Origin: Bacillota bacterium
GTDB taxonomy: Bacteria > Bacillota > Sulfobacillia > Sulfobacillales > Sulfobacillaceae
Length of the DNA: 64,000 bases
Reading direction: 5' to 3'
NCBI GenBank assembly: GCA_023475835.1
Contig: JAMCVM010000133.1
Coordinates: 1-64,000 of the forward strand
The first letter of the stretch is position 1; the number at the start of each line of letters is the position of its first letter. Positions 1 through 64,000 of this stretch are shown in pieces. Position numbers and translations under genes: made by a program. The notes under the pieces were generated by a model. The model ran no database searches. It saw only the letters and a program-made list of their open reading frames with translations, and was not told where the DNA came from.

Positions 1-2258
1 TGAAGGTCGACGTCCGCGTAAAAGCATCCAAGCGGAGTCGGGCTCAAGTCTACCGTCTGGGACGTCTTCCAGTCATCGAGGGTCAGTACCAGACGCGCTG
101 GTGCCACGGTAACCACACGAATGACCGTCGTACCGGGATTCCAGTGTTGGATCTGATGATTAAACTGCCAAAATTCTCGGCCCGAGTTCACAAAATGGGC
201 ATAACGTTCGGCTACCGGCGCGTATTGTTCGAAGACGTGGCCCGTCTCCTGGGAGTGCAACAACTTCAGAAATTCGGAGTGGGCCCAGACCAGAGGAGAG
301 GCCGACCCCGTGGGTCGACCAAAAAACAGTTCATGTTCAGGGACGTCTTCGGCATCCCAGACTTGCTCCGGGATGAGCCCGCCCGCGGTGGCTGCCTGTT
401 CCATCGTCGTGAGGTAGGATTCGGCTGAGAGCCCAAGAGCGAGGTCATAGTGGCCGCGCTCCCCACTTAAGAGCGGCCAGGCTCGGCCGATGCCAACACC
501 CGTATAGGGTTCGCCGTGAGGACCTTCACCATAGCCGTCATGGTTGTAGCGATGCCAGACCGGACCATAGGGCATGTCGACCTTTAACCCTGCATCGTAG
601 GCTTGCACGGAATCGACGATGTGGGGATCATCGGCCTGCTTAATCCCGTAACGGACGAGTTCCAAGAACCCGCCATCAATGACGGCGACTTCTGGATACA
701 TGAGTTGGCCACCGGGCAGGTTTTTGATAGGGACGTAGCCCTTGTGGATATTGCCATCTTCGGCGATGTCGGCTTGGGGATGAATACGTTCATAGTGCCG
801 GGGATGTCCTGGCACCGCCGTGCCTTCCTCGGTAAAGGTCCATCGGTCCAGACTTTGGGTCCAATAGTCCGCCAGACTTTCCACGTATTCACCCGTGATC
901 GCGTCCCCGTGCTCCCGGGCGATCTGACCGCCTAAGATCAAAGCGGCAATCATCGCGGCCAGTGTCGAAGGCGAGTACCCACCATCTTCTTCCCAACGCT
1001 CTTCTTGAGTGACCGGACCATTTTGAACCACGTACGCAAGGGCCTTGATGACCATGGGGTAGACGTCGACATCGGGCTGCCGTCGACTAATTTGATAGGC
1101 TAAATGGATAGGAAAGGCGGTTTCATCCAGCTGCGAGCCAGCCCAGTAGGGCTCACCGTTGAGCCAAAAGTTTTGTGGCCAAGACCCGTCTCGGGATTGA
1201 CTGGCGCGGAGAAAATCTAAGGCTAGGCGAGCATCATCCACGTCGTCTAAAGTCAAAAAGGCATTGGCGGCTTCGACCATATCTCGAGGCCACACCAGAT
1301 GATATCCGCCGATGTTGCCGTCGCTGGCGGCATTGCCCCAGGGCACCGAGAGGGAGGCGATGATTCCCCCAGAAAAAATCTTGTCTTGGTGGGTTTTGAG
1401 CACCATGGCAGAAATCCTCTGCATTCGAGCATGAGGGTGGGAACTGGGCAAAATTCCACCCAGACCATGGAAGAAATGGTGCCACTCAGACACGTAGTTT
1501 TGTTCGATCTCGTCGTACGACTCATTCATGGCGAGATGGGCAGCAAACTTAGCTTCCCGTTCGGTACGGCCAAAGCTAGTGATCAGGCATTGGGTTTGGC
1601 CCGGCTGGGCCGGCCACTCACCGATGATGGCCAAGTTGCCGTTTTCAGCGCGATCATAGCTCATAATATCGCCGGTTCTCTTGAGTTCGGTCCACCCGTC
1701 TGAGAAGCCCACATAGCCGACACTTTGTTTCGTGAAGCTATGCCTCGCCGTTTGGCAAATATAATAGCCGTCTCGCCAAACCAACATTGCCGGCGTGCCG
1801 TCGCGCAGCGTATCCAACATCGCGGAGTTGCCGTAGCCGTGGTTGTCGAGATGCGGGGCCAAAAGGAAGAACCAGCGATACGCGTCACCGTCGGTTTCTA
1901 CGTCGATAGACTGCAACAAGACTGGAAGGCGAGGCCAAGTGATGATCCGCTTTTTAATGGTAAAACGCCCTGCGGGCTCCCGGTTAGTAATCGAGAATCC
2001 CGGAGTCATCTCGTCCAAGTATTGGGTGTCGTGGGTTAGATCCCGCTTTTCTTCCCAAAAGCCTCCGTGATTGTCCACCACTAAAAGTTGCGCATCACGG
2101 ATCGCGGCCATATCTAAGCGTGGATAATAGACCTCGTTTAAAATTCCGTGGGATAGCGAAAACCATACTGGCGAGGAGGCGGAAACGGCTGTTCCCATAC
2201 CCTCTTTATAGCCTCCGGTCCAGTGCGGTTCGCTACCAGGTGATCCAGGTGCGTTCAT
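1..2258 (-). CDS. GH15 family glucoamylase, C-terminus cut by window edge
   Basis: This is a glycoside hydrolase family 15 glucoamylase (glucan 1,4-alpha-glucosidase), expected to release glucose from the non-reducing ends of starch, glycogen or maltodextrins. The reading frame is open from the ATG at 2258 to the left edge, giving about 752 visible residues. The N-terminal ~250 residues have the beta-rich character of the prokaryotic glucoamylase N domain. The catalytic (alpha/alpha)6 part carries the hallmark VWPRDM near residues 322-327, QLDETAF with Glu about 379 and LLSGERGHY with Glu about 600, the last two being the probable acid/base pair. The segment after about residue 680 resembles the extra C-terminal domain of glucodextranase-like enzymes. 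There is no signal peptide, so the enzyme is probably cytoplasmic and acts on glycogen or imported dextrins. The start is fixed by AAAGGAG just upstream of the ATG. It stands alone, facing away from any partner in view. Confidence 0.9.
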   Translation of the reverse strand, partial: MNAPGSPGSEPHWTGGYKEGMGTAVSASSPVWFSLSHGILNEVYYPRLDMAAIRDAQLLVVDNHGGFWEEKRDLTHDTQYLDEMTPGFSITNREPAGRFTIKKRIITWPRLPVLLQSIDVETDGDAYRWFFLLAPHLDNHGYGNSAMLDTLRDGTPAMLVWRDGYYICQTARHSFTKQSVGYVGFSDGWTELKRTGDIMSYDRAENGNLAIIGEWPAQPGQTQCLITSFGRTEREAKFAAHLAMNESYDEIEQNYVSEWHHFFHGLGGILPSSHPHARMQRISAMVLKTHQDKIFSGGIIASLSVPWGNAASDGNIGGYHLVWPRDMVEAANAFLTLDDVDDARLALDFLRASQSRDGSWPQNFWLNGEPYWAGSQLDETAFPIHLAYQISRRQPDVDVYPMVIKALAYVVQNGPVTQEERWEEDGGYSPSTLAAMIAALILGGQIAREHGDAITGEYVESLADYWTQSLDRWTFTEEGTAVPGHPRHYERIHPQADIAEDGNIHKGYVPIKNLPGGQLMYPEVAVIDGGFLELVRYGIKQADDPHIVDSVQAYDAGLKVDMPYGPVWHRYNHDGYGEGPHGEPYTGVGIGRAWPLLSGERGHYDLALGLSAESYLTTMEQAATAGGLIPEQVWDAEDVPEHELFFGRPTGSASPLVWAHSEFLKLLHSQETGHVFEQYAPVAERYAHFVNSGREFWQFNHQIQHWNPGTTVIRVVTVAPARLVLTLDDWKTSQTVDLSPTPLGCFYADVDL

Positions 2259-2420
2259 AAGGACTCCTTTCACCAAGCTCTGAAGGGATAAAGGGGGTCT
2301 TCAGAATCTTGGAAAAAACTCCCCCCCATTATCGCACGACCGAGGGTTCATCGAAAGGCGTGCCCAATCCTGAGGGGCTCTTGAATAGCGCAGTAGAGCC
2401 TATCAGCCTGTGGCAGGCAA

Positions 2421-2458
2421 TAAAAAACTCTCTGGACTCGGGCATCGGGTCCAGAGAG
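2421..2458 (-). terminator. Rho-independent terminator of the isocitrate dehydrogenase gene
   Basis: A perfect 10-bp stem (2428-2437 with 2449-2458, arms CTCTCTGGAC and GTCCAGAGAG) closes an 11-nt loop. On the minus strand it is followed directly by six T residues (A run at 2422-2427). It lies 29 bp past the stop codon of the minus-strand gene ending at 2487 and before the start of the glucoamylase, so the two minus-strand genes are separate transcription units. Confidence 0.9.
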
Positions 2459-2486
2459 GAACAAAATTGGGGCCAGGTGCAGCCCC

Positions 2487-3626
2487 TTACACTTGGCCTA
2501 GGGTTCTCCACACGTCTAGTTTGGTCCGGATGCGCTCTAACACTGCATCAGTAAACTCTGTCGTGCGTGCACTACCCCCTAAGTCGGGGGTCTTGATGCC
2601 GCCCGCCACGGTTTCTAAGGTGGCCTCGTAAATGGCCCTGGAGGCTAATTGAGCCCCGGGGTCTTGGCTATAGGCCAAGAGCGAAGCCGTGGCCAAAATC
2701 ATGGCCATCGGGTTGGCAATATTCCTGCCAAATAGTGTGGGGGCAGTACCGTGCGGAGCTTCGGCCATCACCACCCGGGGCAACCAGTGGTCGTCTAAGG
2801 AGAGCAATAGGGATTCGGCACCCGCTAACGAGCCGAACATTTGCAAGACTAAATCTGATAAGCAATCGCCGTCGCGATTGAGCGCAGGAATGACCAAGGC
2901 CTCCCCAGCTTTCACTAACAGTAAAGCATAGGTGGTGTCGATGAGTTGCGGCTCGTAGGCCACATCGGGATGGCGCTTGGCCGCTTCGTCCATCTCTTCT
3001 TTAAACATGCCTTCGTAAATCGGACTCACCGTATATTTCGGCCCGCCAAAAACCGTCGCATGGAGTCGTGTCGCGTGTAAGAACGCGTATTCAGCCACAC
3101 CATGACAGACCTTACGGGAAATCTTTTCGGTGCGGTAGGCAATTTCGTCGCCCTGTTCATCCACTCGCCATTCTTTGGCGCCGTAGGCATCATCGACGGC
3201 CATACGGACGACGGAGATAGGGGAAAAGACACCGACCGGCGGCGCAATGCCCGGCATTCTGCGTCCCGTACGAACGATCACGGTGCCGTTAATTTCGTGC
3301 CGCAAAATAGCGTTGGGACTGCCTACATCATTTTTTGTTTCCGGCGTAATCGTCGCTGCCTTGAGACCGAAGCCATGGTCCTTCATGGCTTGGGCGGCTT
3401 CCAAGACCACAGCATTTTTCGTTCGCCGACGATTTTCTAGACTCAGGTCAAATCTCAGAATATCGATAGGAAGTCCTAAGACGTCTGGGGTGAGCACACG
3501 AAGCGCTTGCTCCAGCAATTCCTGGCCGGTTTGATCGCCATCAGTAACTACAATATGCAAAAGATCATCTCGTTCCTCAAAGCGATGTCGCGTCAGCATC
3601 GTCGAGGACTGGTACGCATACATCAC
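2487..3626 (-). CDS. icd: NADP-dependent isocitrate dehydrogenase, type II family
   Basis: This 379-residue protein belongs to the isocitrate/isopropylmalate dehydrogenase superfamily and should decarboxylate isocitrate to 2-oxoglutarate. The segment DLSLENRRRT, the KAATITPE motif and the SPNAILR loop align with the homodimeric eukaryotic-like type II NADP-IDH, where the loop is SPNGTIR and its Ser, Asn and Arg bind isocitrate. NRDGDCLSD carries the metal-binding aspartates, and EAPHGTAP with FGRNIANP is the typical nucleotide-site region. The family call rests on recalled motifs; isopropylmalate or another 2-hydroxyacid substrate is not excluded. The start is uncertain: the ATG pair at 3626/3623 has no good ribosome site, and a TATACT about 20 nt upstream could give a nearly leaderless transcript, or the ATG ten codons in could be used. 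A strong terminator follows. The enzyme would act after the aconitase at 61045. Confidence 0.75.
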   Translation of the reverse strand: MMYAYQSSTMLTRHRFEERDDLLHIVVTDGDQTGQELLEQALRVLTPDVLGLPIDILRFDLSLENRRRTKNAVVLEAAQAMKDHGFGLKAATITPETKNDVGSPNAILRHEINGTVIVRTGRRMPGIAPPVGVFSPISVVRMAVDDAYGAKEWRVDEQGDEIAYRTEKISRKVCHGVAEYAFLHATRLHATVFGGPKYTVSPIYEGMFKEEMDEAAKRHPDVAYEPQLIDTTYALLLVKAGEALVIPALNRDGDCLSDLVLQMFGSLAGAESLLLSLDDHWLPRVVMAEAPHGTAPTLFGRNIANPMAMILATASLLAYSQDPGAQLASRAIYEATLETVAGGIKTPDLGGSARTTEFTDAVLERIRTKLDVWRTLGQV

Positions 3627-4370
3627 CGAATGGTTGCTCTGAGTATAGCATACGGAAGTCTAGCCTGAGGTTATGGCTCACTCGTTTTGTCTTTGGTTTA
3701 GCGAGTTCAGTTGCCATCGGTTCTAACATATTTCCGAGAGCGCGTTGGTCAGGGAAGTCCTCCGATGTGTAGTCATAGCATTCGCTGATTGGGGTATGCA
3801 GGGGGTTCTCTGGGTGCGTCAATCAGCGAATCCCAGTCCTTGGGTTGATCTCGGCTTCGCGCTTGTCCCTAATCGTTTGTGAATCTGATGGTACGAAAGT
3901 TAGTGGAAGTGATGACAAATATAGTTAGCGCCAACACCTGATCGCGATCGACCGGCTAAACTAGCCTAAACGCGGACTGAATCAGGGGACGACGGCGATG
4001 CGATCAGCCCACGAGTCGGCCTTATGGATATCATCAGAAGTTCTCAGATAGTAGGCGGATCCCATCCGCTGCCCTGGGTCCATCGCTTACTCACGTCGGC
4101 ACACCGAGCTTCGTGCAAGGTGGCATCCCCTCAGGGCCGCGAGTCCACGCTCTAGGTTGATTGAGGGGCAGTCCCACCAAGGTGGATTGTCTCTAGCGCA
4201 GCCTACTTGCGAAATGGTCTGGGTTGAGGACTTGAACTTTGCGTTTGGATGAGCTATTAGTTCAGTCAGCTATATGCGTTTCACGGAAGACGATCTAAAA
4301 CATCCTGTAAACTGAACGCAGGGTAGCCAGTCCCCTGCTTATAAACTTGGGGAATTTAGGAGGCGAAGGC
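3627..4370. other. Gene-poor spacer, nothing recognised
   Basis: About 740 bp between divergent genes. Short open frames exist on both strands, but none has a ribosome binding site, family motifs or believable composition. The right end holds the AGGAGG (4358-4363) used by the gene starting at 4371. Confidence 0.6.
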
Positions 4371-4817
4371 ATGAACCGCCAAGAGGTGCGAGTTCGAGTC
4401 AAAGAAGCTATGGATGAAGCCATTGGTGAACATGGATACGTCAGTCCCCTGCAGGTGTTGATTCGCCTACAGGTCGTTTCTCCGAAATCGGTAGAAGATT
4501 GGCGGGCCGGAAGAATTCTTGCGTTGGAGCGCGTCGCACACATGAACTTATCCAAGCTCAACGCGCTCTTGGACGTAATGAAAGAACTGGCCACGCTTAT
4601 GGACCTCACGCCATCGTGGACAGCCTATCAACGAAAAACCCGAGGTGGCAGGATGCGCCTGCGCTTCTCTAAGTCAGGCGACCCCAATACCGAGCGAAAA
4701 TACTCGACGCATTTCGTCAGCCGCCAACTTCGGGCGGCCAAGCGAGCGGCCAAGTTCAGGGATGGGGATGCGGGCCATACCGATGTCGGCCCAAGTTCAG
4801 ACGATGACGCGGTGTGA
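4371..4817 (+). CDS. Conserved hypothetical protein
   Basis: A 148-residue soluble, basic protein that resembles a widespread bacterial family of short hypothetical proteins. The recognisable features are GYVSPLQVLIRLQ near residues 22-34, a VEDWRAGR stretch near 43-50, NLSKL and the motif LRFSKSGDPN around 95-105, followed by a Y-THFV segment and a variable charged tail. No enzymatic motif is visible and I do not know its function. The start at 4371 is chosen because a perfect AGGAGG sits 7 nt upstream; an in-frame ATG eight codons earlier lacks such a site. It is monocistronic in appearance and is followed by a decayed gene on the same strand. Confidence 0.8.
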   Translation: MNRQEVRVRVKEAMDEAIGEHGYVSPLQVLIRLQVVSPKSVEDWRAGRILALERVAHMNLSKLNALLDVMKELATLMDLTPSWTAYQRKTRGGRMRLRFSKSGDPNTERKYSTHFVSRQLRAAKRAAKFRDGDAGHTDVGPSSDDDAV

Positions 4818-4895
4818 ACTGGCCTATCCGTGCAATATGAGCAGAGTCGAGTAGTGATCGCTGATCCATGGATCAGACCGAGGAAAGGAAAGCCC

Positions 4896-5516
4896 ATGAG
4901 GCGCACGGTCATAGATGAACTGGTTTATGCCTATTAGGAGGGCGGGTTTGAACATCCAGCGGTTTTGGATCTCAAGACCGGGGAGGGCGTCATGATAGTC
5001 GATGGAGCAATCAGCGGGGGATCTAGGCATCGATTGAGATAGCCTGGAAAGCCAGCAACGGTACTTGCCTATTCCCCACATCTCATCAGATGAAGCCTGT
5101 TACATGCGGGTCAAGTTCGCTGAGCGCACGGAGCGGGATCCTGAGGGTATGTTGCTGGAGACGCACTGCAGCGAAACCGACCCTTTCGCCGGTTCAAAGG
5201 CGCTTTGAGTCAGTTGGATCTTTGGCAAGAGTGGTATGAGTGGTATGAGTGGTATGAGTTTGAACGAGACTGGGCTATGAATGAACTCGATCACTGACTC
5301 AAGGGGCGACTGCTGGAACTGCAGGACGAGGGCAGAAGGTACGCCGTAAGACGTCATGGTGCCAAGAAACCGACGAGGCGTCCGAAAGTATCCCGCCAGG
5401 CCCCTAAAGGTAACGGTGACCGGACGAACGAGACGATTTGCGCCGAGGTCGAACTGAAGCGCAGGCATTGGTTCCGGAATGCACTAACTGAACTAAGCTT
5501 GCGAGCATCAGCGTAA
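4896..5516 (+). pseudogene. Decayed UPF0158-family gene
   Basis: Pieces of a UPF0158-type protein lie in order but broken by stops and frameshifts. The ATG at 4896 follows AGGAAAGGAAAG and opens MRRTVIDELVYAY, which is cut by TAG at 4935. The same frame continues with FEHPAVLDLKTGEGVMIVDG. A different frame then gives LPIPHISSDEA and VKFAERTERDPEGMLLE (about 5070-5160). The first frame returns with NRPFRRFKGAL, the family hallmark, then W-Y-E-rich WYEFERDWAMNELDH, ending at TGA 5295 where the family normally has Trp-Leu. A reading-through tail runs to TAA 5514. A 9-bp unit is repeated three times at 5231-5257 and turns one EWY into three. Family identity is from memory of the consensus; the broken state is plain in the sequence. 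Confidence 0.75.
5231..5257 (+). repeat. Three tandem copies of a 9-bp unit
   Basis: GTGGTATGA occurs three times head to tail inside the decayed UPF0158 gene. It preserves frame and encodes a repeated Glu-Trp-Tyr. Related intact proteins have a single WY at this place, so this looks like slippage expansion in a gene no longer under selection. Confidence 0.85.
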
Positions 5517-6037
5517 GTGTGCTAGATTTTAGAGCGGTCGATTCATCCTGCCAAGGGAGTATACTCTGCATATCCCACTTTGGATCTAGTCCGCACGGCC
5601 AAGGTGCGATACGGGGTATAAGCGCCGAGCTTCATACCCAATCAGTGGTGTTGGCAAAATCGGCGATGGTTCAGTATAGAGGCTTCTTACGAGGAGCGCA
5701 GCTTACCAGATTAACTGCAGCCCCTGTCGGGTGCGCGTCTACTCCGAGGGATGGCTGGGTAGGGAAAATCGTCGAGGTCGCCTGGGACCAGGCCGAAGAA
5801 TGAAAGGGGTCGTTAGCGAGGCGGGCTAGGCGACGAACTCGCCGACCATGGACACAACATGAGTCCCTGATCGGATCGATCCCCATGCACGCCGTTCAGG
5901 CCCATTGCAAGCTACTGAAGCGCACAAATCACGCACTTTGGGTTGTGCTCGGAATAAGATGCGGGCGCCCAAGACGATTTTGAACGCCTGATGGCGTGAG
6001 GTGAGCCACACGATAAGTGGAGGGCTACTTCTTGGCG
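5517..6037. other. Spacer, no gene recognised
   Basis: About 520 bp between the decayed UPF0158 gene and the end of the convergent deaminase gene. I see no ribosome site with a plausible frame, no clear hairpin and no recognisable protein remnant. Confidence 0.5.
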
Positions 6038-6577
6038 CTACCCTTCCGAGCGGTCGTTTGACACAGGGCCCCAAGTGATGCCATCCAAGCCGCGCGATGT
6101 ATTCCATCGCCGCATTAGCTCAAGCTGGCGGTCGGCCAAATCGCGATACGGGTTGGGCACCCAGGCGGTGCGTCCAATCTTTCGAAACAAATGGTCGGAA
6201 ATTGTAGGTGGGCTTAGGCGCTGTACGGCGGAGGCAAACCCATTGAGTGGGTCGTCAGCGGCCCAGACGACCTTGGTTAGTCTGGCAAACACAATGGCGC
6301 CTACACACTGAAGACAGGGCTCAGCCGTGGTATAAAGAGTATTGGTCCACTCCCCGAATCGCCGCCGAGGGTGGTCAATTAACGTCGATCCAATCTTGCG
6401 GATGGCTTCAACTTCGGCGTGAGCGGTGGGATCATCCGTGCTAAACACTCGGTTGTAACCCGTGGCGATGATCTGCCCATTTTCTCCTACAATGATGGCT
6501 CCGATGGGAAACGTGCCTTCGGCTAATGCGCGCTCTGCTTGATCAAAGGCCAAAAGCAGTCCTTGGCGGTCGGTCAT
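6038..6577 (-). CDS. Nucleoside/nucleobase deaminase of the cytidine deaminase-like fold
   Basis: A 179-residue zinc deaminase of the CDA/TadA/guanine-deaminase type. The zinc site is intact: HAEVEAI gives the His53 ligand with catalytic Glu55, and AEPCLQC gives ligands Cys88 and Cys91. Upstream, AEGTFPIGAIIV with N at YNRV matches the substrate-binding segment of this fold. The C-terminal ~60 residues (Arg- and Trp-rich) are longer than in tRNA adenosine deaminase TadA, so a free purine or cytosine derivative is a likelier substrate, but I cannot name it. The start ATG at 6577 has AAAGGAGA 6 nt upstream. The gene is isolated, with decayed sequence on both sides. Confidence 0.85.
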   Translation of the reverse strand: MTDRQGLLLAFDQAERALAEGTFPIGAIIVGENGQIIATGYNRVFSTDDPTAHAEVEAIRKIGSTLIDHPRRRFGEWTNTLYTTAEPCLQCVGAIVFARLTKVVWAADDPLNGFASAVQRLSPPTISDHLFRKIGRTAWVPNPYRDLADRQLELMRRWNTSRGLDGITWGPVSNDRSEG

Positions 6578-7216
6578 GGCTGTCTCCTTTTATTTCGGTT
6601 AGACTCGCGTTCGGGACTAGGGCCATGATTCGATTTCAGGATGGCAAATTCCTGCCGACGCCGTACTTGGTGATTCGGCGCAATCGATTGTCTATTGCTA
6701 TGCGTTAGCACTTCTTGGCCAGGATAAGGTCAGGTTCACGGGCAACCGGAAGGGGAGATGGCTTTAACATACGGTGAGTCTATACCCTTATTCGGTCAGA
6801 GGATCCGTTGATTTAGGAAGAATCTGTCGACAATTGGGATGGACTGCGTCGGATTTACCGGATAACGGCGTGTGGAAGATCGTTTGGACATACGAGGAGC
6901 TGACCCATTGATTGGAGGCTTATCAGAGTTGTCCCACCTATACAGTGATCTGTGCTTCCACCTTCGGAAATGTTGTATTGCCAGGGGTGGGAATGTGAAC
7001 GAATAGATAGACGTTTAGGGCGGGGGAGTGCTTGCCTCTGCCTCCCGAGTGAATGCGTGAACCTGCGTACTGGTTCAGATGGCGATGACGACGAGTAGCG
7101 CTCTTGCGCACTTTGTGTGATACGGCCAGGGCTGGCCATTCTAGCTTGGGCCTTTTTGTCTCAACGATCTTACAAGGGGGAGTGGATCGGAACGTAAGAT
7201 CTCTTCATTTTTCTGG
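6578..7216. other. Spacer, no gene recognised
   Basis: About 640 bp upstream of the deaminase. Open frames on both strands are short, without ribosome sites or recognisable motifs. The right end runs into a PIN-domain relic whose missing N-terminal half I could not find here in any frame. Confidence 0.5.
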
Positions 7217-7462
7217 ATGACCTTGGAGTCGAGAGCCCAATCCACCCAATACCATTCAAACGGTTTTTCGCATCACATGAAGGTGCTGAGAGCCGAAGAA
7301 TTGGCCATCAACTCGACGCATGCTATCGCAGCCGGTTCCTTCAAAACCCCTCACCGAGACCCATTTGACTGGATGTTGGCGGCCCAAGCGCAGATAGAAG
7401 GTCTATCGCTGGTGTCGAAAGATCCGCTATTGAGGCATTTTGAAGTGCCGATGACTTGGTAA
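7217..7462 (+). pseudogene. Truncated PIN-domain (VapC-like toxin) relic
   Basis: The last ~60 codons match the C-terminal half of VapC-type PIN domain nucleases. They contain the conserved HRDPFDWMLAAQA helix, whose Asp is one of the acidic active-site residues, then EGLSLVSKDPLL and a final VPMTW, all typical of this family. An intact VapC is about 125-140 residues with the first catalytic Asp near the N-terminus (LLDTH). That half is absent, and the 5' part of this frame (7217-7276) does not resemble it. No VapB antitoxin gene is visible upstream, so this is a remnant of a toxin-antitoxin pair rather than a working toxin. Family recognition is strong; the extent of the relic on the left is uncertain. 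Confidence 0.7.
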
Positions 7463-7913
7463 TCCCCTCGGGGCGTGATTGCGCGCACCCCCCTGAAAGG
7501 ATTTGTCCATCCAAGCTTGACGCCCGGTCATCCGATGAGGAAAGCCCTGATAGCCCAGGGGAACATGGTACCCATACATTTCTCCCGGCCATAGAGGGGC
7601 AACCGGCAGAGAACTACACTGGTGGTCCGTGGCCCGGGAACCCAGAGACCTCACCAGATAGGATACTCAATAGTATCAAGGAATTACGGCACGGAGAGGG
7701 GTAACCTTTTACCCTTCTTTAGCGTTTTTCAGATGTCAGGGATCCAGTCATTCCTGACCTTGGAAGTGGACATGGTGATTGACAGACGTTGCCAGCCGGC
7801 TTACGGTGCATTTGACAGTCTGATGAGATATTCTCGGGAGCGATGTCAAGGCGGGTTTGGTTCTCCGTGAAAGTTTTGGGTTCCAGATTCATTCAGAAAG
7901 GGATGGTTCTAGG
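7463..7913. other. Spacer upstream of a secreted-protein gene
   Basis: About 450 bp. Two TTGACA sequences (7779-7784 and 7812-7817) could serve as -35 elements for the gene at 7914, but neither has a convincing -10 at 16-18 bp, so no promoter is assigned. No other gene is seen. Confidence 0.4.
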
Positions 7914-9122
7914 ATGACTTCGTCACGTGTTCTCTTTGCGGTAATAGGGAGCCTAGGGTTGAGCTTGGCCACGATGGCGGCAACTCCGGCACCGCCAACC
8001 GCGATGCTGCCTAAAACAGCGGTTGCGCTTCGCATGCAAACCACCGCTAAAGTGGTCCCTGTGGGAGTAGAAGCGAGTTTGAATGCGCTTCCAGTGACCG
8101 CACAAGGCAAGTATGTTGGCGGTAATATTGGACTCACGGTCTGGTCTCGGACCCCACTCTATGATACCACCTTGACCCCAGTGGAGGCTGCAGGCACCGA
8201 ATTCAGCGCATCGCGCCCGGGAGTTTATGAAATTACGGCGACACTGGGTCGGCTTAAGGGACAATTAGCCATTCGGGTGGTGGCGAAGACCAAGCTGAAT
8301 CCCTCATCGACAACGACCTTGGTTTTGCAGGCGGCATCAGCGAAAGATCCGCACTTGGCTGACCTCGTAGGCCTAACCCCTGTGCCTAAAGGAATGCCCC
8401 GAGACTCGACCGTGCTCAAAGTGAGGGTTCCGCTTTATCCCGGGGCACGCCGACAAGCGGTTAGCATAGAGAACTATCCGGCGCCCATTCCTGGAGGTAG
8501 TTGGTATCTCTTGGCGTCGCCCGTCCGCGGATATTTCATCAAAGCGTCGCAAACCACAGTCGATCTATGGTATCTCAACGCGTTTAGTCAAATGGGATAT
8601 CTCATGAACGGAGAAGGGGGTGGCCCTCAGAACATCCACACTTACAACTTTACCCAAGATCCGAAAGCCCCTATGCCAGAGACCATTGGCATTCGGACTC
8701 GCAGCGAACCTGGGGGCACGGAGGTAGTCTATGCCAGCACCACGATCGTGGTGCCGCCTCGTCCGCCGTCGAGCTTCTATCCCGCGACGGTACGTTCGCT
8801 CGATCTAAGCTATCGCTCAGACAGCCAGGCGACTCCGGTTACCTTCGAGGTGACCCAGCCAGAGCAGGTTTTTGAGTTGGTCCATGATCTCAATGCGATG
8901 GCGCTCAATAGCGGAGGCGTCTATATGGAATGTCCGATCCAAGGCAGCGTTCCCTCCGTCGGGATCGAGGTCGCGAGTCCCACCGGTCGCTTTCCTAAAG
9001 CCCAACTCAATGACGGGGATCCCTGTCAGACCGGGACCGTGGGGGCGGTGCAGGTGGTGAGTACGCCAAAGTTCTGGGCATTGGTGCAAGCGCTGGCCAA
9101 AAAAGTAGAAACGGGCAGCTAA
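7914..9122 (+). CDS. Secreted protein of unknown function
   Basis: A 402-residue protein with a probable Sec signal peptide: a short basic start, the hydrophobic run VLFAVIGSLGLSLATM and a likely cleavage after an Ala-x-Ala around residues 20-24. The mature part is rich in Pro, Thr and Ser. It contains an Ig-like or bacterial-adhesion-like stretch (GVYEITATLGRLKGQLAIRV) near residue 110, and two cysteines about 23 residues apart in the C-terminal quarter that may form a disulfide. I recognise no enzyme family. An in-frame ATG 19 codons upstream would add a charged tail before the signal sequence, so the ATG at 7914, preceded by a GA-rich site, is preferred. The gene is followed by a very stable hairpin and faces the end of the persulfide operon. 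Confidence 0.75.
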   Translation: MTSSRVLFAVIGSLGLSLATMAATPAPPTAMLPKTAVALRMQTTAKVVPVGVEASLNALPVTAQGKYVGGNIGLTVWSRTPLYDTTLTPVEAAGTEFSASRPGVYEITATLGRLKGQLAIRVVAKTKLNPSSTTTLVLQAASAKDPHLADLVGLTPVPKGMPRDSTVLKVRVPLYPGARRQAVSIENYPAPIPGGSWYLLASPVRGYFIKASQTTVDLWYLNAFSQMGYLMNGEGGGPQNIHTYNFTQDPKAPMPETIGIRTRSEPGGTEVVYASTTIVVPPRPPSSFYPATVRSLDLSYRSDSQATPVTFEVTQPEQVFELVHDLNAMALNSGGVYMECPIQGSVPSVGIEVASPTGRFPKAQLNDGDPCQTGTVGAVQVVSTPKFWALVQALAKKVETGS

Positions 9123-9124
9123 TG

Positions 9125-9176
9125 CCGGAAAGCGGCGTTAAAGGAGGCGCCGCTTTCCGGGGCGCCTCCTTTAACG
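9125..9176. terminator. Nested alternative hairpins between convergent genes
   Basis: Two mutually exclusive perfect hairpins overlap. In the first, 9125-9137 pairs with 9148-9160 (13 bp, loop TTAAAGGAGG). In the second, 9136-9151 pairs with 9161-9176 (16 bp, 9-nt loop). The second is followed on the plus strand by the T-rich TTCTGTTTAT and ends 15 bp before the convergent glutaredoxin gene, so it probably terminates the secreted-protein transcript and may stop both strands. The three-segment pairing resembles an attenuator, but no downstream plus-strand gene would be controlled by it. Confidence 0.8.
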
Positions 9177-9191
9177 TTCTGTTTATCTCAG

Positions 9192-9428
9192 CTATTCGGA
9201 GCGAACGCCAAGGGCTCGATCCAGACGGGGTCGGTTAAAGCCGACGACGACGGTGCCGTTCACGTCAATGACCGGGACTCCGGTCTGACCTGACTTTCGC
9301 TTCATCGAGTTCAGCGCACTCTCATTTTTGGTGATGTCTAGCTCCTTAAAGGGAATTTTGCGCTCCTTCAAGTAGTGCTTGACCGTCCGGCAGTGCGGAC
9401 AGGTCGGAGTGGTATAGACTGTAACCAC
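9192..9428 (-). CDS. Glutaredoxin/NrdH-like thiol oxidoreductase
   Basis: A 78-residue thioredoxin-fold protein with active site Cys10-Pro-His-Cys13, the typical TYTTPTCPHC beginning, and the GVPVIDVNG cis-proline segment near residues 52-60. Length and layout match NrdH/glutaredoxin-like mini-redoxins. Such proteins reduce disulfides or carry persulfides; here its place at the end of a sulfur operon suggests persulfide or mixed-disulfide reduction (inference). I chose the GTG at 9428, which follows the upstream stop codon by one base (TAACGTG) and has AAGGAGG 12 nt before it. A longer frame from 9467 would overlap the preceding gene and add a basic tail absent from the family. It is the last gene of the minus-strand operon. 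Confidence 0.85.
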   Translation of the reverse strand: MVTVYTTPTCPHCRTVKHYLKERKIPFKELDITKNESALNSMKRKSGQTGVPVIDVNGTVVVGFNRPRLDRALGVRSE

Positions 9429-9429
9429 G

Positions 9430-9828
9430 TTAAATCGACGCCTCCTTGACTGCATCCCGTATGACATTGGCCACTTCCGTGGCTAATGGAGTTAAAGCTT
9501 CGTTGCCGATAAGGCCCAACATAACTTCGGGTTCTGGGAATCCAATGGTCGTTTGGCCACTTTGGCGATCTTCGTAGACGACAATTTTACAGGGAAGAAA
9601 GTAGCCAGACGATTGTTCCATGTGAAGCGCCTGTTTGGCCCGGGGAGCAGAGCACACTTCGAGCACATGAAACGGAGGTTCGGGCTCTAGGCCCTTTTCC
9701 ACCAGCTTTTGATTAAGGTCGAGATGCCATAAGACGCCGAATTGCCGTAAGGACAGCGCGCGCTCTAGATCATCGATGGCAGCTTCTACCGACTTCTCAG
9801 TGGTCACCCAATAGCGGGTGGATGGCAT
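9430..9828 (-). CDS. DUF302 domain protein
   Basis: A 132-residue protein matching DUF302: YWVTTEKSVEAAIDDLERAL at the N-terminus, a conserved FGVLWHLDLN, FHVLEVCSAPRAKQAL in the middle and GYFLPCKIVVYED later. DUF302 proteins are small alpha/beta proteins often encoded beside sulfur, heme or oxygen-stress genes; their activity is not established. The two conserved cysteines (in EVCSAP and LPCKI) are kept. It lies between the DUF156 repressor and the glutaredoxin in the same operon, which supports a role in thiol or persulfide stress. The start at 9828 is preceded by a GA-rich site (GAAGGAGAGAAG). Confidence 0.85.
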   Translation of the reverse strand: MPSTRYWVTTEKSVEAAIDDLERALSLRQFGVLWHLDLNQKLVEKGLEPEPPFHVLEVCSAPRAKQALHMEQSSGYFLPCKIVVYEDRQSGQTTIGFPEPEVMLGLIGNEALTPLATEVANVIRDAVKEASI

Positions 9829-9894
9829 ACGACTTCTCTCCTTCCCAATCTAGCGGTCGCGGGACTATGGAGCGCCGGCGCTTGGCCGCCCCAA

Positions 9895-10182
9895 TTAGGA
9901 TTGTCCGGCGACCGTGCGGTCAATAACCAGACGCACAGCGTCGAGATCCCAATTGGCGTCCGGGCTCAGGTGCATGATGTGTTCGGCGATGCCACAGGCT
10001 TCCACCATGCGCGCGACCTTAGCCAGAGCCCCTTGCACTGCGGAGACTTGAGTAAGAATATCGCGACACACGTCCTGGCGACTGACCATGGATTCGAGCC
10101 CGCGAATTTGACCCTCGATGCGGCGCAGACGACGCAGTAAATCCTCTTCTTTAAGATAGACCGGGGTGCTTTCCGAACTCAC
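9895..10182 (-). CDS. CsoR/CstR (DUF156) family transcriptional repressor, unusual ligand set
   Basis: A 95-residue all-helical DUF156 repressor with the family core RRLRRIEGQIRGLESMV and DVCRDILTQVSAVQGAL. The invariant cysteine is Cys39. Copper CsoR has His and Cys 25 and 29 residues further on, and persulfide-sensing CstR has a second Cys at +29. Here +25 is Gly64 and +29 is His68, while an extra cysteine sits at +24 (Cys63). This fits neither canonical set. Because every co-transcribed gene handles sulfane sulfur or thiols, a thiol/persulfide sensor using Cys39 and Cys63 is the likeliest role (inference). The GTG start at 10182 has AAGGAGGG with 6-nt spacing. The promoter at 12733-12761 carries a palindrome of the kind this family binds, so the operon is probably autoregulated. 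Confidence 0.88.
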   Translation of the reverse strand: MSSESTPVYLKEEDLLRRLRRIEGQIRGLESMVSRQDVCRDILTQVSAVQGALAKVARMVEACGIAEHIMHLSPDANWDLDAVRLVIDRTVAGQS

Positions 10183-10201
10183 CGCGATCCCTCCTTCCCG
10201 C

Positions 10202-10858
10202 CTAAGAACCACTCTTCAGCGCTTGATGGACGGCGTCCATCAGCGTTGCTTCTGGAGCAGCTCCGGTGACTCGTGCACTGCTGTTGACGACCGTCATGGG
10301 CACACCCATGACGTTAAATCGGGTCGATAAGCGTGAAAAGATGGTGCAATCAACCATATCTGCGATAACTCGGCGCGGGTTAACTCGCGCCATATCCTGA
10401 GCCAGGCGGACCGCCTGGGGACAATAGGGTCAGGTAGGGGTGACGAAGACTTCCAAATGCAGATCGTGGTCTAGATTTTTCAGCCACGACTGTGTTTCTT
10501 CGCTAATATGAGGCGCGAGACCTATCGAGAGCGATCGCACGGTGTCGACTAACCCCCCAAACTCATAGCCGCTGGGAATGCCCAGATAGCGAATTCCCGA
10601 AAATTCTCCGTCGAACCACACCTCAGAGATCGGGCCCTGTCTCTCGTTGTCGTGCTCGGGCAAAAACTGAGACAGCGGTGAGGCGATGTCTTGGATTTGG
10701 ACCAATCCGTTCAGCGCTTGCAACTCGTCCCACAGCGCTTTCATGGTTTCGTTAGCCGAGGCATCTCCCTCGCCGCCATAAAACCGGATCTCTACGGGAT
10801 CCTTCAAGTCTTGCCATAAGTCGCGAATTTCGTCTTGAACCTTGTCGGATAGGATCAT
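10202..10858 (-). CDS. Protein disulfide oxidoreductase-like selenoprotein, UGA-encoded Sec143 (UPYC)
   Basis: Two frames joined by a single in-frame TGA (10432-10430) give a 218-residue tandem thioredoxin-fold protein of the PDO/glutaredoxin-like type. The TGA falls exactly on the first active-site cysteine: the context is EVFVTPT-(TGA)-PYCPQAVRLA, where relatives have TPTCPYCP. Downstream the domain is complete, with Cys146 and the cis-proline segment NVMGVPMTVVN (Pro187). The N-terminal fold (1-115) lacks a CxxC, which is replaced by a GGEGDAS stretch. A hairpin beginning 11 nt after the UGA with a GGUC apical loop fits a bacterial SECIS. The simplest reading is a selenoprotein; the alternative is a nonsense mutation of TGT/TGC. 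It is the fourth gene of the persulfide operon and probably reduces disulfides, polysulfides or peroxides using the selenol (inference). Start ATG 10858 follows AGAAGG. Confidence 0.8.
10402..10418 (-). promoter_or_regulatory. Candidate bacterial SECIS hairpin
   Basis: In the mRNA the UGA is followed by 11 nt and then CCAGGC-GGUCC-GCCUGG, a perfect 6-bp stem that can extend to 7 bp. The apical loop contains GGUC. The E. coli fdhF SECIS also has 11 nt between UGA and the upper stem and a GGUCU loop that SelB binds. The element lies wholly in coding sequence, as bacterial SECIS elements do. Confidence 0.75.
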
Positions 10859-10889
10859 CGAGTGGCCTTCTTTCTGTCTGTCTGGATGT

Positions 10890-11513
10890 CTAATCGATCG
10901 ACCAACGATCGATAGGATGCCCTGCCCCGAGCCATAAGGCCATGCCGCCTAGAACACTGAAGGTCGTATAGCCGCGTTCTGCCAAAAAAGCGGCACCCGT
11001 CAGACTGCGATTGCCATGGGCGCAGACGACCACGTGTTGGCGATCCTTAGGTAGTTCCGCTAAGCGCTCACTCAGGGTGCCTAGAGGGATGGTTTTGGCC
11101 CCGGGGATGATGCCGCTTCGCCATTCATAAGGCTCGCGCACGTCAATTACGCTAAAAGCCTCAAGACGGTGAGCTAGTTCATCCACGGTCACGGGTTTCA
11201 CTTGAACGGTAGCTGCTCCGAGTTGTTTCCAAGGGCCGAGCCCTTGGTCCCAGACCGCGACGACAGTTCCACCAGCCTGTTCCCACGCCTCTTTTGCGGC
11301 CGTTCCGAGCCGCGGATTGTCGGTAAAGAGTACGACGGAAGGTTCGGTGATGGCCTGTCGCACCAGTGCCGCCCAGCCTTCTTGACGAAATGGCAGAGAC
11401 TGGCTGCCAGCAATGTGCTCTTCGGCAAATGCCCGAATCAATCGGATATCGATGACCGGGAACTGATTCGATTCGAGAATTGCTTTCAGATGTTCCACGG
11501 TCAGCGTCATCAT
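10890..11513 (-). CDS. Tandem-domain rhodanese (thiosulfate/persulfide sulfurtransferase)
   Basis: A 207-residue protein with two rhodanese domains. The C-terminal domain (about 110-205) is catalytic: it has FSVIDVREPYEW and the active-site loop CAHGNRS with Cys164. The N-terminal domain (1-100) keeps FPVIDIRL and HIAGSQSLPF but has LFTDNPRLG where the cysteine loop should be, so it is structural, as in many double rhodaneses. The enzyme moves sulfane sulfur between persulfides, glutathione- or bacillithiol-like thiols and thiosulfate. It lies between the persulfide-dioxygenase-like gene and the UGA-containing redoxin gene, with short gaps (52 and 31 nt), so it is part of the same transcript. 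Two ATG codons at 11513 and 11510 are both usable with GAGGGG upstream. Confidence 0.9.
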   Translation of the reverse strand: MMTLTVEHLKAILESNQFPVIDIRLIRAFAEEHIAGSQSLPFRQEGWAALVRQAITEPSVVLFTDNPRLGTAAKEAWEQAGGTVVAVWDQGLGPWKQLGAATVQVKPVTVDELAHRLEAFSVIDVREPYEWRSGIIPGAKTIPLGTLSERLAELPKDRQHVVVCAHGNRSLTGAAFLAERGYTTFSVLGGMALWLGAGHPIDRWSID

Positions 11514-11565
11514 CGTTCCCCTCTCGTTGGATCGCCTTAGGATAAAGGAAAATCTGTTTCCACCG

Positions 11566-12312
11566 TCATGCCGTCAAATTAGCAGTGCGAATCGACTCGG
11601 CCTCCTCAGGCGGGGGTTTTAAGTATCGTAGGGTTTCTTCGACAAAAATGTCGGGATCGCTCATGTGCACGAACGGATTAAACCGACGCTCATAACCGAT
11701 GGTGGACTGGGGTCTGCGATTCATGAAGATCCCCCCACATGGCGACGAACCGTAGTGCGCCGGCCAAAGTTCGGTCCAATCCGGAAGCGTCATCAATCGC
11801 TGGATGCTGTGATATTGGTCCAATGCGGCGAGTCGAACGGCAGTTTCGCCAGCGTCCACTAAATCCGGTCGGCCAACGTCGCCGACAAAAAGACTATCGC
11901 CGGTCAGGACCGCCCACGGATCTAACCCGCGAGCCAAGTCGTACAAAATTAAGGAGACACTATCTTTCGTATGCCCAGGGGTTTCCCAGACATCAATGGC
12001 CAGCGCTCCATAGTGCAGCCGCGTATCATCGGCAAGCGGAGTGAATGCAAACACGGCGGGCGCATGGCGACTGATTCGATACGGCACCGAAAGCTCTTTA
12101 GTCAAGTCCAGAGCGCAGGAGACGTGATCGGCGTGCACATGAGTTTCTAATACCTCGATAATTTGCATACCGAGGTCGTGAGCGGAAAGGATGTAGGCCT
12201 CTACTCCGACTTGAGCAAGGGGGTCGACAACGACGCCTTGGCCACTAATCTCGTCACCAATCAAGAACGAGTTACATCCCAGGGTGGGGTTTTGAATGAC
12301 CTTCCAGATCAT
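11566..12312 (-). CDS. Metallo-beta-lactamase-fold persulfide dioxygenase-like protein (ETHE1 group)
   Basis: A 248-residue metallo-beta-lactamase-fold protein related to glyoxalase II and ETHE1/persulfide dioxygenases. It has THVHADH (His58, His60, Asp62, His63), TPGHTKDS and GDSLFVGDVGRPDL, the last being characteristic of the ETHE1-like group, and a C-terminal HYGSS histidine. ETHE1 enzymes use one Fe(II) and oxygen to turn a glutathione-type persulfide into sulfite, which rhodanese can convert to thiosulfate. Its position between two rhodanese genes supports that role over lactoylglutathione hydrolysis. The start is the ATG at 12312 (AAGGAG about 9 nt upstream). The frame extends further 5' but would overlap the upstream rhodanese gene and add residues that are not family-like. 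Confidence 0.88.
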   Translation of the reverse strand: MIWKVIQNPTLGCNSFLIGDEISGQGVVVDPLAQVGVEAYILSAHDLGMQIIEVLETHVHADHVSCALDLTKELSVPYRISRHAPAVFAFTPLADDTRLHYGALAIDVWETPGHTKDSVSLILYDLARGLDPWAVLTGDSLFVGDVGRPDLVDAGETAVRLAALDQYHSIQRLMTLPDWTELWPAHYGSSPCGGIFMNRRPQSTIGYERRFNPFVHMSDPDIFVEETLRYLKPPPEEAESIRTANLTA

Positions 12313-12376
12313 CTCCCTACGCTCCTTTCCAGTTCTTAAGGATTGGTCCCGAAAATTTGTCGCGTTATGCTTAGAC

Positions 12377-12700
12377 CTAGTCGCCCTGGGCTTTGGGACC
12401 TGGCCATCTAGCCATTCCATGTTGAAGATTTTTGACACGGTATCCGGCATGCTGTAAGTGCCGAGCGGCTATCGTGCTTCGATTGCCGGAATGGCAAACT
12501 GTGATGACCTCTTGGTGTTTAGGAACTTCTGCCATGCGCGACATGAGTTCAGTGACCGGAATGAGAACCGCGCCAAAGATATGGCCTTGTCGAAATTCAG
12601 CTGGGGTGCGAACGTCCAGGATAAACGGGCGAGGACTTTCATTCAGTCGCTCCATTAATTGCGCCCCCGTGATTTCTTCAATTTTTGGAGCAGAGAACAA
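12377..12700 (-). CDS. Single-domain rhodanese
   Basis: A 107-residue rhodanese, first gene of the persulfide operon. It has FILDVRTPAEFRQGHI, the CHSGNRS active-site loop with Cys69, and the closing HAGYRVKNLQHGMARW motif common to small sulfurtransferases of the PspE/GlpE type. It probably passes sulfane sulfur to the downstream dioxygenase or double rhodanese (inference). Translation starts at TTG 12700, which has GGAGGTG 8 nt upstream; no ATG fits. The promoter and palindromic operator lie 33-61 bp upstream of this codon. Confidence 0.9.
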   Translation of the reverse strand: MFSAPKIEEITGAQLMERLNESPRPFILDVRTPAEFRQGHIFGAVLIPVTELMSRMAEVPKHQEVITVCHSGNRSTIAARHLQHAGYRVKNLQHGMARWPGPKAQGD

Positions 12701-12732
12701 GACTTTACACCTCCAAGGAATGGTTTAATCAT

Positions 12733-12761
12733 ACTATACCCCCAAGGGTATGCGAAGTCAA
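12733..12761 (-). promoter_or_regulatory. Sigma-70 promoter with CsoR/CstR-type operator for the persulfide operon
   Basis: On the minus strand, TTGACT (12761-12756) and TATAGT (12738-12733) are separated by exactly 17 bp. A palindrome ATACCC-TTGG-GGGTAT (12751-12736) fills the spacer and overlaps the -10 by three bases. G/C-tract inverted repeats flanked by AT ends are the operator style of DUF156 repressors, and the operon encodes such a repressor at 9895-10182. Binding here would block RNA polymerase directly. Confidence 0.88.
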
Positions 12762-13018
12762 CAGTGTGGAATAGAACGCGATGAATTTTAATAAACATCA
12801 AATATCCCAAAGCAATTATCGTGTTTATAGAGCGCTTTTTCACTGTAATACCATAACGGGTATCTTTGCCATCGCTGACCCGCGAATGCATCCGAAGCAG
12901 GAAAACATCCACCCAATCACGAATCGGTAGAAGCATGTGGCGAGCCGTAAAGCCTTAGAGGTGACAGTGGGAAAGTGTGCGGGATCCGACCGGATGGTCG
13001 AAGAGGGCGGGGCGAGTG

Positions 13019-14056
13019 ATGATCGATGGGGACCTGAACCATCTGGCTCAACAAGCAGAGCGCACGGGGCGTCAGCTAAAAGCTCTGGGGTCTGGGTTGC
13101 GACCGTTGAATGACGAAGGGCCTGAGCCTCCTGTGCTCTCGGTAGTAAATTTTTCCGAGTCTAGCCGGCTTTTGGCTTATGCTGCTGACGATTTGACGGT
13201 CAGCGTCGAAGCGGGAATGACCGTGGGAGCCTTGAACCGTGAATTAATGGCCCACGGTCAGTGGATCCCAGGCTTTGATCGGGGCGGGAACGATACGTTG
13301 GGCGGTTTGGTGGCTAGCGGCCTCGACACACCGTTTCGCGGTGGGTATGGGTCTCTCGCGCATCGGGTTTTGGCGCTTCAGGTGTGGACGCCAGGCTTTG
13401 GATTCATTCGCACCGGGGCTCCCGTGGTCAAAAACGTCGCCGGTTATTCCCTCGGACGACTCTTTTGGGGCAGTCGGGGAGTGTTTGGACTCATCACTCA
13501 GATCACCTTGAAACTGGCACCGCTCCCAGAAGAAGAAGCCTGGTGGATGGTCTCCGATATCGACTCGGATTGGGTCGCTTCTCTTACCCAATGGGCCCGA
13601 CCTTGGGCGGTTTTAGGGTCAATTACCCGACGGCAGCGGACCGAGGGCATCGCGGTATGGCACGGTCGTCGAGCCATGGTTCAGCACTTAGCTGGCAATT
13701 TGGGGAAGGCACAGGATCAGCCAATGAACTTTTTTAAGGGAGACAAGCCCTGCCAGCTAACGGGCGCTGTCCCCTTGGGGGCTTGCCAGATCCTGGTGAA
13801 GGAGGTGCCGGCCGGAGTCGACCTTCTGATGGAATGGCAATCGGGTTGGTTCGTCGCTGAAAGCCTCGATCCGGAAGCACTTCAATTCCTGGCGCAGCGC
13901 ATTGAGGTGTATGCTGGCGTGGCCGTGACGTTAAGAGGAATGCCACCCATCGCGGCTCCATTTCCTAAACCCATGGCAACGATTTATCGGAGGCTTCGTC
14001 AACACTATGATCCCCGAGGAATTCTAGTCGATCCGTGGCAAGTTTGTGTTTCGTAA
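13019..14056 (+). CDS. glcE: Glycolate oxidase FAD-binding subunit GlcE
   Basis: A 345-residue FAD-binding (PCMH/VAO-type) protein without the C-terminal domain found in GlcD, as expected for GlcE. It shows LTVSVEAGMTVGALN, the GGNDTLGGLVASGLDTPFRGGYGS loop that contacts FAD, and APVVKNVAGYSLGRLFWGSRGVFGLITQITLKLAP, a signature of GlcE. With GlcF and GlcD it oxidises glycolate (or lactate-type 2-hydroxyacids) to glyoxylate and passes electrons to the membrane. Start choice: ATG 13019 or the GTG one codon earlier; upstream there is a G-rich site but no perfect Shine-Dalgarno. The gene diverges from the persulfide operon and begins the glcE-glcF-glcD operon. Confidence 0.9.
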   Translation: MIDGDLNHLAQQAERTGRQLKALGSGLRPLNDEGPEPPVLSVVNFSESSRLLAYAADDLTVSVEAGMTVGALNRELMAHGQWIPGFDRGGNDTLGGLVASGLDTPFRGGYGSLAHRVLALQVWTPGFGFIRTGAPVVKNVAGYSLGRLFWGSRGVFGLITQITLKLAPLPEEEAWWMVSDIDSDWVASLTQWARPWAVLGSITRRQRTEGIAVWHGRRAMVQHLAGNLGKAQDQPMNFFKGDKPCQLTGAVPLGACQILVKEVPAGVDLLMEWQSGWFVAESLDPEALQFLAQRIEVYAGVAVTLRGMPPIAAPFPKPMATIYRRLRQHYDPRGILVDPWQVCVS

Positions 14057-14082
14057 CTAAGCACTGAGAATGATAGAGAGGG

Positions 14083-15342
14083 ATGGATGACGGAGGGGCG
14101 AAGTTGATCGATACGAGTGTCTGCGTCCATTGTGGGCTATGTCTGCCCGCCTGTCCGACTTACCAAGAGACCGGCATGGAAAGTTCGTCGCCTCGAGGAC
14201 GGGTGTTTTTACTGGAAGCGATCGCGAAAGGCGCAGAACCAAGTCTTGAAAGTGTGCGCCAAATCGACGAATGCTTAGATTGCCGCGCCTGCGAAGAAGT
14301 GTGTCCTGCGCATGTTCCGGTGGGGCACCGAGTCGACCAATTTCGCCGGGACCATCCCCAGTGGATTCGACAATCTGGGAGTGGCATGCGTGAACAGCGT
14401 GTGGTGCGATGGCTGACCACGCCTCTGGGGCTTCATGGATTTCACTGGGCGGTGCGAATGAGCCAAGGGCCTAGGTTGCGACGACTGAGCCAAAGATGGC
14501 TGCCGCTTCCGCTGAAATCTTTGAGTCGCGGACTGCCTAAGACGATGCCGAGACAACTGGGACGGGCACGTTGGCGCTCGAAAGCGGTATCGGAGCCGGG
14601 GGGAAATCGCTTAGTCGTCGGTCTTTTTTTGGGCTGTGTCATGGATGCCGTATTTGCCACCACCAATCACCATACGGCAGATTTACTTTCGGATGTGGGG
14701 TGCATCGTCGAAGTGCCGATGAGCCAGCGATGTTGTGGGGCCTTGAGCTTTCACAGCGGAGATATTGAACAAGCAAGGCGTTTAGCCGTGGCGAATATCA
14801 AGGCCTTTGAATCCGTGGCAGAGGTGGTGGTCAATGCCGCCGGTTGTGGGGCCTTTTTTAAAGAGTATGCCGAAATATTTGCGGAATCTTCGCCTTGGCA
14901 GGCGCCAGCCAAAGCCCTGGCCGCGAGGGTAGTGGATGTTCACCAGTTTCTGGATGACCATCGGTTGCCAAATCTCGACCAGAGACCCCTTCCGGAGGCA
15001 AGATTAACGATTCACGATGCCTGCCACTTGGCTCACGCGCAAGGCATTCGCCAACCCCTTAGGGATTTATTGCTGCGCGCCGGCTACCAGGTCATAGAAA
15101 TGCCGGAGGCAGACCGCTGCTGTGGATCCGCCGGAACCTACAATTTGAGCCATCCTGCCATGGCCCACCGATTGAAGCAGAAAAAAGCAGCAGATGTCCC
15201 CCAAGAGGTCTCAGGCGTTGCGACTTCCAACCCAGGGTGCATGCTGCAAATTCAGGCGGGATTGCAGGATGCGGGACGGTTGCAGAGAGTGGCGCATACG
15301 GTGGATTGGCTGTGGGAGGCGTACCATGGAAATTCCCGTTGA
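14083..15342 (+). CDS. glcF: Glycolate oxidase iron-sulfur subunit GlcF
   Basis: A 419-residue protein with two N-terminal [4Fe-4S] motifs (Cys14/17/20/24 in CVHCGLCLPACP and Cys64/67/70/74 in CLDCRACEEVCP), each followed by a Pro. Two CCG-type cysteine-rich repeats come later (CCGALSFHSGD and CCGSAGTYNL), as in GlcF and heterodisulfide-reductase-like proteins. It carries electrons from the flavoprotein subunits to the quinone pool. Two starts are possible: ATG 14083 after AGAGAGGG, or TTG 14104 with GGAGGGG 5 nt upstream, which would place the first cysteine motif closer to the N-terminus. The 3' end overlaps glcD by 17 bp, indicating translational coupling. Confidence 0.93.
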   Translation: MDDGGAKLIDTSVCVHCGLCLPACPTYQETGMESSSPRGRVFLLEAIAKGAEPSLESVRQIDECLDCRACEEVCPAHVPVGHRVDQFRRDHPQWIRQSGSGMREQRVVRWLTTPLGLHGFHWAVRMSQGPRLRRLSQRWLPLPLKSLSRGLPKTMPRQLGRARWRSKAVSEPGGNRLVVGLFLGCVMDAVFATTNHHTADLLSDVGCIVEVPMSQRCCGALSFHSGDIEQARRLAVANIKAFESVAEVVVNAAGCGAFFKEYAEIFAESSPWQAPAKALAARVVDVHQFLDDHRLPNLDQRPLPEARLTIHDACHLAHAQGIRQPLRDLLLRAGYQVIEMPEADRCCGSAGTYNLSHPAMAHRLKQKKAADVPQEVSGVATSNPGCMLQIQAGLQDAGRLQRVAHTVDWLWEAYHGNSR

Positions 15343-16720
15343 GGAGGTTTTGGTGCAAATCGCCCAGGTGGTGGGATCCCAATATGTGCTTCGCGATGCC
15401 TCCGTTTTGGCCAGTTACGGTGCAGACGGATTTACCTTGGAGAATGTGCCGCCTCGGGCCGTGATTCTGCCTGGTAATGCCGACGAGGTGGCCGAAACCG
15501 TGCGCCTTTTAGCCGGAGCCGGGGTCCCGTTTTTAGCCCGCGGAGCCGGAACCAGTCTTTCGGGAGGAGCGATTGCCCGCCAGGGGGCGGTGATTGTCCA
15601 TCTGTCGCGCATGTCGCGGATCTTATCTGTAGACTTAAAAAACGGCATGGTGGAATGCGAACCCGGCGTCGTCAATCGGACAATTAGCCAACGGGTGGCC
15701 CCGGATGGATTTTTTTATGCGCCTGACCCGTCATCGGGCCAGGCCTGCACCATCGGAGGCAACGTGGCCGAAAATGCTGGCGGGCCACATTGCCTTAAGT
15801 ATGGGGTGACGGCAAACCACATTCTCATGGTCGAATTGGTACTGGCGGATGGCGAACGGGTCAGGGTCGGCCATTTGGCCGCCTATCCCGATCCCATCGA
15901 CTTTCTCGGTTTGATGTTGGGATCGGAAGGCACGTTTGCCGTGGTCACTCGAGTGTGGGTTCGCGTGATTCGCATACCGCCAAGCCAGAGCACGGTGATG
16001 GCGCTTTTTGACCAGGTGGCAGGGGCCAGCCAAGCGGTGTCTGCGATTATTTCGGCAGGCATTATCCCTGCCTCTATCGAAATGATGGACCAGTTGGCTA
16101 TCTCGGCGGTTGAGCAGGGCACCTACCGGGTGGGATACCCACCCGATGTGGCCGCCGTGCTCCTGATCGAGGTCGACGGTTCATCCGTCGAAGTGCAAAG
16201 TGACACCGAAGCGGTCCTGGCGATTTTGGCGAAGTTTCATCCCCGTTCGGTCCAGACGCCGCATTCGGAGGCAGAGCGGGACCTTTGGTGGGCGAACCGA
16301 AAAACCGCATTTGGGGCCATGGGCCTGATTTCACCTCGTTATTATGTCCAAGACGGAGTGATCCCTCGCAGCCGGCTGCCCGAAGTGCTGGAGCGAATTG
16401 CGGCTATCGCCGAACGCTATCGCATTCGCATTGCCAACGTCTTTCATGCCGGCGATGGGAATTTGCATCCTCTGTTATTGTATGACGACCGTGATCCCGA
16501 TCAGGTGGCACGTGTCATTCAGGCGGGATCCGAAGTGCTTCGGGTGTGCGTCGAGGTCGGCGGGTCCATCACCGGAGAGCATGGAGTGGGATTAGAAAAG
16601 CTGCAAGAGATGAGCCTGCAATTCTCTCCAGAAGAGCTTCAAGCCCTAAGAGGCTTGAAAGCAAGCTTTGATCCTCAGGGCTTGTTGAACCCAGGCAAAG
16701 TGTTGCCGGAATCCCCATGA
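15326..16720 (+). CDS. glcD: Glycolate oxidase FAD subunit GlcD
   Basis: A 464-residue flavoprotein of the VAO/PCMH family with the full FAD-binding domain (GAGTSLSGGA near residue 75, PDPSSGQACTIGGNVAENAGGPHCLKYG) and the FAD-linked oxidase C-terminal domain. That domain has the metal/substrate segment NVFHAGDGNLHPLL and the closing GSITGEHGVGLEK and LNPGKVLP. It is the catalytic subunit of glycolate oxidase, although D-lactate dehydrogenases share the fold. ATG 15326 follows GGGAGGC and overlaps the end of glcF. The gene order E-F-D differs from the D-E-F order of E. coli. No terminator is obvious downstream. Confidence 0.93.
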   Translation: MEIPVEEVLVQIAQVVGSQYVLRDASVLASYGADGFTLENVPPRAVILPGNADEVAETVRLLAGAGVPFLARGAGTSLSGGAIARQGAVIVHLSRMSRILSVDLKNGMVECEPGVVNRTISQRVAPDGFFYAPDPSSGQACTIGGNVAENAGGPHCLKYGVTANHILMVELVLADGERVRVGHLAAYPDPIDFLGLMLGSEGTFAVVTRVWVRVIRIPPSQSTVMALFDQVAGASQAVSAIISAGIIPASIEMMDQLAISAVEQGTYRVGYPPDVAAVLLIEVDGSSVEVQSDTEAVLAILAKFHPRSVQTPHSEAERDLWWANRKTAFGAMGLISPRYYVQDGVIPRSRLPEVLERIAAIAERYRIRIANVFHAGDGNLHPLLLYDDRDPDQVARVIQAGSEVLRVCVEVGGSITGEHGVGLEKLQEMSLQFSPEELQALRGLKASFDPQGLLNPGKVLPESP

Positions 16721-17711
16721 TTCCAGCATTTTCCACCAAGGGACCGGGCATGGCGTTCTCAGTGCCGTGAGAAATGCACAGCGCCAGGCGCTTGGGGGCG
16801 TGCGGACCGGTCAGAAATGGCGGCCAAATCTGCCAAGTTAGCCACAACCCACGGGGGATGCTCCGATCACGGAACGTCTAGGAATGAGAGTAAAGGATTG
16901 CAAGTCCACGATGGGTTCTCGAGTCTAAGACTCGGCGGCGGAATTTTGTCGATGAATAGGTGACGCATCCTCCGGGAACGGATCGCGACCCCACGAGATT
17001 CTTCCCAATGCGATACTTACGCTCGCCCTCGACACCAAGACGCTTTAGAAATCGTCCGGTTGGTTCAAGATGCTGATGTGTGGAAGAAGGGTTTGTGCAC
17101 ACAGGGAGGGACTCGCACGGGAGCACCGAGTATTGGAAGATGACCGATCCCCGGGGAGAGCACGAGATTGACCTCCGTATTTCAGCAGGCGCTGGGAAAG
17201 AACCAGCGATCCTCGAAGCACACAACCATCGTTGCGATCCCCTACCGGTTCTGCCGTTGGCGTGAATCGTGTGGATGAAACTAGACGCGGGACATACAAG
17301 CGACTAACCAGAGGTGCGCCACATGCTGGAATCCCTTTCAATCTAAGAGTTTCAGACCATCCTGAGCACATTAGCCTCGTGGCTTTCCCCGAAAGATCGT
17401 GAGGATGTAGAGAGTGTATAGGCCTTGGGTCGCCGGGAAACGCAAGAAGAGGAGCCATCGGTCAAAAGGCTCCGTTTCATCCTTCCGTGCGCACCCTCTA
17501 TCTATCGCTGCTTGCCAACGCCAAAGCCCATCCCAGCTTCCGGTACACCGCTTTCGGAACCCGCTCCTGGCGCTTAATGCTTAAAAGCCAGACGGTGAGA
17601 AAGCCCTGATTCTCGAAGAGCCGACACTGCACCTAAAACGGGTGGAGGGCGACCCAGGCGGAGGTGGTCAGCCGAGGACACCGCCTGCCGTGCTATTCGC
17701 ATGCACTATTC
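16721..17711. other. Spacer with heavily decayed coding fragments
   Basis: About 990 bp. At 17323-17460 a frame opening MLESLS and continuing ILSTLASWLSPKDREDVESV is broken by TAA and TAG, so it looks like the end of a dead gene of unknown family. At 17480-17560 a stretch reading LYLSLLANAKAHPSFRY faintly recalls the N-terminal part of group II intron reverse transcriptases, but it is short and soon stops. Nothing here appears functional. Confidence 0.4.
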
Positions 17712-18986
17712 CTATTCCCAGGGGCCCTCTTCTTCGAACCACGGATACTGCGTCGGAGGCTTCCCGATCTGTTTGACCATCTGAGCCGCCTTCATGGTTT
17801 CTCCGGCCCGACGGTCTTTCACCTCGATGAGAAACTCCCACCAATCACCAAAGTCGAAAATGAACTGCAACTTTTGGCCCTTCTCCAGGGCAAGGTCGCC
17901 CAGCGTGACATCCGCAGGGAAGGCATCCTCCGTCTCTCCGATTTCGATCGAACTCGCTCGGGAATGGCCAAGATAAAAAATCCAAAGATGGTCGTCGTCA
18001 AAGCCCACGGCGTTCAAAATTTCGGTGTGTAAGTGATAAAGGCTCATCGTCGCAGGTGCGTCGAGGGTCATGGTAAAGTCGTGGAACTTTAGCTTTATTG
18101 TGAGCCGGTAGACGCCATCGAAGGGCTTGGCCCGAGTGTAGCTGACCGTCGGCAAGGAAAAGCCTCCGGTATACTCATCATAGGTGTAGGCATCAATGGC
18201 CCACTCGGGATCGTTCGCCATAGCCCACGCTACCAAGGAATCGCTCAAACCGCGAAGGGGAACGGTTCGGCCGCCCAGGCGCACCAAAGGCGAGGGGTTG
18301 AAGAGATTATAGAACAGGGGGCGTGCGGGAGTTTCTCGAAAAGCCCCTCGAACCAACAGTGCCAAAAACAGTTTGCGCGGGGTCCAGTCGGGCTGGTTGC
18401 GAGCGGAAACAAGGTCCACGAGCATCTCTCGCACGGCGGCGTCCGCCTGTTCCCGAGCGGGTTCGTTCACCATTGTGGGAGTAACTGAGAATCGACCCGC
18501 CTTGCGATTGATACAGCGCACTTCCACCGCATCATAGCCAGGGCCTGTTTTCTGAACCCACCGTATCAAGTCAGGAGGAAGATTTTCGACACGCCTGTGC
18601 CCCACTAGGGAGAATGTGGGTCCTCCGTCCGGCGTTTCTAGTACCAGTTGCTGCGGGGCTGGCTGACCCTCTCGCTCTCTTGCCACCACCCACAGCATTT
18701 CGGCTAGTTCCGGCACCCACCGTAGCTCAGTACGTTGACGTTTGGGGCCAAGAGGTTGCAGGAGCACGCATCCCTCGATCATACGCGGGGCAAAGGCAAA
18801 GCCTTGGCGGGGCAGCGTGACGACATCGATATTCTTGGCACTCCAACTGACGGCGCGCTTTAACAATCGCTCGGGAGTGTCACCCCAGCGGGGCATCAAG
18901 GCCTCCACCACTTGCTCGCGAGTCAAAAACCCCGTTCCCGAATCCAATAGCTGATAAAAATCTTGTTTTGTTATGGACGACGCCAC
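17712..18986 (-). CDS. Protein with C-terminal pRiA4b ORF-3-like domain
   Basis: A 424-residue soluble protein. The last ~150 residues match the plasmid pRiA4b ORF-3-like domain: YRLTIKLKFHDFTMTLDAPATMSLYHLHTEI, then GFDDDHLWIFYLG, VTLGDLALEKGQKLQFIFDFGDWWEF, where the FDFGDxW segment is the hallmark. The domain is found in many bacteria and mobile elements; its biochemical role is unknown. The N-terminal ~260 residues (ITKQDFYQLLDSGTGFLTREQVVEAL onward) I do not recognise; they contain Arg-rich segments and no membrane region. The GTG at 18986 has AAAGGAGA with 6-nt spacing, a better start than the ATG 38 codons upstream. It is flanked by decayed DNA on both sides and might be acquired cargo. 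Confidence 0.8.
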   Translation of the reverse strand: MASSITKQDFYQLLDSGTGFLTREQVVEALMPRWGDTPERLLKRAVSWSAKNIDVVTLPRQGFAFAPRMIEGCVLLQPLGPKRQRTELRWVPELAEMLWVVAREREGQPAPQQLVLETPDGGPTFSLVGHRRVENLPPDLIRWVQKTGPGYDAVEVRCINRKAGRFSVTPTMVNEPAREQADAAVREMLVDLVSARNQPDWTPRKLFLALLVRGAFRETPARPLFYNLFNPSPLVRLGGRTVPLRGLSDSLVAWAMANDPEWAIDAYTYDEYTGGFSLPTVSYTRAKPFDGVYRLTIKLKFHDFTMTLDAPATMSLYHLHTEILNAVGFDDDHLWIFYLGHSRASSIEIGETEDAFPADVTLGDLALEKGQKLQFIFDFGDWWEFLIEVKDRRAGETMKAAQMVKQIGKPPTQYPWFEEEGPWE

Positions 18987-20085
18987 GGTTCTTCTCCTTT
19001 CGAAACATCCACGCTGAATCTCGTCAATACGTAATGTAATTCGCCGTCCATCCTTGGGTTCCTGCCGGTCTTTGTCGAATTCCCTAAGGTTCGATGTCAT
19101 GGTGGCCTAGGACCGTGACCAGATCTTGGTGCTGCGACTCAGGTGAAAGCAGGGAACCGACCGTTGTGCTCGCCCCGTAAGCGCCGCTGTGGTCAATTTC
19201 AGCCGGCAAAAACTGTAGATCACTGCGGTCATGAAGCGTCATTTGGGGCCGAGGTGCAACCGCTGTGATCCGTCCGTTTGACGCGCATGATCAAGGCGCA
19301 ATCATCGAAATGGCATGGTCTAAAGATTGCAGCGACTAGTGCCGCGAGAACGTATACCGGCGCCAAAGGAGGGCGCCCAGGATCATCGCTTTGGCAGGTG
19401 GCTAGGCCTGTGCCCAAAGCGTCGGGAGACCTGTTTCTTCACAGTGGGACCGCGACTAATTCGGGATGGCACGCAGTTTTCCAAGCAGGACCGGTGGGTC
19501 GATGTCGATGAAGAGGTGACCAATTTTCGGTGGCGATGCGCGGACCAACGGCATTTCCCCAACAAGGAAAACTATGACCCGCGTGCAGTATATACGCGTA
19601 CAGCCAAAACATCGGCCGCCTTGGTTGCCGACTTCAGAGCTGGCGAATGGGGCAGATTGCAGGATCTCGGGTGCTAAAGAAGGACGCATCTCGAACGGCA
19701 TGCCTCGGAACGGATATCGTCATCAATCGCTATGAGGTAGGTTCCGCGCTCGTCAGCGCACGGTAAAACACTGCAACGTCTACTAGCACCCAAGGGACGC
19801 TGCTAGTTCGCGCCAACGATTCACCCGACCAATAGTGCCTTAGTGCCTATGATGACAAGAATCTTAGGAAGCGTGGACCCGCCCGGATTTTTCACCCAGC
19901 CGCTATGGTCAAGAAAGCAGGATAGGTAGCGTATGGTATTGAATTAAAGTGGTTGCGAGGGGCGCTTGGGACACCACGCGCCCCAATGCGTTCGCAGTGT
20001 CGTTGACTGGGGCTGGCATGGGAGATGACCATGTGCGGAGACCTGGGAAAATTCTTGTTGGAGAGGTTTGGAAGGAGCTTTGAGC
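18987..20085. other. Long spacer, no gene recognised
   Basis: About 1.1 kb between divergent genes. A 116-codon plus-strand frame (19327-19677) has no ribosome site and no recognisable motif; its Arg/Trp-rich composition suggests a chance frame or an old relic. The right end holds the AAGGAG used by the aldo/keto reductase gene. Confidence 0.5.
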
Positions 20086-21072
20086 ATGCAATATCGATCA
20101 TTAGGGTATACCGGGCTGAAGGTATCGACGATCGGGCTTGGCACGAATAGCTTAGGAGGGCGTGCGAACCCAGTCGCATCAGCGGAAATTTTGGCCAAGG
20201 CGTTGGATCTCGGCATCAATCTGGTCGACACCGCAAATGTCTATACCGGGGGTCAAAGCGAGACGCTGATTGGGCAAGCGTTGGCGGGACCGCTGAAGCA
20301 TCGCCGAGAGGAGATGATTTTAGCCACCAAGGCTGGGATGCCAGTGCGAGAAGGGCCTAATCAACGCGGGTTGAGCCGATGGCATATACTGCGCGAGGTT
20401 GACAAGAGTTTGATTCGTCTTCAGACTGACTATATTGACCTATTTCAGGTACATACCTGGGACCCGGAAACCTCCCTCGAAGAGACCCTCTATACGTTGA
20501 ATACGCTGGTCCAAAGTGGCAAGGTGCGCTATGTGGGTTCTTCGAATTACCGCGCCTGGGAAAGTATGAAGGCCAATCAGGTGAGTCGCGAACACCACCT
20601 GGTTCAATTTCAAAGCGTACAGTTATCCTATTCGTTGGCAGATCGAACTCCCGAACGGGAAATTCTACCGATGTGTCGGGATCAGGGCATGGGCGTCATC
20701 GCCTACTACCCATTGGCCGGGGGAATTTTGAGCGGCAAGTATCAAGGAGGCCATATCCCTGAAGGTTCTCGCGCAGACGTGGACCAGCGCTTTGGTCAAC
20801 GCCTTCAGACCCGCTATCTTGAATTGGCCGGGATCGTGAGCGAAGTGGCCAACGAGATAGATAGTAGGCCGGCTCAGGTGGCTTTGGCGTGGCTCTTGAC
20901 TCGGCCTGAGACGAGTTCGGCGATTGTTGGAGCTTCGCGCGCGGCTCAGGTAGAGGAGAACGCTCAGGCGGCAGACCTGGTCTTGCCGCCTGCCGTGATC
21001 GAACGACTGGACACGGCCAGCGAGGCCTTTCGGTGGACGCGGCCCTTTGGGGACGCTAGACTGAGCCACTAG
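20086..21072 (+). CDS. Aldo/keto reductase
   Basis: A 328-residue (beta/alpha)8 NAD(P)H-dependent aldo/keto reductase. It has the opening MQYRSLGYTGLKVSTIGLGT, NLVDTANVYTGGQSE with catalytic Asp and Tyr, ILATKAGM with catalytic Lys, DYIDLFQVHTWDP with catalytic His and the late SSAIVGASRAAQVEENAQA coenzyme-binding segment. This AKR subgroup (YajO/GSP69-like) reduces aldehydes or ketones of varied origin; the substrate cannot be read from sequence. Start ATG 20086 has AAGGAG 8 nt upstream. It is a single-gene unit followed by an imperfect hairpin. Confidence 0.92.
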   Translation: MQYRSLGYTGLKVSTIGLGTNSLGGRANPVASAEILAKALDLGINLVDTANVYTGGQSETLIGQALAGPLKHRREEMILATKAGMPVREGPNQRGLSRWHILREVDKSLIRLQTDYIDLFQVHTWDPETSLEETLYTLNTLVQSGKVRYVGSSNYRAWESMKANQVSREHHLVQFQSVQLSYSLADRTPEREILPMCRDQGMGVIAYYPLAGGILSGKYQGGHIPEGSRADVDQRFGQRLQTRYLELAGIVSEVANEIDSRPAQVALAWLLTRPETSSAIVGASRAAQVEENAQAADLVLPPAVIERLDTASEAFRWTRPFGDARLSH

Positions 21073-21129
21073 CGAGGACGCAAAATCCCGGCAAAGGAGT
21101 GCGATTGCATGGGACGAGAGAGCTAACAG

Positions 21130-21171
21130 AGACGGTGTCTCGGAGAAGGATTTCTCCCAGGCACCGTGTCT
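21130..21171 (+). terminator. Imperfect hairpin after the aldo/keto reductase gene
   Basis: The arms 21130-21147 and 21152-21171 can pair over most of their length (AGAC..GGTG with CACCGTGTCT, and GGAGAA with TTCTCC) around a GGAT loop. No T tract follows, so it may be a weak or factor-dependent terminator. Confidence 0.4.
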
Positions 21172-21310
21172 ATATACCCGGCATTACAGATCTGATTATG
21201 GGGACCGTGGCTGGGAGAAATCTGTGGGCAAGCAAAGTTTAGGCCGATCGAAACAATCCGAATGTCCACGGGCCTCTGTTCCAAAATATTGGAAGCACTT
21301 CGGTAATCCC

Positions 21311-21351
21311 GTGATCGATGTCACAAACGCTGAGCCCCACCTTGATATACT
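21311..21351 (+). promoter_or_regulatory. CRP/FNR-type palindrome with correctly placed -10
   Basis: GTGA-TCGATG-TCAC (21311-21324) is a perfect half-site pair. TATACT (21346-21351) begins 28.5 nt from its centre, the geometry of a class II activator promoter with the site near -41.5. No gene starts close by; the next plus-strand gene is the membrane pair from 21849, about 490 nt downstream. Similar sites lie ahead of other genes in this window. Confidence 0.6.
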
Positions 21352-21848
21352 ACGTTCGGAACTCGATGGAGATAGGTCGTGTGGCCTTGGACTATCAAAA
21401 GAAAGTATGGTTAAGGACTCCGCTGCAACTGGCCTCAAAAGAGTACCCTAAAAGCGGATTTTTATAGTTTGGAGGGAAGGAACGGTCTGGACCGGAGAGT
21501 CATACATGCGCATGGCGAACAGGATCTTTGATGACGTCGGCATTTCGACGAGAAGTCGCTGTGCAGTATCAAGGACATCTTCCAGCAGGTCCGAGATCCC
21601 GGATAGCGACTAAAACACTTTTACAGAATCGAGAATCGGCCAAGACCGACCGACGCGATCTGCGTTAGCAAAATGGATGAGTTCCTTGGGGATGGGCCCC
21701 AGTTTCTCGACCTTTGCGGCGGCGATCCGCCCATTGGTTGAGGTGGCCGAATGACGAAGAGTATCCTTAGTAACCGCGTGGCCCGCGGTATACTTCGGTG
21801 ACCGACGGCATTTTGGCGAAGCATTGACCCGAAAGTAGGTGGTCTCCT
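21352..21848. other. Spacer or leader ahead of the membrane-protein pair
   Basis: About 500 bp with no recognised gene. If the CRP/FNR-type promoter at 21311-21351 drives the membrane pair, this would be an unusually long leader; a small RNA or a lost gene is also possible. Confidence 0.35.
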
Positions 21849-23120
21849 ATGGATGTCTCATCCTCCGACAGCGGTGGATATAAACCTAGTATTAACATTG
21901 AACAGGCTCCGAGTGTGATGGCACCGATGATGCACATCGCCACCGCCTATGGGTTTGTCATCGCGGCGGCCGTATTGCTTTTGGCCAACGCTCCACAAGT
22001 GGCTCATGGCCTCTATGGAGATTCCAGGGTTATTTTGATGGTGCATTGTTTTTCCTTGGGCTTTTTATCGATGACTGCGATGGGCGTTTTGCAGCAGTGG
22101 GTGCCAGTGGTTTTCGACGTGCCGCCTCTTCCTCTTGCTAGGGTTACAGCGAATTTTCTATTGTATGTCGTCGGCATCCTGGGGTTCGCTTGGGGCTTAC
22201 TTCAACCACAGTGGGTAGTGCTGGCTTGTGCTGGAACTGTAATCGCTGTGGCGATTCTTATTTGGAGTGCCGGGGTCATAGGGCAACTTGCGCGATCATC
22301 GAGGCCGCGGGATATCATTGATCGAGGAATTCAGGCCGCGGTCATAGGATTCAACGTGGTGTGGGTTTTGGGAATCTTCATGGCATTGTCTTTTCTGGGG
22401 TGGTGGCCGGAATACCTGGTGCTCCCCATTCACATTGGGACCGCCTTGGTCGGATGGATGGGATTTTTGGTATTAACCGTCCAATTGAAACTTAACCCCA
22501 TGTTTTCCATGTCCAAAGGCAGCGGGATTAACCCGGCCGTGCCGCTGTACTTAGCGGCTGGCGGAGTGCTGTTAGCGTGGGTTTCTCTCTTCACAGGAAT
22601 GTTTTTATTCCGGGTGGGCGCCCTGCTCTGGACGGCAGCGATCATCGTAACGACCGTGCAGTCGATGCTTGTGGTGCTCCACGGCAAGGCAAAAACTTTT
22701 GATCGCGTGTTTGTGGGTGTTGCTGCAGGATGGTTCTTACTGTTGGCAGCGGCCGGTCTAGCCATGTGGTTGAATCCTTTGGCGGTTTTGTTCGCTTTTT
22801 GGGGGTTTTTGACCTTGATCTTTAGCTACCAGGCTCGAATCATCCCCTTCATCGTTGCCTTGATCGTGGCCAAGCGGACACCAGGTCCAATATTTAAAGC
22901 CTTTTTTATGGCTCAGGCGATGCATTCTCGCCATCAACCGCTGGCCGTCGGGATCATGGGGGTGGCCGGCGCGGTATTGTCGGCGATGGGGCGGATCCTG
23001 GTTCTGCCTCGTTTGGAAACAGCCGCGGGTGCCGTCGCATTGCTGTTGATCGGATCGGAGATCCAAGCGTTGGTTTCGGCTATGGCTCGCGGACGAAAGC
23101 AAGCGGCTTTGCGGTTATGA
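21849..23120 (+). CDS. Polytopic membrane protein, heme-copper-oxidase-I/NnrS-like
   Basis: A 423-residue integral membrane protein with about 12 hydrophobic segments. It carries histidines inside helices at MMHIATAYGFVIAAA, in LMVHCFSLGFLSMTAMGVLQQWVPVV and in LPIHIGTALVGWMGFLVLT. The pattern HCFSLGFLSMTxMGxLQQxxPV recalls the heme-bearing helices of NnrS and of subunit-I-like proteins of the heme-copper oxidase family, but typical catalytic copper ligands are not evident. NnrS-type proteins are tied to nitrogen-oxide metabolism. The gene forms an operon with a related membrane gene (ATGA overlap at 23117) and lies downstream of a CRP/FNR-type promoter shared with nitrate-related genes. The start ATG 21849 has only a weak ribosome site. 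The function is inferred, not established. Confidence 0.65.
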   Translation: MDVSSSDSGGYKPSINIEQAPSVMAPMMHIATAYGFVIAAAVLLLANAPQVAHGLYGDSRVILMVHCFSLGFLSMTAMGVLQQWVPVVFDVPPLPLARVTANFLLYVVGILGFAWGLLQPQWVVLACAGTVIAVAILIWSAGVIGQLARSSRPRDIIDRGIQAAVIGFNVVWVLGIFMALSFLGWWPEYLVLPIHIGTALVGWMGFLVLTVQLKLNPMFSMSKGSGINPAVPLYLAAGGVLLAWVSLFTGMFLFRVGALLWTAAIIVTTVQSMLVVLHGKAKTFDRVFVGVAAGWFLLLAAAGLAMWLNPLAVLFAFWGFLTLIFSYQARIIPFIVALIVAKRTPGPIFKAFFMAQAMHSRHQPLAVGIMGVAGAVLSAMGRILVLPRLETAAGAVALLLIGSEIQALVSAMARGRKQAALRL

Positions 23121-24388
23121 TCAAAAACACCATGAAACTCGGTCGTATCTATCCCGAGAAAACTACGCGTTTGGTTGTGCCAGTGTTATTTTGGGCGACA
23201 GGCATTGTCAGCATCATCGCAGGGCTTTTTAGGGTGTGGGCGGTGCGGAGTCTCTTGTTTCGCGGTGACGTCGGCCGCGGCTCAGTCATTTCCACGATTC
23301 ACCTGTTTACTCTGGGTGGATTGACGATGCTGATGATGGGGGCCTTATATCAGTTAGGGCCCGTCTTACTAAATTGTGATCCGGTTGCGACACGATACTC
23401 CTTTAGCCAATGGGCAATTTATCTGATAGGAATTACATTTTTTGTGTTTGGCCTGAACGACAACTGGAGGCTGGGCTTGGCTTTAGGCGGCATCGGGGTT
23501 TCTGCGGGAATTGTCTTTTTCCTAATCAATATGGTCGGCCGAATTCGGCGGCGGAATACCTGGAACGGCCCTGCGTTGTTTTTTGCTACTGCACTGGCTT
23601 ATCTGGCATTGACGCTGGGGCTGGGGCTCCTTTTACTGTTGCGCTATACGACGGGTGGCCCTTCGCTCGCGCATGAACTTTCGGTGCATTTGACGGTGGC
23701 CCTGGGGGGATGGTTTGGATTCTTGGTCACCGGAGTGAGCTACCGTCTTTGGGCCATGTTTGGTCGACGACACCATCAACCGCAGTATTGGATATGGACG
23801 TGGGCGTTGGGCAATACCGCCATTGTCCTTTTAGTCACAGGGTACGTGAGCGGCGTTTTATGGTTGACCGATGGGGGATGGGTGTGCCAACTGGTTGCAT
23901 TTGGTTTCTACGGCACCGATATAGTGGCAGCAGGCATGTTGGATCGCCGTACCATGACAGATCCTGCGCTGCGGACGCTTGTGCCGAGCTTAGCTTCTTT
24001 GGCTCTGTGGGAATTGCTTGGGAGTTGGGCCATGTTGGGGAGACACGAATTGTGGGTTCCGGCTTTGTTCGTTTACGGACTGGGATGGGTAGGAATGAGC
24101 TTTCTCGGGTTCGTGCAAAAGATCTTGCCGTTTATGGTGTGGTTACATCGATATGCCCACGTTCACGGTCAGGGCAAGATGCCTCGATTAGAAGATATTT
24201 GGCATCCTTCCTGGGGCTATGGGCCCATCGTCGGGACGATATTGGGGTTAGCCCTGATGTTAATCGGATACGGGACGGTGTCAGGACCAGTCTTTACGGT
24301 GGGCGTCGGGCTTCAGATCTTGGCGTGGATGCTGCTGATCGCCACGGGCGCTCGGGCACTTTGGGGGCCCCACCGCCCGCTCCGGTGA
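23117..24388 (+). CDS. Polytopic membrane protein, partner of the preceding gene
   Basis: A 423-residue protein of the same length and general design as its upstream neighbour, with about 11-12 membrane segments. It repeats the diagnostic helix: STIHLFTLGGLTMLMMGALYQLGPVL, and has a second histidine-bearing helix SVHLTVALGGWFGFLVTGVSYRLWAMF and the segment LPFMVWLHRYAHVHG. It is probably a distant paralogue arising from duplication, and the two may form a heterodimer. The hydrophobic helices with paired histidines suggest heme or quinone binding, as in NnrS-like and oxidase-subunit-I-like proteins. ATG 23117 overlaps the previous stop (ATGA), so expression is coupled. No downstream partner follows. 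Confidence 0.65.
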   Translation: MIKNTMKLGRIYPEKTTRLVVPVLFWATGIVSIIAGLFRVWAVRSLLFRGDVGRGSVISTIHLFTLGGLTMLMMGALYQLGPVLLNCDPVATRYSFSQWAIYLIGITFFVFGLNDNWRLGLALGGIGVSAGIVFFLINMVGRIRRRNTWNGPALFFATALAYLALTLGLGLLLLLRYTTGGPSLAHELSVHLTVALGGWFGFLVTGVSYRLWAMFGRRHHQPQYWIWTWALGNTAIVLLVTGYVSGVLWLTDGGWVCQLVAFGFYGTDIVAAGMLDRRTMTDPALRTLVPSLASLALWELLGSWAMLGRHELWVPALFVYGLGWVGMSFLGFVQKILPFMVWLHRYAHVHGQGKMPRLEDIWHPSWGYGPIVGTILGLALMLIGYGTVSGPVFTVGVGLQILAWMLLIATGARALWGPHRPLR

Positions 24389-25169
24389 AGGAAGTTTCGC
24401 CGAGATAGCGCACTTGTAACGGGCGGTCACGACCTTGCCGGGCGTAGTGAAGTCTCCACTGCCCCCGAGGATCTTAGACAAAACCACGTGCACAATGTCA
24501 GATCGGCACGGTATGAGAGCGCGTGAGCCGTTTCAGGCATCAAGGCCACGTTTGCCGCCAAGGGTGGTATCAACTATTGTCCTTCTGGAGCCAACTTCCC
24601 TAGTGGGGTACGATTCTCCGATAAGGAAGGTCAGGCGGGAAAGACACGATCAAACCGCCAACATTCGATGATTCCAGCTCAGCCCTCACCATTGTTGGAC
24701 TGAACCGTTCCGCGATGGGTTAAAAAACGTCTCGGCCGGCATTCTGCGACCAGCGATGGTGACGAAAGGACTAAACGGAATCGCAGACGACCATGGCACG
24801 CAGATGGCGACGGGATTGGGTCGAAAGAGGCGGTTTCGTGCAATGGTATCGAGTGCCACATGAGCGCGCGGGTGCCCTTACTGGAAAACGATAATGCAGC
24901 AAGGCGTTGAGACGCTCGTGGCTTTAGCACCAAACCGTTAAGTTTCGTCCACGCGCAGTAAGTATAGGTAATATAAACTGAAACGATTTCAGACACCTAC
25001 CCTGGCGGAATGAGCCCCTGATGTGCGGCGAAATTGAGAAATCACGATAAATTTAGAACGTTTAGAGAACCAGATCGAAACGCGCCAAAGTGGGCTTATA
25101 ATCCCACAATGGATGTGGGACAGTCTGTAGGGATTACTGAAGACGGATCGGGTTTTTATCATCGACATA
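24389..25169. other. Spacer upstream of the marR-clc unit
   Basis: About 780 bp without a recognised gene. A palindrome TCCCACA-ATGGA-TGTGGGA (25102-25108 with 25114-25120) lies 49 bp before the -35 of the marR promoter and could be an operator or a hairpin. Confidence 0.45.
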
Positions 25170-25199
25170 TTGACTATAAAAATCGCGTTACGATATAAT
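25170..25199 (+). promoter_or_regulatory. Sigma-70 promoter of the marR-clc operon
   Basis: TTGACT (25170-25175) and a consensus TATAAT (25194-25199) are separated by 18 bp. The ATG of the MarR-type gene lies 37 bp downstream of the -10. Confidence 0.8.
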
Positions 25200-25236
25200 C
25201 AGACGGGGTTTGAAAACATTACTGAGGAGAATTGAT

Positions 25237-25737
25237 ATGACTTCAACACAAGTGCCCGTGACGCAAGCGGAATACGTGGCCTTGGCCCAGTTCCGCTATG
25301 GCCTACGACGGTTTTTGCGGTTTAGTGAAGCGGCAGCCCGAGCCCACGGCCTTACCCCACAACAGCATCAGTTATTGCTGGCCATCAAGGGGTTCCCCGG
25401 GCGCCAATGGGCGACGGTGAATGAACTCGCAGAGCGCCTACAACTTCAACAACATAGTGTGGTTGGCATTGTCGATCGCTCGGAGCACGCTTCACTGGTA
25501 TTTCGGGTCTCACACGCCGAAGATCTTCGGGTCACGGAAGTTCATCTAACGCCGGATGGCGAACGGATATTGGAATCGCTTACCGTGACCCACCGTGAAG
25601 AACTTAAGCGTACCGGCGAGTTCATACAAACGTTCCTTCGTCTTCAGTCCGCGATCGAAGACAATGATTTAGCACCCGTGAAGGAAGGTGGAGAAAACCA
25701 TATCGTCGTTGAACCGTGGGAATTTGCGGGACTTTAG
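25237..25737 (+). CDS. MarR-family transcriptional regulator
   Basis: A 166-residue winged-helix regulator of the MarR type. It has the N-terminal dimerisation helix, LTPQQHQLLLAIKG, the recognition region VNELAERLQLQQHSVVGIVDR and a wing DLRVTEVHLTPDGERILESL, all in the usual order and spacing. It probably senses a small ligand or redox state and controls its own transcript. The start ATG 25237 follows GAGGAGAATTGAT. The last 50 bp overlap the ClC channel gene, so the regulator and channel are co-expressed. Confidence 0.9.
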   Translation: MTSTQVPVTQAEYVALAQFRYGLRRFLRFSEAAARAHGLTPQQHQLLLAIKGFPGRQWATVNELAERLQLQQHSVVGIVDRSEHASLVFRVSHAEDLRVTEVHLTPDGERILESLTVTHREELKRTGEFIQTFLRLQSAIEDNDLAPVKEGGENHIVVEPWEFAGL

Positions 25738-27610
25738 CACCAACGGCCGGCGGTTGGCCCTCTTAAGCGTTTTGGCAATCGTTATCGGTCTGATTGGCGG
25801 ATTGATCGCCTGGATTTTATTGCGGTTAATCGGATTGATTACCCATCTTGCCTACAATGGGAAGATCGGGTGGTCCTTGGTTGCACCTAACGTCCATCAT
25901 TGGGGGATTTGGTCGGTCGCCGTGCCAATTGCCGGGGGACTCGTCGTCGGTCTTTTAGCCAAGTACGGCACAGAGAAAATTCGTGGACATGGGATTCCGG
26001 AGGCTATTCAGGCGATATTAGAAAACGACAGCAAAATGGAGCCAAGGGTCGCGCTGATCAAGCCCATCGCGTCGGCGATCACCATCGGCACAGGAGGTCC
26101 CTTTGGGGCGGAGGGGCCCATTATCATGACCGCAGGCGCCATTGGGTCTTTAGTGGGGCAATTCTTAAGGCTGTCTTCGATGGAACGTCGAACACTATTG
26201 GTGGCCGGCGCGGCGGCGGGCATGTCCGCGACGTTCGGAGCGCCGGTATCCTCGGTATTGTTGGCCGTTGAATTGCTCCTCTTTGAATGGAGGCCCAGAA
26301 GCTTGGTCCCGGTGGCATTGGCTAGCACCGTGGCGGAAGGGGTGCGGGTTTGGCTATTGGGCACCACCCCGATCTTTGCCACCGGAGCAACGCTAAAGTT
26401 GCCGTGGAGTATTGTTATTTGGGCAATTTGCATCGGGATCGCTGCGGGTTTCCTGTCTGGTGTTTTAACCAAGTTCGTGTACTGGACCGAGGATATTTAC
26501 CGCAAATTGCCGGTTCATTGGGCATGGTGGCCAGCCATCGGCGGGTTGGTGGTCGGAATTGGCGGCTTGATAAACGCGGCTGCCCTGGGTGTAGGATACC
26601 CGACCATTCGCCTCTTGGACTCGGGGCAGGTAGTGTGGATCGCCGCACTTAGCTTATTTGCCGTTAAGGCGGTGATATGGGTTGTGTCGTTAAGTTCTGG
26701 AACGTCTGGAGGGGTCTTAGCTCCACTATTGATGTTGGGCGGCGCTCTCGGCGTAATCCTGAGCCCATTGTTTCCTGACCATCTGGTGGGCATTTGGGCT
26801 ACGATTGGAATGGCAGCGATGTTGGGCGGCACTATGCGAGCACCGTTTACAGCAACCATTTTTACCATGGAGACGACCCATAATTGGACACTTTTGTTAC
26901 CTGTCTTTATGGCATCCATTGCTGGAATGGCGGTCACCGTTCTCTGGATTCCGCGCTCGATTTTGACGGAAAAGCTAGCGCGGCGGGGAGTGCACGTTGC
27001 CCGAGAATATGCGGTGGATTCGATGGAACGCGAATCAGTGCGGGAGATTATGGTTTCGCGTGAAAAAATGACCACCGTGCCTATGGCGGCTGTAGTGGGG
27101 TCGATTAGGGCGTATCTTTCGGAAATGCCAGACGCAATGCACAATGGGTATCCCGTGGTGGATAACGAGGGTGACCTACGAGGAATTATCTACTGGTCCG
27201 AAATGCTTTCGCACTCGGCCGATCGTGCTGAAGACCTTATGCATCCAGTGACCAGCATCGAGGACTGGCAACAGGTCCGTGCCGCCATGGGAGTGATGGC
27301 TCGAGAACAGATCGGCCAAGTGGCTGTGGTGGACAGAACCGGCAGTTGGGTAGGGTGGATCAGCAGGAGAGATATCTTCACCACTTTCCGCCGCGCCTTG
27401 GATGCCGAAGAACAGCACGAGCCGCCGTATTCGTTACCATGGCTTCGGGCTCTATGGGGTCACTATAACCAGGCGGCGACTATCCAAGGTCAGGGTAACA
27501 CGAACAAGAAACATGATTTGGCGGGTAGACGCTTCACTCGATTCATGAACTATCGAAAAGCCTTCCACCATTTACCGCGGAACAATCAGTCTAATGAGCC
27601 TGATGACTAG
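25688..27610 (+). CDS. ClC-family chloride channel/antiporter with C-terminal CBS pair
   Basis: A 640-residue membrane protein. Residues about 20-430 form the ClC domain: GHGIPEAIQA (variant of GSGIP, Ser replaced by His), GTGGPFGAEGP with the gating glutamate kept, and GTSGGVLAPLL (GxFxP region, with Val for Phe). Residues about 445-570 hold two CBS domains (REIMVSREKMTTVP and AEDLMHPVTSIEDW), which usually bind adenine nucleotides. Retention of the gating Glu fits an H+/anion antiporter or gated channel; the GSGIP serine change may alter anion choice. In an acidophile such proteins can help charge balance (inference). GTG 25688 lies inside marR and AAGGAAGG precedes it. The C-terminal 60 residues are basic and polar. 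Confidence 0.93.
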   Translation: MEKTISSLNRGNLRDFSTNGRRLALLSVLAIVIGLIGGLIAWILLRLIGLITHLAYNGKIGWSLVAPNVHHWGIWSVAVPIAGGLVVGLLAKYGTEKIRGHGIPEAIQAILENDSKMEPRVALIKPIASAITIGTGGPFGAEGPIIMTAGAIGSLVGQFLRLSSMERRTLLVAGAAAGMSATFGAPVSSVLLAVELLLFEWRPRSLVPVALASTVAEGVRVWLLGTTPIFATGATLKLPWSIVIWAICIGIAAGFLSGVLTKFVYWTEDIYRKLPVHWAWWPAIGGLVVGIGGLINAAALGVGYPTIRLLDSGQVVWIAALSLFAVKAVIWVVSLSSGTSGGVLAPLLMLGGALGVILSPLFPDHLVGIWATIGMAAMLGGTMRAPFTATIFTMETTHNWTLLLPVFMASIAGMAVTVLWIPRSILTEKLARRGVHVAREYAVDSMERESVREIMVSREKMTTVPMAAVVGSIRAYLSEMPDAMHNGYPVVDNEGDLRGIIYWSEMLSHSADRAEDLMHPVTSIEDWQQVRAAMGVMAREQIGQVAVVDRTGSWVGWISRRDIFTTFRRALDAEEQHEPPYSLPWLRALWGHYNQAATIQGQGNTNKKHDLAGRRFTRFMNYRKAFHHLPRNNQSNEPDD

Positions 27611-28237
27611 CTCGGCCTATCCAAACCTTCGATGCGACCGTCTGTGGCCAAGTGCGCCCCGATTGAACGTTGAATACGAAGCGACCGCCTTCCCGGTCAA
27701 TCTACGCTCCCACCTGTGGGGAACACAGGCTGACCTTACCCATTATCTTGGGTTATACTGTGCGCGGACCACAGTCGCCATTTTGGTGGACGGTCACCGT
27801 GCCGAAAGACCTAATTATGTGGCAAGGTGTTGGGATGCCCACGGCTTTGCCATCAAACGATGAAATATGACCTGCGAACAGTATAGTACCCGGATTCGCT
27901 AAACCATGCTTGGACCCTGCCTCGCCCCACATTTGCAGCGGAAGCCCCACGGGTTTCGGGCTCTCATGGCCAGTCTATTGCTCAGCGGCAATCTATGGAT
28001 CCCACCTGGGCAAAACGCGGAGCGCTGGTGGCCGTTGGTCGAACAGCACCTTCTAGCAATGGTGCTGGCGGCAGCCAGCCCGCAGGGCGAGCCGGAGACG
28101 GCGTTATTCATCGTGATGAATTGGAGAGCTTGCCCGTTGTCAAATTGCGTTGGAATGCGGCCCGGGAAGACCTCGGCGACGGCCTGCTTTGCACTGACAT
28201 TAATATCTCAGAGATTTCCCCGGCCGGCGGTGGCGTA
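27611..28237. other. Spacer, no gene recognised
   Basis: About 630 bp with short frames in all directions and no ribosome site linked to a plausible protein. It ends at the MITE-like element beginning at 28238. Confidence 0.45.
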
Positions 28238-28365
28238 CTAGGAGCCTGTCCATTAATTCGAGTTTCCTCCCGGATCAACACAACATATACGTATTGCGAA
28301 CAAATCATAACCACAGATGTTGTGGAATAGACTGGAAAGACGGCAATAAATGGACAAGCTCCTAG
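28238..28365. mobile_element. MITE-like element with IS5-type ends and CTAG target duplication
   Basis: The element 28242-28361 (120 bp) has inverted ends GAGCCTGTCCATTAATT and its near-complement (15 of 17 match, read from 28361 backwards). It is flanked by direct CTAG copies at 28238-28241 and 28362-28365. CTAG (YTAR) is the known target of IS5-family transposases, and GAGCCTGTCCA-like ends occur in that family. It has no coding capacity, so it would need a transposase in trans. An internal palindrome CCACAGATGTTGTGG lies near the right end. Confidence 0.75.
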
Positions 28366-28842
28366 GTGTTTCGTTCAAGGTGTACATACATGACGCTCTG
28401 GCACCATCGGCCACCGGTCCTTCGGTTTTGGCCGCGCGTCGAGGCAATGCGTGCCTCCTTTGATTTATCCGCCTGAACCCCGATAAGTGCGAAAAGTTGC
28501 GGGTCAAGACGGGACCATCGGACGTGCGGTTTCCCTGACCGCATTCGGGTTCCACTGAGGCATAAACAAGACATAACTACCCAACGGTCATCTTTCAGTC
28601 AGGCTTGTCCTGGTTGCGGAGGGACGTGATATTCCAGGAGGCGACTCTTCGATCTGCCCGAGACGATGGATTGCCAGCCAAGGGCAGCCGAGTTGTCAAA
28701 GGTCATGAAACTCGCATAGAGATGCGCCATTACGAATCCAGTGATTGCGATTAAGCAGCGGGAAAGCTAAATACCAAGAACTTGCAGACGCGTGACAGAC
28801 CTTCGATTGATTATACGGCGATTAAGTCAAGAGGAGGTGGTG
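28366..28842. other. Spacer, no gene recognised
   Basis: About 480 bp between the MITE-like element and the cupin gene end. No ribosome site with a believable frame is seen. Confidence 0.45.
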
Positions 28843-29181
28843 TCACTCAGGTTGGCTACCGTGCATAATGGCTCCCACCCACAGCAACGCCTCAACGGTC
28901 GTGTAATTAGCAAGCGCATGGGGGGTACCCGCTGGCATGAGAGTGAAATCCCCCGCTTGCGCGTCGTGGGTGTCGTCGGCCACCGTAAGCGTTGCCGTGC
29001 CAGCCAGGACGTAGACATATTCCGTCCGTTGAGGATGTCGGTGCAATGGGTACTCCGCGCCAGGGGCCAAACGAATGAGTTTAGCGGTTCCTTCGGAATA
29101 ATGGGCCAATTCTTTGACCGTGACACCAGTCACGGGGGTCGGTTCCCAGGGTAATTGATTTGTGTGAATCGTCATCATCAC
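28843..29181 (-). CDS. Cupin-domain protein
   Basis: A 112-residue single-domain cupin. The two cupin motifs are clear: LAPGAEYPLHRHPQRTEYVYVLAG with the His-x-His and Glu metal ligands, and AGDFTLMPAGTPHALANYT with the second-motif His. Such small cupins bind one divalent metal and serve as dioxygenases, isomerases or sensors; no substrate can be assigned. The start is one of three consecutive Met codons near 29181, with AAAGG upstream. It is transcribed away from folE, with about 270 bp between them. Confidence 0.85.
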   Translation of the reverse strand: MMMTIHTNQLPWEPTPVTGVTVKELAHYSEGTAKLIRLAPGAEYPLHRHPQRTEYVYVLAGTATLTVADDTHDAQAGDFTLMPAGTPHALANYTTVEALLWVGAIMHGSQPE

Positions 29182-29392
29182 TGCCTTTCGTCCAACACAA
29201 GATCTAATAGTGTCGTGGTCGCCCTCTCCGATCTCCCGGTTGCCTGAGTGATGATGTTTTAGGCAGCGGCACGTCTCGGATCACTTCTAATGTTGAGTAT
29301 CGTTTCATCCGAATCTTTTTGTCAAGAGGCGAGGCACCGGGAATGAACGCATGGACGAACCTCTTAATTTGGAAATAGGTGGTTTTTCAGAC

Positions 29393-29437
29393 TCGACAAG
29401 TCTAAAGAAGTATGCAATAATACTCCTAATGAGGAGT
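29393..29437 (+). promoter_or_regulatory. Probable folE promoter and palindrome over the first ribosome site
   Basis: TCGACA (29393-29398) and AATAAT (29416-29421) are separated by 17 bp. Just after the -10, ACTCCT-AATG-AGGAGT (29422-29437) forms a 6-bp palindrome that contains an AGGAG. It could be an operator or a hairpin hiding that site. Confidence 0.55.
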
Positions 29438-29450
29438 GTGAGAGAAGACG

Positions 29451-30083
29451 ATGGATGGGACGATGGCTAATCGAAAAGAAAAGAGCATTGCGACGCTATC
29501 TGGTGAAACTGCGTTGGTCGATCAATTGGGAGATCGTGTGCGATCCGTGCTAGCGATGCTGGGAGAGGATGTCGGACGTGAGGGATTGCAGGAGACGCCA
29601 CGTCGGGTAGCGACCATGCTCCAAGATTTGACCCGGGGGCTTCATCGAAATCCAGAAGACGAACTTTCCGTGGAGTTCCACGAGAACTATGAAGGGATCA
29701 TTTTGGTGCGTGATATTTCATTTTTTTCGCTTTGTGAACATCATTTGCTCCCGTTTTTTGGCGTTGCTCACGTCGCCTATCATCCCGCTCGGGGAATACT
29801 GACGGGATTATCTAAGATTGCTCGGGTAGTCGAGGTGGCGAGTCGTCGGCCCCAGGTTCAAGAGCGTTTGACCATGGAGATTGGGGGAGCGCTCGAACAC
29901 CGTTTGCATCCTAACGGAGTTTTCGTTTGGATGCAGGCAGAGCATTTATGTATGGCGATGCGCGGGATCCAAAAAGTGGGGACGAAAACCGTAACCGTGC
30001 ACGCCACGGGGACTTTGGCGGCGGATCAATTCCAATACCAGTCACTGATGCTCCAACTCGCTTGCCCGGGAGGAGGATCGTAA
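29451..30083 (+). CDS. folE: GTP cyclohydrolase I
   Basis: A 210-residue FolE-type GTP cyclohydrolase I, which makes 7,8-dihydroneopterin triphosphate for folate or other pterins. Zinc ligands are present: Cys95 and His98 in SLCEHHLLPF and Cys167 in AEHLCMAMRG. The family segments GLQETPRRVATML, GLSKIARVVEVASRRPQVQERL and GIQKVGTKTVT are all in place and the length is typical. Start ATG 29451 or 29463. The stop codon overlaps the next start (TAATG), so folE is translationally coupled to a TrmB-like regulator. Its partners here (EtfA-like, OsmC) are not folate genes, so the pterin might serve another use. Confidence 0.95.
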   Translation: MDGTMANRKEKSIATLSGETALVDQLGDRVRSVLAMLGEDVGREGLQETPRRVATMLQDLTRGLHRNPEDELSVEFHENYEGIILVRDISFFSLCEHHLLPFFGVAHVAYHPARGILTGLSKIARVVEVASRRPQVQERLTMEIGGALEHRLHPNGVFVWMQAEHLCMAMRGIQKVGTKTVTVHATGTLAADQFQYQSLMLQLACPGGGS

Positions 30084-30790
30084 TGTCATCGGAGGCCATG
30101 GTCCTCTCGGATCTTCAAGCTTTGGGCCTGAGTTCCCTGGGAGGGCGAGTCTACGTGGCCCTCGTTCACCGAGATGCCTGGGCCACGGGATATGAAATCG
30201 CTAAGGATCTAGGAGTCGCTCGCGCGAATGTCTATGACGCATTGCGTTATCTTGCACGGATGGGGTTTGCTCGCGAGCGCATAGGCGCTACTGGAACTCA
30301 ATATGCTGCCACGCCGTTTGCTACGGTGGCAGAAGCGCAACTCCATGAGTTGGCGGAACGCTTAGAACGCATCCAACAAGGACTTCCGCTTCGGCAACCA
30401 TCATTGACCCTGTGGCAAGGGGTAGGGTGGAATGCGTTTCGCGAGCAAACCGAAATCGTTGTGCGATCAGCGGTGACCACCGTTCGTATCGGTACTTCCG
30501 TTCAACCGATCCGGGAAGTGGCCGCGATCTTGGATCGGGCCATTAATCCGAAAGTGTCGGTGGCTTATGGGTGTTGGCAAGGTTGCCCTCCAACTGGGTG
30601 CGGTGTGTGCCAGGAACCGATCGTGTCCCTCAGCCCCTGGTCGGACGAGCCCACGTGTCTCATCGTGGTCGACGATCAGTTAGCCGTAGGCAGTTGGGGT
30701 TCATCTTCGGAACCTACCGTATTGGCCACGACCTATCCTTCTGTCGTGGCTGGATGGCGTGCATTGTTGTCACCGGTGGAACTCGCGTAA
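30083..30790 (+). CDS. TrmB-like winged-helix regulator with a four-cysteine motif
   Basis: A 235-residue protein. Residues about 5-85 form a TrmB-type winged helix: LSDLQALGLSSLGGRVYVAL, ATGYEIAKDLGVARANVYDALRYLARMGF, with the wing after it. The remainder is a ligand-binding domain of the phospholipase-D-like kind seen in many TrmB proteins. Unusually, it carries a C-x3-C-x4-C-x2-C cluster (YGCWQGCPPTGCGVC) near residues 165-175, fit for a metal or iron-sulfur site, so it may sense redox state, NO or metals (inference). ATG 30083 overlaps the folE stop and has GGAGGAGG upstream. It may control the folE-osmC unit, whose promoter holds a palindrome. Confidence 0.8.
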   Translation: MSSEAMVLSDLQALGLSSLGGRVYVALVHRDAWATGYEIAKDLGVARANVYDALRYLARMGFARERIGATGTQYAATPFATVAEAQLHELAERLERIQQGLPLRQPSLTLWQGVGWNAFREQTEIVVRSAVTTVRIGTSVQPIREVAAILDRAINPKVSVAYGCWQGCPPTGCGVCQEPIVSLSPWSDEPTCLIVVDDQLAVGSWGSSSEPTVLATTYPSVVAGWRALLSPVELA

Positions 30791-30805
30791 GGAAAGGAGT
30801 CAGTC

Positions 30806-31576
30806 ATGAGTATCGAGATCATCCTGCGGGCTACGACGGGTGAAGGCGGTCAAAAACTGCCGGGATCTGGGCGCTGGCGAACTGCCATCGATTCTCCTAG
30901 ATCGCGAGGGGGGGAGGCGATGATTTCAGAACCCACCAGCGCAGGGCCGATTAAAAGAGTGCCTGCGAACTCACCGGGAAGTCCTCTTCAGCACCAAGCC
31001 CAGCGATCGGTGGTTGACCTTTGGGATCGGATGCGAAAACCGGTGTGGGTGTGGGGAGACATCGACTCCAGCACAGGCGGTTTCAGGACGGCGTCGCTAG
31101 AACTGGTCGCAGAGGCGCGACGATGGGTGGGTGTTGCCGAGGCGGTCACAGTGGTGTCTCTCAAGTTGCCCCATCTAGGGGTCAACCGGGCCTTTTTGGA
31201 CGGGGCGGACGCCGTGGCAACATTGGAGGACTGCATGCAATCGACCCAATCATGGGCGGATGCCCTGGCGACATATTGGACGACGCACTCGCCTGCCTTG
31301 ATGTTGTTTCCGACGACACCTGAGGGCCAGAGTGCGGCGGAGGCGCTGGCCGCATATTGCCATCCTGCCTTCATTGAACATCTGGAACCTACTTTGGATT
31401 TCAAAGAACTTCTTCGCCTAAGGAAATGGTTCAATGAGGGAGATGATCGCGACCCACGGCTTGGGTTCATCATGGTCTCCCCGGGAACGTTTGCTTCCTT
31501 TGACGGTTGTTACCGACGCACAGGGCCGGTCGTGCCTGTCCCCCCGGCGAATCATGACCTATTCGACCCCGTTTGA
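30806..31576 (+). CDS. EtfA-like (electron transfer flavoprotein alpha) domain protein
   Basis: A 256-residue protein whose residues ~75-250 resemble the N-terminal alpha/beta domain of EtfA: VWVWGDIDSSTGGFRTASLELVAEARRW, a GADAVATLED segment and ALMLFPTTPEGQSAAEALAAY, in place of EtfA VLLGATxxGRDLAPRLAA. The FAD-binding C-terminal domain of true EtfA (about 130 residues) is missing, and no EtfB lies next to it. It may therefore be an accessory protein that uses only the ETF fold. ATG 30806 has AAAGGAG with good spacing; an internal ATG at 30920 also has GGGGGGAGG, and the first 38 residues (Arg/Gly-rich) look atypical, so the shorter 218-residue form is possible. Confidence 0.55.
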   Translation: MSIEIILRATTGEGGQKLPGSGRWRTAIDSPRSRGGEAMISEPTSAGPIKRVPANSPGSPLQHQAQRSVVDLWDRMRKPVWVWGDIDSSTGGFRTASLELVAEARRWVGVAEAVTVVSLKLPHLGVNRAFLDGADAVATLEDCMQSTQSWADALATYWTTHSPALMLFPTTPEGQSAAEALAAYCHPAFIEHLEPTLDFKELLRLRKWFNEGDDRDPRLGFIMVSPGTFASFDGCYRRTGPVVPVPPANHDLFDPV

Positions 31577-31676
31577 ACGCGATGATTTGAAGGCAGCCTG
31601 CGGCATAGACCGCGTCATACTCGATAAAGAAATTGAAAGATTTACCAGACATTCTAAGAAAGGTGGGGATTCGTGA
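31554..31676 (+). CDS. Small hypothetical protein
   Basis: A 40-residue charged frame (MTYSTPFERDDLKAACGIDR onward, ending KKGGDS) that overlaps the EtfA-like gene by 23 bp and ends on the osmC start (TGATG). Tight overlaps on both sides and its DE/KR-rich composition suggest a real coupled small gene, but no strong ribosome site precedes it and I recognise no family. It could instead be a frameshifted remnant of a longer EtfA-like C-terminus. Confidence 0.45.
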   Translation: MTYSTPFERDDLKAACGIDRVILDKEIERFTRHSKKGGDS

Positions 31677-32110
31677 TGAATTTAGACTTTCAGGTCAATG
31701 CGCGGTGGTCTGGCGTTGGGAAAAATGGAGAGGGCAGGATGCAGCTTGGAGATCAGAGCATCCCTTATAGTGCTCCCGCGAACATGGGGGGAAAAGGCAT
31801 CGGAGCTAGCCCTGAAGATCTCTTGTTATCAGCCGTGACCGCCTGTTACAGTGGCACGTTGAGGGGAGTCTTGGCCCATGCTAAACTCCCATGCGATACC
31901 GTGGCCATTCGAACTGATGGGGTGGTTGAGGGATTTCCCGAAGAGGCGCGATTTGCTCGAATTACGGTAAATCCCACCATTCAGGGTGGAGACAGCAATC
32001 GTCAGGCGGAATACATTGAGGCGGCTCAAGCGGCGCGTGACCGGTGTTTTATCGGTCGCACGGTTCGAGATTCCTTGGATTACGCCGTGGGCGAGGTCAC
32101 CGTTGAGTAA
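31676..32110 (+). CDS. OsmC-family peroxiredoxin-like protein
   Basis: A 144-residue OsmC/Ohr-fold protein. It shows GIGASPEDLLLSAVTACYSGTL with the first cysteine of the family site (Cys58 region) and AAQAARDRCFIGRTVRDSLDY with the second cysteine, plus the beta-sheet opening LDFQVNARWSG. OsmC proteins reduce organic hydroperoxides, or in some cases process persulfides. The start ATG 31676 lies on the previous stop codon and follows AAAGGTGGGG. It closes the folE-trmB-etfA-like-osmC run, which as a set suggests redox or nitrosative defence (inference). Confidence 0.9.
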   Translation: MNLDFQVNARWSGVGKNGEGRMQLGDQSIPYSAPANMGGKGIGASPEDLLLSAVTACYSGTLRGVLAHAKLPCDTVAIRTDGVVEGFPEEARFARITVNPTIQGGDSNRQAEYIEAAQAARDRCFIGRTVRDSLDYAVGEVTVE

Positions 32111-32245
32111 TGAACCCTAGCTCGAGCGGACGATCGGAGCAGTCTGATTGAACCTCCCCGGCCTTCAGGGCGGAGACCCTGGAGGGATCCTCCGTACTCG
32201 TCATGGCTTATCCCACCAGCAACATGCCGGGGTTCAGCCGGGCTC

Positions 32246-32280
32246 CGCCATCTAGTTCCCCACAAGGGAACTAGATGGCG
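32246..32280. repeat. Perfect 15-bp inverted repeat with 5-nt loop
   Basis: CGCCATCTAGTTCCC (32246-32260) and its exact complement (32266-32280) flank CACAA. The stem is strong enough to end transcription after osmC, but no T tract follows. A weaker hairpin (32162-32170 with 32177-32185) lies 60 bp earlier. Confidence 0.8.
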
Positions 32281-32495
32281 ATACGGGGTCCCTGTGATTT
32301 CACCACGTCAGATTCTAATGCCACCTTTTTTAGTGGCCACAAGGGTTCGCATGTTTTATCGTCTGGTCGTGACGACGCGATCCATTTTACGTCGCCCACG
32401 TTTGCGAGAGACAACCGCATGAACGTATCCAGTTGTCGAAAAGCGAAGATGCGTATTTTAGCAAAATTAATGGCGTGGGAAAGGAGGAGGTGGCC

Positions 32496-32678
32496 GTGGC
32501 TATTTACGTAGGAGATCGTCTTGTGGATCCGAGGCATCTGGCGACCCGCCGCGTGGGACGGGTCCTATGCATCCGAAGTAACCCCGCCTGCCTGATGCGT
32601 TCAATCGTGGTGCGGTGGGAGGATGACGAAGATGAGGAAGAATTGGAAGAAATTGAATTCGGACCACTAAAAGACTAA
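32496..32678 (+). CDS. Small hypothetical protein with acidic tail
   Basis: A 60-residue protein, basic in the first half (DPRHLATRRVGRVLCIRSNP) and strongly acidic at the end (EDDEDEEELEEIEFGP). I recognise no family, but it sits 15 bp before the FAD reductase gene and has an excellent ribosome site (AAAGGAGG, 8 nt before GTG 32496), so translation is likely. An alternative GTG two codons upstream is closer to the site. It may be an accessory or small electron-carrier-binding protein for the reductase (inference). Confidence 0.65.
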   Translation: MAIYVGDRLVDPRHLATRRVGRVLCIRSNPACLMRSIVVRWEDDEDEEELEEIEFGPLKD

Positions 32679-32693
32679 AAGGGAGGCGGGATC

Positions 32694-33887
32694 ATGGCGA
32701 CCTATTCTTATGTGATCATTGGAGCCGGAATGTCCGCGGCGGCCGCCGTACAAGGCATTCGCGACCACGACCAGGCTGGTGAAATTCTCATCGTCGGCCA
32801 GGAGGTATTTCCTCCCTATAAACGTCCGCCGTTATCGAAGGGGCTCTGGCGTGAAGAGCGCATCGAAGATTTGTGGATGAGCAATGACGTCCAAGACAGC
32901 CATCTACACCTTCATTTAGGAGACCCAGTGGATGAGATTCAACCGGACGAACACCGAATTCGCACGCTGGGTGGATTGTCTTGGGGTTACGAGAAACTGC
33001 TTTTAGCTACAGGCGGCCATGCACGACGATTAGCAGGCCCTCCCGACCGCGCGTTCTACCCCGGGACTTTAAGCGAACATATAAGGCTTTGGGCCCAACT
33101 AAGGGACAAAGCACGGAAGATTCTCGTGGTGGGCGGAGGCTTCATCGGCTCTGAAATGGCAGCGGCATTGACTGAAAAGGGCCATCAAGTGACGTGGGTC
33201 ATCTCTGAAGAGGAGCCTTTTGCGCAGTGGTGGCCAGCGATTCTTCGCGATCGTGTCGCTCAAACCTATCGAGACCATGGGGTAGATATCCGAAGCGGAA
33301 TACGTGTGGAAGGAATTGAACATACAAAAGATGGCGTCGCTGCACGCACCTCGAACGACCTGAGGTTATCGGCAGACTTGGCCGTTGTCGGCATCGGTTG
33401 GGTCCCTAATGACGATCTTGCGCGATCAGCAGGGCTGTGCGATGAGGGCCCCGGGATCCCCGTGGACGAGTTTGGTCAGACGAGCCAGCCTAATATCTTT
33501 GCCTGCGGAGACGTGGCTTTTGCCCCAAATGCTGAACACGGGAGGATGCACGAAGACCACGCCTTGTCCCAGGGACGGTGCGTGGGAGCCACCATGGCGG
33601 GAACTCAGGTAGCCTATACGGACCTTCCGTTCTTCTATTCGGATCTTTTCTCGTGGGGCTACGAAGCGGTCGGCGATATCAGCACTCGCCACCAAATCGT
33701 GGAGGACTGGGTGAACCCCGGTGAGGAAGGCGTGCTGTACTATCTAGACGGCACTCGGTTGGTTGGCGTGCTGAACTGGAACGTCTGGGAGGGGGTAGCG
33801 ATGGCCCGAAGCCTCCTCGAACGCAGAGAACCCGTGACCCCGGAGGCCCTCAGAGGGAAAATTCGCAACCCCGGGAGTAGTGCCTAG
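32694..33887 (+). CDS. FAD-dependent pyridine nucleotide-disulfide oxidoreductase (AIF/ferredoxin reductase-like)
   Basis: A 397-residue flavoprotein with an N-terminal FAD dinucleotide fold (VIIGAGMSAAAAVQGIR), PPYKRPPLSKGLW, an NAD(P)H fold (ILVVGGGFIGSEMAAALTEKG) and the second FAD motif NIFACGDVAFAP. The C-terminal part has PFFYSDLFSWGYEAVGD, which is typical of apoptosis-inducing-factor-like and Rieske/ferredoxin reductase proteins. It lacks the redox CxxxxC of glutathione or thioredoxin reductases. It probably transfers electrons from NAD(P)H to a ferredoxin, rubredoxin or quinone. GGGAGGCGGG precedes ATG 32694. Confidence 0.9.
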   Translation: MATYSYVIIGAGMSAAAAVQGIRDHDQAGEILIVGQEVFPPYKRPPLSKGLWREERIEDLWMSNDVQDSHLHLHLGDPVDEIQPDEHRIRTLGGLSWGYEKLLLATGGHARRLAGPPDRAFYPGTLSEHIRLWAQLRDKARKILVVGGGFIGSEMAAALTEKGHQVTWVISEEEPFAQWWPAILRDRVAQTYRDHGVDIRSGIRVEGIEHTKDGVAARTSNDLRLSADLAVVGIGWVPNDDLARSAGLCDEGPGIPVDEFGQTSQPNIFACGDVAFAPNAEHGRMHEDHALSQGRCVGATMAGTQVAYTDLPFFYSDLFSWGYEAVGDISTRHQIVEDWVNPGEEGVLYYLDGTRLVGVLNWNVWEGVAMARSLLERREPVTPEALRGKIRNPGSSA

Positions 33888-34378
33888 CCCGCGTGTTACG
33901 GATAGCTCGACCAGTTAGAGGCCTGTACGACCGCCTATCGATCCAACCGAGAGATAGGGAACCTGGCGCTGAACCCGATTGGGCGGTTTAGGATTTCGTT
34001 GAGAGCTTTTGGCATGACAACCTGGATCGCGGGCTTCTTGCCCTGGAAACGATCGCTCGCGCGAGTTTGGGGGAGCATGCAGCCTGTAACCTAAGATACC
34101 CCTCTAGTGGACTGGTGATCATGGCAATTTCCCATTCGTCCACGTATCCCATCGTGCGCCGAAGTGGGGTCACTCGTCCAGTGAAAGCCTCATGGTAACG
34201 TCACGGTTCACCGTTCGGCGAGGTCAGACCAGGGGACAAGAAAGAAATTAAGCCATAGCCACAAGTAAACGCTGTCCTGTCGAAAGAATTCCCATGAAAT
34301 TTGGTCTATAGGGACGAAGGAAGGAGTCGAGCCTCGGACCCATAGGTGAAGATGGGTAGCGTCCGATAGGGTGGGGGC
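33888..34378. other. Spacer with possible transposase remnants
   Basis: About 490 bp. No intact gene is seen. The right part leads into an IS630-type transposase relic, and a YRDEGRSRASDP stretch about 34306-34341 may be a scrap of its middle region. Confidence 0.4.
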
Positions 34379-34612
34379 GTGTGGTTGCCGTTCGCGTTTG
34401 CCAAAGACGGTATCGTTGGAATTTATCAACATAAAACATTCTCCTATGAGCCAATCGATGTACGTGCGATCATTCTCGTCTTAGATACTGCCGCCTACCA
34501 ACGCGGTGCCATAGTAGGGGCTGAGCTTAAGATTCAGTTCCTTTCGTTACCCCCCATTCGCCCAATCTGAACCTGATAGAACCGCTAGCAAAGTTGGTCA
34601 AGATGGGCGGAA
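34379..34612 (+). pseudogene. IS630-family transposase relic (C-terminal part)
   Basis: The frame at 34379-34570 contains AIILVLDTAAYQRGAIVG followed by LKIQFLSLPPIRP, matching the DDE domain segment of IS630 transposases (VLDNAxxH ... LPPYSP). A one-base frame change at about 34550 continues with SPNLNLIEPLAKLVK, the conserved SPELNPIE region. The catalytic Asp of VLD and the final Glu of LIE are visible but in different frames, and the N-terminal half is lost. It is a dead fragment of an insertion sequence. Confidence 0.65.
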
Positions 34613-34682
34613 TAATGCCCACAATCTCTGGAACCCCGCGTTGATTTGAGTAAGGATTTTCCTTCTTCGACGGCACCGGTCG

Positions 34683-35315
34683 TCATTCATGATCAGACAT
34701 CACTGGCAACGTACGCCGTTGCCCTAGCTGGCTCGCCCACTGCAGTACCACTGCTTCAAGCATGGCTGGGGGTACGACCTGGTCAATGAGATGTAATTTC
34801 ACGGCTTCCGTTGCTGTAACCAATTTTGGAATCGTTCTCCAGTCTTGGGTCATTACATCCAAGTCTTGCGAAAACGAATCTTGGTCAAGCATCTCGTCAG
34901 ATTTCTCCATGCCGGGGAGGATGCTCAATGTTGCTTCCTCGGAGGATATTCGATAGGTGCACGCTTGCGCCAACTCCATGCCTTCAGCCAGAGCGTAGCC
35001 GTTTATCGCCGCGACCGTAGGGATCGGAGAAGTCTTTATTTGCTGAATTATGCGTTGAAGATGTGCCCTAATCGAGAGCAGTGGGAATTCGGTCTTTTCA
35101 GCGAAGGCGGCCACCCCAACTGAAAACGCCTTATTGCCACTTCCCGTTATGACGATAGCGGAAGCGGAGAGGTTATAAGTAAGATTTTGCAATATCTGTT
35201 CTAAACTATTTAACATCCGGTCGTCCAAAGCATTTCGAGCCATCGGATTATATAGATGAATAAGCTCAATGACGGTCGTCCGATGTTGGAGACGTTCTAC
35301 GGATACTTTGCCCAT
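34683..35315 (-). CDS. Enoyl-CoA hydratase/isomerase-like protein, shortened
   Basis: A 210-residue crotonase-fold protein. It has NPMARNALDDRMLNSLEQIL, IVITGSGNKAFSVGVAAFAE and IPTVAAINGYALAEGMELAQACTYRISSEEATLSI, all typical, but it is about 45 residues shorter than the family because the region after the second oxyanion loop is compressed. The first loop reads FSVGVAAF rather than FCAGADL, and no glutamate pair matching the hydratase catalytic residues is evident, so activity is doubtful or different. ATG 35315 has AGGAGG 9 nt upstream. A CRP/FNR-type promoter pointing this way lies about 550 bp upstream. Confidence 0.7.
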   Translation of the reverse strand: MGKVSVERLQHRTTVIELIHLYNPMARNALDDRMLNSLEQILQNLTYNLSASAIVITGSGNKAFSVGVAAFAEKTEFPLLSIRAHLQRIIQQIKTSPIPTVAAINGYALAEGMELAQACTYRISSEEATLSILPGMEKSDEMLDQDSFSQDLDVMTQDWRTIPKLVTATEAVKLHLIDQVVPPAMLEAVVLQWASQLGQRRTLPVMSDHE

Positions 35316-35868
35316 TGGGGAGTTCCTCCTATATAATCTTGACCCTGGTGGCCTTGCTCGAACATCTCGGAAAATTTTCACGCAATGATCTGGCAAATTT
35401 GGGTCATCACGATCTTCTCCGTCACTATGGTTTCTTGTAGGGTTGCACGGTAGCATTTGCCGCGACTTCGATGGCCCCCAGTGTTTGAAGAACTCTTCTC
35501 AGCAATCCGGACTGAAGCCGCTTAATGTCCCACTGATCCCGGCTTTGAGTAGCTTTGTTCGATAAAGACCCAGGCCGACGTTGAAAGGTTTGGTTGAACC
35601 ATTACGGGTAAAGTCTAAAGCATGGCGTTTCTTCATGCATCAGGTGGAATCAATTTTATCCAGACGGAGAGTTGCAAAGCCGTTATTGTCCGTGGGTCAA
35701 TCTTGTTGTGTTGAGGCGCTGATTTCAATCGTCAGCGCATGCCACTCCATAAACCTAGCCCTAATGGTTAGCCGTGCGCAGTAAACAATCACTATAGCCC
35801 AACCAAGATTTTTAGGATGCGCCAAACGGTTTCTTCGATCTGAGTTTCAGGATGCATTTCCATTAATC
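35316..35868. other. Spacer, no gene recognised
   Basis: About 550 bp upstream of the crotonase-like gene. Short frames occur, but none has a ribosome site with recognisable content. If transcription starts at the promoter near 35870, this is its leader. Confidence 0.4.
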
Positions 35869-35910
35869 AGTATGAGATCACTGGACATTGTTAACCGTGA
35901 TGAATGTCAC
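35869..35910 (-). promoter_or_regulatory. CRP/FNR-type palindrome, probable minus-strand promoter
   Basis: CCGTGA-TGAATG-TCACGG is a perfect palindrome with GTGA-N6-TCAC at 35897-35910. On the minus strand CATACT (35874-35869) begins 29.5 nt from its centre, matching the other sites in the window. The nearest gene in that direction is the crotonase-like gene ending its start at 35315. Confidence 0.5.
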
Positions 35911-35980
35911 GGCAACCTTGGGCTCGACAGGCTGTTTGAGCGAGGTCAAGATTGGTGTAAGTGTGGCCGGCCCGTTGTCT

Positions 35981-36955
35981 TCATTGAGATGCTCTATGCC
36001 CTACCAGCATATCGATGCGTTGATGCAGGTAGTCTTCGGCCCCCTGGCCGAGCCATTGGACAAGGTCTGCCGCGCTCCGCAAGCGGTCGACAAGGCCTAC
36101 GGCTTGGCCCGCATAAAGATAGTCGACAGAGTAATCGCCCCGGTGGGCTGCGAATTCTTCGGAGGCTTCGGGAGTATTCGTCATGATGGTCTCTTGACCA
36201 TGCCATTTTGCCGTGAAGTTGTTTCGAATGGCACGCCCAGGAAATTCGTAGGGCCAATCCAGATCTTGAATGCGATCGAAGACATGGGTAAGAATCGTGT
36301 CAGTTTCTGTGACTTCGATGAGACGGTGGCGTCCGGCCGCCTGAGTCCGGGCCTCACCACATACGGTAAATGCGGTGCCAATCCAAGCTCCGGCAGCACC
36401 CATCGCCAGAACGCCAGCGACGCCCATAGGCGTGGCAATGCCACCTGCTGCAAGGACCGGTAAGTCAAATGCTTCTTGAAGGACAATTTGCAGCAGAGGC
36501 AAGGTCGCCACGCTGCCCGTGTGGCCCCCGGCTTCACTTCCTTGCGCGACCAAAATATCAGCTCCTGCTTCCCGTGCCTGGCGGGCTTCCTGGCGGTCGT
36601 GGACTTGCACGGCTACGCGAATCGATGAGCGATGGCATCGCGCTATATAGGGCGCGGGGTCTCCAAACGACAGTGAAATAAGGGTTGGTTTGGCAGCCAA
36701 GGCGGCATCGAGCAGTTCTGGATGCTTCTTCAGGGCCCAAACCATCAAACCCAGCCCATAGGGCCGTGCGTTTTGCATTTGGTCGACCTGGCGCTCCAGG
36801 AAATCCGTCGATGCGGTGCTGCCAATGCCGATCATGCCCAAACCTCCTGCTCCGGTAATAGAGGCCGCCAAAGGAGCTTCAGCGACGCCTGCCATGGGAG
36901 CCCCAATGATTGGATAGCGGAGCCCCCAGTCGGTGGTTAATACGGTGTGAATCAT
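35981..36955 (-). CDS. Nitronate monooxygenase (2-nitropropane dioxygenase family)
   Basis: A 324-residue FMN-dependent TIM-barrel protein. It shows YPIIGAPMAGVAEAPLAASITGAGGLGMIG at the N-terminus, GADILVAQGSEAGGHTG with the conserved His, and LPVLAAGGIATPMGVAGVLAMGAAGAWIGTAF for phosphate and FMN binding. Family members oxidise nitronates and nitroalkanes such as 3-nitropropionate; some are only distantly related flavin oxidoreductases. ATG 36955 has AGAGGAAGG upstream; the open frame extends 43 codons further without family similarity. It diverges from the tandem DUF2249 gene. Confidence 0.92.
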   Translation of the reverse strand: MIHTVLTTDWGLRYPIIGAPMAGVAEAPLAASITGAGGLGMIGIGSTASTDFLERQVDQMQNARPYGLGLMVWALKKHPELLDAALAAKPTLISLSFGDPAPYIARCHRSSIRVAVQVHDRQEARQAREAGADILVAQGSEAGGHTGSVATLPLLQIVLQEAFDLPVLAAGGIATPMGVAGVLAMGAAGAWIGTAFTVCGEARTQAAGRHRLIEVTETDTILTHVFDRIQDLDWPYEFPGRAIRNNFTAKWHGQETIMTNTPEASEEFAAHRGDYSVDYLYAGQAVGLVDRLRSAADLVQWLGQGAEDYLHQRIDMLVGHRASQ

Positions 36956-37210
36956 GACGTCAACCTTCCTCTCCGTACATGTTACTCTATTGGAAACCTG
37001 TGATCGGCTAGACAGGATTGCGATCGATTTCGCTGCGGCTATTAGGACCCAGATTTGAAGCATAGGTTCCATGCCTGCGGGCATCCTAATCTCAGCGTGA
37101 TTAGCTAAGGCCTGCGGTATCTGGCAAAACCCCGATGGGTTAGGCCCGATTCTTATCCCCTCATGTAACTGATCATCAACGATCGTTCAAGAGTTCAGAC
37201 TGGGTTGGGG

Positions 37211-37250
37211 ACCGTGACCTTTCTGTTTTTGCTATGTCGGTGGTCACGGT
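37211..37250. repeat. 9-bp inverted repeat with long loop
   Basis: ACCGTGACC (37211-37219) is repeated as its complement GGTCACGGT (37242-37250) around a 22-nt T-rich loop. It lies between the divergent nitronate monooxygenase and DUF2249 genes and may be a hairpin or a spaced protein-binding site. Confidence 0.5.
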
Positions 37251-37345
37251 TCGGCCAACATCAAATGGCTCGGAACTCCGGTGCCCTCGCGGACCTCTTG
37301 TCTTTAGAAGTGATGTCGATCCGGTTTAGTCGACGGAAGAGTCGC

Positions 37346-37387
37346 GTGATCTACGTCACTATGTATCTAGGCTGCATAGAATAAGCT
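37346..37387 (+). promoter_or_regulatory. CRP/FNR-type palindrome upstream of the tandem DUF2249 gene
   Basis: GTGA-TCTACG-TCAC occupies 37346-37359. A -10-like TAGAAT (37377-37382) starts 24.5 nt from the centre, slightly closer than at the other sites. The ATG of the DUF2249 gene lies about 70 bp downstream, close enough for direct control. Confidence 0.6.
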
Positions 37388-37455
37388 TAACACATTGAGG
37401 TGTATTGGAGATAGTCATCGCTATCGGATGATATCTGTACGGAGGGATAAGACAC

Positions 37456-37959
37456 ATGGAAGAACCCGTCGTCGTGGAAGTGAAGAGCATCGTGAAACAG
37501 GGCCTTTCGTTGTTTGGGCATATGATGGATACGGTAAACCATCTGAACCCGGGTCAAAGTTTAATTGTGAAGTCAACCTTCAATCCCAGGCCGCTCATGT
37601 CGCAGATGCGCCGCCGAGGCTACACAGTGAACCAGGAAAAGGTGGGCAAGTTGGTGGTTACCACGTTTATTCCTTCGACTGAAATTGATCGCTTCCCGAA
37701 TGATGGGCCGTCGATGGCCATGGATATGCCCATCGACGGCCCAGAAGAATTTCTCGACAATCGTGGATTGGTTCCCCCTGAACCGATGGAGCGCACCTTA
37801 GCAAAGCTAGATGAACTGCCGATGGGGACAGTGTTAGTGATTCACAATGACCGCGTTCCAGTTTTCCTGTTGGGGCAGTTGGATGATGATGGATATCCCT
37901 ACGAAATCCATGCCCAAGTCGATGATTCAGCTATCGTTCGAATTTTAAAAACCCATTAA
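37456..37959 (+). CDS. Tandem DUF2249 protein
   Basis: A 167-residue protein with two DUF2249 units. The first (about 8-75) has FGHMMDTVNHLNPGQSLIVKS, RPLMSQMRRRGY; the second (about 95-165) has PPEPMERTLAKLDELPMGTVLVIHNDRVPVFLLGQL and ends in a YEIHAQVDD strand. DUF2249 proteins are small and often encoded with hemerythrins, nitrite/NO reductases and cupins; some join a hemerythrin domain. Their mechanism is unknown. ATG 37456 follows GGAGGG. A second single-domain copy lies at 39228, and both have CRP/FNR-type sites upstream. Confidence 0.88.
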   Translation: MEEPVVVEVKSIVKQGLSLFGHMMDTVNHLNPGQSLIVKSTFNPRPLMSQMRRRGYTVNQEKVGKLVVTTFIPSTEIDRFPNDGPSMAMDMPIDGPEEFLDNRGLVPPEPMERTLAKLDELPMGTVLVIHNDRVPVFLLGQLDDDGYPYEIHAQVDDSAIVRILKTH

Positions 37960-38518
37960 TGGGGTCGCCGTGCTGATGGGGAGGGCGAGTCATGGCGTGG
38001 TCCTTAGGCAAATTCTACTGATTCGTTGAAGTAAAAAACTATTACTTGCACCGTAGATATCATTCAGGTGCTAACACCTTTATTTAAGCCGAATTGGTCT
38101 CGGTAACGAGAATTTGGGGTTTGGAGACGCACCATTTGCCACTTTTTCGACCTTCTCGAACACTGCGTGGGGTGGATTGCGGATGAATGCGAATACGTTA
38201 AGATGGCCCTGTAAACTATCTCGTTGAAACCCGACTGTGCATTTATATATTCGGCACTAAAGAATTGAAACGTACTCCTTGATCAAGAGGGCTATGGCAC
38301 TCAAACCTGATCGGTGCCAGTATCAGATCTTTAATGCCGAGTATCTAGGCAGTTTTTCAGACAGGCGTGAATGTCATTCAACGCATACAACTTTCTGTGC
38401 AAGGAACGGTTTTAAGAAGAGAGTTTGCTACCGCTAGCAATCATCGACAATAGACTGTCTAGAAACCAGGTTGTGGTTGTCAGACGGATTGGTCAGTGTT
38501 AACTAATGTTGCCCAAAA
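37960..38518. other. Spacer, no gene recognised
   Basis: About 560 AT-richer bases after the tandem DUF2249 gene. No gene, strong hairpin or known element was recognised before the MITE-like element. Confidence 0.45.
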
Positions 38519-38671
38519 ATGACCCCACGTTTCGCACCCCCATATATTGGAGATAATCATTGGTTTTAACCCCAACAGGTTGCGCTTCCCAAATATTCCC
38601 GATCAATATGTAGGCTGATGATCATGGTACGATACAATATCTAGAGGCAAGGGTGCGAAACGTGGGATGAC
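38519..38671. mobile_element. MITE-like element with perfect 16-bp terminal repeats and ATGAC duplication
   Basis: The element at 38524-38666 (143 bp) has perfect 16-bp inverted ends, CCCACGTTTCGCACCC and GGGTGCGAAACGTGGG. It is flanked by exact 5-bp direct copies ATGAC (38519-38523 and 38667-38671). It has no coding capacity. I do not recognise the parent insertion sequence from the ends alone. A 16-bp stretch just inside the left end resembles the leader of the tandem DUF2249 gene. Confidence 0.85.
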
Positions 38672-38897
38672 CATCAGCCCAAGGAAGCAATCTGGGGAAA
38701 TGGTCGCTTCGACTTACACGCGTTTAAGATGTCGTGCGCCGCAGAATTGCCGTGCACGCGGCCTGAACTGAATGCGGCAGCGGATCAGACCTGTCCTGCA
38801 AAACACGAAACGATGGTTCTCTCTTTATCATGTGGGAACCATGTTGGTTGTACATTACGGGATAAGTATTGCGAAAACTCCTTGTTACGTTGTGATT

Positions 38898-38939
38898 GTG
38901 ACGGACATCACTGTGTTCGTATGGGATCAGCCCGATATT
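38898..38939 (+). promoter_or_regulatory. CRP/FNR-type palindrome with -10, upstream of the second DUF2249 gene
   Basis: GTGA-CGGACA-TCAC is at 38898-38911 and GATATT at 38934-38939 starts 29.5 nt from its centre. The next gene is the DUF2249 protein at 39228. The ~280-nt leader holds two further palindromes. Confidence 0.6.
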
Positions 38940-39060
38940 GAAAATGCTTCACCAAGTTTCGGGTTCGGAAAAGATTGAAGGGTTCACTGAAGTTTGAAAG
39001 CCACGGACACGATGGTGGTCTGCCGCCCGGCAAGGTCAGCATCTGATGAAGACGTCTTGG

Positions 39061-39088
39061 CGCGCGATTGGTGTACGCCAATCGCGCG
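39061..39088. repeat. 11-bp perfect inverted repeat in the DUF2249 leader
   Basis: CGCGCGATTGG (39061-39071) pairs with CCAATCGCGCG (39078-39088) around TGTACG. It forms a GC-rich hairpin without a T tract, possibly a leader structure or an operator. Confidence 0.75.
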
Positions 39089-39137
39089 AGGCGGCGCTCT
39101 TGGTTGAGTCAGCTTGACGGAGGACGTCCCCCCATTG

Positions 39138-39162
39138 TTGGCGATGAGTCGATGATCGCCAA
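39138..39162. repeat. 8-bp inverted repeat in the DUF2249 leader
   Basis: TTGGCGAT (39138-39145) and ATCGCCAA (39155-39162) flank 9 nt. It lies 66 bp before the DUF2249 start and could bind a regulator or form a second leader hairpin. Confidence 0.6.
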
Positions 39163-39227
39163 AGGCTGTGGCATTGATTCGGCTTTGACACATTTCATTG
39201 TGAGTATGTGGGAGGGGAAAATCACTT

Positions 39228-39449
39228 ATGAAGGAACTTGATGTCCGACCTATTCTTGAGGCTGGTGGTGAGCCGTTCGAAGAAATCATGAAATTCGTGT
39301 CGAACCTACCGCCCGGCGAAGGATTTCGGTTATGGGCTACCTTTAAACCGGAGCCGCTGCTGGCTGTGCTTTCGCATCAAGGCTATCGGGGCGATGCCCA
39401 GGAAATATCTGACGGTAATTGGGCAGTGGAATTTACTCCAGTGAGCTAG
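39228..39449 (+). CDS. Single-domain DUF2249 protein
   Basis: A 73-residue DUF2249 protein: KELDVRPILEAGGEPFEEIMKFVSNLPPGEGF, then LWATFKPEPLLAVLSHQGYRGDAQEI and a final WAVEFTP strand, the normal order for one complete unit. It is a compact relative of the tandem protein at 37456. The family accompanies hemerythrin, nitrite and NO-related genes, and here the hemerythrin-nar operon follows 6 kb downstream. ATG 39228 has GGGAGGGG upstream. The two copies differ considerably in sequence, so they are not a recent duplication. Confidence 0.88.
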   Translation: MKELDVRPILEAGGEPFEEIMKFVSNLPPGEGFRLWATFKPEPLLAVLSHQGYRGDAQEISDGNWAVEFTPVS

Positions 39450-39728
39450 AAACGCACATTCTCCGGTAAGTTGGGGTTTCTCCGATGGCTAGAGGGAAAA
39501 GACCAAGATCCAATGGTTGGGCACACTGCAGCCAAGTTAACCCGGATAATGCCAGCGGGTTTATAGGTCGATGCCTGTGACCTGAGCTAACCGATTGTGG
39601 ATGGGGGGATAAGCCGCCTTGGGGTAAGAAGTGTGGCTTGATGGCCTCATCGGTGATTTTAACCCCATGAGGCGCCCGCGACGGAATCATACACTTTGCT
39701 TTGATTATAAGGCCTGGGAGGCTTAAAG

Positions 39729-40256
39729 ATGACGGAAACAAACGCTTCACGCTTCGTGGCCTTTAATGGGAGTCCGATGGCTCTTGAGGGAGCCGTCGTA
39801 AATGTTAATGACCCTGCTCCACAATTCGCGCTTATAAACACCGATTTAAATTTGGTGTCCTCTGCGGATTTTCTGGGGCGCGTCGTATTACTGGCAACCG
39901 TTCCCTCTTTAGATACCGCTGTGTGTGACTTGGAGACAAAGAAATTCGACCATGAGATCTCGACTTTGGGCAATCAGGTGGCTTATCTAACCGTGTCCAT
40001 GGACCTCCCGTTTGCGCAACAGCGATGGTGCGGCTCAAGCCACGTTCATCGAGTCGTGACGTTGAGCGACTATAAGGACCACCAATTTGGAAAAGACTAT
40101 GGAGTTTACATCTGGGAATTAGGATTACTGGCCCGCGCGGTATTTGTCATCGACCCTACGGGCATGCTTCGCTATCGAGAAATGGTATCCGAAGTGACCA
40201 ACGAACCGGATTATGTGAGAGCATTGTCGGTTGTCAACGAGTTGTTGAAAGGATAA
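39729..40256 (+). CDS. tpx: Thiol peroxidase (Tpx-type peroxiredoxin)
   Basis: A 175-residue atypical 2-Cys peroxiredoxin. The peroxidatic cysteine is Cys66 in TVPSLDTAVCDLETKKF, a diagnostic Tpx motif, and the resolving cysteine is Cys101 in RWCGSSHVHRVVTLSDY; the spacing matches E. coli Tpx. It reduces hydroperoxides with thioredoxin or a similar donor in the cytoplasm. ATG 39729 follows GGGAGG. Its DNA neighbours (DUF2249, DUF488, AlkA) suggest a stress-defence island, but it appears to be its own unit. Confidence 0.94.
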   Translation: MTETNASRFVAFNGSPMALEGAVVNVNDPAPQFALINTDLNLVSSADFLGRVVLLATVPSLDTAVCDLETKKFDHEISTLGNQVAYLTVSMDLPFAQQRWCGSSHVHRVVTLSDYKDHQFGKDYGVYIWELGLLARAVFVIDPTGMLRYREMVSEVTNEPDYVRALSVVNELLKG

Positions 40257-40403
40257 CTGATAAATGACCTGAGCTCGCGGATGAGGACGGATTGCGCGGT
40301 TGCCGAGTGGGGGTATCGACTTTCTGCATCCCAAAAACGCTATATACTAAACTGAGTTGAAGTCGCTCGATTAGGTTTTCACGGCAGTAAAGGAGGGAAA
40401 GGG

Positions 40404-40772
40404 ATGCAGGCGCTAATGATAGGGAGGGTCGGAGCGGCCGTTGACACCTCAGCCTATCGTGTATTGGTGGACCGTCTCTGGCCTCGCGGGGTATCTAAGA
40501 CTGATGCGCTGTGGGACATCTGGCTCAAGGAGGTGGCCCCCAGTACGGATTTGCGAAAGTGGTACGGACACGAGCGCACGCGATATACGGAATTTCGCCA
40601 AAGATATTTCTTGGAATTGGAACAACGATACCAAGAACCCGCCATGCAGCAATTGTTAAACATCTGGCGAAAAGGACCTGTCATACTGCTCACCGCTACG
40701 AAAAGCCTCGAATTCAGTCAAGCCCCAATCCTGCGCGACTTCTTACTTCAAGCAGTGAACGCGCACGCGTAG
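40404..40772 (+). CDS. DUF488 family protein (YeaO-like)
   Basis: A 122-residue protein with the DUF488 signature: RVLVDRLWPRGVSKTDALWDIWLKEVAPSTDLRKWYGHERTRYTEFRQRYFLEL, followed by a strand PVILLTATKSLEFSQAPILRDFL. The family is widespread and uncharacterised; the conserved Arg/Asp/Trp residues suggest ligand binding. ATG 40404 has AAAGGAGGGAAAGGG upstream. It ends 9 bp before the AlkA-type glycosylase gene, so the two are probably co-transcribed. Confidence 0.9.
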   Translation: MQALMIGRVGAAVDTSAYRVLVDRLWPRGVSKTDALWDIWLKEVAPSTDLRKWYGHERTRYTEFRQRYFLELEQRYQEPAMQQLLNIWRKGPVILLTATKSLEFSQAPILRDFLLQAVNAHA

Positions 40773-40781
40773 GGGGCAACC

Positions 40782-41663
40782 GTGGAACGAAACATTTGGC
40801 GGATATCCAAAGACCACCGATTTGTGGATCAGATTCAATTCGTCTCGCAGTTTCCTGCGTACACAGTGGACACCTCGGCCCAAGAAGTTGTCTGGTGGTA
40901 TCGTCAGCACGATGAGGTCAACTATATAAAGTTTGGTCTGTCTGAGACTGGAACCGGCGTCATGGTGATTGGGGATCAAATCCTAGCCCGAATGGCGATG
41001 CGATCCACATTGCCACCGGTCGCGAAGCCTGACGGCGTTAAATATCTGGAATTCCACCAAACGCTGTATGAACGGTTTAGGGGCGTTCGACCCGTTCTGT
41101 TTCTCGACGCTTTTGAGGGGATAGCATGGGCCATCTTAGGCCAACAAATCAATGTCAACTTCGCCGCGCATTTGAAAACAGCCATTGCTGTCCGTTGGGG
41201 GACCGTCGTCCGTGGCGGTCAAAACGATTTGGCCGTTTTCCCGTCTCCACGCCAGTTAGCCGGAGCAAAGGTGGAGGAACTGCGTTCCCTACAGCTGAGT
41301 CGACAAAAAGCAGAGACGTTGATTGAAATCGCTCGACACATTGATCAAGGCACATGGAACATCCAAGACTTGTATCATCAATCGACCGAGGAAGCGATGG
41401 AGAATCTACAAAAGTTTAAGGGCGTCGGCCCTTGGACGGCGGAATACAGCCTTCTGCGGGTTTTTGGCCATGTCGATGTGATCCCCGCTGCAGACGTAGG
41501 TCTGCGTCGAGCGTGGGCTAGGCTGACCGGACGGGAAAGGGTATCCGAAGCCGATTTGCTCGAGGCGGCCCAAATATGGCGCGGCTATCGAAGTGACTTT
41601 GCTTTTTGGCTGTGGCTCTCCAATGTGAGCCCTCGCGGGTTATCGGAGGAACACGAGGGCTGA
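40782..41663 (+). CDS. DNA-3-methyladenine glycosylase II-type protein (AlkA-like)
   Basis: A 293-residue base-excision-repair glycosylase of the HhH-GPD superfamily. It has an AlkA-like N-terminal beta domain, AWAILGQQINVNFA, the helix-hairpin-helix LQKFKGVGPWTAEYSLL and PAADVGLRRAW with the catalytic Asp. It should remove alkylated purines such as 3-methyladenine. It lacks the iron-sulfur cysteine loop of Nth/MutY enzymes. Translation starts at GTG 40782, 9 bp after the DUF488 stop. Confidence 0.9.
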   Translation: MERNIWRISKDHRFVDQIQFVSQFPAYTVDTSAQEVVWWYRQHDEVNYIKFGLSETGTGVMVIGDQILARMAMRSTLPPVAKPDGVKYLEFHQTLYERFRGVRPVLFLDAFEGIAWAILGQQINVNFAAHLKTAIAVRWGTVVRGGQNDLAVFPSPRQLAGAKVEELRSLQLSRQKAETLIEIARHIDQGTWNIQDLYHQSTEEAMENLQKFKGVGPWTAEYSLLRVFGHVDVIPAADVGLRRAWARLTGRERVSEADLLEAAQIWRGYRSDFAFWLWLSNVSPRGLSEEHEG

Positions 41664-41834
41664 CCAGCGGCGTAGGCAATGTTACCGAAGTGCCCACGAA
41701 TCTCCGGTAAAATACGTTGTCGTCTCACCGATGGAACCGACCCATCATCGGATCGACGGATTCTTGATTTGGGCTCGATTCGGAAGTCACAAAACCCGCG
41801 AGACGCCAGGATTTCGAAAGGGGATCATGACGCA

Positions 41835-42884
41835 GTGTTAGGCCCTAAACCTAAAACAAGTTTTTACCCTGGTTATTTTGCCGCAGTCATGGCGACCGGA
41901 ATTGTGTCCACCGCGCTGTTTCTCTATCACCGTCAGGAGCTATCCGATGCGCTGATGGTCGTGACCATGGCCTTGTACCTTTTTCTCTGGTATCGGTATG
42001 TGGCTCGCTTCATCAAAGCTCCAAGTGACATGTGGGCAGATTTGACTAATCCCGCCACCGCCTTCGGATTTTTTACAATTGTGGCTGGATCCAACGTGTT
42101 AGGGGTACGATTTGTTTTTGCTGGTTGGGTTACGCCATCCGTTGTCTTGGGCGCAATTGCTCTGGTCGTATGGATGGTTCTTTTTTATACGGTTATGACC
42201 GTCTTGATTATCGGTCCCGCCGTTGAGCTATCTTCGGTGAATGGAGGGTGGCTCATTGCTGTTGTCGCCGAGCAATCCATCGCGACCTATCTCGCGGCAA
42301 TGATCGATGTTGTGCCCCATCACGTTGAGGTCTTGTTCCTGCTATCTAGCACTTTTTGGGCGATGGGCTTAATGTTCTATGTTATTTTCATCGGGCTCAT
42401 TATCGACCGCTTGCTCTTTCAACGCGTGTCGTTCAACGATCTCCAGCCTCCGTATTGGATCAACATGGGGGCGACGGCGATCACGGTGTTGGCTAGCTCT
42501 CGTTTGCTGTCCATCCATGTCCACGCGCAGATTTTCTTGACACTTCGTCCATTTCTTGAAGGCGTCACGTTAATGCTGTGGGCCTGGGGTAGCTGGTGGA
42601 TTCCCTTGCTGGTGATTCTCGGCGTGTGGAAATATTGGCGAGGTAGCGAGAAAGTGGAATATCATCCTTCGCAGTGGAGCATCGTCTTTCCGCTTGGCAT
42701 GTATGCCGCCGCGACGACCACGATGTCTAAAATTCATGGATTCAAACCGCTGCATTGGGTAGGCGGGGAGTTTTTGTGGATAGCGCTCGGCGCGTGGATT
42801 CTCGTCGCAGCGCTGGCTGCGCGGCAGTTCTCGACCCGGTCCCATCGATGGAACCAAAGGCAGTTGAGCGAGCGTGATCGATGA
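41835..42884 (+). CDS. TDT/SLAC1-family transporter (tellurite resistance/dicarboxylate type)
   Basis: A ~349-residue integral membrane protein with about ten hydrophobic helices. The opening FYPGYFAAVMATGIVSTAL is typical of the tellurite-resistance/dicarboxylate transporter family (TehA, Mae1, SLAC1), and the C-terminal SKIHGF, EFLWIALGAWILVAALAA helices agree. Members carry anions such as malate, sulfite, chloride or nitrate; with nitrate reductase nearby, an anion role is plausible but unproven. The GTG at 41835 follows AAAGGGG and removes a 52-residue charged leader present if the TTG/ATG-type start at 41679 were used. Confidence 0.85.
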   Translation: MLGPKPKTSFYPGYFAAVMATGIVSTALFLYHRQELSDALMVVTMALYLFLWYRYVARFIKAPSDMWADLTNPATAFGFFTIVAGSNVLGVRFVFAGWVTPSVVLGAIALVVWMVLFYTVMTVLIIGPAVELSSVNGGWLIAVVAEQSIATYLAAMIDVVPHHVEVLFLLSSTFWAMGLMFYVIFIGLIIDRLLFQRVSFNDLQPPYWINMGATAITVLASSRLLSIHVHAQIFLTLRPFLEGVTLMLWAWGSWWIPLLVILGVWKYWRGSEKVEYHPSQWSIVFPLGMYAAATTTMSKIHGFKPLHWVGGEFLWIALGAWILVAALAARQFSTRSHRWNQRQLSERDR

Positions 42885-43429
42885 ATGCCGACAAGGGGCC
42901 TTGCCGCGAAAATCCCCGTTGGCCACGTCGGGCTGATGAAAGCGGGCCAAGCAAAACAGGGCGACTGGGCTATCTAGCGCGCGGGGCATTGTTTCCGTTT
43001 AAATCGGTACTTGCATAGTGTTGGTACCCGTACTTCAATTCCAGTCAACCACGCACACGATATTTTGAAGCGCTTCCTGCATGCTCACCGCAGCTTCGTC
43101 AGAAGCGACCTTTAGGGCTACTTGGACTGGTTTGCTTTCGTGACAAATCCACCGGATGGTATGCTAAGAAAGTCGAACTGGTGATAAAAACGGCTTTCAA
43201 AAACCCCAAATTGCCACGGTACAGCGACTATTATTCAGCAAATACGGGCATTTCGGAACGGGAATAGCAACACTAGGCAAGTACCGATTTTTCCGTTTTT
43301 AGAGAAGGCCGTCGTGTTGGAAAATCACGTATATCAAATCAGTAGGGATGATTTCAGCAACAGGTAGACGCGGCCAGAGCGTCGGGTCCGCTGTGGACGG
43401 TCGTGGAAACTCCTCCGTTAGAGGCTGAA
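42885..43429. other. Spacer, no gene recognised
   Basis: About 545 bp between the transporter and the CRP/FNR-type promoter at 43430. No gene or clear terminator is seen. Confidence 0.45.
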
Positions 43430-43471
43430 GTGATCGACATCACGGATACTGCCAGACTTCTGGCTTTTAAT
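43430..43471 (+). promoter_or_regulatory. CRP/FNR-type promoter of the methyltransferase-moaA operon
   Basis: GTGA-TCGACA-TCAC (43430-43443) is followed by TTTAAT (43466-43471) starting 29.5 nt from its centre. The ribosome site AAAGGAG of the methyltransferase gene lies 30 bp further on. Confidence 0.65.
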
Positions 43472-43517
43472 CATAAGAGCATCCGCAACAGGAGATAAAG
43501 CGAAAGGAGTGGATTCC

Positions 43518-44519
43518 ATGACCACCATCGAAGAATTAGCCGGAAGCCGTATTGTTGATGCGGGCCAAAAAGATCCCGATGAACGCTTGCTAATATCGGA
43601 GGGTCGTCAAGCACTCTGGCTGATTAACGGGAGCGCTGAATGGCGACCACAGTCCGGCCGGCCAATGGCGATGAAACCGAGCGCCGTGGTTTACGAGCTG
43701 GTTGGTCCAGGGGCCATCTTTTTTCTCGAACCTTCTCATTATGTATGGCTTCAAGCATGGGATGAATTAGGGTTTGGCCCGAGAGCCGAGATGTATCGAA
43801 TACTAATGGAGTCTCGCAACTTGGGCGTTGGTCAAGCTCTTGCCGCCGCGCTTCCGGTTGCTCGAGGTCAAATTTGGGTAGACATCGGTACGGGAACGGG
43901 TGCGATGGTTCAAGCGCTTCAGGAGCGAGCCGCTGAACCGGAATCTGTATGGATTTTAGGTATCGATCGGGCGTCTCGGATGATCGATCAAGCTTGGGGT
44001 CATCCTAAGGGCGGCGTCCCAGCCTGGTTTGTCGCTCAAGATTTATTGGCTTTGCGGTGGCCACAACGGATGTTTGACGGGGTCTCCGCGTTACTCTTGC
44101 TACACCTGGTGGAGGATCTTGATGGGCTCCTCGGCAATGTGTACACTGCCTTGAAACCTGGTGGTTTGTTTGTATATGCGGTCAGTTCTGACTCCAACCC
44201 CTTTGTTCGTATGATTATGCATCAGTTGGCGGGGCCGGGGAAATTCTTCAAACAAGGGCAGGCAAAAATCCGTCAAAGCGTCCTTGATGCCGGTTTTGAA
44301 ATCGTCCGAGCAGAGACCTATCGGGACAAAATTGTGCTCGATAACCCAGAAGCTATGATCAAACTCATCGCCAGTATCGGCGGACCCAGTAACCAAGGAT
44401 TGCGGGAAGACGTCAAGCCTCCACGGTCCATCGACCGAATATTCGATTTGGTTTGGGCTCAAAAGCCAAGCAACGATCAGGGGAAGAGTGATGTTGGCGG
44501 GGGTGAACGACCGCTTTAA
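43518..44519 (+). CDS. Class I SAM-dependent methyltransferase
   Basis: A 333-residue protein. Residues about 110-240 form a class I methyltransferase fold: IWVDIGTGTGAMVQALQE (motif I), WILGIDRASRMID (acidic motif II), and LLLLHLVEDLDGLLGNVYTALKPGGLFVYAV. The N-terminal ~90 residues are an extra beta-rich domain I do not recognise. The substrate is unknown. ATG 43518 has AAAGGAG 8 nt upstream. It overlaps moaA by about 30 bp and shares its promoter, so it may act in cofactor synthesis or in the nitrate system (inference). Confidence 0.85.
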   Translation: MTTIEELAGSRIVDAGQKDPDERLLISEGRQALWLINGSAEWRPQSGRPMAMKPSAVVYELVGPGAIFFLEPSHYVWLQAWDELGFGPRAEMYRILMESRNLGVGQALAAALPVARGQIWVDIGTGTGAMVQALQERAAEPESVWILGIDRASRMIDQAWGHPKGGVPAWFVAQDLLALRWPQRMFDGVSALLLLHLVEDLDGLLGNVYTALKPGGLFVYAVSSDSNPFVRMIMHQLAGPGKFFKQGQAKIRQSVLDAGFEIVRAETYRDKIVLDNPEAMIKLIASIGGPSNQGLREDVKPPRSIDRIFDLVWAQKPSNDQGKSDVGGGERPL

Positions 44520-45510
44520 TCGACCGCTGAAAGATTTGCGCATCTCTCTGACGGACCGATGTAATTTTCGCTGCGTCTATTGCATGCCTAAGGCAGTGTT
44601 CGGCACACCGACCCACTTCTTGCCTGCTGGCGAGGCGATGGGGCGAGAGGAAATCGCGAAGTTGGTGCGAGCGTTGAGCGCACTGGGCGTGCATAAGGTG
44701 AGGCTTACAGGAGGAGAGCCATTATTGCAACACGACATTGTGCCGTTGGTAGGCGACCTCGCCCAAATTTCTGGGATCGATGACATTGCGTTGACCACCA
44801 AAGGGTCTGCGCTTTCTCGGGCCCGGGCGATTAGCCTCAAAGATGCAGGGTTGACGCGCGTTACTGTCAGCATTGATTCTTTGGATCCAAATCGGTTCGG
44901 TCGGATTAACGGGGTGGGCTTTCCCGTGAACCGAGTGCTAGAAGCTATTAATAACGCGGCGGAGGCCGGTCTTAGTCCGATAAAAATAAACGTTGTGATC
45001 AAGCGAGGATTGAACGTTGTGGACGTCGTGCCCTTGGCCAAGAGATTTCGCTTCAGCGGACATACGGTGCGTTACATCGAGTACATGGACGTGGGCGCGT
45101 CTAATGGTTGGTTGCCGAAAGACGTCGTGCCCGCCCGCGAGATCTTGGAAATGCTGTCGACCGAGTGGCCGCTCCATCCCGTGGAACCTGCCTATTGGGG
45201 CGAGGTGGCTTCACGTTACGCGTACGACGATGGCGGAGGGGAGATCGGACTCATTTCCTCGGTCAGTCAACCATTTTGTGGAACTTGTACTCGAGCCCGT
45301 CTGTCGGCAGATGGCCGTCTTCTCCTCTGTCTGTTTGCTGACGAGGGAGTGAGTCTCCGAGATATGATGCGACGTGGAGCGACGGAGCAAGATCTCATCG
45401 ATACGGTGCGGAGAATCTGGAAAGGCCGGGACGACCGCTACTCGGATCTGAGAAACGGCGACTCGTCGCGTTCGACCAAACGACTAGAGAGGTTTCAGAT
45501 TGGCGGTTGA
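44491..45510 (+). CDS. moaA: GTP 3',8-cyclase MoaA (molybdenum cofactor biosynthesis)
   Basis: A 339-residue radical SAM enzyme with two [4Fe-4S] sites. The N-terminal DRCNFRCVYCMP supplies Cys24, Cys28 and Cys31; the C-terminal CGTCTRARLSADGRLLLCL supplies the second cluster that binds GTP. LTGGEPLL and VSIDSLDPNRFGRI are the usual MoaA segments, although some loops are a little shorter than in E. coli. It makes the precursor converted to cPMP, needed for the Mo-bis-MGD of nitrate reductase. Start ATG 44491 or GTG 44488, inside the methyltransferase gene. It precedes the nar operon, consistent with cofactor supply. Confidence 0.95.
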   Translation: MLAGVNDRFNRPLKDLRISLTDRCNFRCVYCMPKAVFGTPTHFLPAGEAMGREEIAKLVRALSALGVHKVRLTGGEPLLQHDIVPLVGDLAQISGIDDIALTTKGSALSRARAISLKDAGLTRVTVSIDSLDPNRFGRINGVGFPVNRVLEAINNAAEAGLSPIKINVVIKRGLNVVDVVPLAKRFRFSGHTVRYIEYMDVGASNGWLPKDVVPAREILEMLSTEWPLHPVEPAYWGEVASRYAYDDGGGEIGLISSVSQPFCGTCTRARLSADGRLLLCLFADEGVSLRDMMRRGATEQDLIDTVRRIWKGRDDRYSDLRNGDSSRSTKRLERFQIGG

Positions 45511-45571
45511 TAACCCACTCCATCCCAACAGGGGAGTCATAGCGACAAAATGTCTGATGACTTCGTCGAAA

Positions 45572-45633
45572 TGTGACGATGATCACAGTGGATGCAGATC
45601 AATAACGAGAACATGGTCCTGACACGATATATT
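45572..45633 (+). promoter_or_regulatory. Consensus CRP/FNR-type site and -10 ahead of the hemerythrin-nar operon
   Basis: TGTGA-CGATGA-TCACA (45572-45587) matches the CRP consensus at all ten positions. TATATT (45628-45633) starts 48.5 nt from its centre, putting the site near -61, the class I activator position. The operon begins at 45739. Confidence 0.7.
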
Positions 45634-45738
45634 AGATGACGACAAAACGGCTATTGTTCTTGCATCTTGACGGATTCCTAGGGTAGCAAAACGATGGAGC
45701 GATTGGTCTATCTTGATTGTGAAAGAGCGTGATGCTGA

Positions 45739-46176
45739 GTGTCAGGACCTGCCTTGCGTACGGTGAAATCGCATCAGGCCATTCATGAAACGGCTTGGAA
45801 CGAAGCCGACGAAGTCCTCAGGCTGGCGAAAACACTTCGCGCTTCCTCGGATGACGTGAGATTCCTTCAAGTTGTTGAGGTGTTTTTGGAAATTGTAGAG
45901 GCGCGGATTTTGGCTCACGCGGCAGAAGAAGAGCACGGCTTATACCGAGAATGGTTACGAGCAAACGGTCAAAACCAGCCGTTGATTGACTCCTTGGTCG
46001 TAGAGCACGAGGCATTGCGTGGACTCGCCCAAGCGATGGAACAAGCTATGGTCCGACAACAGTACGAGACCGTCGTCTCCACGATGAGCGAGCTTCTTCA
46101 GGTGTCTGCAGCTCATTCGCAGCACGAGGAAAAAATTCTAGGTACCATCGCACTAGCGGGCGAAGCATCATTATGA
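45739..46176 (+). CDS. Hemerythrin-like (HHE) domain protein
   Basis: A 145-residue four-helix-bundle protein with His and Glu placed as in HHE cation-binding proteins: KSHQAIHETAWNEADEV, ARILAHAAEEEHGLY, VVEHEALRGLAQAM and AAHSQHEEKIL. Hemerythrin-like proteins bind a di-iron centre and sense or detoxify oxygen or NO. GTG 45739 is the likely start; the ribosome site is modest. It is the first gene of a run ending in narGHJI and overlaps the next gene by ATGA, which argues for a nitrogen-oxide role. Confidence 0.82.
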   Translation: MSGPALRTVKSHQAIHETAWNEADEVLRLAKTLRASSDDVRFLQVVEVFLEIVEARILAHAAEEEHGLYREWLRANGQNQPLIDSLVVEHEALRGLAQAMEQAMVRQQYETVVSTMSELLQVSAAHSQHEEKILGTIALAGEASL

Positions 46177-46466
46177 CTGGCCCCCTACGTTGGATATACT
46201 CGAATAGCTACAAGCACCTGAAAGAGTTGGCGGAAGCGGTTGGCGTGCATTCATACGAATATCAAGCCTTGATTGATATGGACATTTCATCGGATCGTAT
46301 GGTGATTATTCAACAGAATACCCAGGCATGGGAAGAAGCATTTACCGATGAAGAGCTAACGATGGTAGGAGAGCGGGTTTCCACTTTCCTCTCCGAGGTG
46401 GTTCACGATATGGTCGAAGCGGTTACAAGCGAGTACCTCACCTCGATGTCCCAACGCGAGATCTAA
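46173..46466 (+). CDS. Small protein of unknown function in the nar operon
   Basis: A 97-residue acidic protein with no recognised family. It contains VHSYEYQALIDMDISSDRMVIIQQNTQAWEEAF and an amphipathic helix VSTFLSEVVHDMVEAVTSEYL. It starts at ATG 46173 on the stop of the hemerythrin gene (ATGA), so the two are tightly coupled, and it has no signal or membrane segment. Being between a hemerythrin and narG, it may be an accessory or assembly factor for nitrate reductase (inference). Confidence 0.7.
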   Translation: MTGPLRWIYSNSYKHLKELAEAVGVHSYEYQALIDMDISSDRMVIIQQNTQAWEEAFTDEELTMVGERVSTFLSEVVHDMVEAVTSEYLTSMSQREI

Positions 46467-46490
46467 AATGAGAGAAAGGAGGCGCGATCC

Positions 46491-46805
46491 TTGGTAGATA
46501 ACAAGAATTTCGGTGAGGTTGGCTCCTTATATCCCATTAGCGATGAGGACAGGGATGATCTCATTGCGCTCTTGAAAATGCGGTTTGGCACCGTGCCCTC
46601 TGAGTTAATGACAGCCATTTCAGCGATCCATGATTTGAGCCAGATCGATCACCTGATTCTGGTAGCAGCCAATGCCTCGGGATGGTCTGAATTCATTTCG
46701 GAAGTACGCGCACCAGGGTTTCGCCTTGTGGGTCAAGAATTCGATCCTTTGAGCAAGACACGGTCAGAGAAGCTAGCGAGAAAGGACGAAAGCGATGGCC
46801 AATAA
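46491..46805 (+). CDS. Small protein of unknown function preceding narG
   Basis: A 104-residue protein of unrecognised family. Segment YPISDEDRDDLIALLKMRFGTVPSELMTAISAI is followed by LILVAANASGWSEFI, which looks like a helix-rich domain. Start TTG 46491 has AAAGGAGG at ideal spacing. Its 3' end overlaps narG by 11 bp, showing that it is part of the nar operon. I see no cofactor motif. It could regulate narG translation or assist assembly. Confidence 0.7.
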   Translation: MVDNKNFGEVGSLYPISDEDRDDLIALLKMRFGTVPSELMTAISAIHDLSQIDHLILVAANASGWSEFISEVRAPGFRLVGQEFDPLSKTRSEKLARKDESDGQ

Positions 46806-49800
46806 ACGCAATGCGCTCCTCAGGTCCGTTGATTATCTTAAGCGTGGCCAACGCATTAACCAGGAATGGAGCGAAGAAAGCGTGCGCTCCCGAGATTGGG
46901 AGGATGTGTATCGAAGCCGTTGGCAGCATGATCGTGTGGTGCGGTCGACGCACGGTGTCAACTGTACCGGTTCTTGTAGTTGGCAAATTCATGTTAAAGA
47001 TGGAATTGTCACCTGGGAGACTCAACAAACCGACTACCCATCGCTCGGCGATGATGTTCCAGAGTATGAGCCGCGCGGATGTCCTCGGGGAGCGAGCTAC
47101 TCTTGGTACCTCTACAGCCCAGGGCGAGTCAAATATCCTTACGTGCGTGCCGAATTGATCGCCGCTTGGCGAGAGATTCGCACACACGAAGAAAACCCAC
47201 TCCGAGCCTGGCACACTTTGGTTAATGACCCAGTCCGCCGTGAGGCCTATCAAAAAGCCCGGGGCAAGGGCGGATTCGTGCGCGCTGACTGGGATACCAT
47301 CAGTGAAATGATTGCCGCGGCCATGTTGGATACGACGAAAACTTACGGACCTGACCGCGTCGGAGGATTTAGTCCTATCCCCGCCATGTCGCAAGTAAGT
47401 TTCGCCGCTGGGTCCCGTTTCTTGTCGCTGATGGGTGGCACCATGGTCAGCTTCTATGATTGGTATGCTGATCTGCCTCCGGCTTCGCCCCAAATTTGGG
47501 GGGAGCAGACGGATGTCCCTGAAAGCGCGGATTGGTATAACGCAAGCTACTTCATTATTTGGGGAACCAATCTGCCCATGACCCGCACTCCAGACGCCCA
47601 TTTTATGGTTGAAGCTCGGTATAATGGCACTAAGGTTATCGGGGTAAGCCCGGACTACGCCGAGTATGTAAAATTTGCCGACCTGTGGCTGCCTTGTAAA
47701 GCGGGAACTGACGCTGCGTTAGCGATGGCGATGACGCATGTGATCCTTAAGGAATTTTACGTGGACAAGCCCACCCCCTACTTTTTAGAATACGCTAAAA
47801 CGTATACGGATCTGCCATTTCTGATTACGCTTACGCAGCATGGCGAAGAGTGGAGCCCGGATCGGTTTCTTAACGCCAACGACCTAGGGATGGACGTTCC
47901 TGAGGCCGACTGGAAGACCATCGTATGGGACGAAGATACGTCTTCGCCGCAGATGCCCAATGGGAGCTTGGGCTACCGTTGGGACGGCCAGCAGAAGTGG
48001 AACCTCCGCCTCGAGAATCCCGACGGGACTCGATTGAACCCTCAGTTGTCGTTCGTCGAGGTGCCAGATTCGGTGTTGTCGGTAGCTTTTCCCAACATGC
48101 AGGCAGGCGAAGCTCGTCCGTTCGTTCGCGGCGTACCGAGCCGGAGGATCACCAACCCCCATGGCGAGGCCGTCTGGGTGACTACCGTCTACGATTTAAT
48201 GATGGCCCATATGGGCGTGAACCGGGGCCTCCCTGGAGACTATCCTATAGACTACGACGACGAAACGGCCTACACCCCAGCTTGGCAGGAAGCTATTACC
48301 GGAGTAGACCGTGGGCTCGCGATCCGAGTGGCGCGTGAGTTTGCTGACAATGCAGCGAAAACCCATGGACGGTCGATGATCGCCTTAGGCGCTGGTACAA
48401 ATCATTGGTATCACAGCGACCTCATTTATCGATGCATTATCAATTTGGTCATATTAACCGGCAGTCAGGGCGTCAACGGCGGAGGGTGGGCGCATTACGT
48501 GGGCCAGGAAAAAGTCCGCCCTTTGGAGGGATGGAGCACCCTCGCCTTTGGACTGGATTGGATGCGGCCCCCCCGCCAACATGCCGGCACTACCTTCTTT
48601 TATTTTGCCACCGACCAGTTCCGTTATGAGGAGCCGGTGGCACCACTGACCGGTATTCCCAGTTCGGGGCGGTATCGTAATGCTCATCCAGCGGATCTCA
48701 CGGCACTAGCTTCGCGGTTAGGATGGTTGCCTGCCTACCCGCAGTGGACGGAAAACTCGCTCGAGGTGGTGGCTAATGCCCGACGACATGGGGCTCAAAG
48801 TTCCGATGAGATTGTTCAATACGCGGCGCATCAGCTCACGAATGGGGAGTTGGAATGGGCTGCGGAAAATCCTGACGATCCTCGAAATTTCCCCCGGGTC
48901 TTCTTTGTGTGGCGATCTAATTTGTTGGGGGCCAGTGGAAAAGGTCACGAATACTTCTTGAAGCACATGCTCGGAGCTCAAGGGCACGTGTTGGGTAATG
49001 CTGACGAGTCGTGGCAACCGGAAAGCGTGAAGATTACCGAAACGATTCCGGAAGGGAAACTGGATTTGCTGGTCGATGTGGACTTTCGCATGACATCGAG
49101 TGGACTGTACGCCGATATTGTTCTGCCAGCGGCCACTTGGTACGAAAAACATGACTTGAGCAGCACCGACATGCATCCATTCGTACACCCCTTCAACCCT
49201 GCCGTGGAGCCGCTATGGGAGTCAAAAACGGACTGGGATACGTTTCGCACGCTGGCTGAAAGTTTTTCGAAGATGGCCGCTCAATACTTGCCAGCGGTCG
49301 ATGACTTGGTCATGGTGCCAATGCAGCATGATTCGGTCGGAGAAATTTCGCAACCCTACGGTAAAGTCCGCGATTGGCGGAAGGGTGAGTGCGACCCTAT
49401 TGTTGGTAAGACGATGCCCAATCTCGTGTTGGTTCATAGGGACTACGCTCATCTCGTGGACCAAATGACTACCTTGGGGCCTCTGGCCGACGAGGCGCTA
49501 ACGACCAAAGGAATTCGGATCGACGGGCATGCTGCCGTCAACGAACTGAGAGGACGGGTGGGGGCTAGCAAGCGCGAAGGACCTGGATTCGGACGTCCTT
49601 CGATCTGGACGGGAAGACAGGTAGCCGAAGCTATATTGACTCTGTCTGGCCCCACCAATGGCCATCGCGCGGTGGAGGAGTGGCAGGCACTGGAAAAGAC
49701 CACGGGCCTTTCGCTGATGGAGGCGATCCACGGTCGAGAAGATACCGTGTATCGATTTGAAGACCTGACCGTTCAGCCGCGACTGGCGCTCCCAGCGCCC

Positions 49801-50484
49801 GTCTGGTCCGGGCTCGAGAGCGAAGGGCGGCGTTATTCTCCCTTCACCGCCAATGTGGATTTTAAAATACCTTGGCGAACGATTACCGGTCGACAACATT
49901 TCTATATGGACCATGAAGTGATGTTGGACTACGGAGAAGGGTTACCGATTTATCGACCGCCGAATGACTATCCGCCGTTCGCTCTCGGAGACGGCAAGCG
50001 GAGTGCCGCTGAGGGGTCGCAAGCCGTGACGGTTCGCTATCTTACGCCACATCAAAAATGGGGGATTCATTCCACGTATGCGGATACGCCGCGGATGTTG
50101 ACGTTGTTTCGAGGCGGTCAAACCGTGTGGATGAGCGTGGAAGATGCGGCCACGATTGGCATTAAGGACAACGATTGGATCGAAGTCTTTAATCGCAATG
50201 GGGCTATCGTCGCTCGGGCGGTCATCTCGCATCGCTTACCTCAGGGGGTGGCGATGATGTATCATGCCCAGGACCGGACGATCGGAGTCCCCAAAAGCAT
50301 GGTCACCGGAGACCGAGGCGGCACCCATAATAGCGTCACCCGCATCATTCCTAAGGGGACCCACATGATTGGCGGTTACGGACAGTTTAGTTACAGCATG
50401 AACTATTATGGTCCGACGGGTCATCAGCGTGATGTGCTGGCATGGATCCGACCGCTGAAGGAGGTCGACTGGCTTGAAGATTAA
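46795..50484 (+). CDS. narG: Respiratory nitrate reductase alpha subunit
   Basis: A 1229-residue molybdopterin enzyme, the catalytic subunit that reduces nitrate to nitrite. The N-terminal FS0 cluster ligands His53, Cys57, Cys61 and Cys96 match E. coli NarG His50/Cys54/Cys58/Cys93. The WYADLPPASPQIWGEQTDVPESADWYN segment is nearly universal in NarG, and Asp226 there probably corresponds to the Mo ligand Asp222. PDAHFMVEARYNG and the C-terminal molydopterin-binding part (YGPTGHQRD) are intact. No twin-arginine signal is visible, so the enzyme faces the cytoplasm. ATG 46795. The stop overlaps the narH start, and moaA upstream supplies the cofactor. Confidence 0.98.
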   Translation: MANKRNALLRSVDYLKRGQRINQEWSEESVRSRDWEDVYRSRWQHDRVVRSTHGVNCTGSCSWQIHVKDGIVTWETQQTDYPSLGDDVPEYEPRGCPRGASYSWYLYSPGRVKYPYVRAELIAAWREIRTHEENPLRAWHTLVNDPVRREAYQKARGKGGFVRADWDTISEMIAAAMLDTTKTYGPDRVGGFSPIPAMSQVSFAAGSRFLSLMGGTMVSFYDWYADLPPASPQIWGEQTDVPESADWYNASYFIIWGTNLPMTRTPDAHFMVEARYNGTKVIGVSPDYAEYVKFADLWLPCKAGTDAALAMAMTHVILKEFYVDKPTPYFLEYAKTYTDLPFLITLTQHGEEWSPDRFLNANDLGMDVPEADWKTIVWDEDTSSPQMPNGSLGYRWDGQQKWNLRLENPDGTRLNPQLSFVEVPDSVLSVAFPNMQAGEARPFVRGVPSRRITNPHGEAVWVTTVYDLMMAHMGVNRGLPGDYPIDYDDETAYTPAWQEAITGVDRGLAIRVAREFADNAAKTHGRSMIALGAGTNHWYHSDLIYRCIINLVILTGSQGVNGGGWAHYVGQEKVRPLEGWSTLAFGLDWMRPPRQHAGTTFFYFATDQFRYEEPVAPLTGIPSSGRYRNAHPADLTALASRLGWLPAYPQWTENSLEVVANARRHGAQSSDEIVQYAAHQLTNGELEWAAENPDDPRNFPRVFFVWRSNLLGASGKGHEYFLKHMLGAQGHVLGNADESWQPESVKITETIPEGKLDLLVDVDFRMTSSGLYADIVLPAATWYEKHDLSSTDMHPFVHPFNPAVEPLWESKTDWDTFRTLAESFSKMAAQYLPAVDDLVMVPMQHDSVGEISQPYGKVRDWRKGECDPIVGKTMPNLVLVHRDYAHLVDQMTTLGPLADEALTTKGIRIDGHAAVNELRGRVGASKREGPGFGRPSIWTGRQVAEAILTLSGPTNGHRAVEEWQALEKTTGLSLMEAIHGREDTVYRFEDLTVQPRLALPAPVWSGLESEGRRYSPFTANVDFKIPWRTITGRQHFYMDHEVMLDYGEGLPIYRPPNDYPPFALGDGKRSAAEGSQAVTVRYLTPHQKWGIHSTYADTPRMLTLFRGGQTVWMSVEDAATIGIKDNDWIEVFNRNGAIVARAVISHRLPQGVAMMYHAQDRTIGVPKSMVTGDRGGTHNSVTRIIPKGTHMIGGYGQFSYSMNYYGPTGHQRDVLAWIRPLKEVDWLED

Positions 50485-51985
50485 AGCGCAAATCGCCATG
50501 GTGATGAACCTCGATAAATGCATCGGATGCCATACCTGCAGTGTGACTTGTAAGAACACCTGGACCAACCGTCCTGGCGCAGAATATATGTGGTTTAATA
50601 ACGTTGAAACGAGGCCGGGCCCGGGTTATCCGCAAGAGTGGGAAAATCAAGACCGGTATCGCGGCGGATGGACGATGTCAGGCGGTAAGCTCAAGCTGCG
50701 CTCAGGGGGTCCCTTGTCTAAGTTGGCCCGAATTTTTTACAATCCTGACCTGCCGACGATTGATGACTATTACGAACCGTGGACCTACGATTATCAAACC
50801 CTGGTCGACAGTCCGCACCGAAATCATCAGCCCATCGCGCGGCCGCATTCGCTGCTCACCGGAGAGGTAATGGAAAAGCCCGTTTGGGGCCCGAACTGGG
50901 ATGATGACCTGGCGGGTGGCCCAGAAATCGCTCCCCGTGATCCCAATCTTAAAGATCTCATGCAACATGTAGCGTTTGAATATGAGCAGACCTTCATGAT
51001 GTATTTACCGCGTATCTGCAACCATTGCCTGAATCCGGCCTGCGTGGCAGCATGCCCTTCGGGGGCCATGTATAAGCGAGAAGAAGACGGCATCGTTTTG
51101 GTGGATCAAGATGCCTGCCGGGGATGGCGGTTTTGTGTCAGTGCTTGTCCGTACAAGAAAGTGTACTTCAACTGGAACACCCACAAGGCCGAAAAATGCA
51201 CCTTTTGTTACCCCCGGATTGAGGCAGGATTGGCGACGGTCTGTTCCGAGACGTGCGTCGGCAGAATTCGATATCTCGGCCCTATCTTATATGACGCGGA
51301 TCGGGTGATGGCTCAGGCATCGGTCGAAGATCCCAAAGCACTCTATGAAGCTCAGCTCGGGATGTTTCTCGATCCACACGACCCCGAGGTGATGGATGAG
51401 TCGCGGCGGCAAGGCATTCCTGAATCCTGGATTGAGGGCGCTCAAAACTCTCCGGTCTATAAGATGGCCATCGAGTGGAAAATTGCATTGCCGCTCCATC
51501 CGGAATATCGGACGTTGCCCATGGTCTGGTACGTACCGCCGCTAAGCCCCATGATGAATCATCTGACCAATGAATCCAACATGGAGACCGATGCCTATCT
51601 CACCGCCGTGGATAGTATGCGGATCCCGATGGAGTACCTGGCTTCCATTCTTTCGGCGGGCGACGTGCAACCGGTGAGGCAGGCACTCTTGCGGCTAACG
51701 GCCATGCGTGCCTCGATGCGAGCCCGGAATGTAGGAGGTGACGTCGATTTTTCGACGAGCCAATTGCTCCAAGAAGCGGGTCTCACTTCCCGCCAGATCG
51801 ACGACATGGCAAGACTTTTGGCCGTGGCCAAGCACCGCGAGCGGTTTGTCATCCCAACCGGCGACCGCAACCATGAGGGCGATTTAGAATACGCCCAAGG
51901 AGCCTGTAGCTTAGAGGGATTGGCCCCCGCGGAAGGCATTGTGGCTCCGAAGCGACTGATCCAGCTGCAGAGTAGAAATGGCTAA
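50474..51985 (+). CDS. narH: Respiratory nitrate reductase beta subunit
   Basis: A 503-residue iron-sulfur protein that transfers electrons from NarI to NarG. It has the four cluster regions of NarH: CIGCHTCSVTC (Cys16/19/22/26), CNHCLNPACVAACP, CRGWRFCVSACP, where Trp replaces one Cys as expected for the [3Fe-4S] centre, and CTFCYPRIEAGLATVCSETC. The length is typical. Translation begins at TTG 50474 after AAGGAGG, overlapping narG by 11 bp, and the 3' end leads into narJ. Confidence 0.97.
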   Translation: MKIKAQIAMVMNLDKCIGCHTCSVTCKNTWTNRPGAEYMWFNNVETRPGPGYPQEWENQDRYRGGWTMSGGKLKLRSGGPLSKLARIFYNPDLPTIDDYYEPWTYDYQTLVDSPHRNHQPIARPHSLLTGEVMEKPVWGPNWDDDLAGGPEIAPRDPNLKDLMQHVAFEYEQTFMMYLPRICNHCLNPACVAACPSGAMYKREEDGIVLVDQDACRGWRFCVSACPYKKVYFNWNTHKAEKCTFCYPRIEAGLATVCSETCVGRIRYLGPILYDADRVMAQASVEDPKALYEAQLGMFLDPHDPEVMDESRRQGIPESWIEGAQNSPVYKMAIEWKIALPLHPEYRTLPMVWYVPPLSPMMNHLTNESNMETDAYLTAVDSMRIPMEYLASILSAGDVQPVRQALLRLTAMRASMRARNVGGDVDFSTSQLLQEAGLTSRQIDDMARLLAVAKHRERFVIPTGDRNHEGDLEYAQGACSLEGLAPAEGIVAPKRLIQLQSRNG

Positions 51986-52007
51986 CGGACACAAGGGGGA
52001 GGTTCCC

Positions 52008-52580
52008 ATGAACGATGATGCGCGGCTGGTTTTGAAGCTGATTTCGGAATTACTCGACTACCCAGGGCGCCTAGGGTTTTGGGATCGAGTGAGCGAGCAT
52101 GCGGATCTGGCTGGCGAGTTGGACGCACGGCTCAAGGTGGTGTATGACGAATTCCGGCAGCACAAAACCATCGAGTTGGAGAAAGTATACGTCGCCACCT
52201 TCGACTTCAATCCCAAGGCATCGTTATACATTACCGGCCATGAACTGGGCGATTCCCGGGATCGTGGGCAGGCGCTTATCGAGCTTACGGCGCTCTATCG
52301 TCGCGCGGGATACGAGGTTTCGGATGACCAACTCGCCGACTTTCTTCCTCAGTTGCTGGAATTCATTGCCGTGCGACCAGACCTGGGCAACGCGTTATTG
52401 CTGAAGCGCATTGCGCGAGCCGCCCAACGAATTCGAGACCATCTTGGGACCGATAACCTTTATCGCCCGTTGTTCGACTTAATTCTACGAACCCTGGAAT
52501 ATCCTGTGAAGCCAGTGGATTCCGGTCGCGATGAACATCCAGACCTGGACAATTTGCCTTATCCTGTGGAGTACCGCTAA
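52008..52580 (+). CDS. narJ: Nitrate reductase molybdenum cofactor assembly chaperone
   Basis: A 190-residue all-helical TorD/NarJ-type chaperone. It has LISELLDYPGR near the N-terminus, LEKVYVATFDFNPKASLYITGHELGDSRDRGQALIELTALYRRAGYEV, the characteristic central segment, and DFLPQLLEFIA. NarJ binds the NarG N-terminus and oversees cofactor insertion. Start ATG 52008 with GGGGGAGG is preferred; the narH-overlapping ATG at 51978 would add ten residues. The gene is in the standard narGHJI order. Confidence 0.95.
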   Translation: MNDDARLVLKLISELLDYPGRLGFWDRVSEHADLAGELDARLKVVYDEFRQHKTIELEKVYVATFDFNPKASLYITGHELGDSRDRGQALIELTALYRRAGYEVSDDQLADFLPQLLEFIAVRPDLGNALLLKRIARAAQRIRDHLGTDNLYRPLFDLILRTLEYPVKPVDSGRDEHPDLDNLPYPVEYR

Positions 52581-52602
52581 TGGATTGAGGAAGGAGCGTC
52601 TT

Positions 52603-53301
52603 ATGAACCAGTTTTGGTGGTTGATCTACCCCTACTTGGCCCTGGCGGTGATGATCTTGGGGAGTTTTTACCGGTACGCCCACAATCCCATGAGTTGGGG
52701 CTCCCGTTCGAGCGAATTGCTGGAAAAGCGGTGGCTTAAGTGGGGGAGCCAACTGTTTCATTGGGGTATTCTACTGGTGATCCTCGGGCACGTCATGGGC
52801 CTTCTGGTTCCGTTGAGCGTTTACACAGTCTTAGGGATCACGCCGCACTTTTACCACCAAAATGCGGACATTCTGGGAGGCATCGCGGGACTGATGACCT
52901 GGGTGGGCTTGGCCATCTTGTTGCTCCGACGGTTTGGCAACGCTCGAATTCGTCGGAATTCAAGCGTTTCTGACATGGTGGCGCTAGGGCTACTATTTAT
53001 TGTGGTGAGCACGGGCGATTATCTCACGATCGTGCGAAACAACGTGGTTGGGCCCTATGAGTATCGTGCAACCGTGGGGCCGTGGCTTCGCGGTCTCGTA
53101 GTTCTGCATCCCAATATCGCGCTGATGGCGCATGTTCCTGCCTTATTCCAAATCCATATCGTTTTGGCGTTTTTGCTGTTTGCCATCTCTCCGTTCACCC
53201 GGCTGGTGCACATTTGGAGCCTTCCGCTCGCCTATCTCCGTCGTTCTCCGATTCAGTACCGCGAGCGTGCCCAGTATCGGTATCGCCGCAGCTCGAATTG
53301 A
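52603..53301 (+). CDS. narI: Respiratory nitrate reductase gamma subunit (cytochrome b)
   Basis: A 232-residue membrane cytochrome b with five hydrophobic helices. Heme ligands are kept: His53 and His63 in LFHWGILLVILGHVMGLLVP, and the C-terminal pair in QIHIVLAFLLFAISPFTRLVHIW. It takes electrons from quinol and passes them through NarH. ATG 52603 follows AAGGAGCG. It ends the nar operon, and lipA begins 85 bp later without an obvious terminator between. Confidence 0.96.
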   Translation: MNQFWWLIYPYLALAVMILGSFYRYAHNPMSWGSRSSELLEKRWLKWGSQLFHWGILLVILGHVMGLLVPLSVYTVLGITPHFYHQNADILGGIAGLMTWVGLAILLLRRFGNARIRRNSSVSDMVALGLLFIVVSTGDYLTIVRNNVVGPYEYRATVGPWLRGLVVLHPNIALMAHVPALFQIHIVLAFLLFAISPFTRLVHIWSLPLAYLRRSPIQYRERAQYRYRRSSN

Positions 53302-53386
53302 CTCAAGATGTTACCAGACACGCCGTCGAAGGCAGGAGAGCGCTGCAATGTTCGGGCGATATGGCGATAGAAAGGATTTGAGAGTC

Positions 53387-54286
53387 ATGATAGAGCACCA
53401 AAGGCCCGTAAGAACCGAACCCTCGATTAAACCACCATGGCTGACGATCAAAGCCACGGCAGGTCCCAACTATCAACGGTTGAAGGCGCTCATGCGTGGT
53501 AACACGTTGCACACGGTGTGTGAAGAAGCTCATTGTCCCAATATTTTTGAGTGTTGGGAACAGGACAAGACGGCAACTTTCATGATCTTGGGCGATACCT
53601 GCACGAGAAACTGCCGCTTTTGCGCCGTCAAAAGCGGGCACGTGGGTGGTGTCGTCGATTGGGAAGAACCTGGTCGTGTGGCCGCGGCGGTCATGGCAAT
53701 GCAACTTGACCATGTCGTCATTACCAGTGTCGACCGTGATGACTTGCCAGATGGCGGAGCCGGCATTTTTGCAAATACCGTGCGAACGATTCGAGATATG
53801 GCACCTCGCTGTCAGGTGGAATTATTGATTCCAGACTTTGCGGGGAACTGGAATGCCTTGGCACTGGTGATTGGGCAGCGTCCGAACTTGCTGGATCACA
53901 ATATTGAGACGGTGCAACGCATGACCCCTTTGGTGCGATCACGGGCGACATATGAACGGTCGCTTGAGGTTTTGCGTCAAGCCAAAGAGATTGGTCCCGG
54001 ACAACGGACAAAGTCCAGCATTATGGTGGGCGTTGGAGAGACGTGGGATGAACTGTTGGAGACTCTCGATGACCTCCGGGCGGTCAATGTGGACATTGTG
54101 ACCATTGGACAATATCTTCGACCAACATCAAAACAAATGCCCCTCGTTCGGTTTTATACCCCGGATGAGTTTGGCCAGCTTCGCGAGGAGGGAATGGCCC
54201 GAGGCTTTTTGCACGTGGAGTCAGGGCCGTTGGTGCGAACTTCCTATCATGCCGCGAGGCAGGCAAGAGATGCTGCGTCGCAGTGA
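53387..54286 (+). CDS. lipA: Lipoyl synthase
   Basis: A 299-residue radical SAM enzyme with both clusters of LipA: the N-terminal C-x4-C-x5-C (CEEAHCPNIFEC) whose cluster donates sulfur, and CTRNCRFC for SAM cleavage. The remaining signature VVITSVDRDDLPDGGAGIFANTVRTIR and NVDIVTIGQYLRP is complete. It inserts two sulfur atoms into octanoyl-lipoyl domains of 2-oxoacid dehydrogenases and the glycine cleavage system. ATG 53387 has AAAGG upstream; the frame extends further 5' but overlaps narI. Its place between nar and nuo is unusual but it is a metabolic housekeeping gene. Confidence 0.96.
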   Translation: MIEHQRPVRTEPSIKPPWLTIKATAGPNYQRLKALMRGNTLHTVCEEAHCPNIFECWEQDKTATFMILGDTCTRNCRFCAVKSGHVGGVVDWEEPGRVAAAVMAMQLDHVVITSVDRDDLPDGGAGIFANTVRTIRDMAPRCQVELLIPDFAGNWNALALVIGQRPNLLDHNIETVQRMTPLVRSRATYERSLEVLRQAKEIGPGQRTKSSIMVGVGETWDELLETLDDLRAVNVDIVTIGQYLRPTSKQMPLVRFYTPDEFGQLREEGMARGFLHVESGPLVRTSYHAARQARDAASQ

Positions 54287-54287
54287 A

Positions 54288-54313
54288 GAGAGGGATGGGA
54301 GAGAGGGATGGGA
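54288..54313 (+). repeat. 13-bp tandem duplication between lipA and nuoBCD
   Basis: GAGAGGGATGGGA occurs twice head to tail. Each copy contains a ribosome-site-like GAGAGGG followed by ATG, creating a tiny frame of 32 codons (54308-54406) that I do not consider a supported gene. Confidence 0.85.
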
Positions 54314-54433
54314 GTGGAGGCTCGAGAGATTCCGAATCAATACTGCCGTTTACAAGCAGATCTAGAGGTCATTCGAGGACTTGCGCGCACGATGCTGAAC
54401 GGATAGACGGAGTGTTCAAGGAGGGGTGCATTG

Positions 54434-56743
54434 ATGGATGTCTCTAATCCAGTATCGGATTTTACTGAAGCGGATGTAAGTCGCAATATTCTTGCGACTA
54501 GACTGGATGCATTAAAACGATGGGCTAAAAGTGGATCGCTATGGCCCATGCCGTTTGGAACGGCTTGTTGCGCCATCGAGTTTATGGCCGTGGCGTCGGA
54601 ACGCTACGATGTTGGTCGGTTTGGTTCGGAGGTCCTACGCTATAGCCCGCGCCAGGCGGATGTTTTGATGGTTCTAGGCACGATTACCGATAAAATGGGG
54701 CCCGTACTCAAGACCATTTATGATCAGATGGCTGAGCCTAAATGGGTGATTTGTATGGGAGCGTGCGCAACCTCAGGAGGATTTTACCGTTCCTATCACG
54801 TGATGCAGGGCATTGATGAAATCATTCCGGTCGATATCTATATCCCCGGATGCCCACCGACGCCGGAAGCGGTCTTGCGGTCGATTATCATGCTAGAAGA
54901 AAAAATTCGTCAGCAAGGCGTTGCCTCCGCAAAGAGAGAATTTGCCGAGCGGGCCCAGCGTTTACATACGCACACCGAAGACGCGTCGGTGACTTCGCTG
55001 GATCCGCCGTCTCTCGAATTGATCGAGTTCTCGACACGCACTGACGATGTCAATCTACCCTGGGTCGCGGAATTGACAAATCGCTTAGGATTAGCGGCGA
55101 TTGAAACCGCGACGGACTTTCGTGGAGACTTCACCATCCGGGTGGCCCCGGGTGCGTTGATTGCGGCGTGTCGATTGCTGCGTGAGGCTCCTTTTTCTAT
55201 GGACATGTTGATGGACATTGCCGGCGTGGATTATTGGACCCGGGATCCCCGATTCGATGTCGTTTATCATTTTTATAGCTCGACCCAGCGTCACCGAATC
55301 CGTCTCAAGGTGGGAGTATCTGAATCCGCACCGCTCATTGATTCAATCGCCGGAGAATGGCCGGCCGCCAATTGGTACGAACGGGAAGTATACGACCTCT
55401 ACGGAATGCAGTTCCGTGGGCACCCTGATCTTCGGCGAATTCTTACTCACGACGGTTTTGGAGATCTCCATCCGATGCGCAAGGATTACCCACCGGGACT
55501 GCGCCAACCCATTCGCTATCCTACCGAGGCAGTTCCGGCGGCCGAACGATCTCCGCGAGGAGAGATGGTCCCCCTAGACATTCATCCCACCATCATGAAT
55601 ATCGGTCCATCGCATCCGTCCATGCACGGAACCTTTCGCCTGATTGCACAAGTTGACGGTGAGCGCGTGGTCGATGCCGATGTGGAATTGGGGTATCTCC
55701 ATCGAAACTTCGAAAAAATGGCTGAGACCCACACGTACTGGCAGACTATTCCTTACTGCGACCGGCTGAATTACGTGTCTCCGATGTGCAATAGTGTGGG
55801 GTTTGCGCTGGCCGTGGAGAAACTCTTAGGAGTTGAGGTTCCGGACCGAGCGCAGGTTTTGCGCGTGATCCTCAATGAACTCAGTCGAGTGATGGACCAT
55901 GCAGTTTGCATCGGTACCAATGTGCTCGATTTAGGATTGATGACGGATTATTTTTATCTGTGGGAACTTCGGGAACAGATTTATGACTTGTTGGAGTCGT
56001 GTTCGGGTGCCCGTCTTCATGTCAGCTATGTTCGCATTGGAGGATTTTCTGATGATGTCCCTCCAGATTTTGTCGAGCAAGTACGCAGAATTCTGCACGC
56101 GGCGCCTCGTATTCTAAAGGACACGGAAACGTTGGTGACGCGTAGTGCCATTGCTCGCAGTCGTATGCAAGGCGTGGGTGCCATTAGCCAAAAAGATGCA
56201 TTGGAGTTTGGCTTTACCGGACCCAACCTTCGAGCCTCCGGTGTCGCGTACGATGTACGAAAGGACCATCCATATTCCGGATATGATCAGTGGGAATTCG
56301 AGATTCCCATTGGACGGCAAGGTGACGTTTTTGACCGATATTTGGTGCGCATGGAAGAGATGCGACAGAGCTTGCGTATTGTCGGACAAGCCATCGAGAA
56401 TTTGCCAGAGGGGCCTATCTTTTGGGACGACCCGCGCATAACGCTAGCTCCCAAGCACCGCGTATACACGAATATCGAAGATCTTATGCGGCAATTTAAG
56501 CTCATTATGGAGGGGATTAAGCCTCCCGTGGGCGAAGTCTATGGATTTAGCGAAGCGGCCAATGGGGAACTCGGATACTACATCGTGAGCGATGGCGGCG
56601 GACGGCCGTATCGCATTAAAGTGCGATCGCCTAGCTTTGCCCATTATCAACTATATCCTCGGATGGTCCGCGGAATGGACGTGAGTGATGTCATCGCCAC
56701 CATTGGCTCGTTAAATATCGTCGCAGGGGAGTTGGACCGATAA
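54434..56743 (+). CDS. nuoBCD: NADH-quinone oxidoreductase subunits B, C and D fused
   Basis: One uninterrupted 769-residue protein joins three complex I subunits. NuoB (about 1-165) carries its four N2-cluster ligands Cys45, Cys46, Cys111 and Cys140. A linker of ~30 residues leads to NuoC (about 195-370) with [29 protein letters not shown]. NuoD (about 377-769) follows with [20 protein letters not shown], and the [18 protein letters not shown] end. NuoCD fusions are common in proteobacteria; the three-part form is rarer. It forms the quinone-binding connecting module of complex I. ATG 54434 follows AAGGAGG; a TTG just upstream is possible. The stop overlaps nuoE (TAATG). Confidence 0.95.
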
Positions 56744-57219
56744 TGGCTCTATCGGAAGCGACTGTTAAGGTCATCAAGCAAGCCCAACAAAAGATGCCGA
56801 TGCCTCGATCGGCGTTGCTCTTTGCTTTGCGCACGGTGCAGGCCGATGAGGGGCAGGTCGGACCCAAGGAAGTGGAGGCCCTCTCCGAATTGTTCGCCAT
56901 TTCTCCGGTGCAAATTGAAGGAGTGGCCCGATTTTATGATCTTTTGTCGCCGGAGCCGGAGGGACGGCATCCTGTGCGCGTATGCGAAGGAGTCGTGTGT
57001 GTCATGCGGGGCGGCGATGCCATCTGGGAATTTCTTGGCACGCAGATGGAGGGCATATTTTCTAAGCATATGGTAGCTCTCTCGCGGGTTGCTTGTCTGG
57101 GCCATTGCGATCACGCCCCGGCCGCCCTAGTGGATGACTCCTTAGTCGGCCCGTTAGATCATGATGATGTACGGGGGATCTTAGAAGGCATTGTTGGGAG
57201 GAAAGCGGATCATGACTAA
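56743..57219 (+). CDS. nuoE: NADH-quinone oxidoreductase subunit E
   Basis: A 158-residue thioredoxin-like [2Fe-2S] protein of the NADH dehydrogenase module. Ligands are visible in VCEGVVCVMRGG and ACLGHCDHAPAA, with the N-terminal helical part LLFALRTVQADEGQVGPKEVEALSELFAIS. Length matches NuoE. ATG 56743 overlaps the nuoBCD stop, and the 3' end overlaps nuoF by 8 bp. It holds cluster N1a next to the FMN subunit. Confidence 0.95.
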   Translation: MALSEATVKVIKQAQQKMPMPRSALLFALRTVQADEGQVGPKEVEALSELFAISPVQIEGVARFYDLLSPEPEGRHPVRVCEGVVCVMRGGDAIWEFLGTQMEGIFSKHMVALSRVACLGHCDHAPAALVDDSLVGPLDHDDVRGILEGIVGRKADHD

Positions 57220-58582
57220 GATTTTGAGCGAACAGGCCGAGTATCCCGATCAACAAGAATTGACGGCAGCCAAACGGCGGGGCGCCTATGAAGCCTGGCA
57301 CCAAGTCCTGGCCCAACGACCAGCCGACGTGATCGGGGAAGTGGCCGATTCCGGGCTTAGAGGACGGGGAGGGGCTGGGTTTCCTACGGGGCGAAAGTGG
57401 AGGTTTTTGCAATTCGATGCCGAACGCCCGCCATATTTATTGTGTAATGCCGATGAAAGTGAACCTGGAACATTTAAGGATCACTGGCTCTTGGAACGCG
57501 ATCCACATAGGGTTATCGAAGGCATCTTAATCGCCGCCTATGCCATTCAAGCTCGTGAGGCATTCTTGTACATTCGCGGAGAATACGCCTCGTTGCTGCC
57601 AGGGATAGGGCGTGCCTTGGAAGAAGCAAGGGCAGAAGGGCTTATCGGGCCGAACGTTTTGTCGTCCGACTACTCTCTCGATATTATCGTGGTCGTTGGA
57701 GCCGGAGCGTACATCTGTGGAGAAGAAACCGGCCTGATGGAATCTTTGGAGGGTAAGCGTGCGTATCCTCGCGTTCGGCCTCCCTTTCCTGCAGTTCGTG
57801 GGTTCAACGGACGTCCGACCGTGGTCAACAACGTGGAAACGCTTGCCAACCTGCCGTGGATTATTCATCACGGGGCGGAAGCGTTTCGAGCAGTCGGCAC
57901 CAGTGATAGCCCAGGGACCAAACTGGTCAGCTTGTCGGGGTGCATTAGTCGCCCTGGCGTCTACGAGATTCCCATGGGCTACCCGCTTCAGCAATTGCTG
58001 GAGCAAGAAGGGGGAGGTCCGTTGCCGGATCGCTCCTTTAAGGCGGTAATTCCTGGAGGGACGTCAGTTCCAGTTTTAACGGCGGAAGAGATTGAAGGAG
58101 TTACCATCGATTTCGAGTCGATGCGGCAAGCCGGTACCCTGCTTGGCAGTGGCGGCATGATTGTTTTTGACGACAGCGTATCTATGCCCCCCATGTTGCG
58201 AGCGATTAGCCATTTTTATGCCACCGAATCGTGTGGAGAGTGCACGCCGTGTCGAGAAGGGACAGGTTGGATGGCCGCTATTGTTGATCGCCTGTTAGAC
58301 GGACGGTCTCAGATCGACGATCTCGACCGACTACTGCGGATTGGCAACAACATTGAAGGGCGTACCATCTGCGGACTGGGTGATGCCGCCGTTCAGCCGG
58401 TGCGGAGCTTTGTGTCGAAGTTTCGCCAAGAGTTTGAGGCGCTGCTGCACGAGTCGTCAATTTCAAACGCACCTGACTGGCAGACGCATGGTCACGGCCC
58501 TCGCACAGCACGCCACGGTTCGGTCGCGGACGAAATCGTTCGATCGGAACCTGTGGCGGGCCGACCAACGTATCGCTGGTAG
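57212..58582 (+). CDS. nuoF: NADH-quinone oxidoreductase subunit F
   Basis: A 456-residue flavoprotein that oxidises NADH. It has the NADH/FMN segment SGLRGRGGAGFPTGRKW, CNADESEPGTFKD, GAGAYICGEETGLMESLEG and the N3 [4Fe-4S] motif CGECTPCREGTGW, with a fourth Cys in RTICGLGDAA. The C-terminal ~40 residues are His/Arg-rich and not typical. ATG 57212 has GGGAGGAAAG upstream. It is co-transcribed with nuoE and nuoG. Confidence 0.97.
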   Translation: MTKILSEQAEYPDQQELTAAKRRGAYEAWHQVLAQRPADVIGEVADSGLRGRGGAGFPTGRKWRFLQFDAERPPYLLCNADESEPGTFKDHWLLERDPHRVIEGILIAAYAIQAREAFLYIRGEYASLLPGIGRALEEARAEGLIGPNVLSSDYSLDIIVVVGAGAYICGEETGLMESLEGKRAYPRVRPPFPAVRGFNGRPTVVNNVETLANLPWIIHHGAEAFRAVGTSDSPGTKLVSLSGCISRPGVYEIPMGYPLQQLLEQEGGGPLPDRSFKAVIPGGTSVPVLTAEEIEGVTIDFESMRQAGTLLGSGGMIVFDDSVSMPPMLRAISHFYATESCGECTPCREGTGWMAAIVDRLLDGRSQIDDLDRLLRIGNNIEGRTICGLGDAAVQPVRSFVSKFRQEFEALLHESSISNAPDWQTHGHGPRTARHGSVADEIVRSEPVAGRPTYRW

Positions 58583-58625
58583 GCTTCGCTTGAACTCTAA
58601 ATAAACTGGAAAGGATGGCGACGTT

Positions 58626-60272
58626 ATGCCGATAGTTACGATTGACGGACACCCAATTTCGGTTGAGCCCAATACGCTGATTATTCAAGCCGCTGATCGC
58701 GCTGGCATCGAAATTCCAAGATTTTGTTATCATCCTGATCTCCGCCCGGAAGGCAATTGCCGCATGTGTCTCGTTCATATCAAAGGGTTTGCCAATTTAT
58801 CCCCGGCGTGCACTACTCCCGTGACGGACGATATGGTGGTGAATACGGCGCATCAGCACGATCAAGTCCGCCAAGCGACGAAAGGAGTCTTAGAGTTTCT
58901 TTTAATCAATCATCCCTTGGACTGCCCCATCTGTGACCAGGCTGGGGAATGCTCGCTCCAAGATTTTTACTTACACCCTGATTATGGATTGCACCCTAGT
59001 GATGTCGATCCCAAAGAGAAAGTCCGCAAACGCAAAGCGCTTGATCTAGGGCCGATCTACTTAGATTCTGAACGATGTGTCATGTGTTCTCGTTGCGTGC
59101 GATTTTCGAACGAAGTCAGTGGAACTGGAGAACTACAGTTTATACACCGAGGCAATCACGTGGAAATCGAAGCTTTTGCCGATCGAGCGCTGCACGATCC
59201 GTATGCTGGTAACTTAGCGGACGTATGCCCCGTGGGAGCCCTTACCAGTCGGGACTTTCGCTTTAAGCGCCGCGTTTGGTTCCACCATCATGCGAACTCT
59301 ATTTGCGCAGGATGCAGCACGGGCTGCAACGTCCGCATCGACTATGCTGCGAATGCGATTGATCGCGTCGTGCCCCGACGTAATCCCTCAGTGAACAAGA
59401 GTTGGATGTGTGATGAAGGTCGATTGAGTTACCATAACCTCCAAGACTTGCCGCGCTTAGAGAGCCCATTACAGCGAACAGAAACGGGGCTTCAGCCCGT
59501 GTCATGGGAAGAGGCCATGCTGTTCGCCCAAGACGGAATGCAAGGATTCTCAGGGAAGGTGTCGGCCGTCGTGGCATCGGCGATGGCGACGAATGAAACA
59601 CTATGGGTGCTCAAGCAGTGCGCTTACAGTCTGCCCAAGCCAACGGAGATTGACTTTCGTCTCCAAAACATCAATCCAGATATCGGTGCTCGGGAGGATC
59701 ACCTCTTACGGCGGTTGGATAAGGCGCCGAACTCGCGAGGGGCGATGCTCTTGGACGTCGGCGCCGGGCGGGGTATCGAAGCCATGGCGCGATCGGCTGA
59801 AGACGGTAAGGTCGGCGCCGTAGTAATTCTCCATTATCCTCCCCTGGTAGGCATAGATGACAATGCTCGGACTGCGGCTTTTCAGCGACTGATCCGGGGA
59901 GCGGCCTTTAGCGTGGTCTTAACCAATACGATCTCGGACTGGTGGAATGGCGCTGATGTGATTTTCCCCGTGGCTTCTTGGTCGGAGGAGGAGGGGACCT
60001 TTACGAACTTTGCCGGTATTACCCAACTTACGGAAGCCGCTTTAACCCCTCCAGGGGAGGCCCGCCCCGCCTGGAGGGCGCTGCGCGATTTGTTGCCGGT
60101 GGGATCGCTAGGCTCTCGGTTCGCCACAGTGGAGCAAATTTTCGACCGGGGAGTGGCCGCTATCAGCGCGTTTGAGGGCTTGCACTACGCTACCCTGGCA
60201 AGCCGTGAAGCCACGGTATATCCACCGGAAGGGAGGAAGTCGTATGGACAAGAAGGATTCGCAGGTCGTTGA
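58626..60272 (+). CDS. nuoG: NADH-quinone oxidoreductase subunit G, short form
   Basis: A 548-residue iron-sulfur subunit, shorter than the ~900 residues of E. coli NuoG. The N-terminal [2Fe-2S] domain (FCYHPDLRPEGNCRMC), the His-Cys3 cluster region (DCPICDQAGECSLQD), the C-terminal cluster of that domain (CVMCSRCVRF, CPVGAL) and the molybdopterin-type cluster (CAGCSTGCNV) are all present. The following molybdopterin-oxidoreductase-like domain is reduced and ends with a VIFPVASWSEEEGTFTNFAG segment. ATG 58626. The gene overlaps nuoI by 29 bp. Confidence 0.95.
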   Translation: MPIVTIDGHPISVEPNTLIIQAADRAGIEIPRFCYHPDLRPEGNCRMCLVHIKGFANLSPACTTPVTDDMVVNTAHQHDQVRQATKGVLEFLLINHPLDCPICDQAGECSLQDFYLHPDYGLHPSDVDPKEKVRKRKALDLGPIYLDSERCVMCSRCVRFSNEVSGTGELQFIHRGNHVEIEAFADRALHDPYAGNLADVCPVGALTSRDFRFKRRVWFHHHANSICAGCSTGCNVRIDYAANAIDRVVPRRNPSVNKSWMCDEGRLSYHNLQDLPRLESPLQRTETGLQPVSWEEAMLFAQDGMQGFSGKVSAVVASAMATNETLWVLKQCAYSLPKPTEIDFRLQNINPDIGAREDHLLRRLDKAPNSRGAMLLDVGAGRGIEAMARSAEDGKVGAVVILHYPPLVGIDDNARTAAFQRLIRGAAFSVVLTNTISDWWNGADVIFPVASWSEEEGTFTNFAGITQLTEAALTPPGEARPAWRALRDLLPVGSLGSRFATVEQIFDRGVAAISAFEGLHYATLASREATVYPPEGRKSYGQEGFAGR

Positions 60273-60834
60273 CGTTTCGGCTCAGGCCATGAACATCGGA
60301 ACGGGCGTTACTGGCATGGCTGCGGGATTTGCCGTCACTCTGAAAAACATGGTGCGCTCGGTGCCTGGGCGTAATACCGTAACCATTCAATACCCAGAGC
60401 AACGAAAACCATACTCGCGGCGATTTCGAGGAGTGCATGCCCTAACCTTGCGCCCTAATGGGCAGTTAAAGTGCACTGCCTGTTTCCTCTGTGCGACGGC
60501 GTGTCCTGCGGAATGCATCACCATCGAAGCCTCCAGCGTGACTGACGATGCCATCGAAAAAGTGGCTTCGCGTTACGAAATCGATTTGTCGCGCTGTATT
60601 TTTTGTGGGTTTTGCGTGGATGCCTGTCCGGAAGAGGCAATCGTTATGACGCGCGAATACGATTTAGCAACTCACAACCGGGTGGATGAGTTGCAGTATG
60701 ACATTTCGGCCTTAACGCGCCGAGAGGAGATTCAAGCCTATGGGGCTGGCTATCGTCCCCACATGCAGTATCCGCTGGTGGAAAGCTATTTGCCCACCGA
60801 AATCTCTGCGAAGCCACAGGACGACATCGACTGA
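60244..60834 (+). CDS. nuoI: NADH-quinone oxidoreductase subunit I
   Basis: A 196-residue ferredoxin-like subunit with two [4Fe-4S] motifs, CTACFLCATACP and CIFCGFCVDACP, and the typical opening GMAAGFAVTLKNMVR and RGVHALTLRPNGQLKC. It carries electrons toward cluster N2. ATG 60244 has GGGAGGAAG upstream, inside nuoG. In most operons NuoH precedes NuoI; here nuoH and the other membrane subunits (A, J-N) are missing, and acnA follows after 210 bp that hold no convincing gene. Confidence 0.95.
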   Translation: MDKKDSQVVDVSAQAMNIGTGVTGMAAGFAVTLKNMVRSVPGRNTVTIQYPEQRKPYSRRFRGVHALTLRPNGQLKCTACFLCATACPAECITIEASSVTDDAIEKVASRYEIDLSRCIFCGFCVDACPEEAIVMTREYDLATHNRVDELQYDISALTRREEIQAYGAGYRPHMQYPLVESYLPTEISAKPQDDID

Positions 60835-61044
60835 TGGACGTCGCAACCGAGGGCCATGGAAAATGTGGAATGGGCGAGCGCCCGGCCACGGTGGGAAGCT
60901 TCGTAAAATGGCCGTGGCGCCCCCCAATTTGCCGGATGAGGAGGATTGCAACGCCGGCGTGCAATGGCGCGGTCGCGGGGTCCATGCTCCTGGCGTTTTG
61001 ACAGCAACTGGAGGCCGTTTGTGATGATAAGGAGGTTGAGTGGT

Positions 61045-63702
61045 ATGAGGGAACCACAGCCTGGGTCGTTCGGCGCAGCCGCGGAAGAAACTTTTGACGG
61101 CTGCACGTATCATCTGTGGCGCTTGGAGGCATTGCAGTCGGTGAATCGAGAGTGGGCGCGTTTGCCATATACCGTTCAAGTATTCTTAGAATCATTGCTG
61201 CGGCGAGAAGATGGCAGGACTGTCACCGCCGACGATATTGAGAACTTGGCCCAGTGGCCGGCGGGCAAGTCGCGGCCGCTCGCCTTCTATCCGGCTCGGG
61301 TCTTATTGCAGGACTTTACCGGCGTGCCGGTGATTGTGGACTTGACGGCGTTGCGAAGTGTTGTCGCGGAGGCCGGGGGAAATCCGATGGAGGTTACTCC
61401 CAAGGTCCCTGTGGATTTAGTCATTGATCACTCGGTACAGGTGGATCGATGGGCCGATCCATCGGCTCTGCAGTTCAATGTGGATCGTGAGTTTGAGCGC
61501 AATCACGAACGATATGGCCTTCTAAAATGGGCGGAAAAGCACTTTCCGGGTCTGCGGGTGGTCCCCCCGGGCCGGGGAATCGTACACCAAGTGAACCTTG
61601 AGTATTTGACGCCGATTGTCCAAGAGGTGGACGGCGCCCTTTATCCCGATTCGGTTATCGGTACCGATTCCCATACCACCATGGTGAACGGAGCAGGTGT
61701 GGTCGCTTGGGGTGTTGGCGGGATTGAAGCGGAGGCGGCCATGCTCGGCCTGCCGTTAGATATCGGATGGCCCCAGATCGTGGCATTCGAGCTGGAGGGT
61801 TCTCTCAATCCCGGCGTGACGGCCACGGATCTCGTTTTGACTATCACGGAGAAGTTGCGCCAACACGGCGTCATCGGGAAATTTGTTGAAGTGATAGGAC
61901 CAGGCGTGCAGCACCTGACCGTGCCCGAGAGGGCGACCGTGAGCAACATGGCGCCGGAATATGGGGCTACGGCCGTCGTGTTCCCCCCGGACTTTCAGAC
62001 CATTAAGTATCTGAAGCAAACCGGGCGTCCGCCGGAGGATGTCCGTCGGGTTGAATGGTATTTTCGCCGACAACAGATGTGGGTCGATTCGAACGTGACT
62101 AGGATTTATTCTGAGACAGTGCGGCTGGATCTTTCGACCATTGTGCCGAGCATTGCTGGGCCGAAGAATCCTCAGGAACGGATTTCGCTAAGCGAGGCGG
62201 ATGTGGCCGTCCGCGGGACTTTGGCGCAGTATCCCCAAGAACAGACGGCGGCGACCGAGGTCGTCTATGCAGATGGCCAGCGCGAGCCGTTGGATGCTGG
62301 CGCCGTCGTTATTGCCGCAATTACCAGTTGCACTAATACGTCTAACCCGTATGTCATGTCTGCGGCGGGGCTTTTGGCTCGGAATGCTGTGGCACGGGGC
62401 CTCCGGCCGCCTCGTTACGTCAAGACCAGCATGGCCCCTGGTTCGCGCGTTGTCACCACCTACTTGCAGGAGGCGAACCTGTTGGCTAGCCTTGAAGTCT
62501 TAGGCTTTGCAGTTGTCGGTTATGGATGCACCACCTGCATCGGCAACAGCGGGCCGTTGACTGCCGAGGTAAGTCAGGCTGTTCAAACACAAGACCTCCC
62601 TGTAGCCGCCGTATTAAGCGGCAATCGGAACTTTGAAGGACGCATCCACGCCCAAACCCGGCTCAATTATCTGATGTCTCCACCGCTGGTGGTCGCCTAC
62701 GCTCTGGCAGGTACCATGCAGATTAATTTGCTGCGCGATCCGCTCGGACGGGATTCCGAAGGGCAGCCCGTCTATTTGGCGGATCTATGGCCGCCGGCCG
62801 CAGAAGTGGCCGATGTCGTCAATCGTCATGTCCAACCCGCTTGGTTTCGTGAGCGCTACGCTAACGCCTTTACAGGAGGCGACAGTTGGCAGGCTGTGGA
62901 CGTGCCGCAGTCCGATCAATACCGATGGTCGCTCGAATCTAGCTACATTCAACGGCCGTCCTTCGTAAAGGCGGATCGGCCGTTCCCGAAGGCGTCTCGA
63001 CCGGCTCGGATATTGGGGATTTTTGGTGATGCCATTACGACGGATCACATTTCTCCTGCTGGCGCCATCGCCCTTAATAGTCCGGCAGGGCAATACCTGA
63101 TGAAGCTTGGGGTGGATCCGAAAGACTTCAACTCGTATGGCTCGCGCCGCGGAAATCATGAGGTGATGGTGCGGGGGACGTTTGCCAACGCCCGCCTTCG
63201 CAACCAGATGGTGGAGCGTGAAGGCGGGTATACACGGCACCAACCGGATGGATCGGAAATGACCATTTACGACGCGGCGATGCAATACCGCAATGACGGC
63301 GTGCCTCTGATTGTTTTGGCGGGCGACCGCTATGGATCGGGGAGTTCGCGGGACTGGGCCGCCAAAGGAACGCTGCTTTTGGGAGTGCAGGCTGTATTGG
63401 CACAATCGTTTGAGCGAATTCATCGCAGCAATCTCATTGGCATGGGAATTTTACCGCTCGAGTTTCTGCCCGGAGAATCATGGACGACATGGGGAATCGG
63501 TGGTGATGAAGAACTCGAGTGGGGCAAGCTTCCTGATCCGCCTCAGACCGGGGAAATCCAGCGGTTGTCTGTCACCATCATTGATCGGATGCACGGCCGT
63601 ACTTTCCATGAGGCGACTGTGCGATTGGATACCGCTGGTGAATGGGCTCTCTATCACCGTGGCGGCATCTTTCCATCCGTGGTGGCGACACTTTTATCCT
63701 AG
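61045..63702 (+). CDS. acnA: Aconitate hydratase A
   Basis: An 885-residue aconitase of the AcnA/IRP type that interconverts citrate and isocitrate. It shows DSVIGTDSHTTMVNGAGVVAWGVGGIEAEA, the cluster ligands in SCTNTSNP and YGCTTCIGNSGPL, and the swivel domain YGSRRGNHEVMVRGTFANARLRN and RYGSGSSRDWAAKGTLLLGV. The [4Fe-4S] enzyme feeds the isocitrate dehydrogenase in the same window (3626-2487), although far away. ATG 61045 has AAGGAGG upstream, more likely than an ATG 33 codons earlier. It may be co-transcribed with nuo. Confidence 0.97.
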   Translation: MREPQPGSFGAAAEETFDGCTYHLWRLEALQSVNREWARLPYTVQVFLESLLRREDGRTVTADDIENLAQWPAGKSRPLAFYPARVLLQDFTGVPVIVDLTALRSVVAEAGGNPMEVTPKVPVDLVIDHSVQVDRWADPSALQFNVDREFERNHERYGLLKWAEKHFPGLRVVPPGRGIVHQVNLEYLTPIVQEVDGALYPDSVIGTDSHTTMVNGAGVVAWGVGGIEAEAAMLGLPLDIGWPQIVAFELEGSLNPGVTATDLVLTITEKLRQHGVIGKFVEVIGPGVQHLTVPERATVSNMAPEYGATAVVFPPDFQTIKYLKQTGRPPEDVRRVEWYFRRQQMWVDSNVTRIYSETVRLDLSTIVPSIAGPKNPQERISLSEADVAVRGTLAQYPQEQTAATEVVYADGQREPLDAGAVVIAAITSCTNTSNPYVMSAAGLLARNAVARGLRPPRYVKTSMAPGSRVVTTYLQEANLLASLEVLGFAVVGYGCTTCIGNSGPLTAEVSQAVQTQDLPVAAVLSGNRNFEGRIHAQTRLNYLMSPPLVVAYALAGTMQINLLRDPLGRDSEGQPVYLADLWPPAAEVADVVNRHVQPAWFRERYANAFTGGDSWQAVDVPQSDQYRWSLESSYIQRPSFVKADRPFPKASRPARILGIFGDAITTDHISPAGAIALNSPAGQYLMKLGVDPKDFNSYGSRRGNHEVMVRGTFANARLRNQMVEREGGYTRHQPDGSEMTIYDAAMQYRNDGVPLIVLAGDRYGSGSSRDWAAKGTLLLGVQAVLAQSFERIHRSNLIGMGILPLEFLPGESWTTWGIGGDEELEWGKLPDPPQTGEIQRLSVTIIDRMHGRTFHEATVRLDTAGEWALYHRGGIFPSVVATLLS

Positions 63703-63756
63703 ACGAATAAGGAATCGCTGCACCGCAATGTTGTCAGGTTAAGGAGGTTGCGATCA

Positions 63757-63834
63757 ATGGTTCGCCCGCAGTCGAGAACTATTGATCGCGTTTATGACCT
63801 CGGATCTCGGCCGCTCAGCGCTTGTCACTGGTAA
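63757..63834 (+). CDS. Very short frame with strong ribosome site, possibly truncated
   Basis: A 25-codon frame (MVRPQSRTIDRVYDLGSRPL, then SACHW) begins 9 nt after a perfect AAGGAGG downstream of acnA. It has no recognisable motif. It may be a small peptide, a regulatory leader, or the start of a gene interrupted by a nonsense change. The remaining 160 bp to the window edge shows no gene. Confidence 0.3.
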   Translation: MVRPQSRTIDRVYDLGSRPLSACHW

Positions 63835-64000
63835 AAAAGCTGGATTTTCGGGCCATCTTCCGGCTCTTACGCACTTTCTGTTAGTGATAGTCGACGTCGT
63901 AACGATGCAGCAACCTAATAGTACGGGTTTGCGATTATTTCTTCGAAAGAATGATGGAAACTCGTCAAACAGTCCAGACACGGTGGATATGTTATGCGTA

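Follow-up and report, generated by a model that had tools for sequence, protein, structure and literature searches.

A very probable selenocysteine-containing member of the TIGR02187 protein disulfide oxidoreductase family in a persulfide-type gene cluster of a Sulfobacillaceae-like bacterium

Introduction

CstR-CstB of Staphylococcus aureus is an example of the persulfide detoxification operons of the cst/bigR type. The Blh operon is another (PMC5823870). Operons of this type bring a rhodanese, an ETHE1-type dioxygenase and a repressor together in one cluster.

Selenocysteine (Sec) members of the protein disulfide oxidoreductase (PDO) family TIGR02187 were reported in 2006 from Carboxydothermus hydrogenoformans and Symbiobacterium thermophilum (PMC1794560). 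The family is also listed as a selenoprotein, "homolog of AhpF N-terminal domain", with a UxxC motif (ABB15282.1; PMC13188914, PMC9312934). These three reports show that PDO-type selenoproteins have been described, against the novelty suggested by an earlier note on the DNA considered here, which knew of none in a persulfide operon. Formate dehydrogenases use Sec in all Sulfobacillus genomes studied (PMC4378227), and the Sec peroxiredoxin PrxU of Sulfobacillus thermotolerans was detected by proteomics (PMC7409299).

Here we describe a gene in the window (the whole stretch of 64,000 nucleotides that was analysed) from a Sulfobacillaceae-like lineage; among its named relatives are Sulfobacillus harzensis, S. 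thermotolerans and Sulfobacillus sp. The gene very probably codes for a working selenoprotein that belongs to the TIGR02187 family, and is a well-supported added member of a known selenoprotein family rather than the founder of a new one. Its cluster resembles the cst- and bigR-type operons in holding rhodanese, ETHE1-type dioxygenase and repressor genes. Unlike those operons, it has these functions on separate genes and has a CsoR-family repressor with different Cys spacing; it also adds the Sec PDO, a DUF302 protein and a glutaredoxin.

The UGA-containing gene and its relatives

When its single in-frame TGA (codon 143, context VTPT-U-PYCPQAV) is translated as U, the frame gives one continuous protein that ends at a TAG stop (Table 1). 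This agrees with the proposal of the earlier note that two adjacent frames are one frame split only by TGA. The TGA occupies the first Cys position of the TP-T-C/U-P-Y-C active site, as also proposed, and codon alignment with Cys orthologues places it opposite the redox Cys of the homologues. The U143-P-Y-C146 motif lies in the C-terminal thioredoxin unit and forms invariant columns in our alignment (A1). An ordinary gene caller would break up such a selenoprotein gene, calling its first part as a truncated gene and the rest as an orphan, an error that this reading corrects.

Table 1. Coordinates of the putative selenoprotein gene, its recoding elements and the neighbouring genes in the window.
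Feature	Position	Strand	Remarks
Predicted Sec-containing protein disulfide oxidoreductase, TIGR02187 family, 218 aa, U143-P-Y-C146	10202..10858	(-)	
UGA codon, residue 143, predicted to be read as selenocysteine	10430..10432	(-)	TGA common to most best-scoring relatives; TGC/TGT in Cys orthologues
bSECIS-type hairpin CCAGGC-GGUCC-GCCUGG	10402..10418	(-)	11 nt after UGA
Tandem rhodanese, 207 aa, upstream in operon	10890..11513	(-)	Pfam PF00581, two stretches; syntenic in relatives
Metallo-beta-lactamase-fold protein, putative ETHE1-type persulfide dioxygenase	11566..12312	(-)	PF00753
Single-domain rhodanese	12377..12700	(-)	PF00581
CsoR-family repressor, candidate persulfide/thiol sensor	9895..10182	(-)	PF02583; Cys pattern C...EAC
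DUF302 protein	9430..9828	(-)	PF03625
YruB-type glutaredoxin, Cys form TPTCPHC	9192..9467	(-)	TIGR02196 over cut-off

A relative of the gene is encoded in 66 of the 101 genomes searched, and most best-scoring matches carry one TGA. Where the active-site codon was read directly, it is TGA in 27 of 30 fetched loci of this search and in 19 of 80 loci of a scan of named genomes, and TGC or TGT in the others; these proportions are not frequencies, because the scan used two patterns, of which one is biased towards Cys forms. The UGA form occurs in the cultured relatives S. thermotolerans Kr1 and S. harzensis DSM 109850, and also in two Anaerolineae. A maximum-likelihood tree with 97 rows requires at least five switches between Sec and Cys. 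Several orthologues terminate in TGA stops. Most of the conditions on which the earlier note would have given up its reading do not hold, the exception being selC and selD, which were not found in the draft assembly. The note's further statement that the downstream half is not decaying fits both the TGA common to most relatives and the comparison with a second genome of the same genus (G001), in which the codons after the UGA show one synonymous and no nonsynonymous difference.

Between the window and G001, 1 of 75 codons differs after the UGA (10429-10202) and 20 of 142 before it. Conservation of the post-UGA DNA is stronger than the hairpin alone would require.

Protein family, gene neighbourhood and possible role

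Residues 5-212 of the protein match positions 2-208 of the 209 positions of the NCBIfam TIGR02187 "PDO_seleno_TRX" profile (E 4.6e-51), and the protein shares with this family the two-unit fold and a UxxC motif at the C-terminal unit. Its score of 173.1 bits is below the curated cut-off of 185, as is that of a Symbiobacterium-type Sec relative (L191, 181 bits), and another Sec relative (L051) scores 205 bits. This cut-off is an annotation threshold, and homology of the window protein to the family is not in doubt. The archaeal and Aquifex PDOs of solved structure (PDB 1a8l, 1j08, 2ywm) are also homologues, with similarity that spans almost the entire protein (2e-26 for the archaeal 1a8l). In contrast to these proteins, the window protein has Sec in place of the first Cys of the C-terminal unit and lacks the N-terminal CxxC. 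No CxxC occurs before residue 143, so the two-site PDO arrangement, with CxxC in both units, is not present. In the first two sets of orthologues, the N-terminal CxxC is absent from 44 of 46 UGA forms and present in 58 of 64 Cys forms.

The genome of L191, which may be that of Symbiobacterium thermophilum, resembles the window in having a UGA orthologue with an identical 17-nt hairpin (CCAGGCGGUCCGCCUGG) and without N-terminal CxxC. It differs in that persulfide-type neighbours were not seen within the 5.5 kb examined. Since this member also lacks the N-terminal CxxC, we gave up the idea that only Sulfobacillales have lost it.

The operon order is rhodanese, ETHE1-type metallo-beta-lactamase protein, tandem rhodanese, Sec PDO, CsoR-family repressor, DUF302 protein and glutaredoxin. 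The ETHE1-type assignment comes from context and a weak match to Blh, with NF040641 and TIGR03413 matches below cut-off. Genes for ETHE1-type, rhodanese, CsoR, DUF302 and glutaredoxin proteins recur around the UGA-PDO in Sulfobacillales, and neighbours of the persulfide type are rare around Cys orthologues elsewhere; many of the loci compared are short. A literature search, with most subscription papers outside its reach, found no published report linking a Sec PDO to a persulfide operon. The recurrent linkage in Sulfobacillales of a TIGR02187 selenoprotein to a persulfide cluster with an often Sec-containing glutaredoxin looks undescribed.

The glutaredoxin of the YruB type is a Cys form in the window and in a sister genus (g4), and a Sec form (UPHC) in L031, L037, L044, L050, L052 and L053, among others; switches between the two forms have occurred among close relatives. 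The CsoR-family repressor has an unusual Cys pattern, C...VEAC or C...LEAC, which is common to relatives with the cluster (L026, L027, L031) and differs from that of the Chloroflexota CsoR proteins in the comparison set. The sensing chemistry is possibly different.

It is from the gene neighbourhood alone that we infer a persulfide role for the Sec PDO. An active site remains in the C-terminal unit only, and the U143-C146 pair would perform the reduction chemistry. This pair may reduce disulfides or persulfides that the rhodanese, persulfide dioxygenase and CsoR-type proteins encoded nearby make or sense, with electrons supplied by a flavoprotein resembling thioredoxin reductase. Disulfide or persulfide reduction with electrons from such a flavoprotein is a tentative assignment that we place just short of an even call. 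If the operon link is functional, selenium use would be tied to persulfide handling in relatives of sulfur-oxidising acidophiles.

Sec could also be inserted into a protein whose task is general thiol or peroxide defence, as an AhpF-like electron donor to a peroxiredoxin. The AhpF N-terminal domain is a homologue of the family, and orthologues outside Sulfobacillales, many Sec members among them, mostly lack the persulfide cluster. Within Sulfobacillales, however, the gene recurs beside the persulfide-type genes listed above. We regard this antioxidant role as quite possible, and nearly as likely as the persulfide role. Somewhat less probable is the most specific form of the persulfide role, in which the Sulfobacillales protein would be a dedicated selenium-based persulfide reductase that has lost its N-terminal dithiol site, is encoded in a persulfide operon and acts with the Sec glutaredoxin. 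If this holds, selenium would be part of sulfane-sulfur detoxification.

The hairpin downstream of the UGA

The bSECIS model specifies a stem of 4-16 bp, a loop of 3-9 nt with G in its first two positions, a spacing of 16-37 nt and an energy of at most -7.5 kcal/mol (PMC13188914). In the window, the arms (10418-10413 and 10407-10402) form a perfect stem of 6 bp, or 7 bp with a closing G-C pair. The loop GGUCC (10412-10408) begins 17 nt after the UGA and has G in its first two positions. The energy is -11.2 kcal/mol, versus a mean of -2.7 kcal/mol when that protein stretch is recoded 300 times with synonymous codons (p=0.03). The hairpin described in the earlier note, starting 11 nt after the UGA, was recovered, and it exceeds chance.

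Among orthologues, the hairpin averages -9.5 kcal/mol in 35 distinct UGA genes (-3.6 kcal/mol when shuffled) and -3.0 kcal/mol in 63 Cys genes (-2.3 kcal/mol when shuffled). The threshold of -7.5 kcal/mol is passed by 33 of the 35 UGA genes and by 5 of the 63 Cys genes; the earlier note had proposed to check whether the hairpin is conserved only with UGA, and most Cys orthologues lack it. When each gene is compared with synonymous recodings of the protein that it encodes, the average z is -2.03 for UGA genes and -0.28 for Cys genes. Hairpin strength separates Sec from Cys genes (Mann-Whitney p 7e-11, for sequences that are not independent); because the sequences are related, all p-values for the hairpin are indicative only.

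Third codon positions were compared in 40 distinct UGA genes with a hairpin of fixed register, excluding six UGA loci where it is shifted or different. The four codons of the stem show an entropy of 0.17-0.50 bits there, and those in the loop or outside one of 0.93-1.79 bits. The stem codons are CCC (37 of the 40 genes), CAG or CGG (39), CGC (37) and CTG (37), and the third position varies at the loop codons GCN and GTN and at the flanking CCN, TAY, TGY and GCN. One compensatory change, from G-C to C-G, is seen at pair 17-27. The two Anaerolineae UGA orthologues have an unrelated 6-bp stem, GCGAGC/GCUCGC, at the equivalent place. Judged from these alignments, the hairpin is under selection, and the frozen third positions of the stem are the clearest sign of it. 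From its anatomy and the comparative evidence, SelB carrying Sec-tRNA would bind the hairpin just 3' of the UGA and insert Sec.

Selenocysteine machinery

In the window's own draft genome (246 contigs, 96.6% complete), there are genes for SelA (552 bits) and for a SelB that is full-length and includes its two winged-helix domains; searches for selC and selD found neither. Thus, of the four genes that the earlier note had advised searching for, selA and selB are in the genome, and selC and selD, missing from the draft, are both present in G001.

The best match to the selD model in the draft is a 336-aa ThiL-like frame beside tsaE/tsaB-like genes and the second is a 777-aa frame of PurL size; neither is SelD. 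Matches to tRNA-Sec checked with ARAGORN are other tRNAs, mainly Ser, Leu and Tyr. One selC-like fragment of 71 bp (G000:C200:23793-23863; L189 about 5790-5870, minus strand) is 85% identical to the 3' part of the same-genus tRNA-Sec. The match covers only the part between the anticodon loop and the 3' end, the 5' half is broken and the fragment is not called by ARAGORN or Rfam, so it provides no working tRNA-Sec; it has the look of an attachment site or relic derived from selC.

G001 shares the TGA and the hairpin with the window, and it has a tRNA-Sec (71.7 bits) and a SelD that itself contains a UGA. Over the selA, selB and PDO regions, the two genomes show 96-97% identity. The SelD of G001 lies in a block syntenic with a sister genus (G010), with 69% protein identity, the same divergence as for the PDO. 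The 12.5-kb selD and 10-kb selC regions of G001 find only short, mostly repeat-like matches in the window's draft. Because the whole neighbourhoods of both genes are apparently missing from the assembly, their absence points to missing contigs, without proving it.

Absence of selC and selD from the draft favours a real stop, with TGA marking a nonsense-mutated pseudogene with a decaying downstream half, or an assembly error. However, an independent assembly and most relatives have the identical TGA, the downstream region is almost unchanged in G001, and the hairpin is retained through frozen synonymous sites. We consider this explanation very improbable.

SelA accompanies the UGA-PDO in 55 of 58 genomes and a non-UGA PDO in 3 of 8 (Fisher 3e-4; 66 genomes), with the TGA position confirmed at the active-site codon for the fetched loci only. 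One of the non-UGA genomes (G065) was counted without its stop column shown; when it is excluded, p=0.0016. The nearest Cys orthologues belong to the sister genus g4 (G004, G013), in which we found neither selC nor any selA, selB or selD match over the cut-off, and their hairpins are weakened to -5.2 and -4.4 kcal/mol. This amounts to a natural experiment, in which relatives without detectable Sec machinery have a Cys codon in place of the UGA and a hairpin that is weakened.

Decoding of the UGA as another residue, whether by suppression with Cys or Trp or under a reassigned code, would suit the many orthologues with Cys at the active-site position, but it deserves hardly any credence given that the UGA-PDO tracks SelA presence, that a SECIS-type hairpin is present, and that read-through is limited to one codon while several orthologues use TGA as their end stop. 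The selenoprotein reading, already that of the earlier note, is supported by a UGA and a bSECIS-type hairpin that are both conserved, by the presence of selA and selB in the genome, and by the Cys orthologues of relatives that lack the Sec system.

SelD matches over the cut-off occur in 30 of 34 genomes of the window's family (e.g., L054-L065), and every one has one in-frame TGA. Thus, SelD in this family appears to be a selenoprotein itself.
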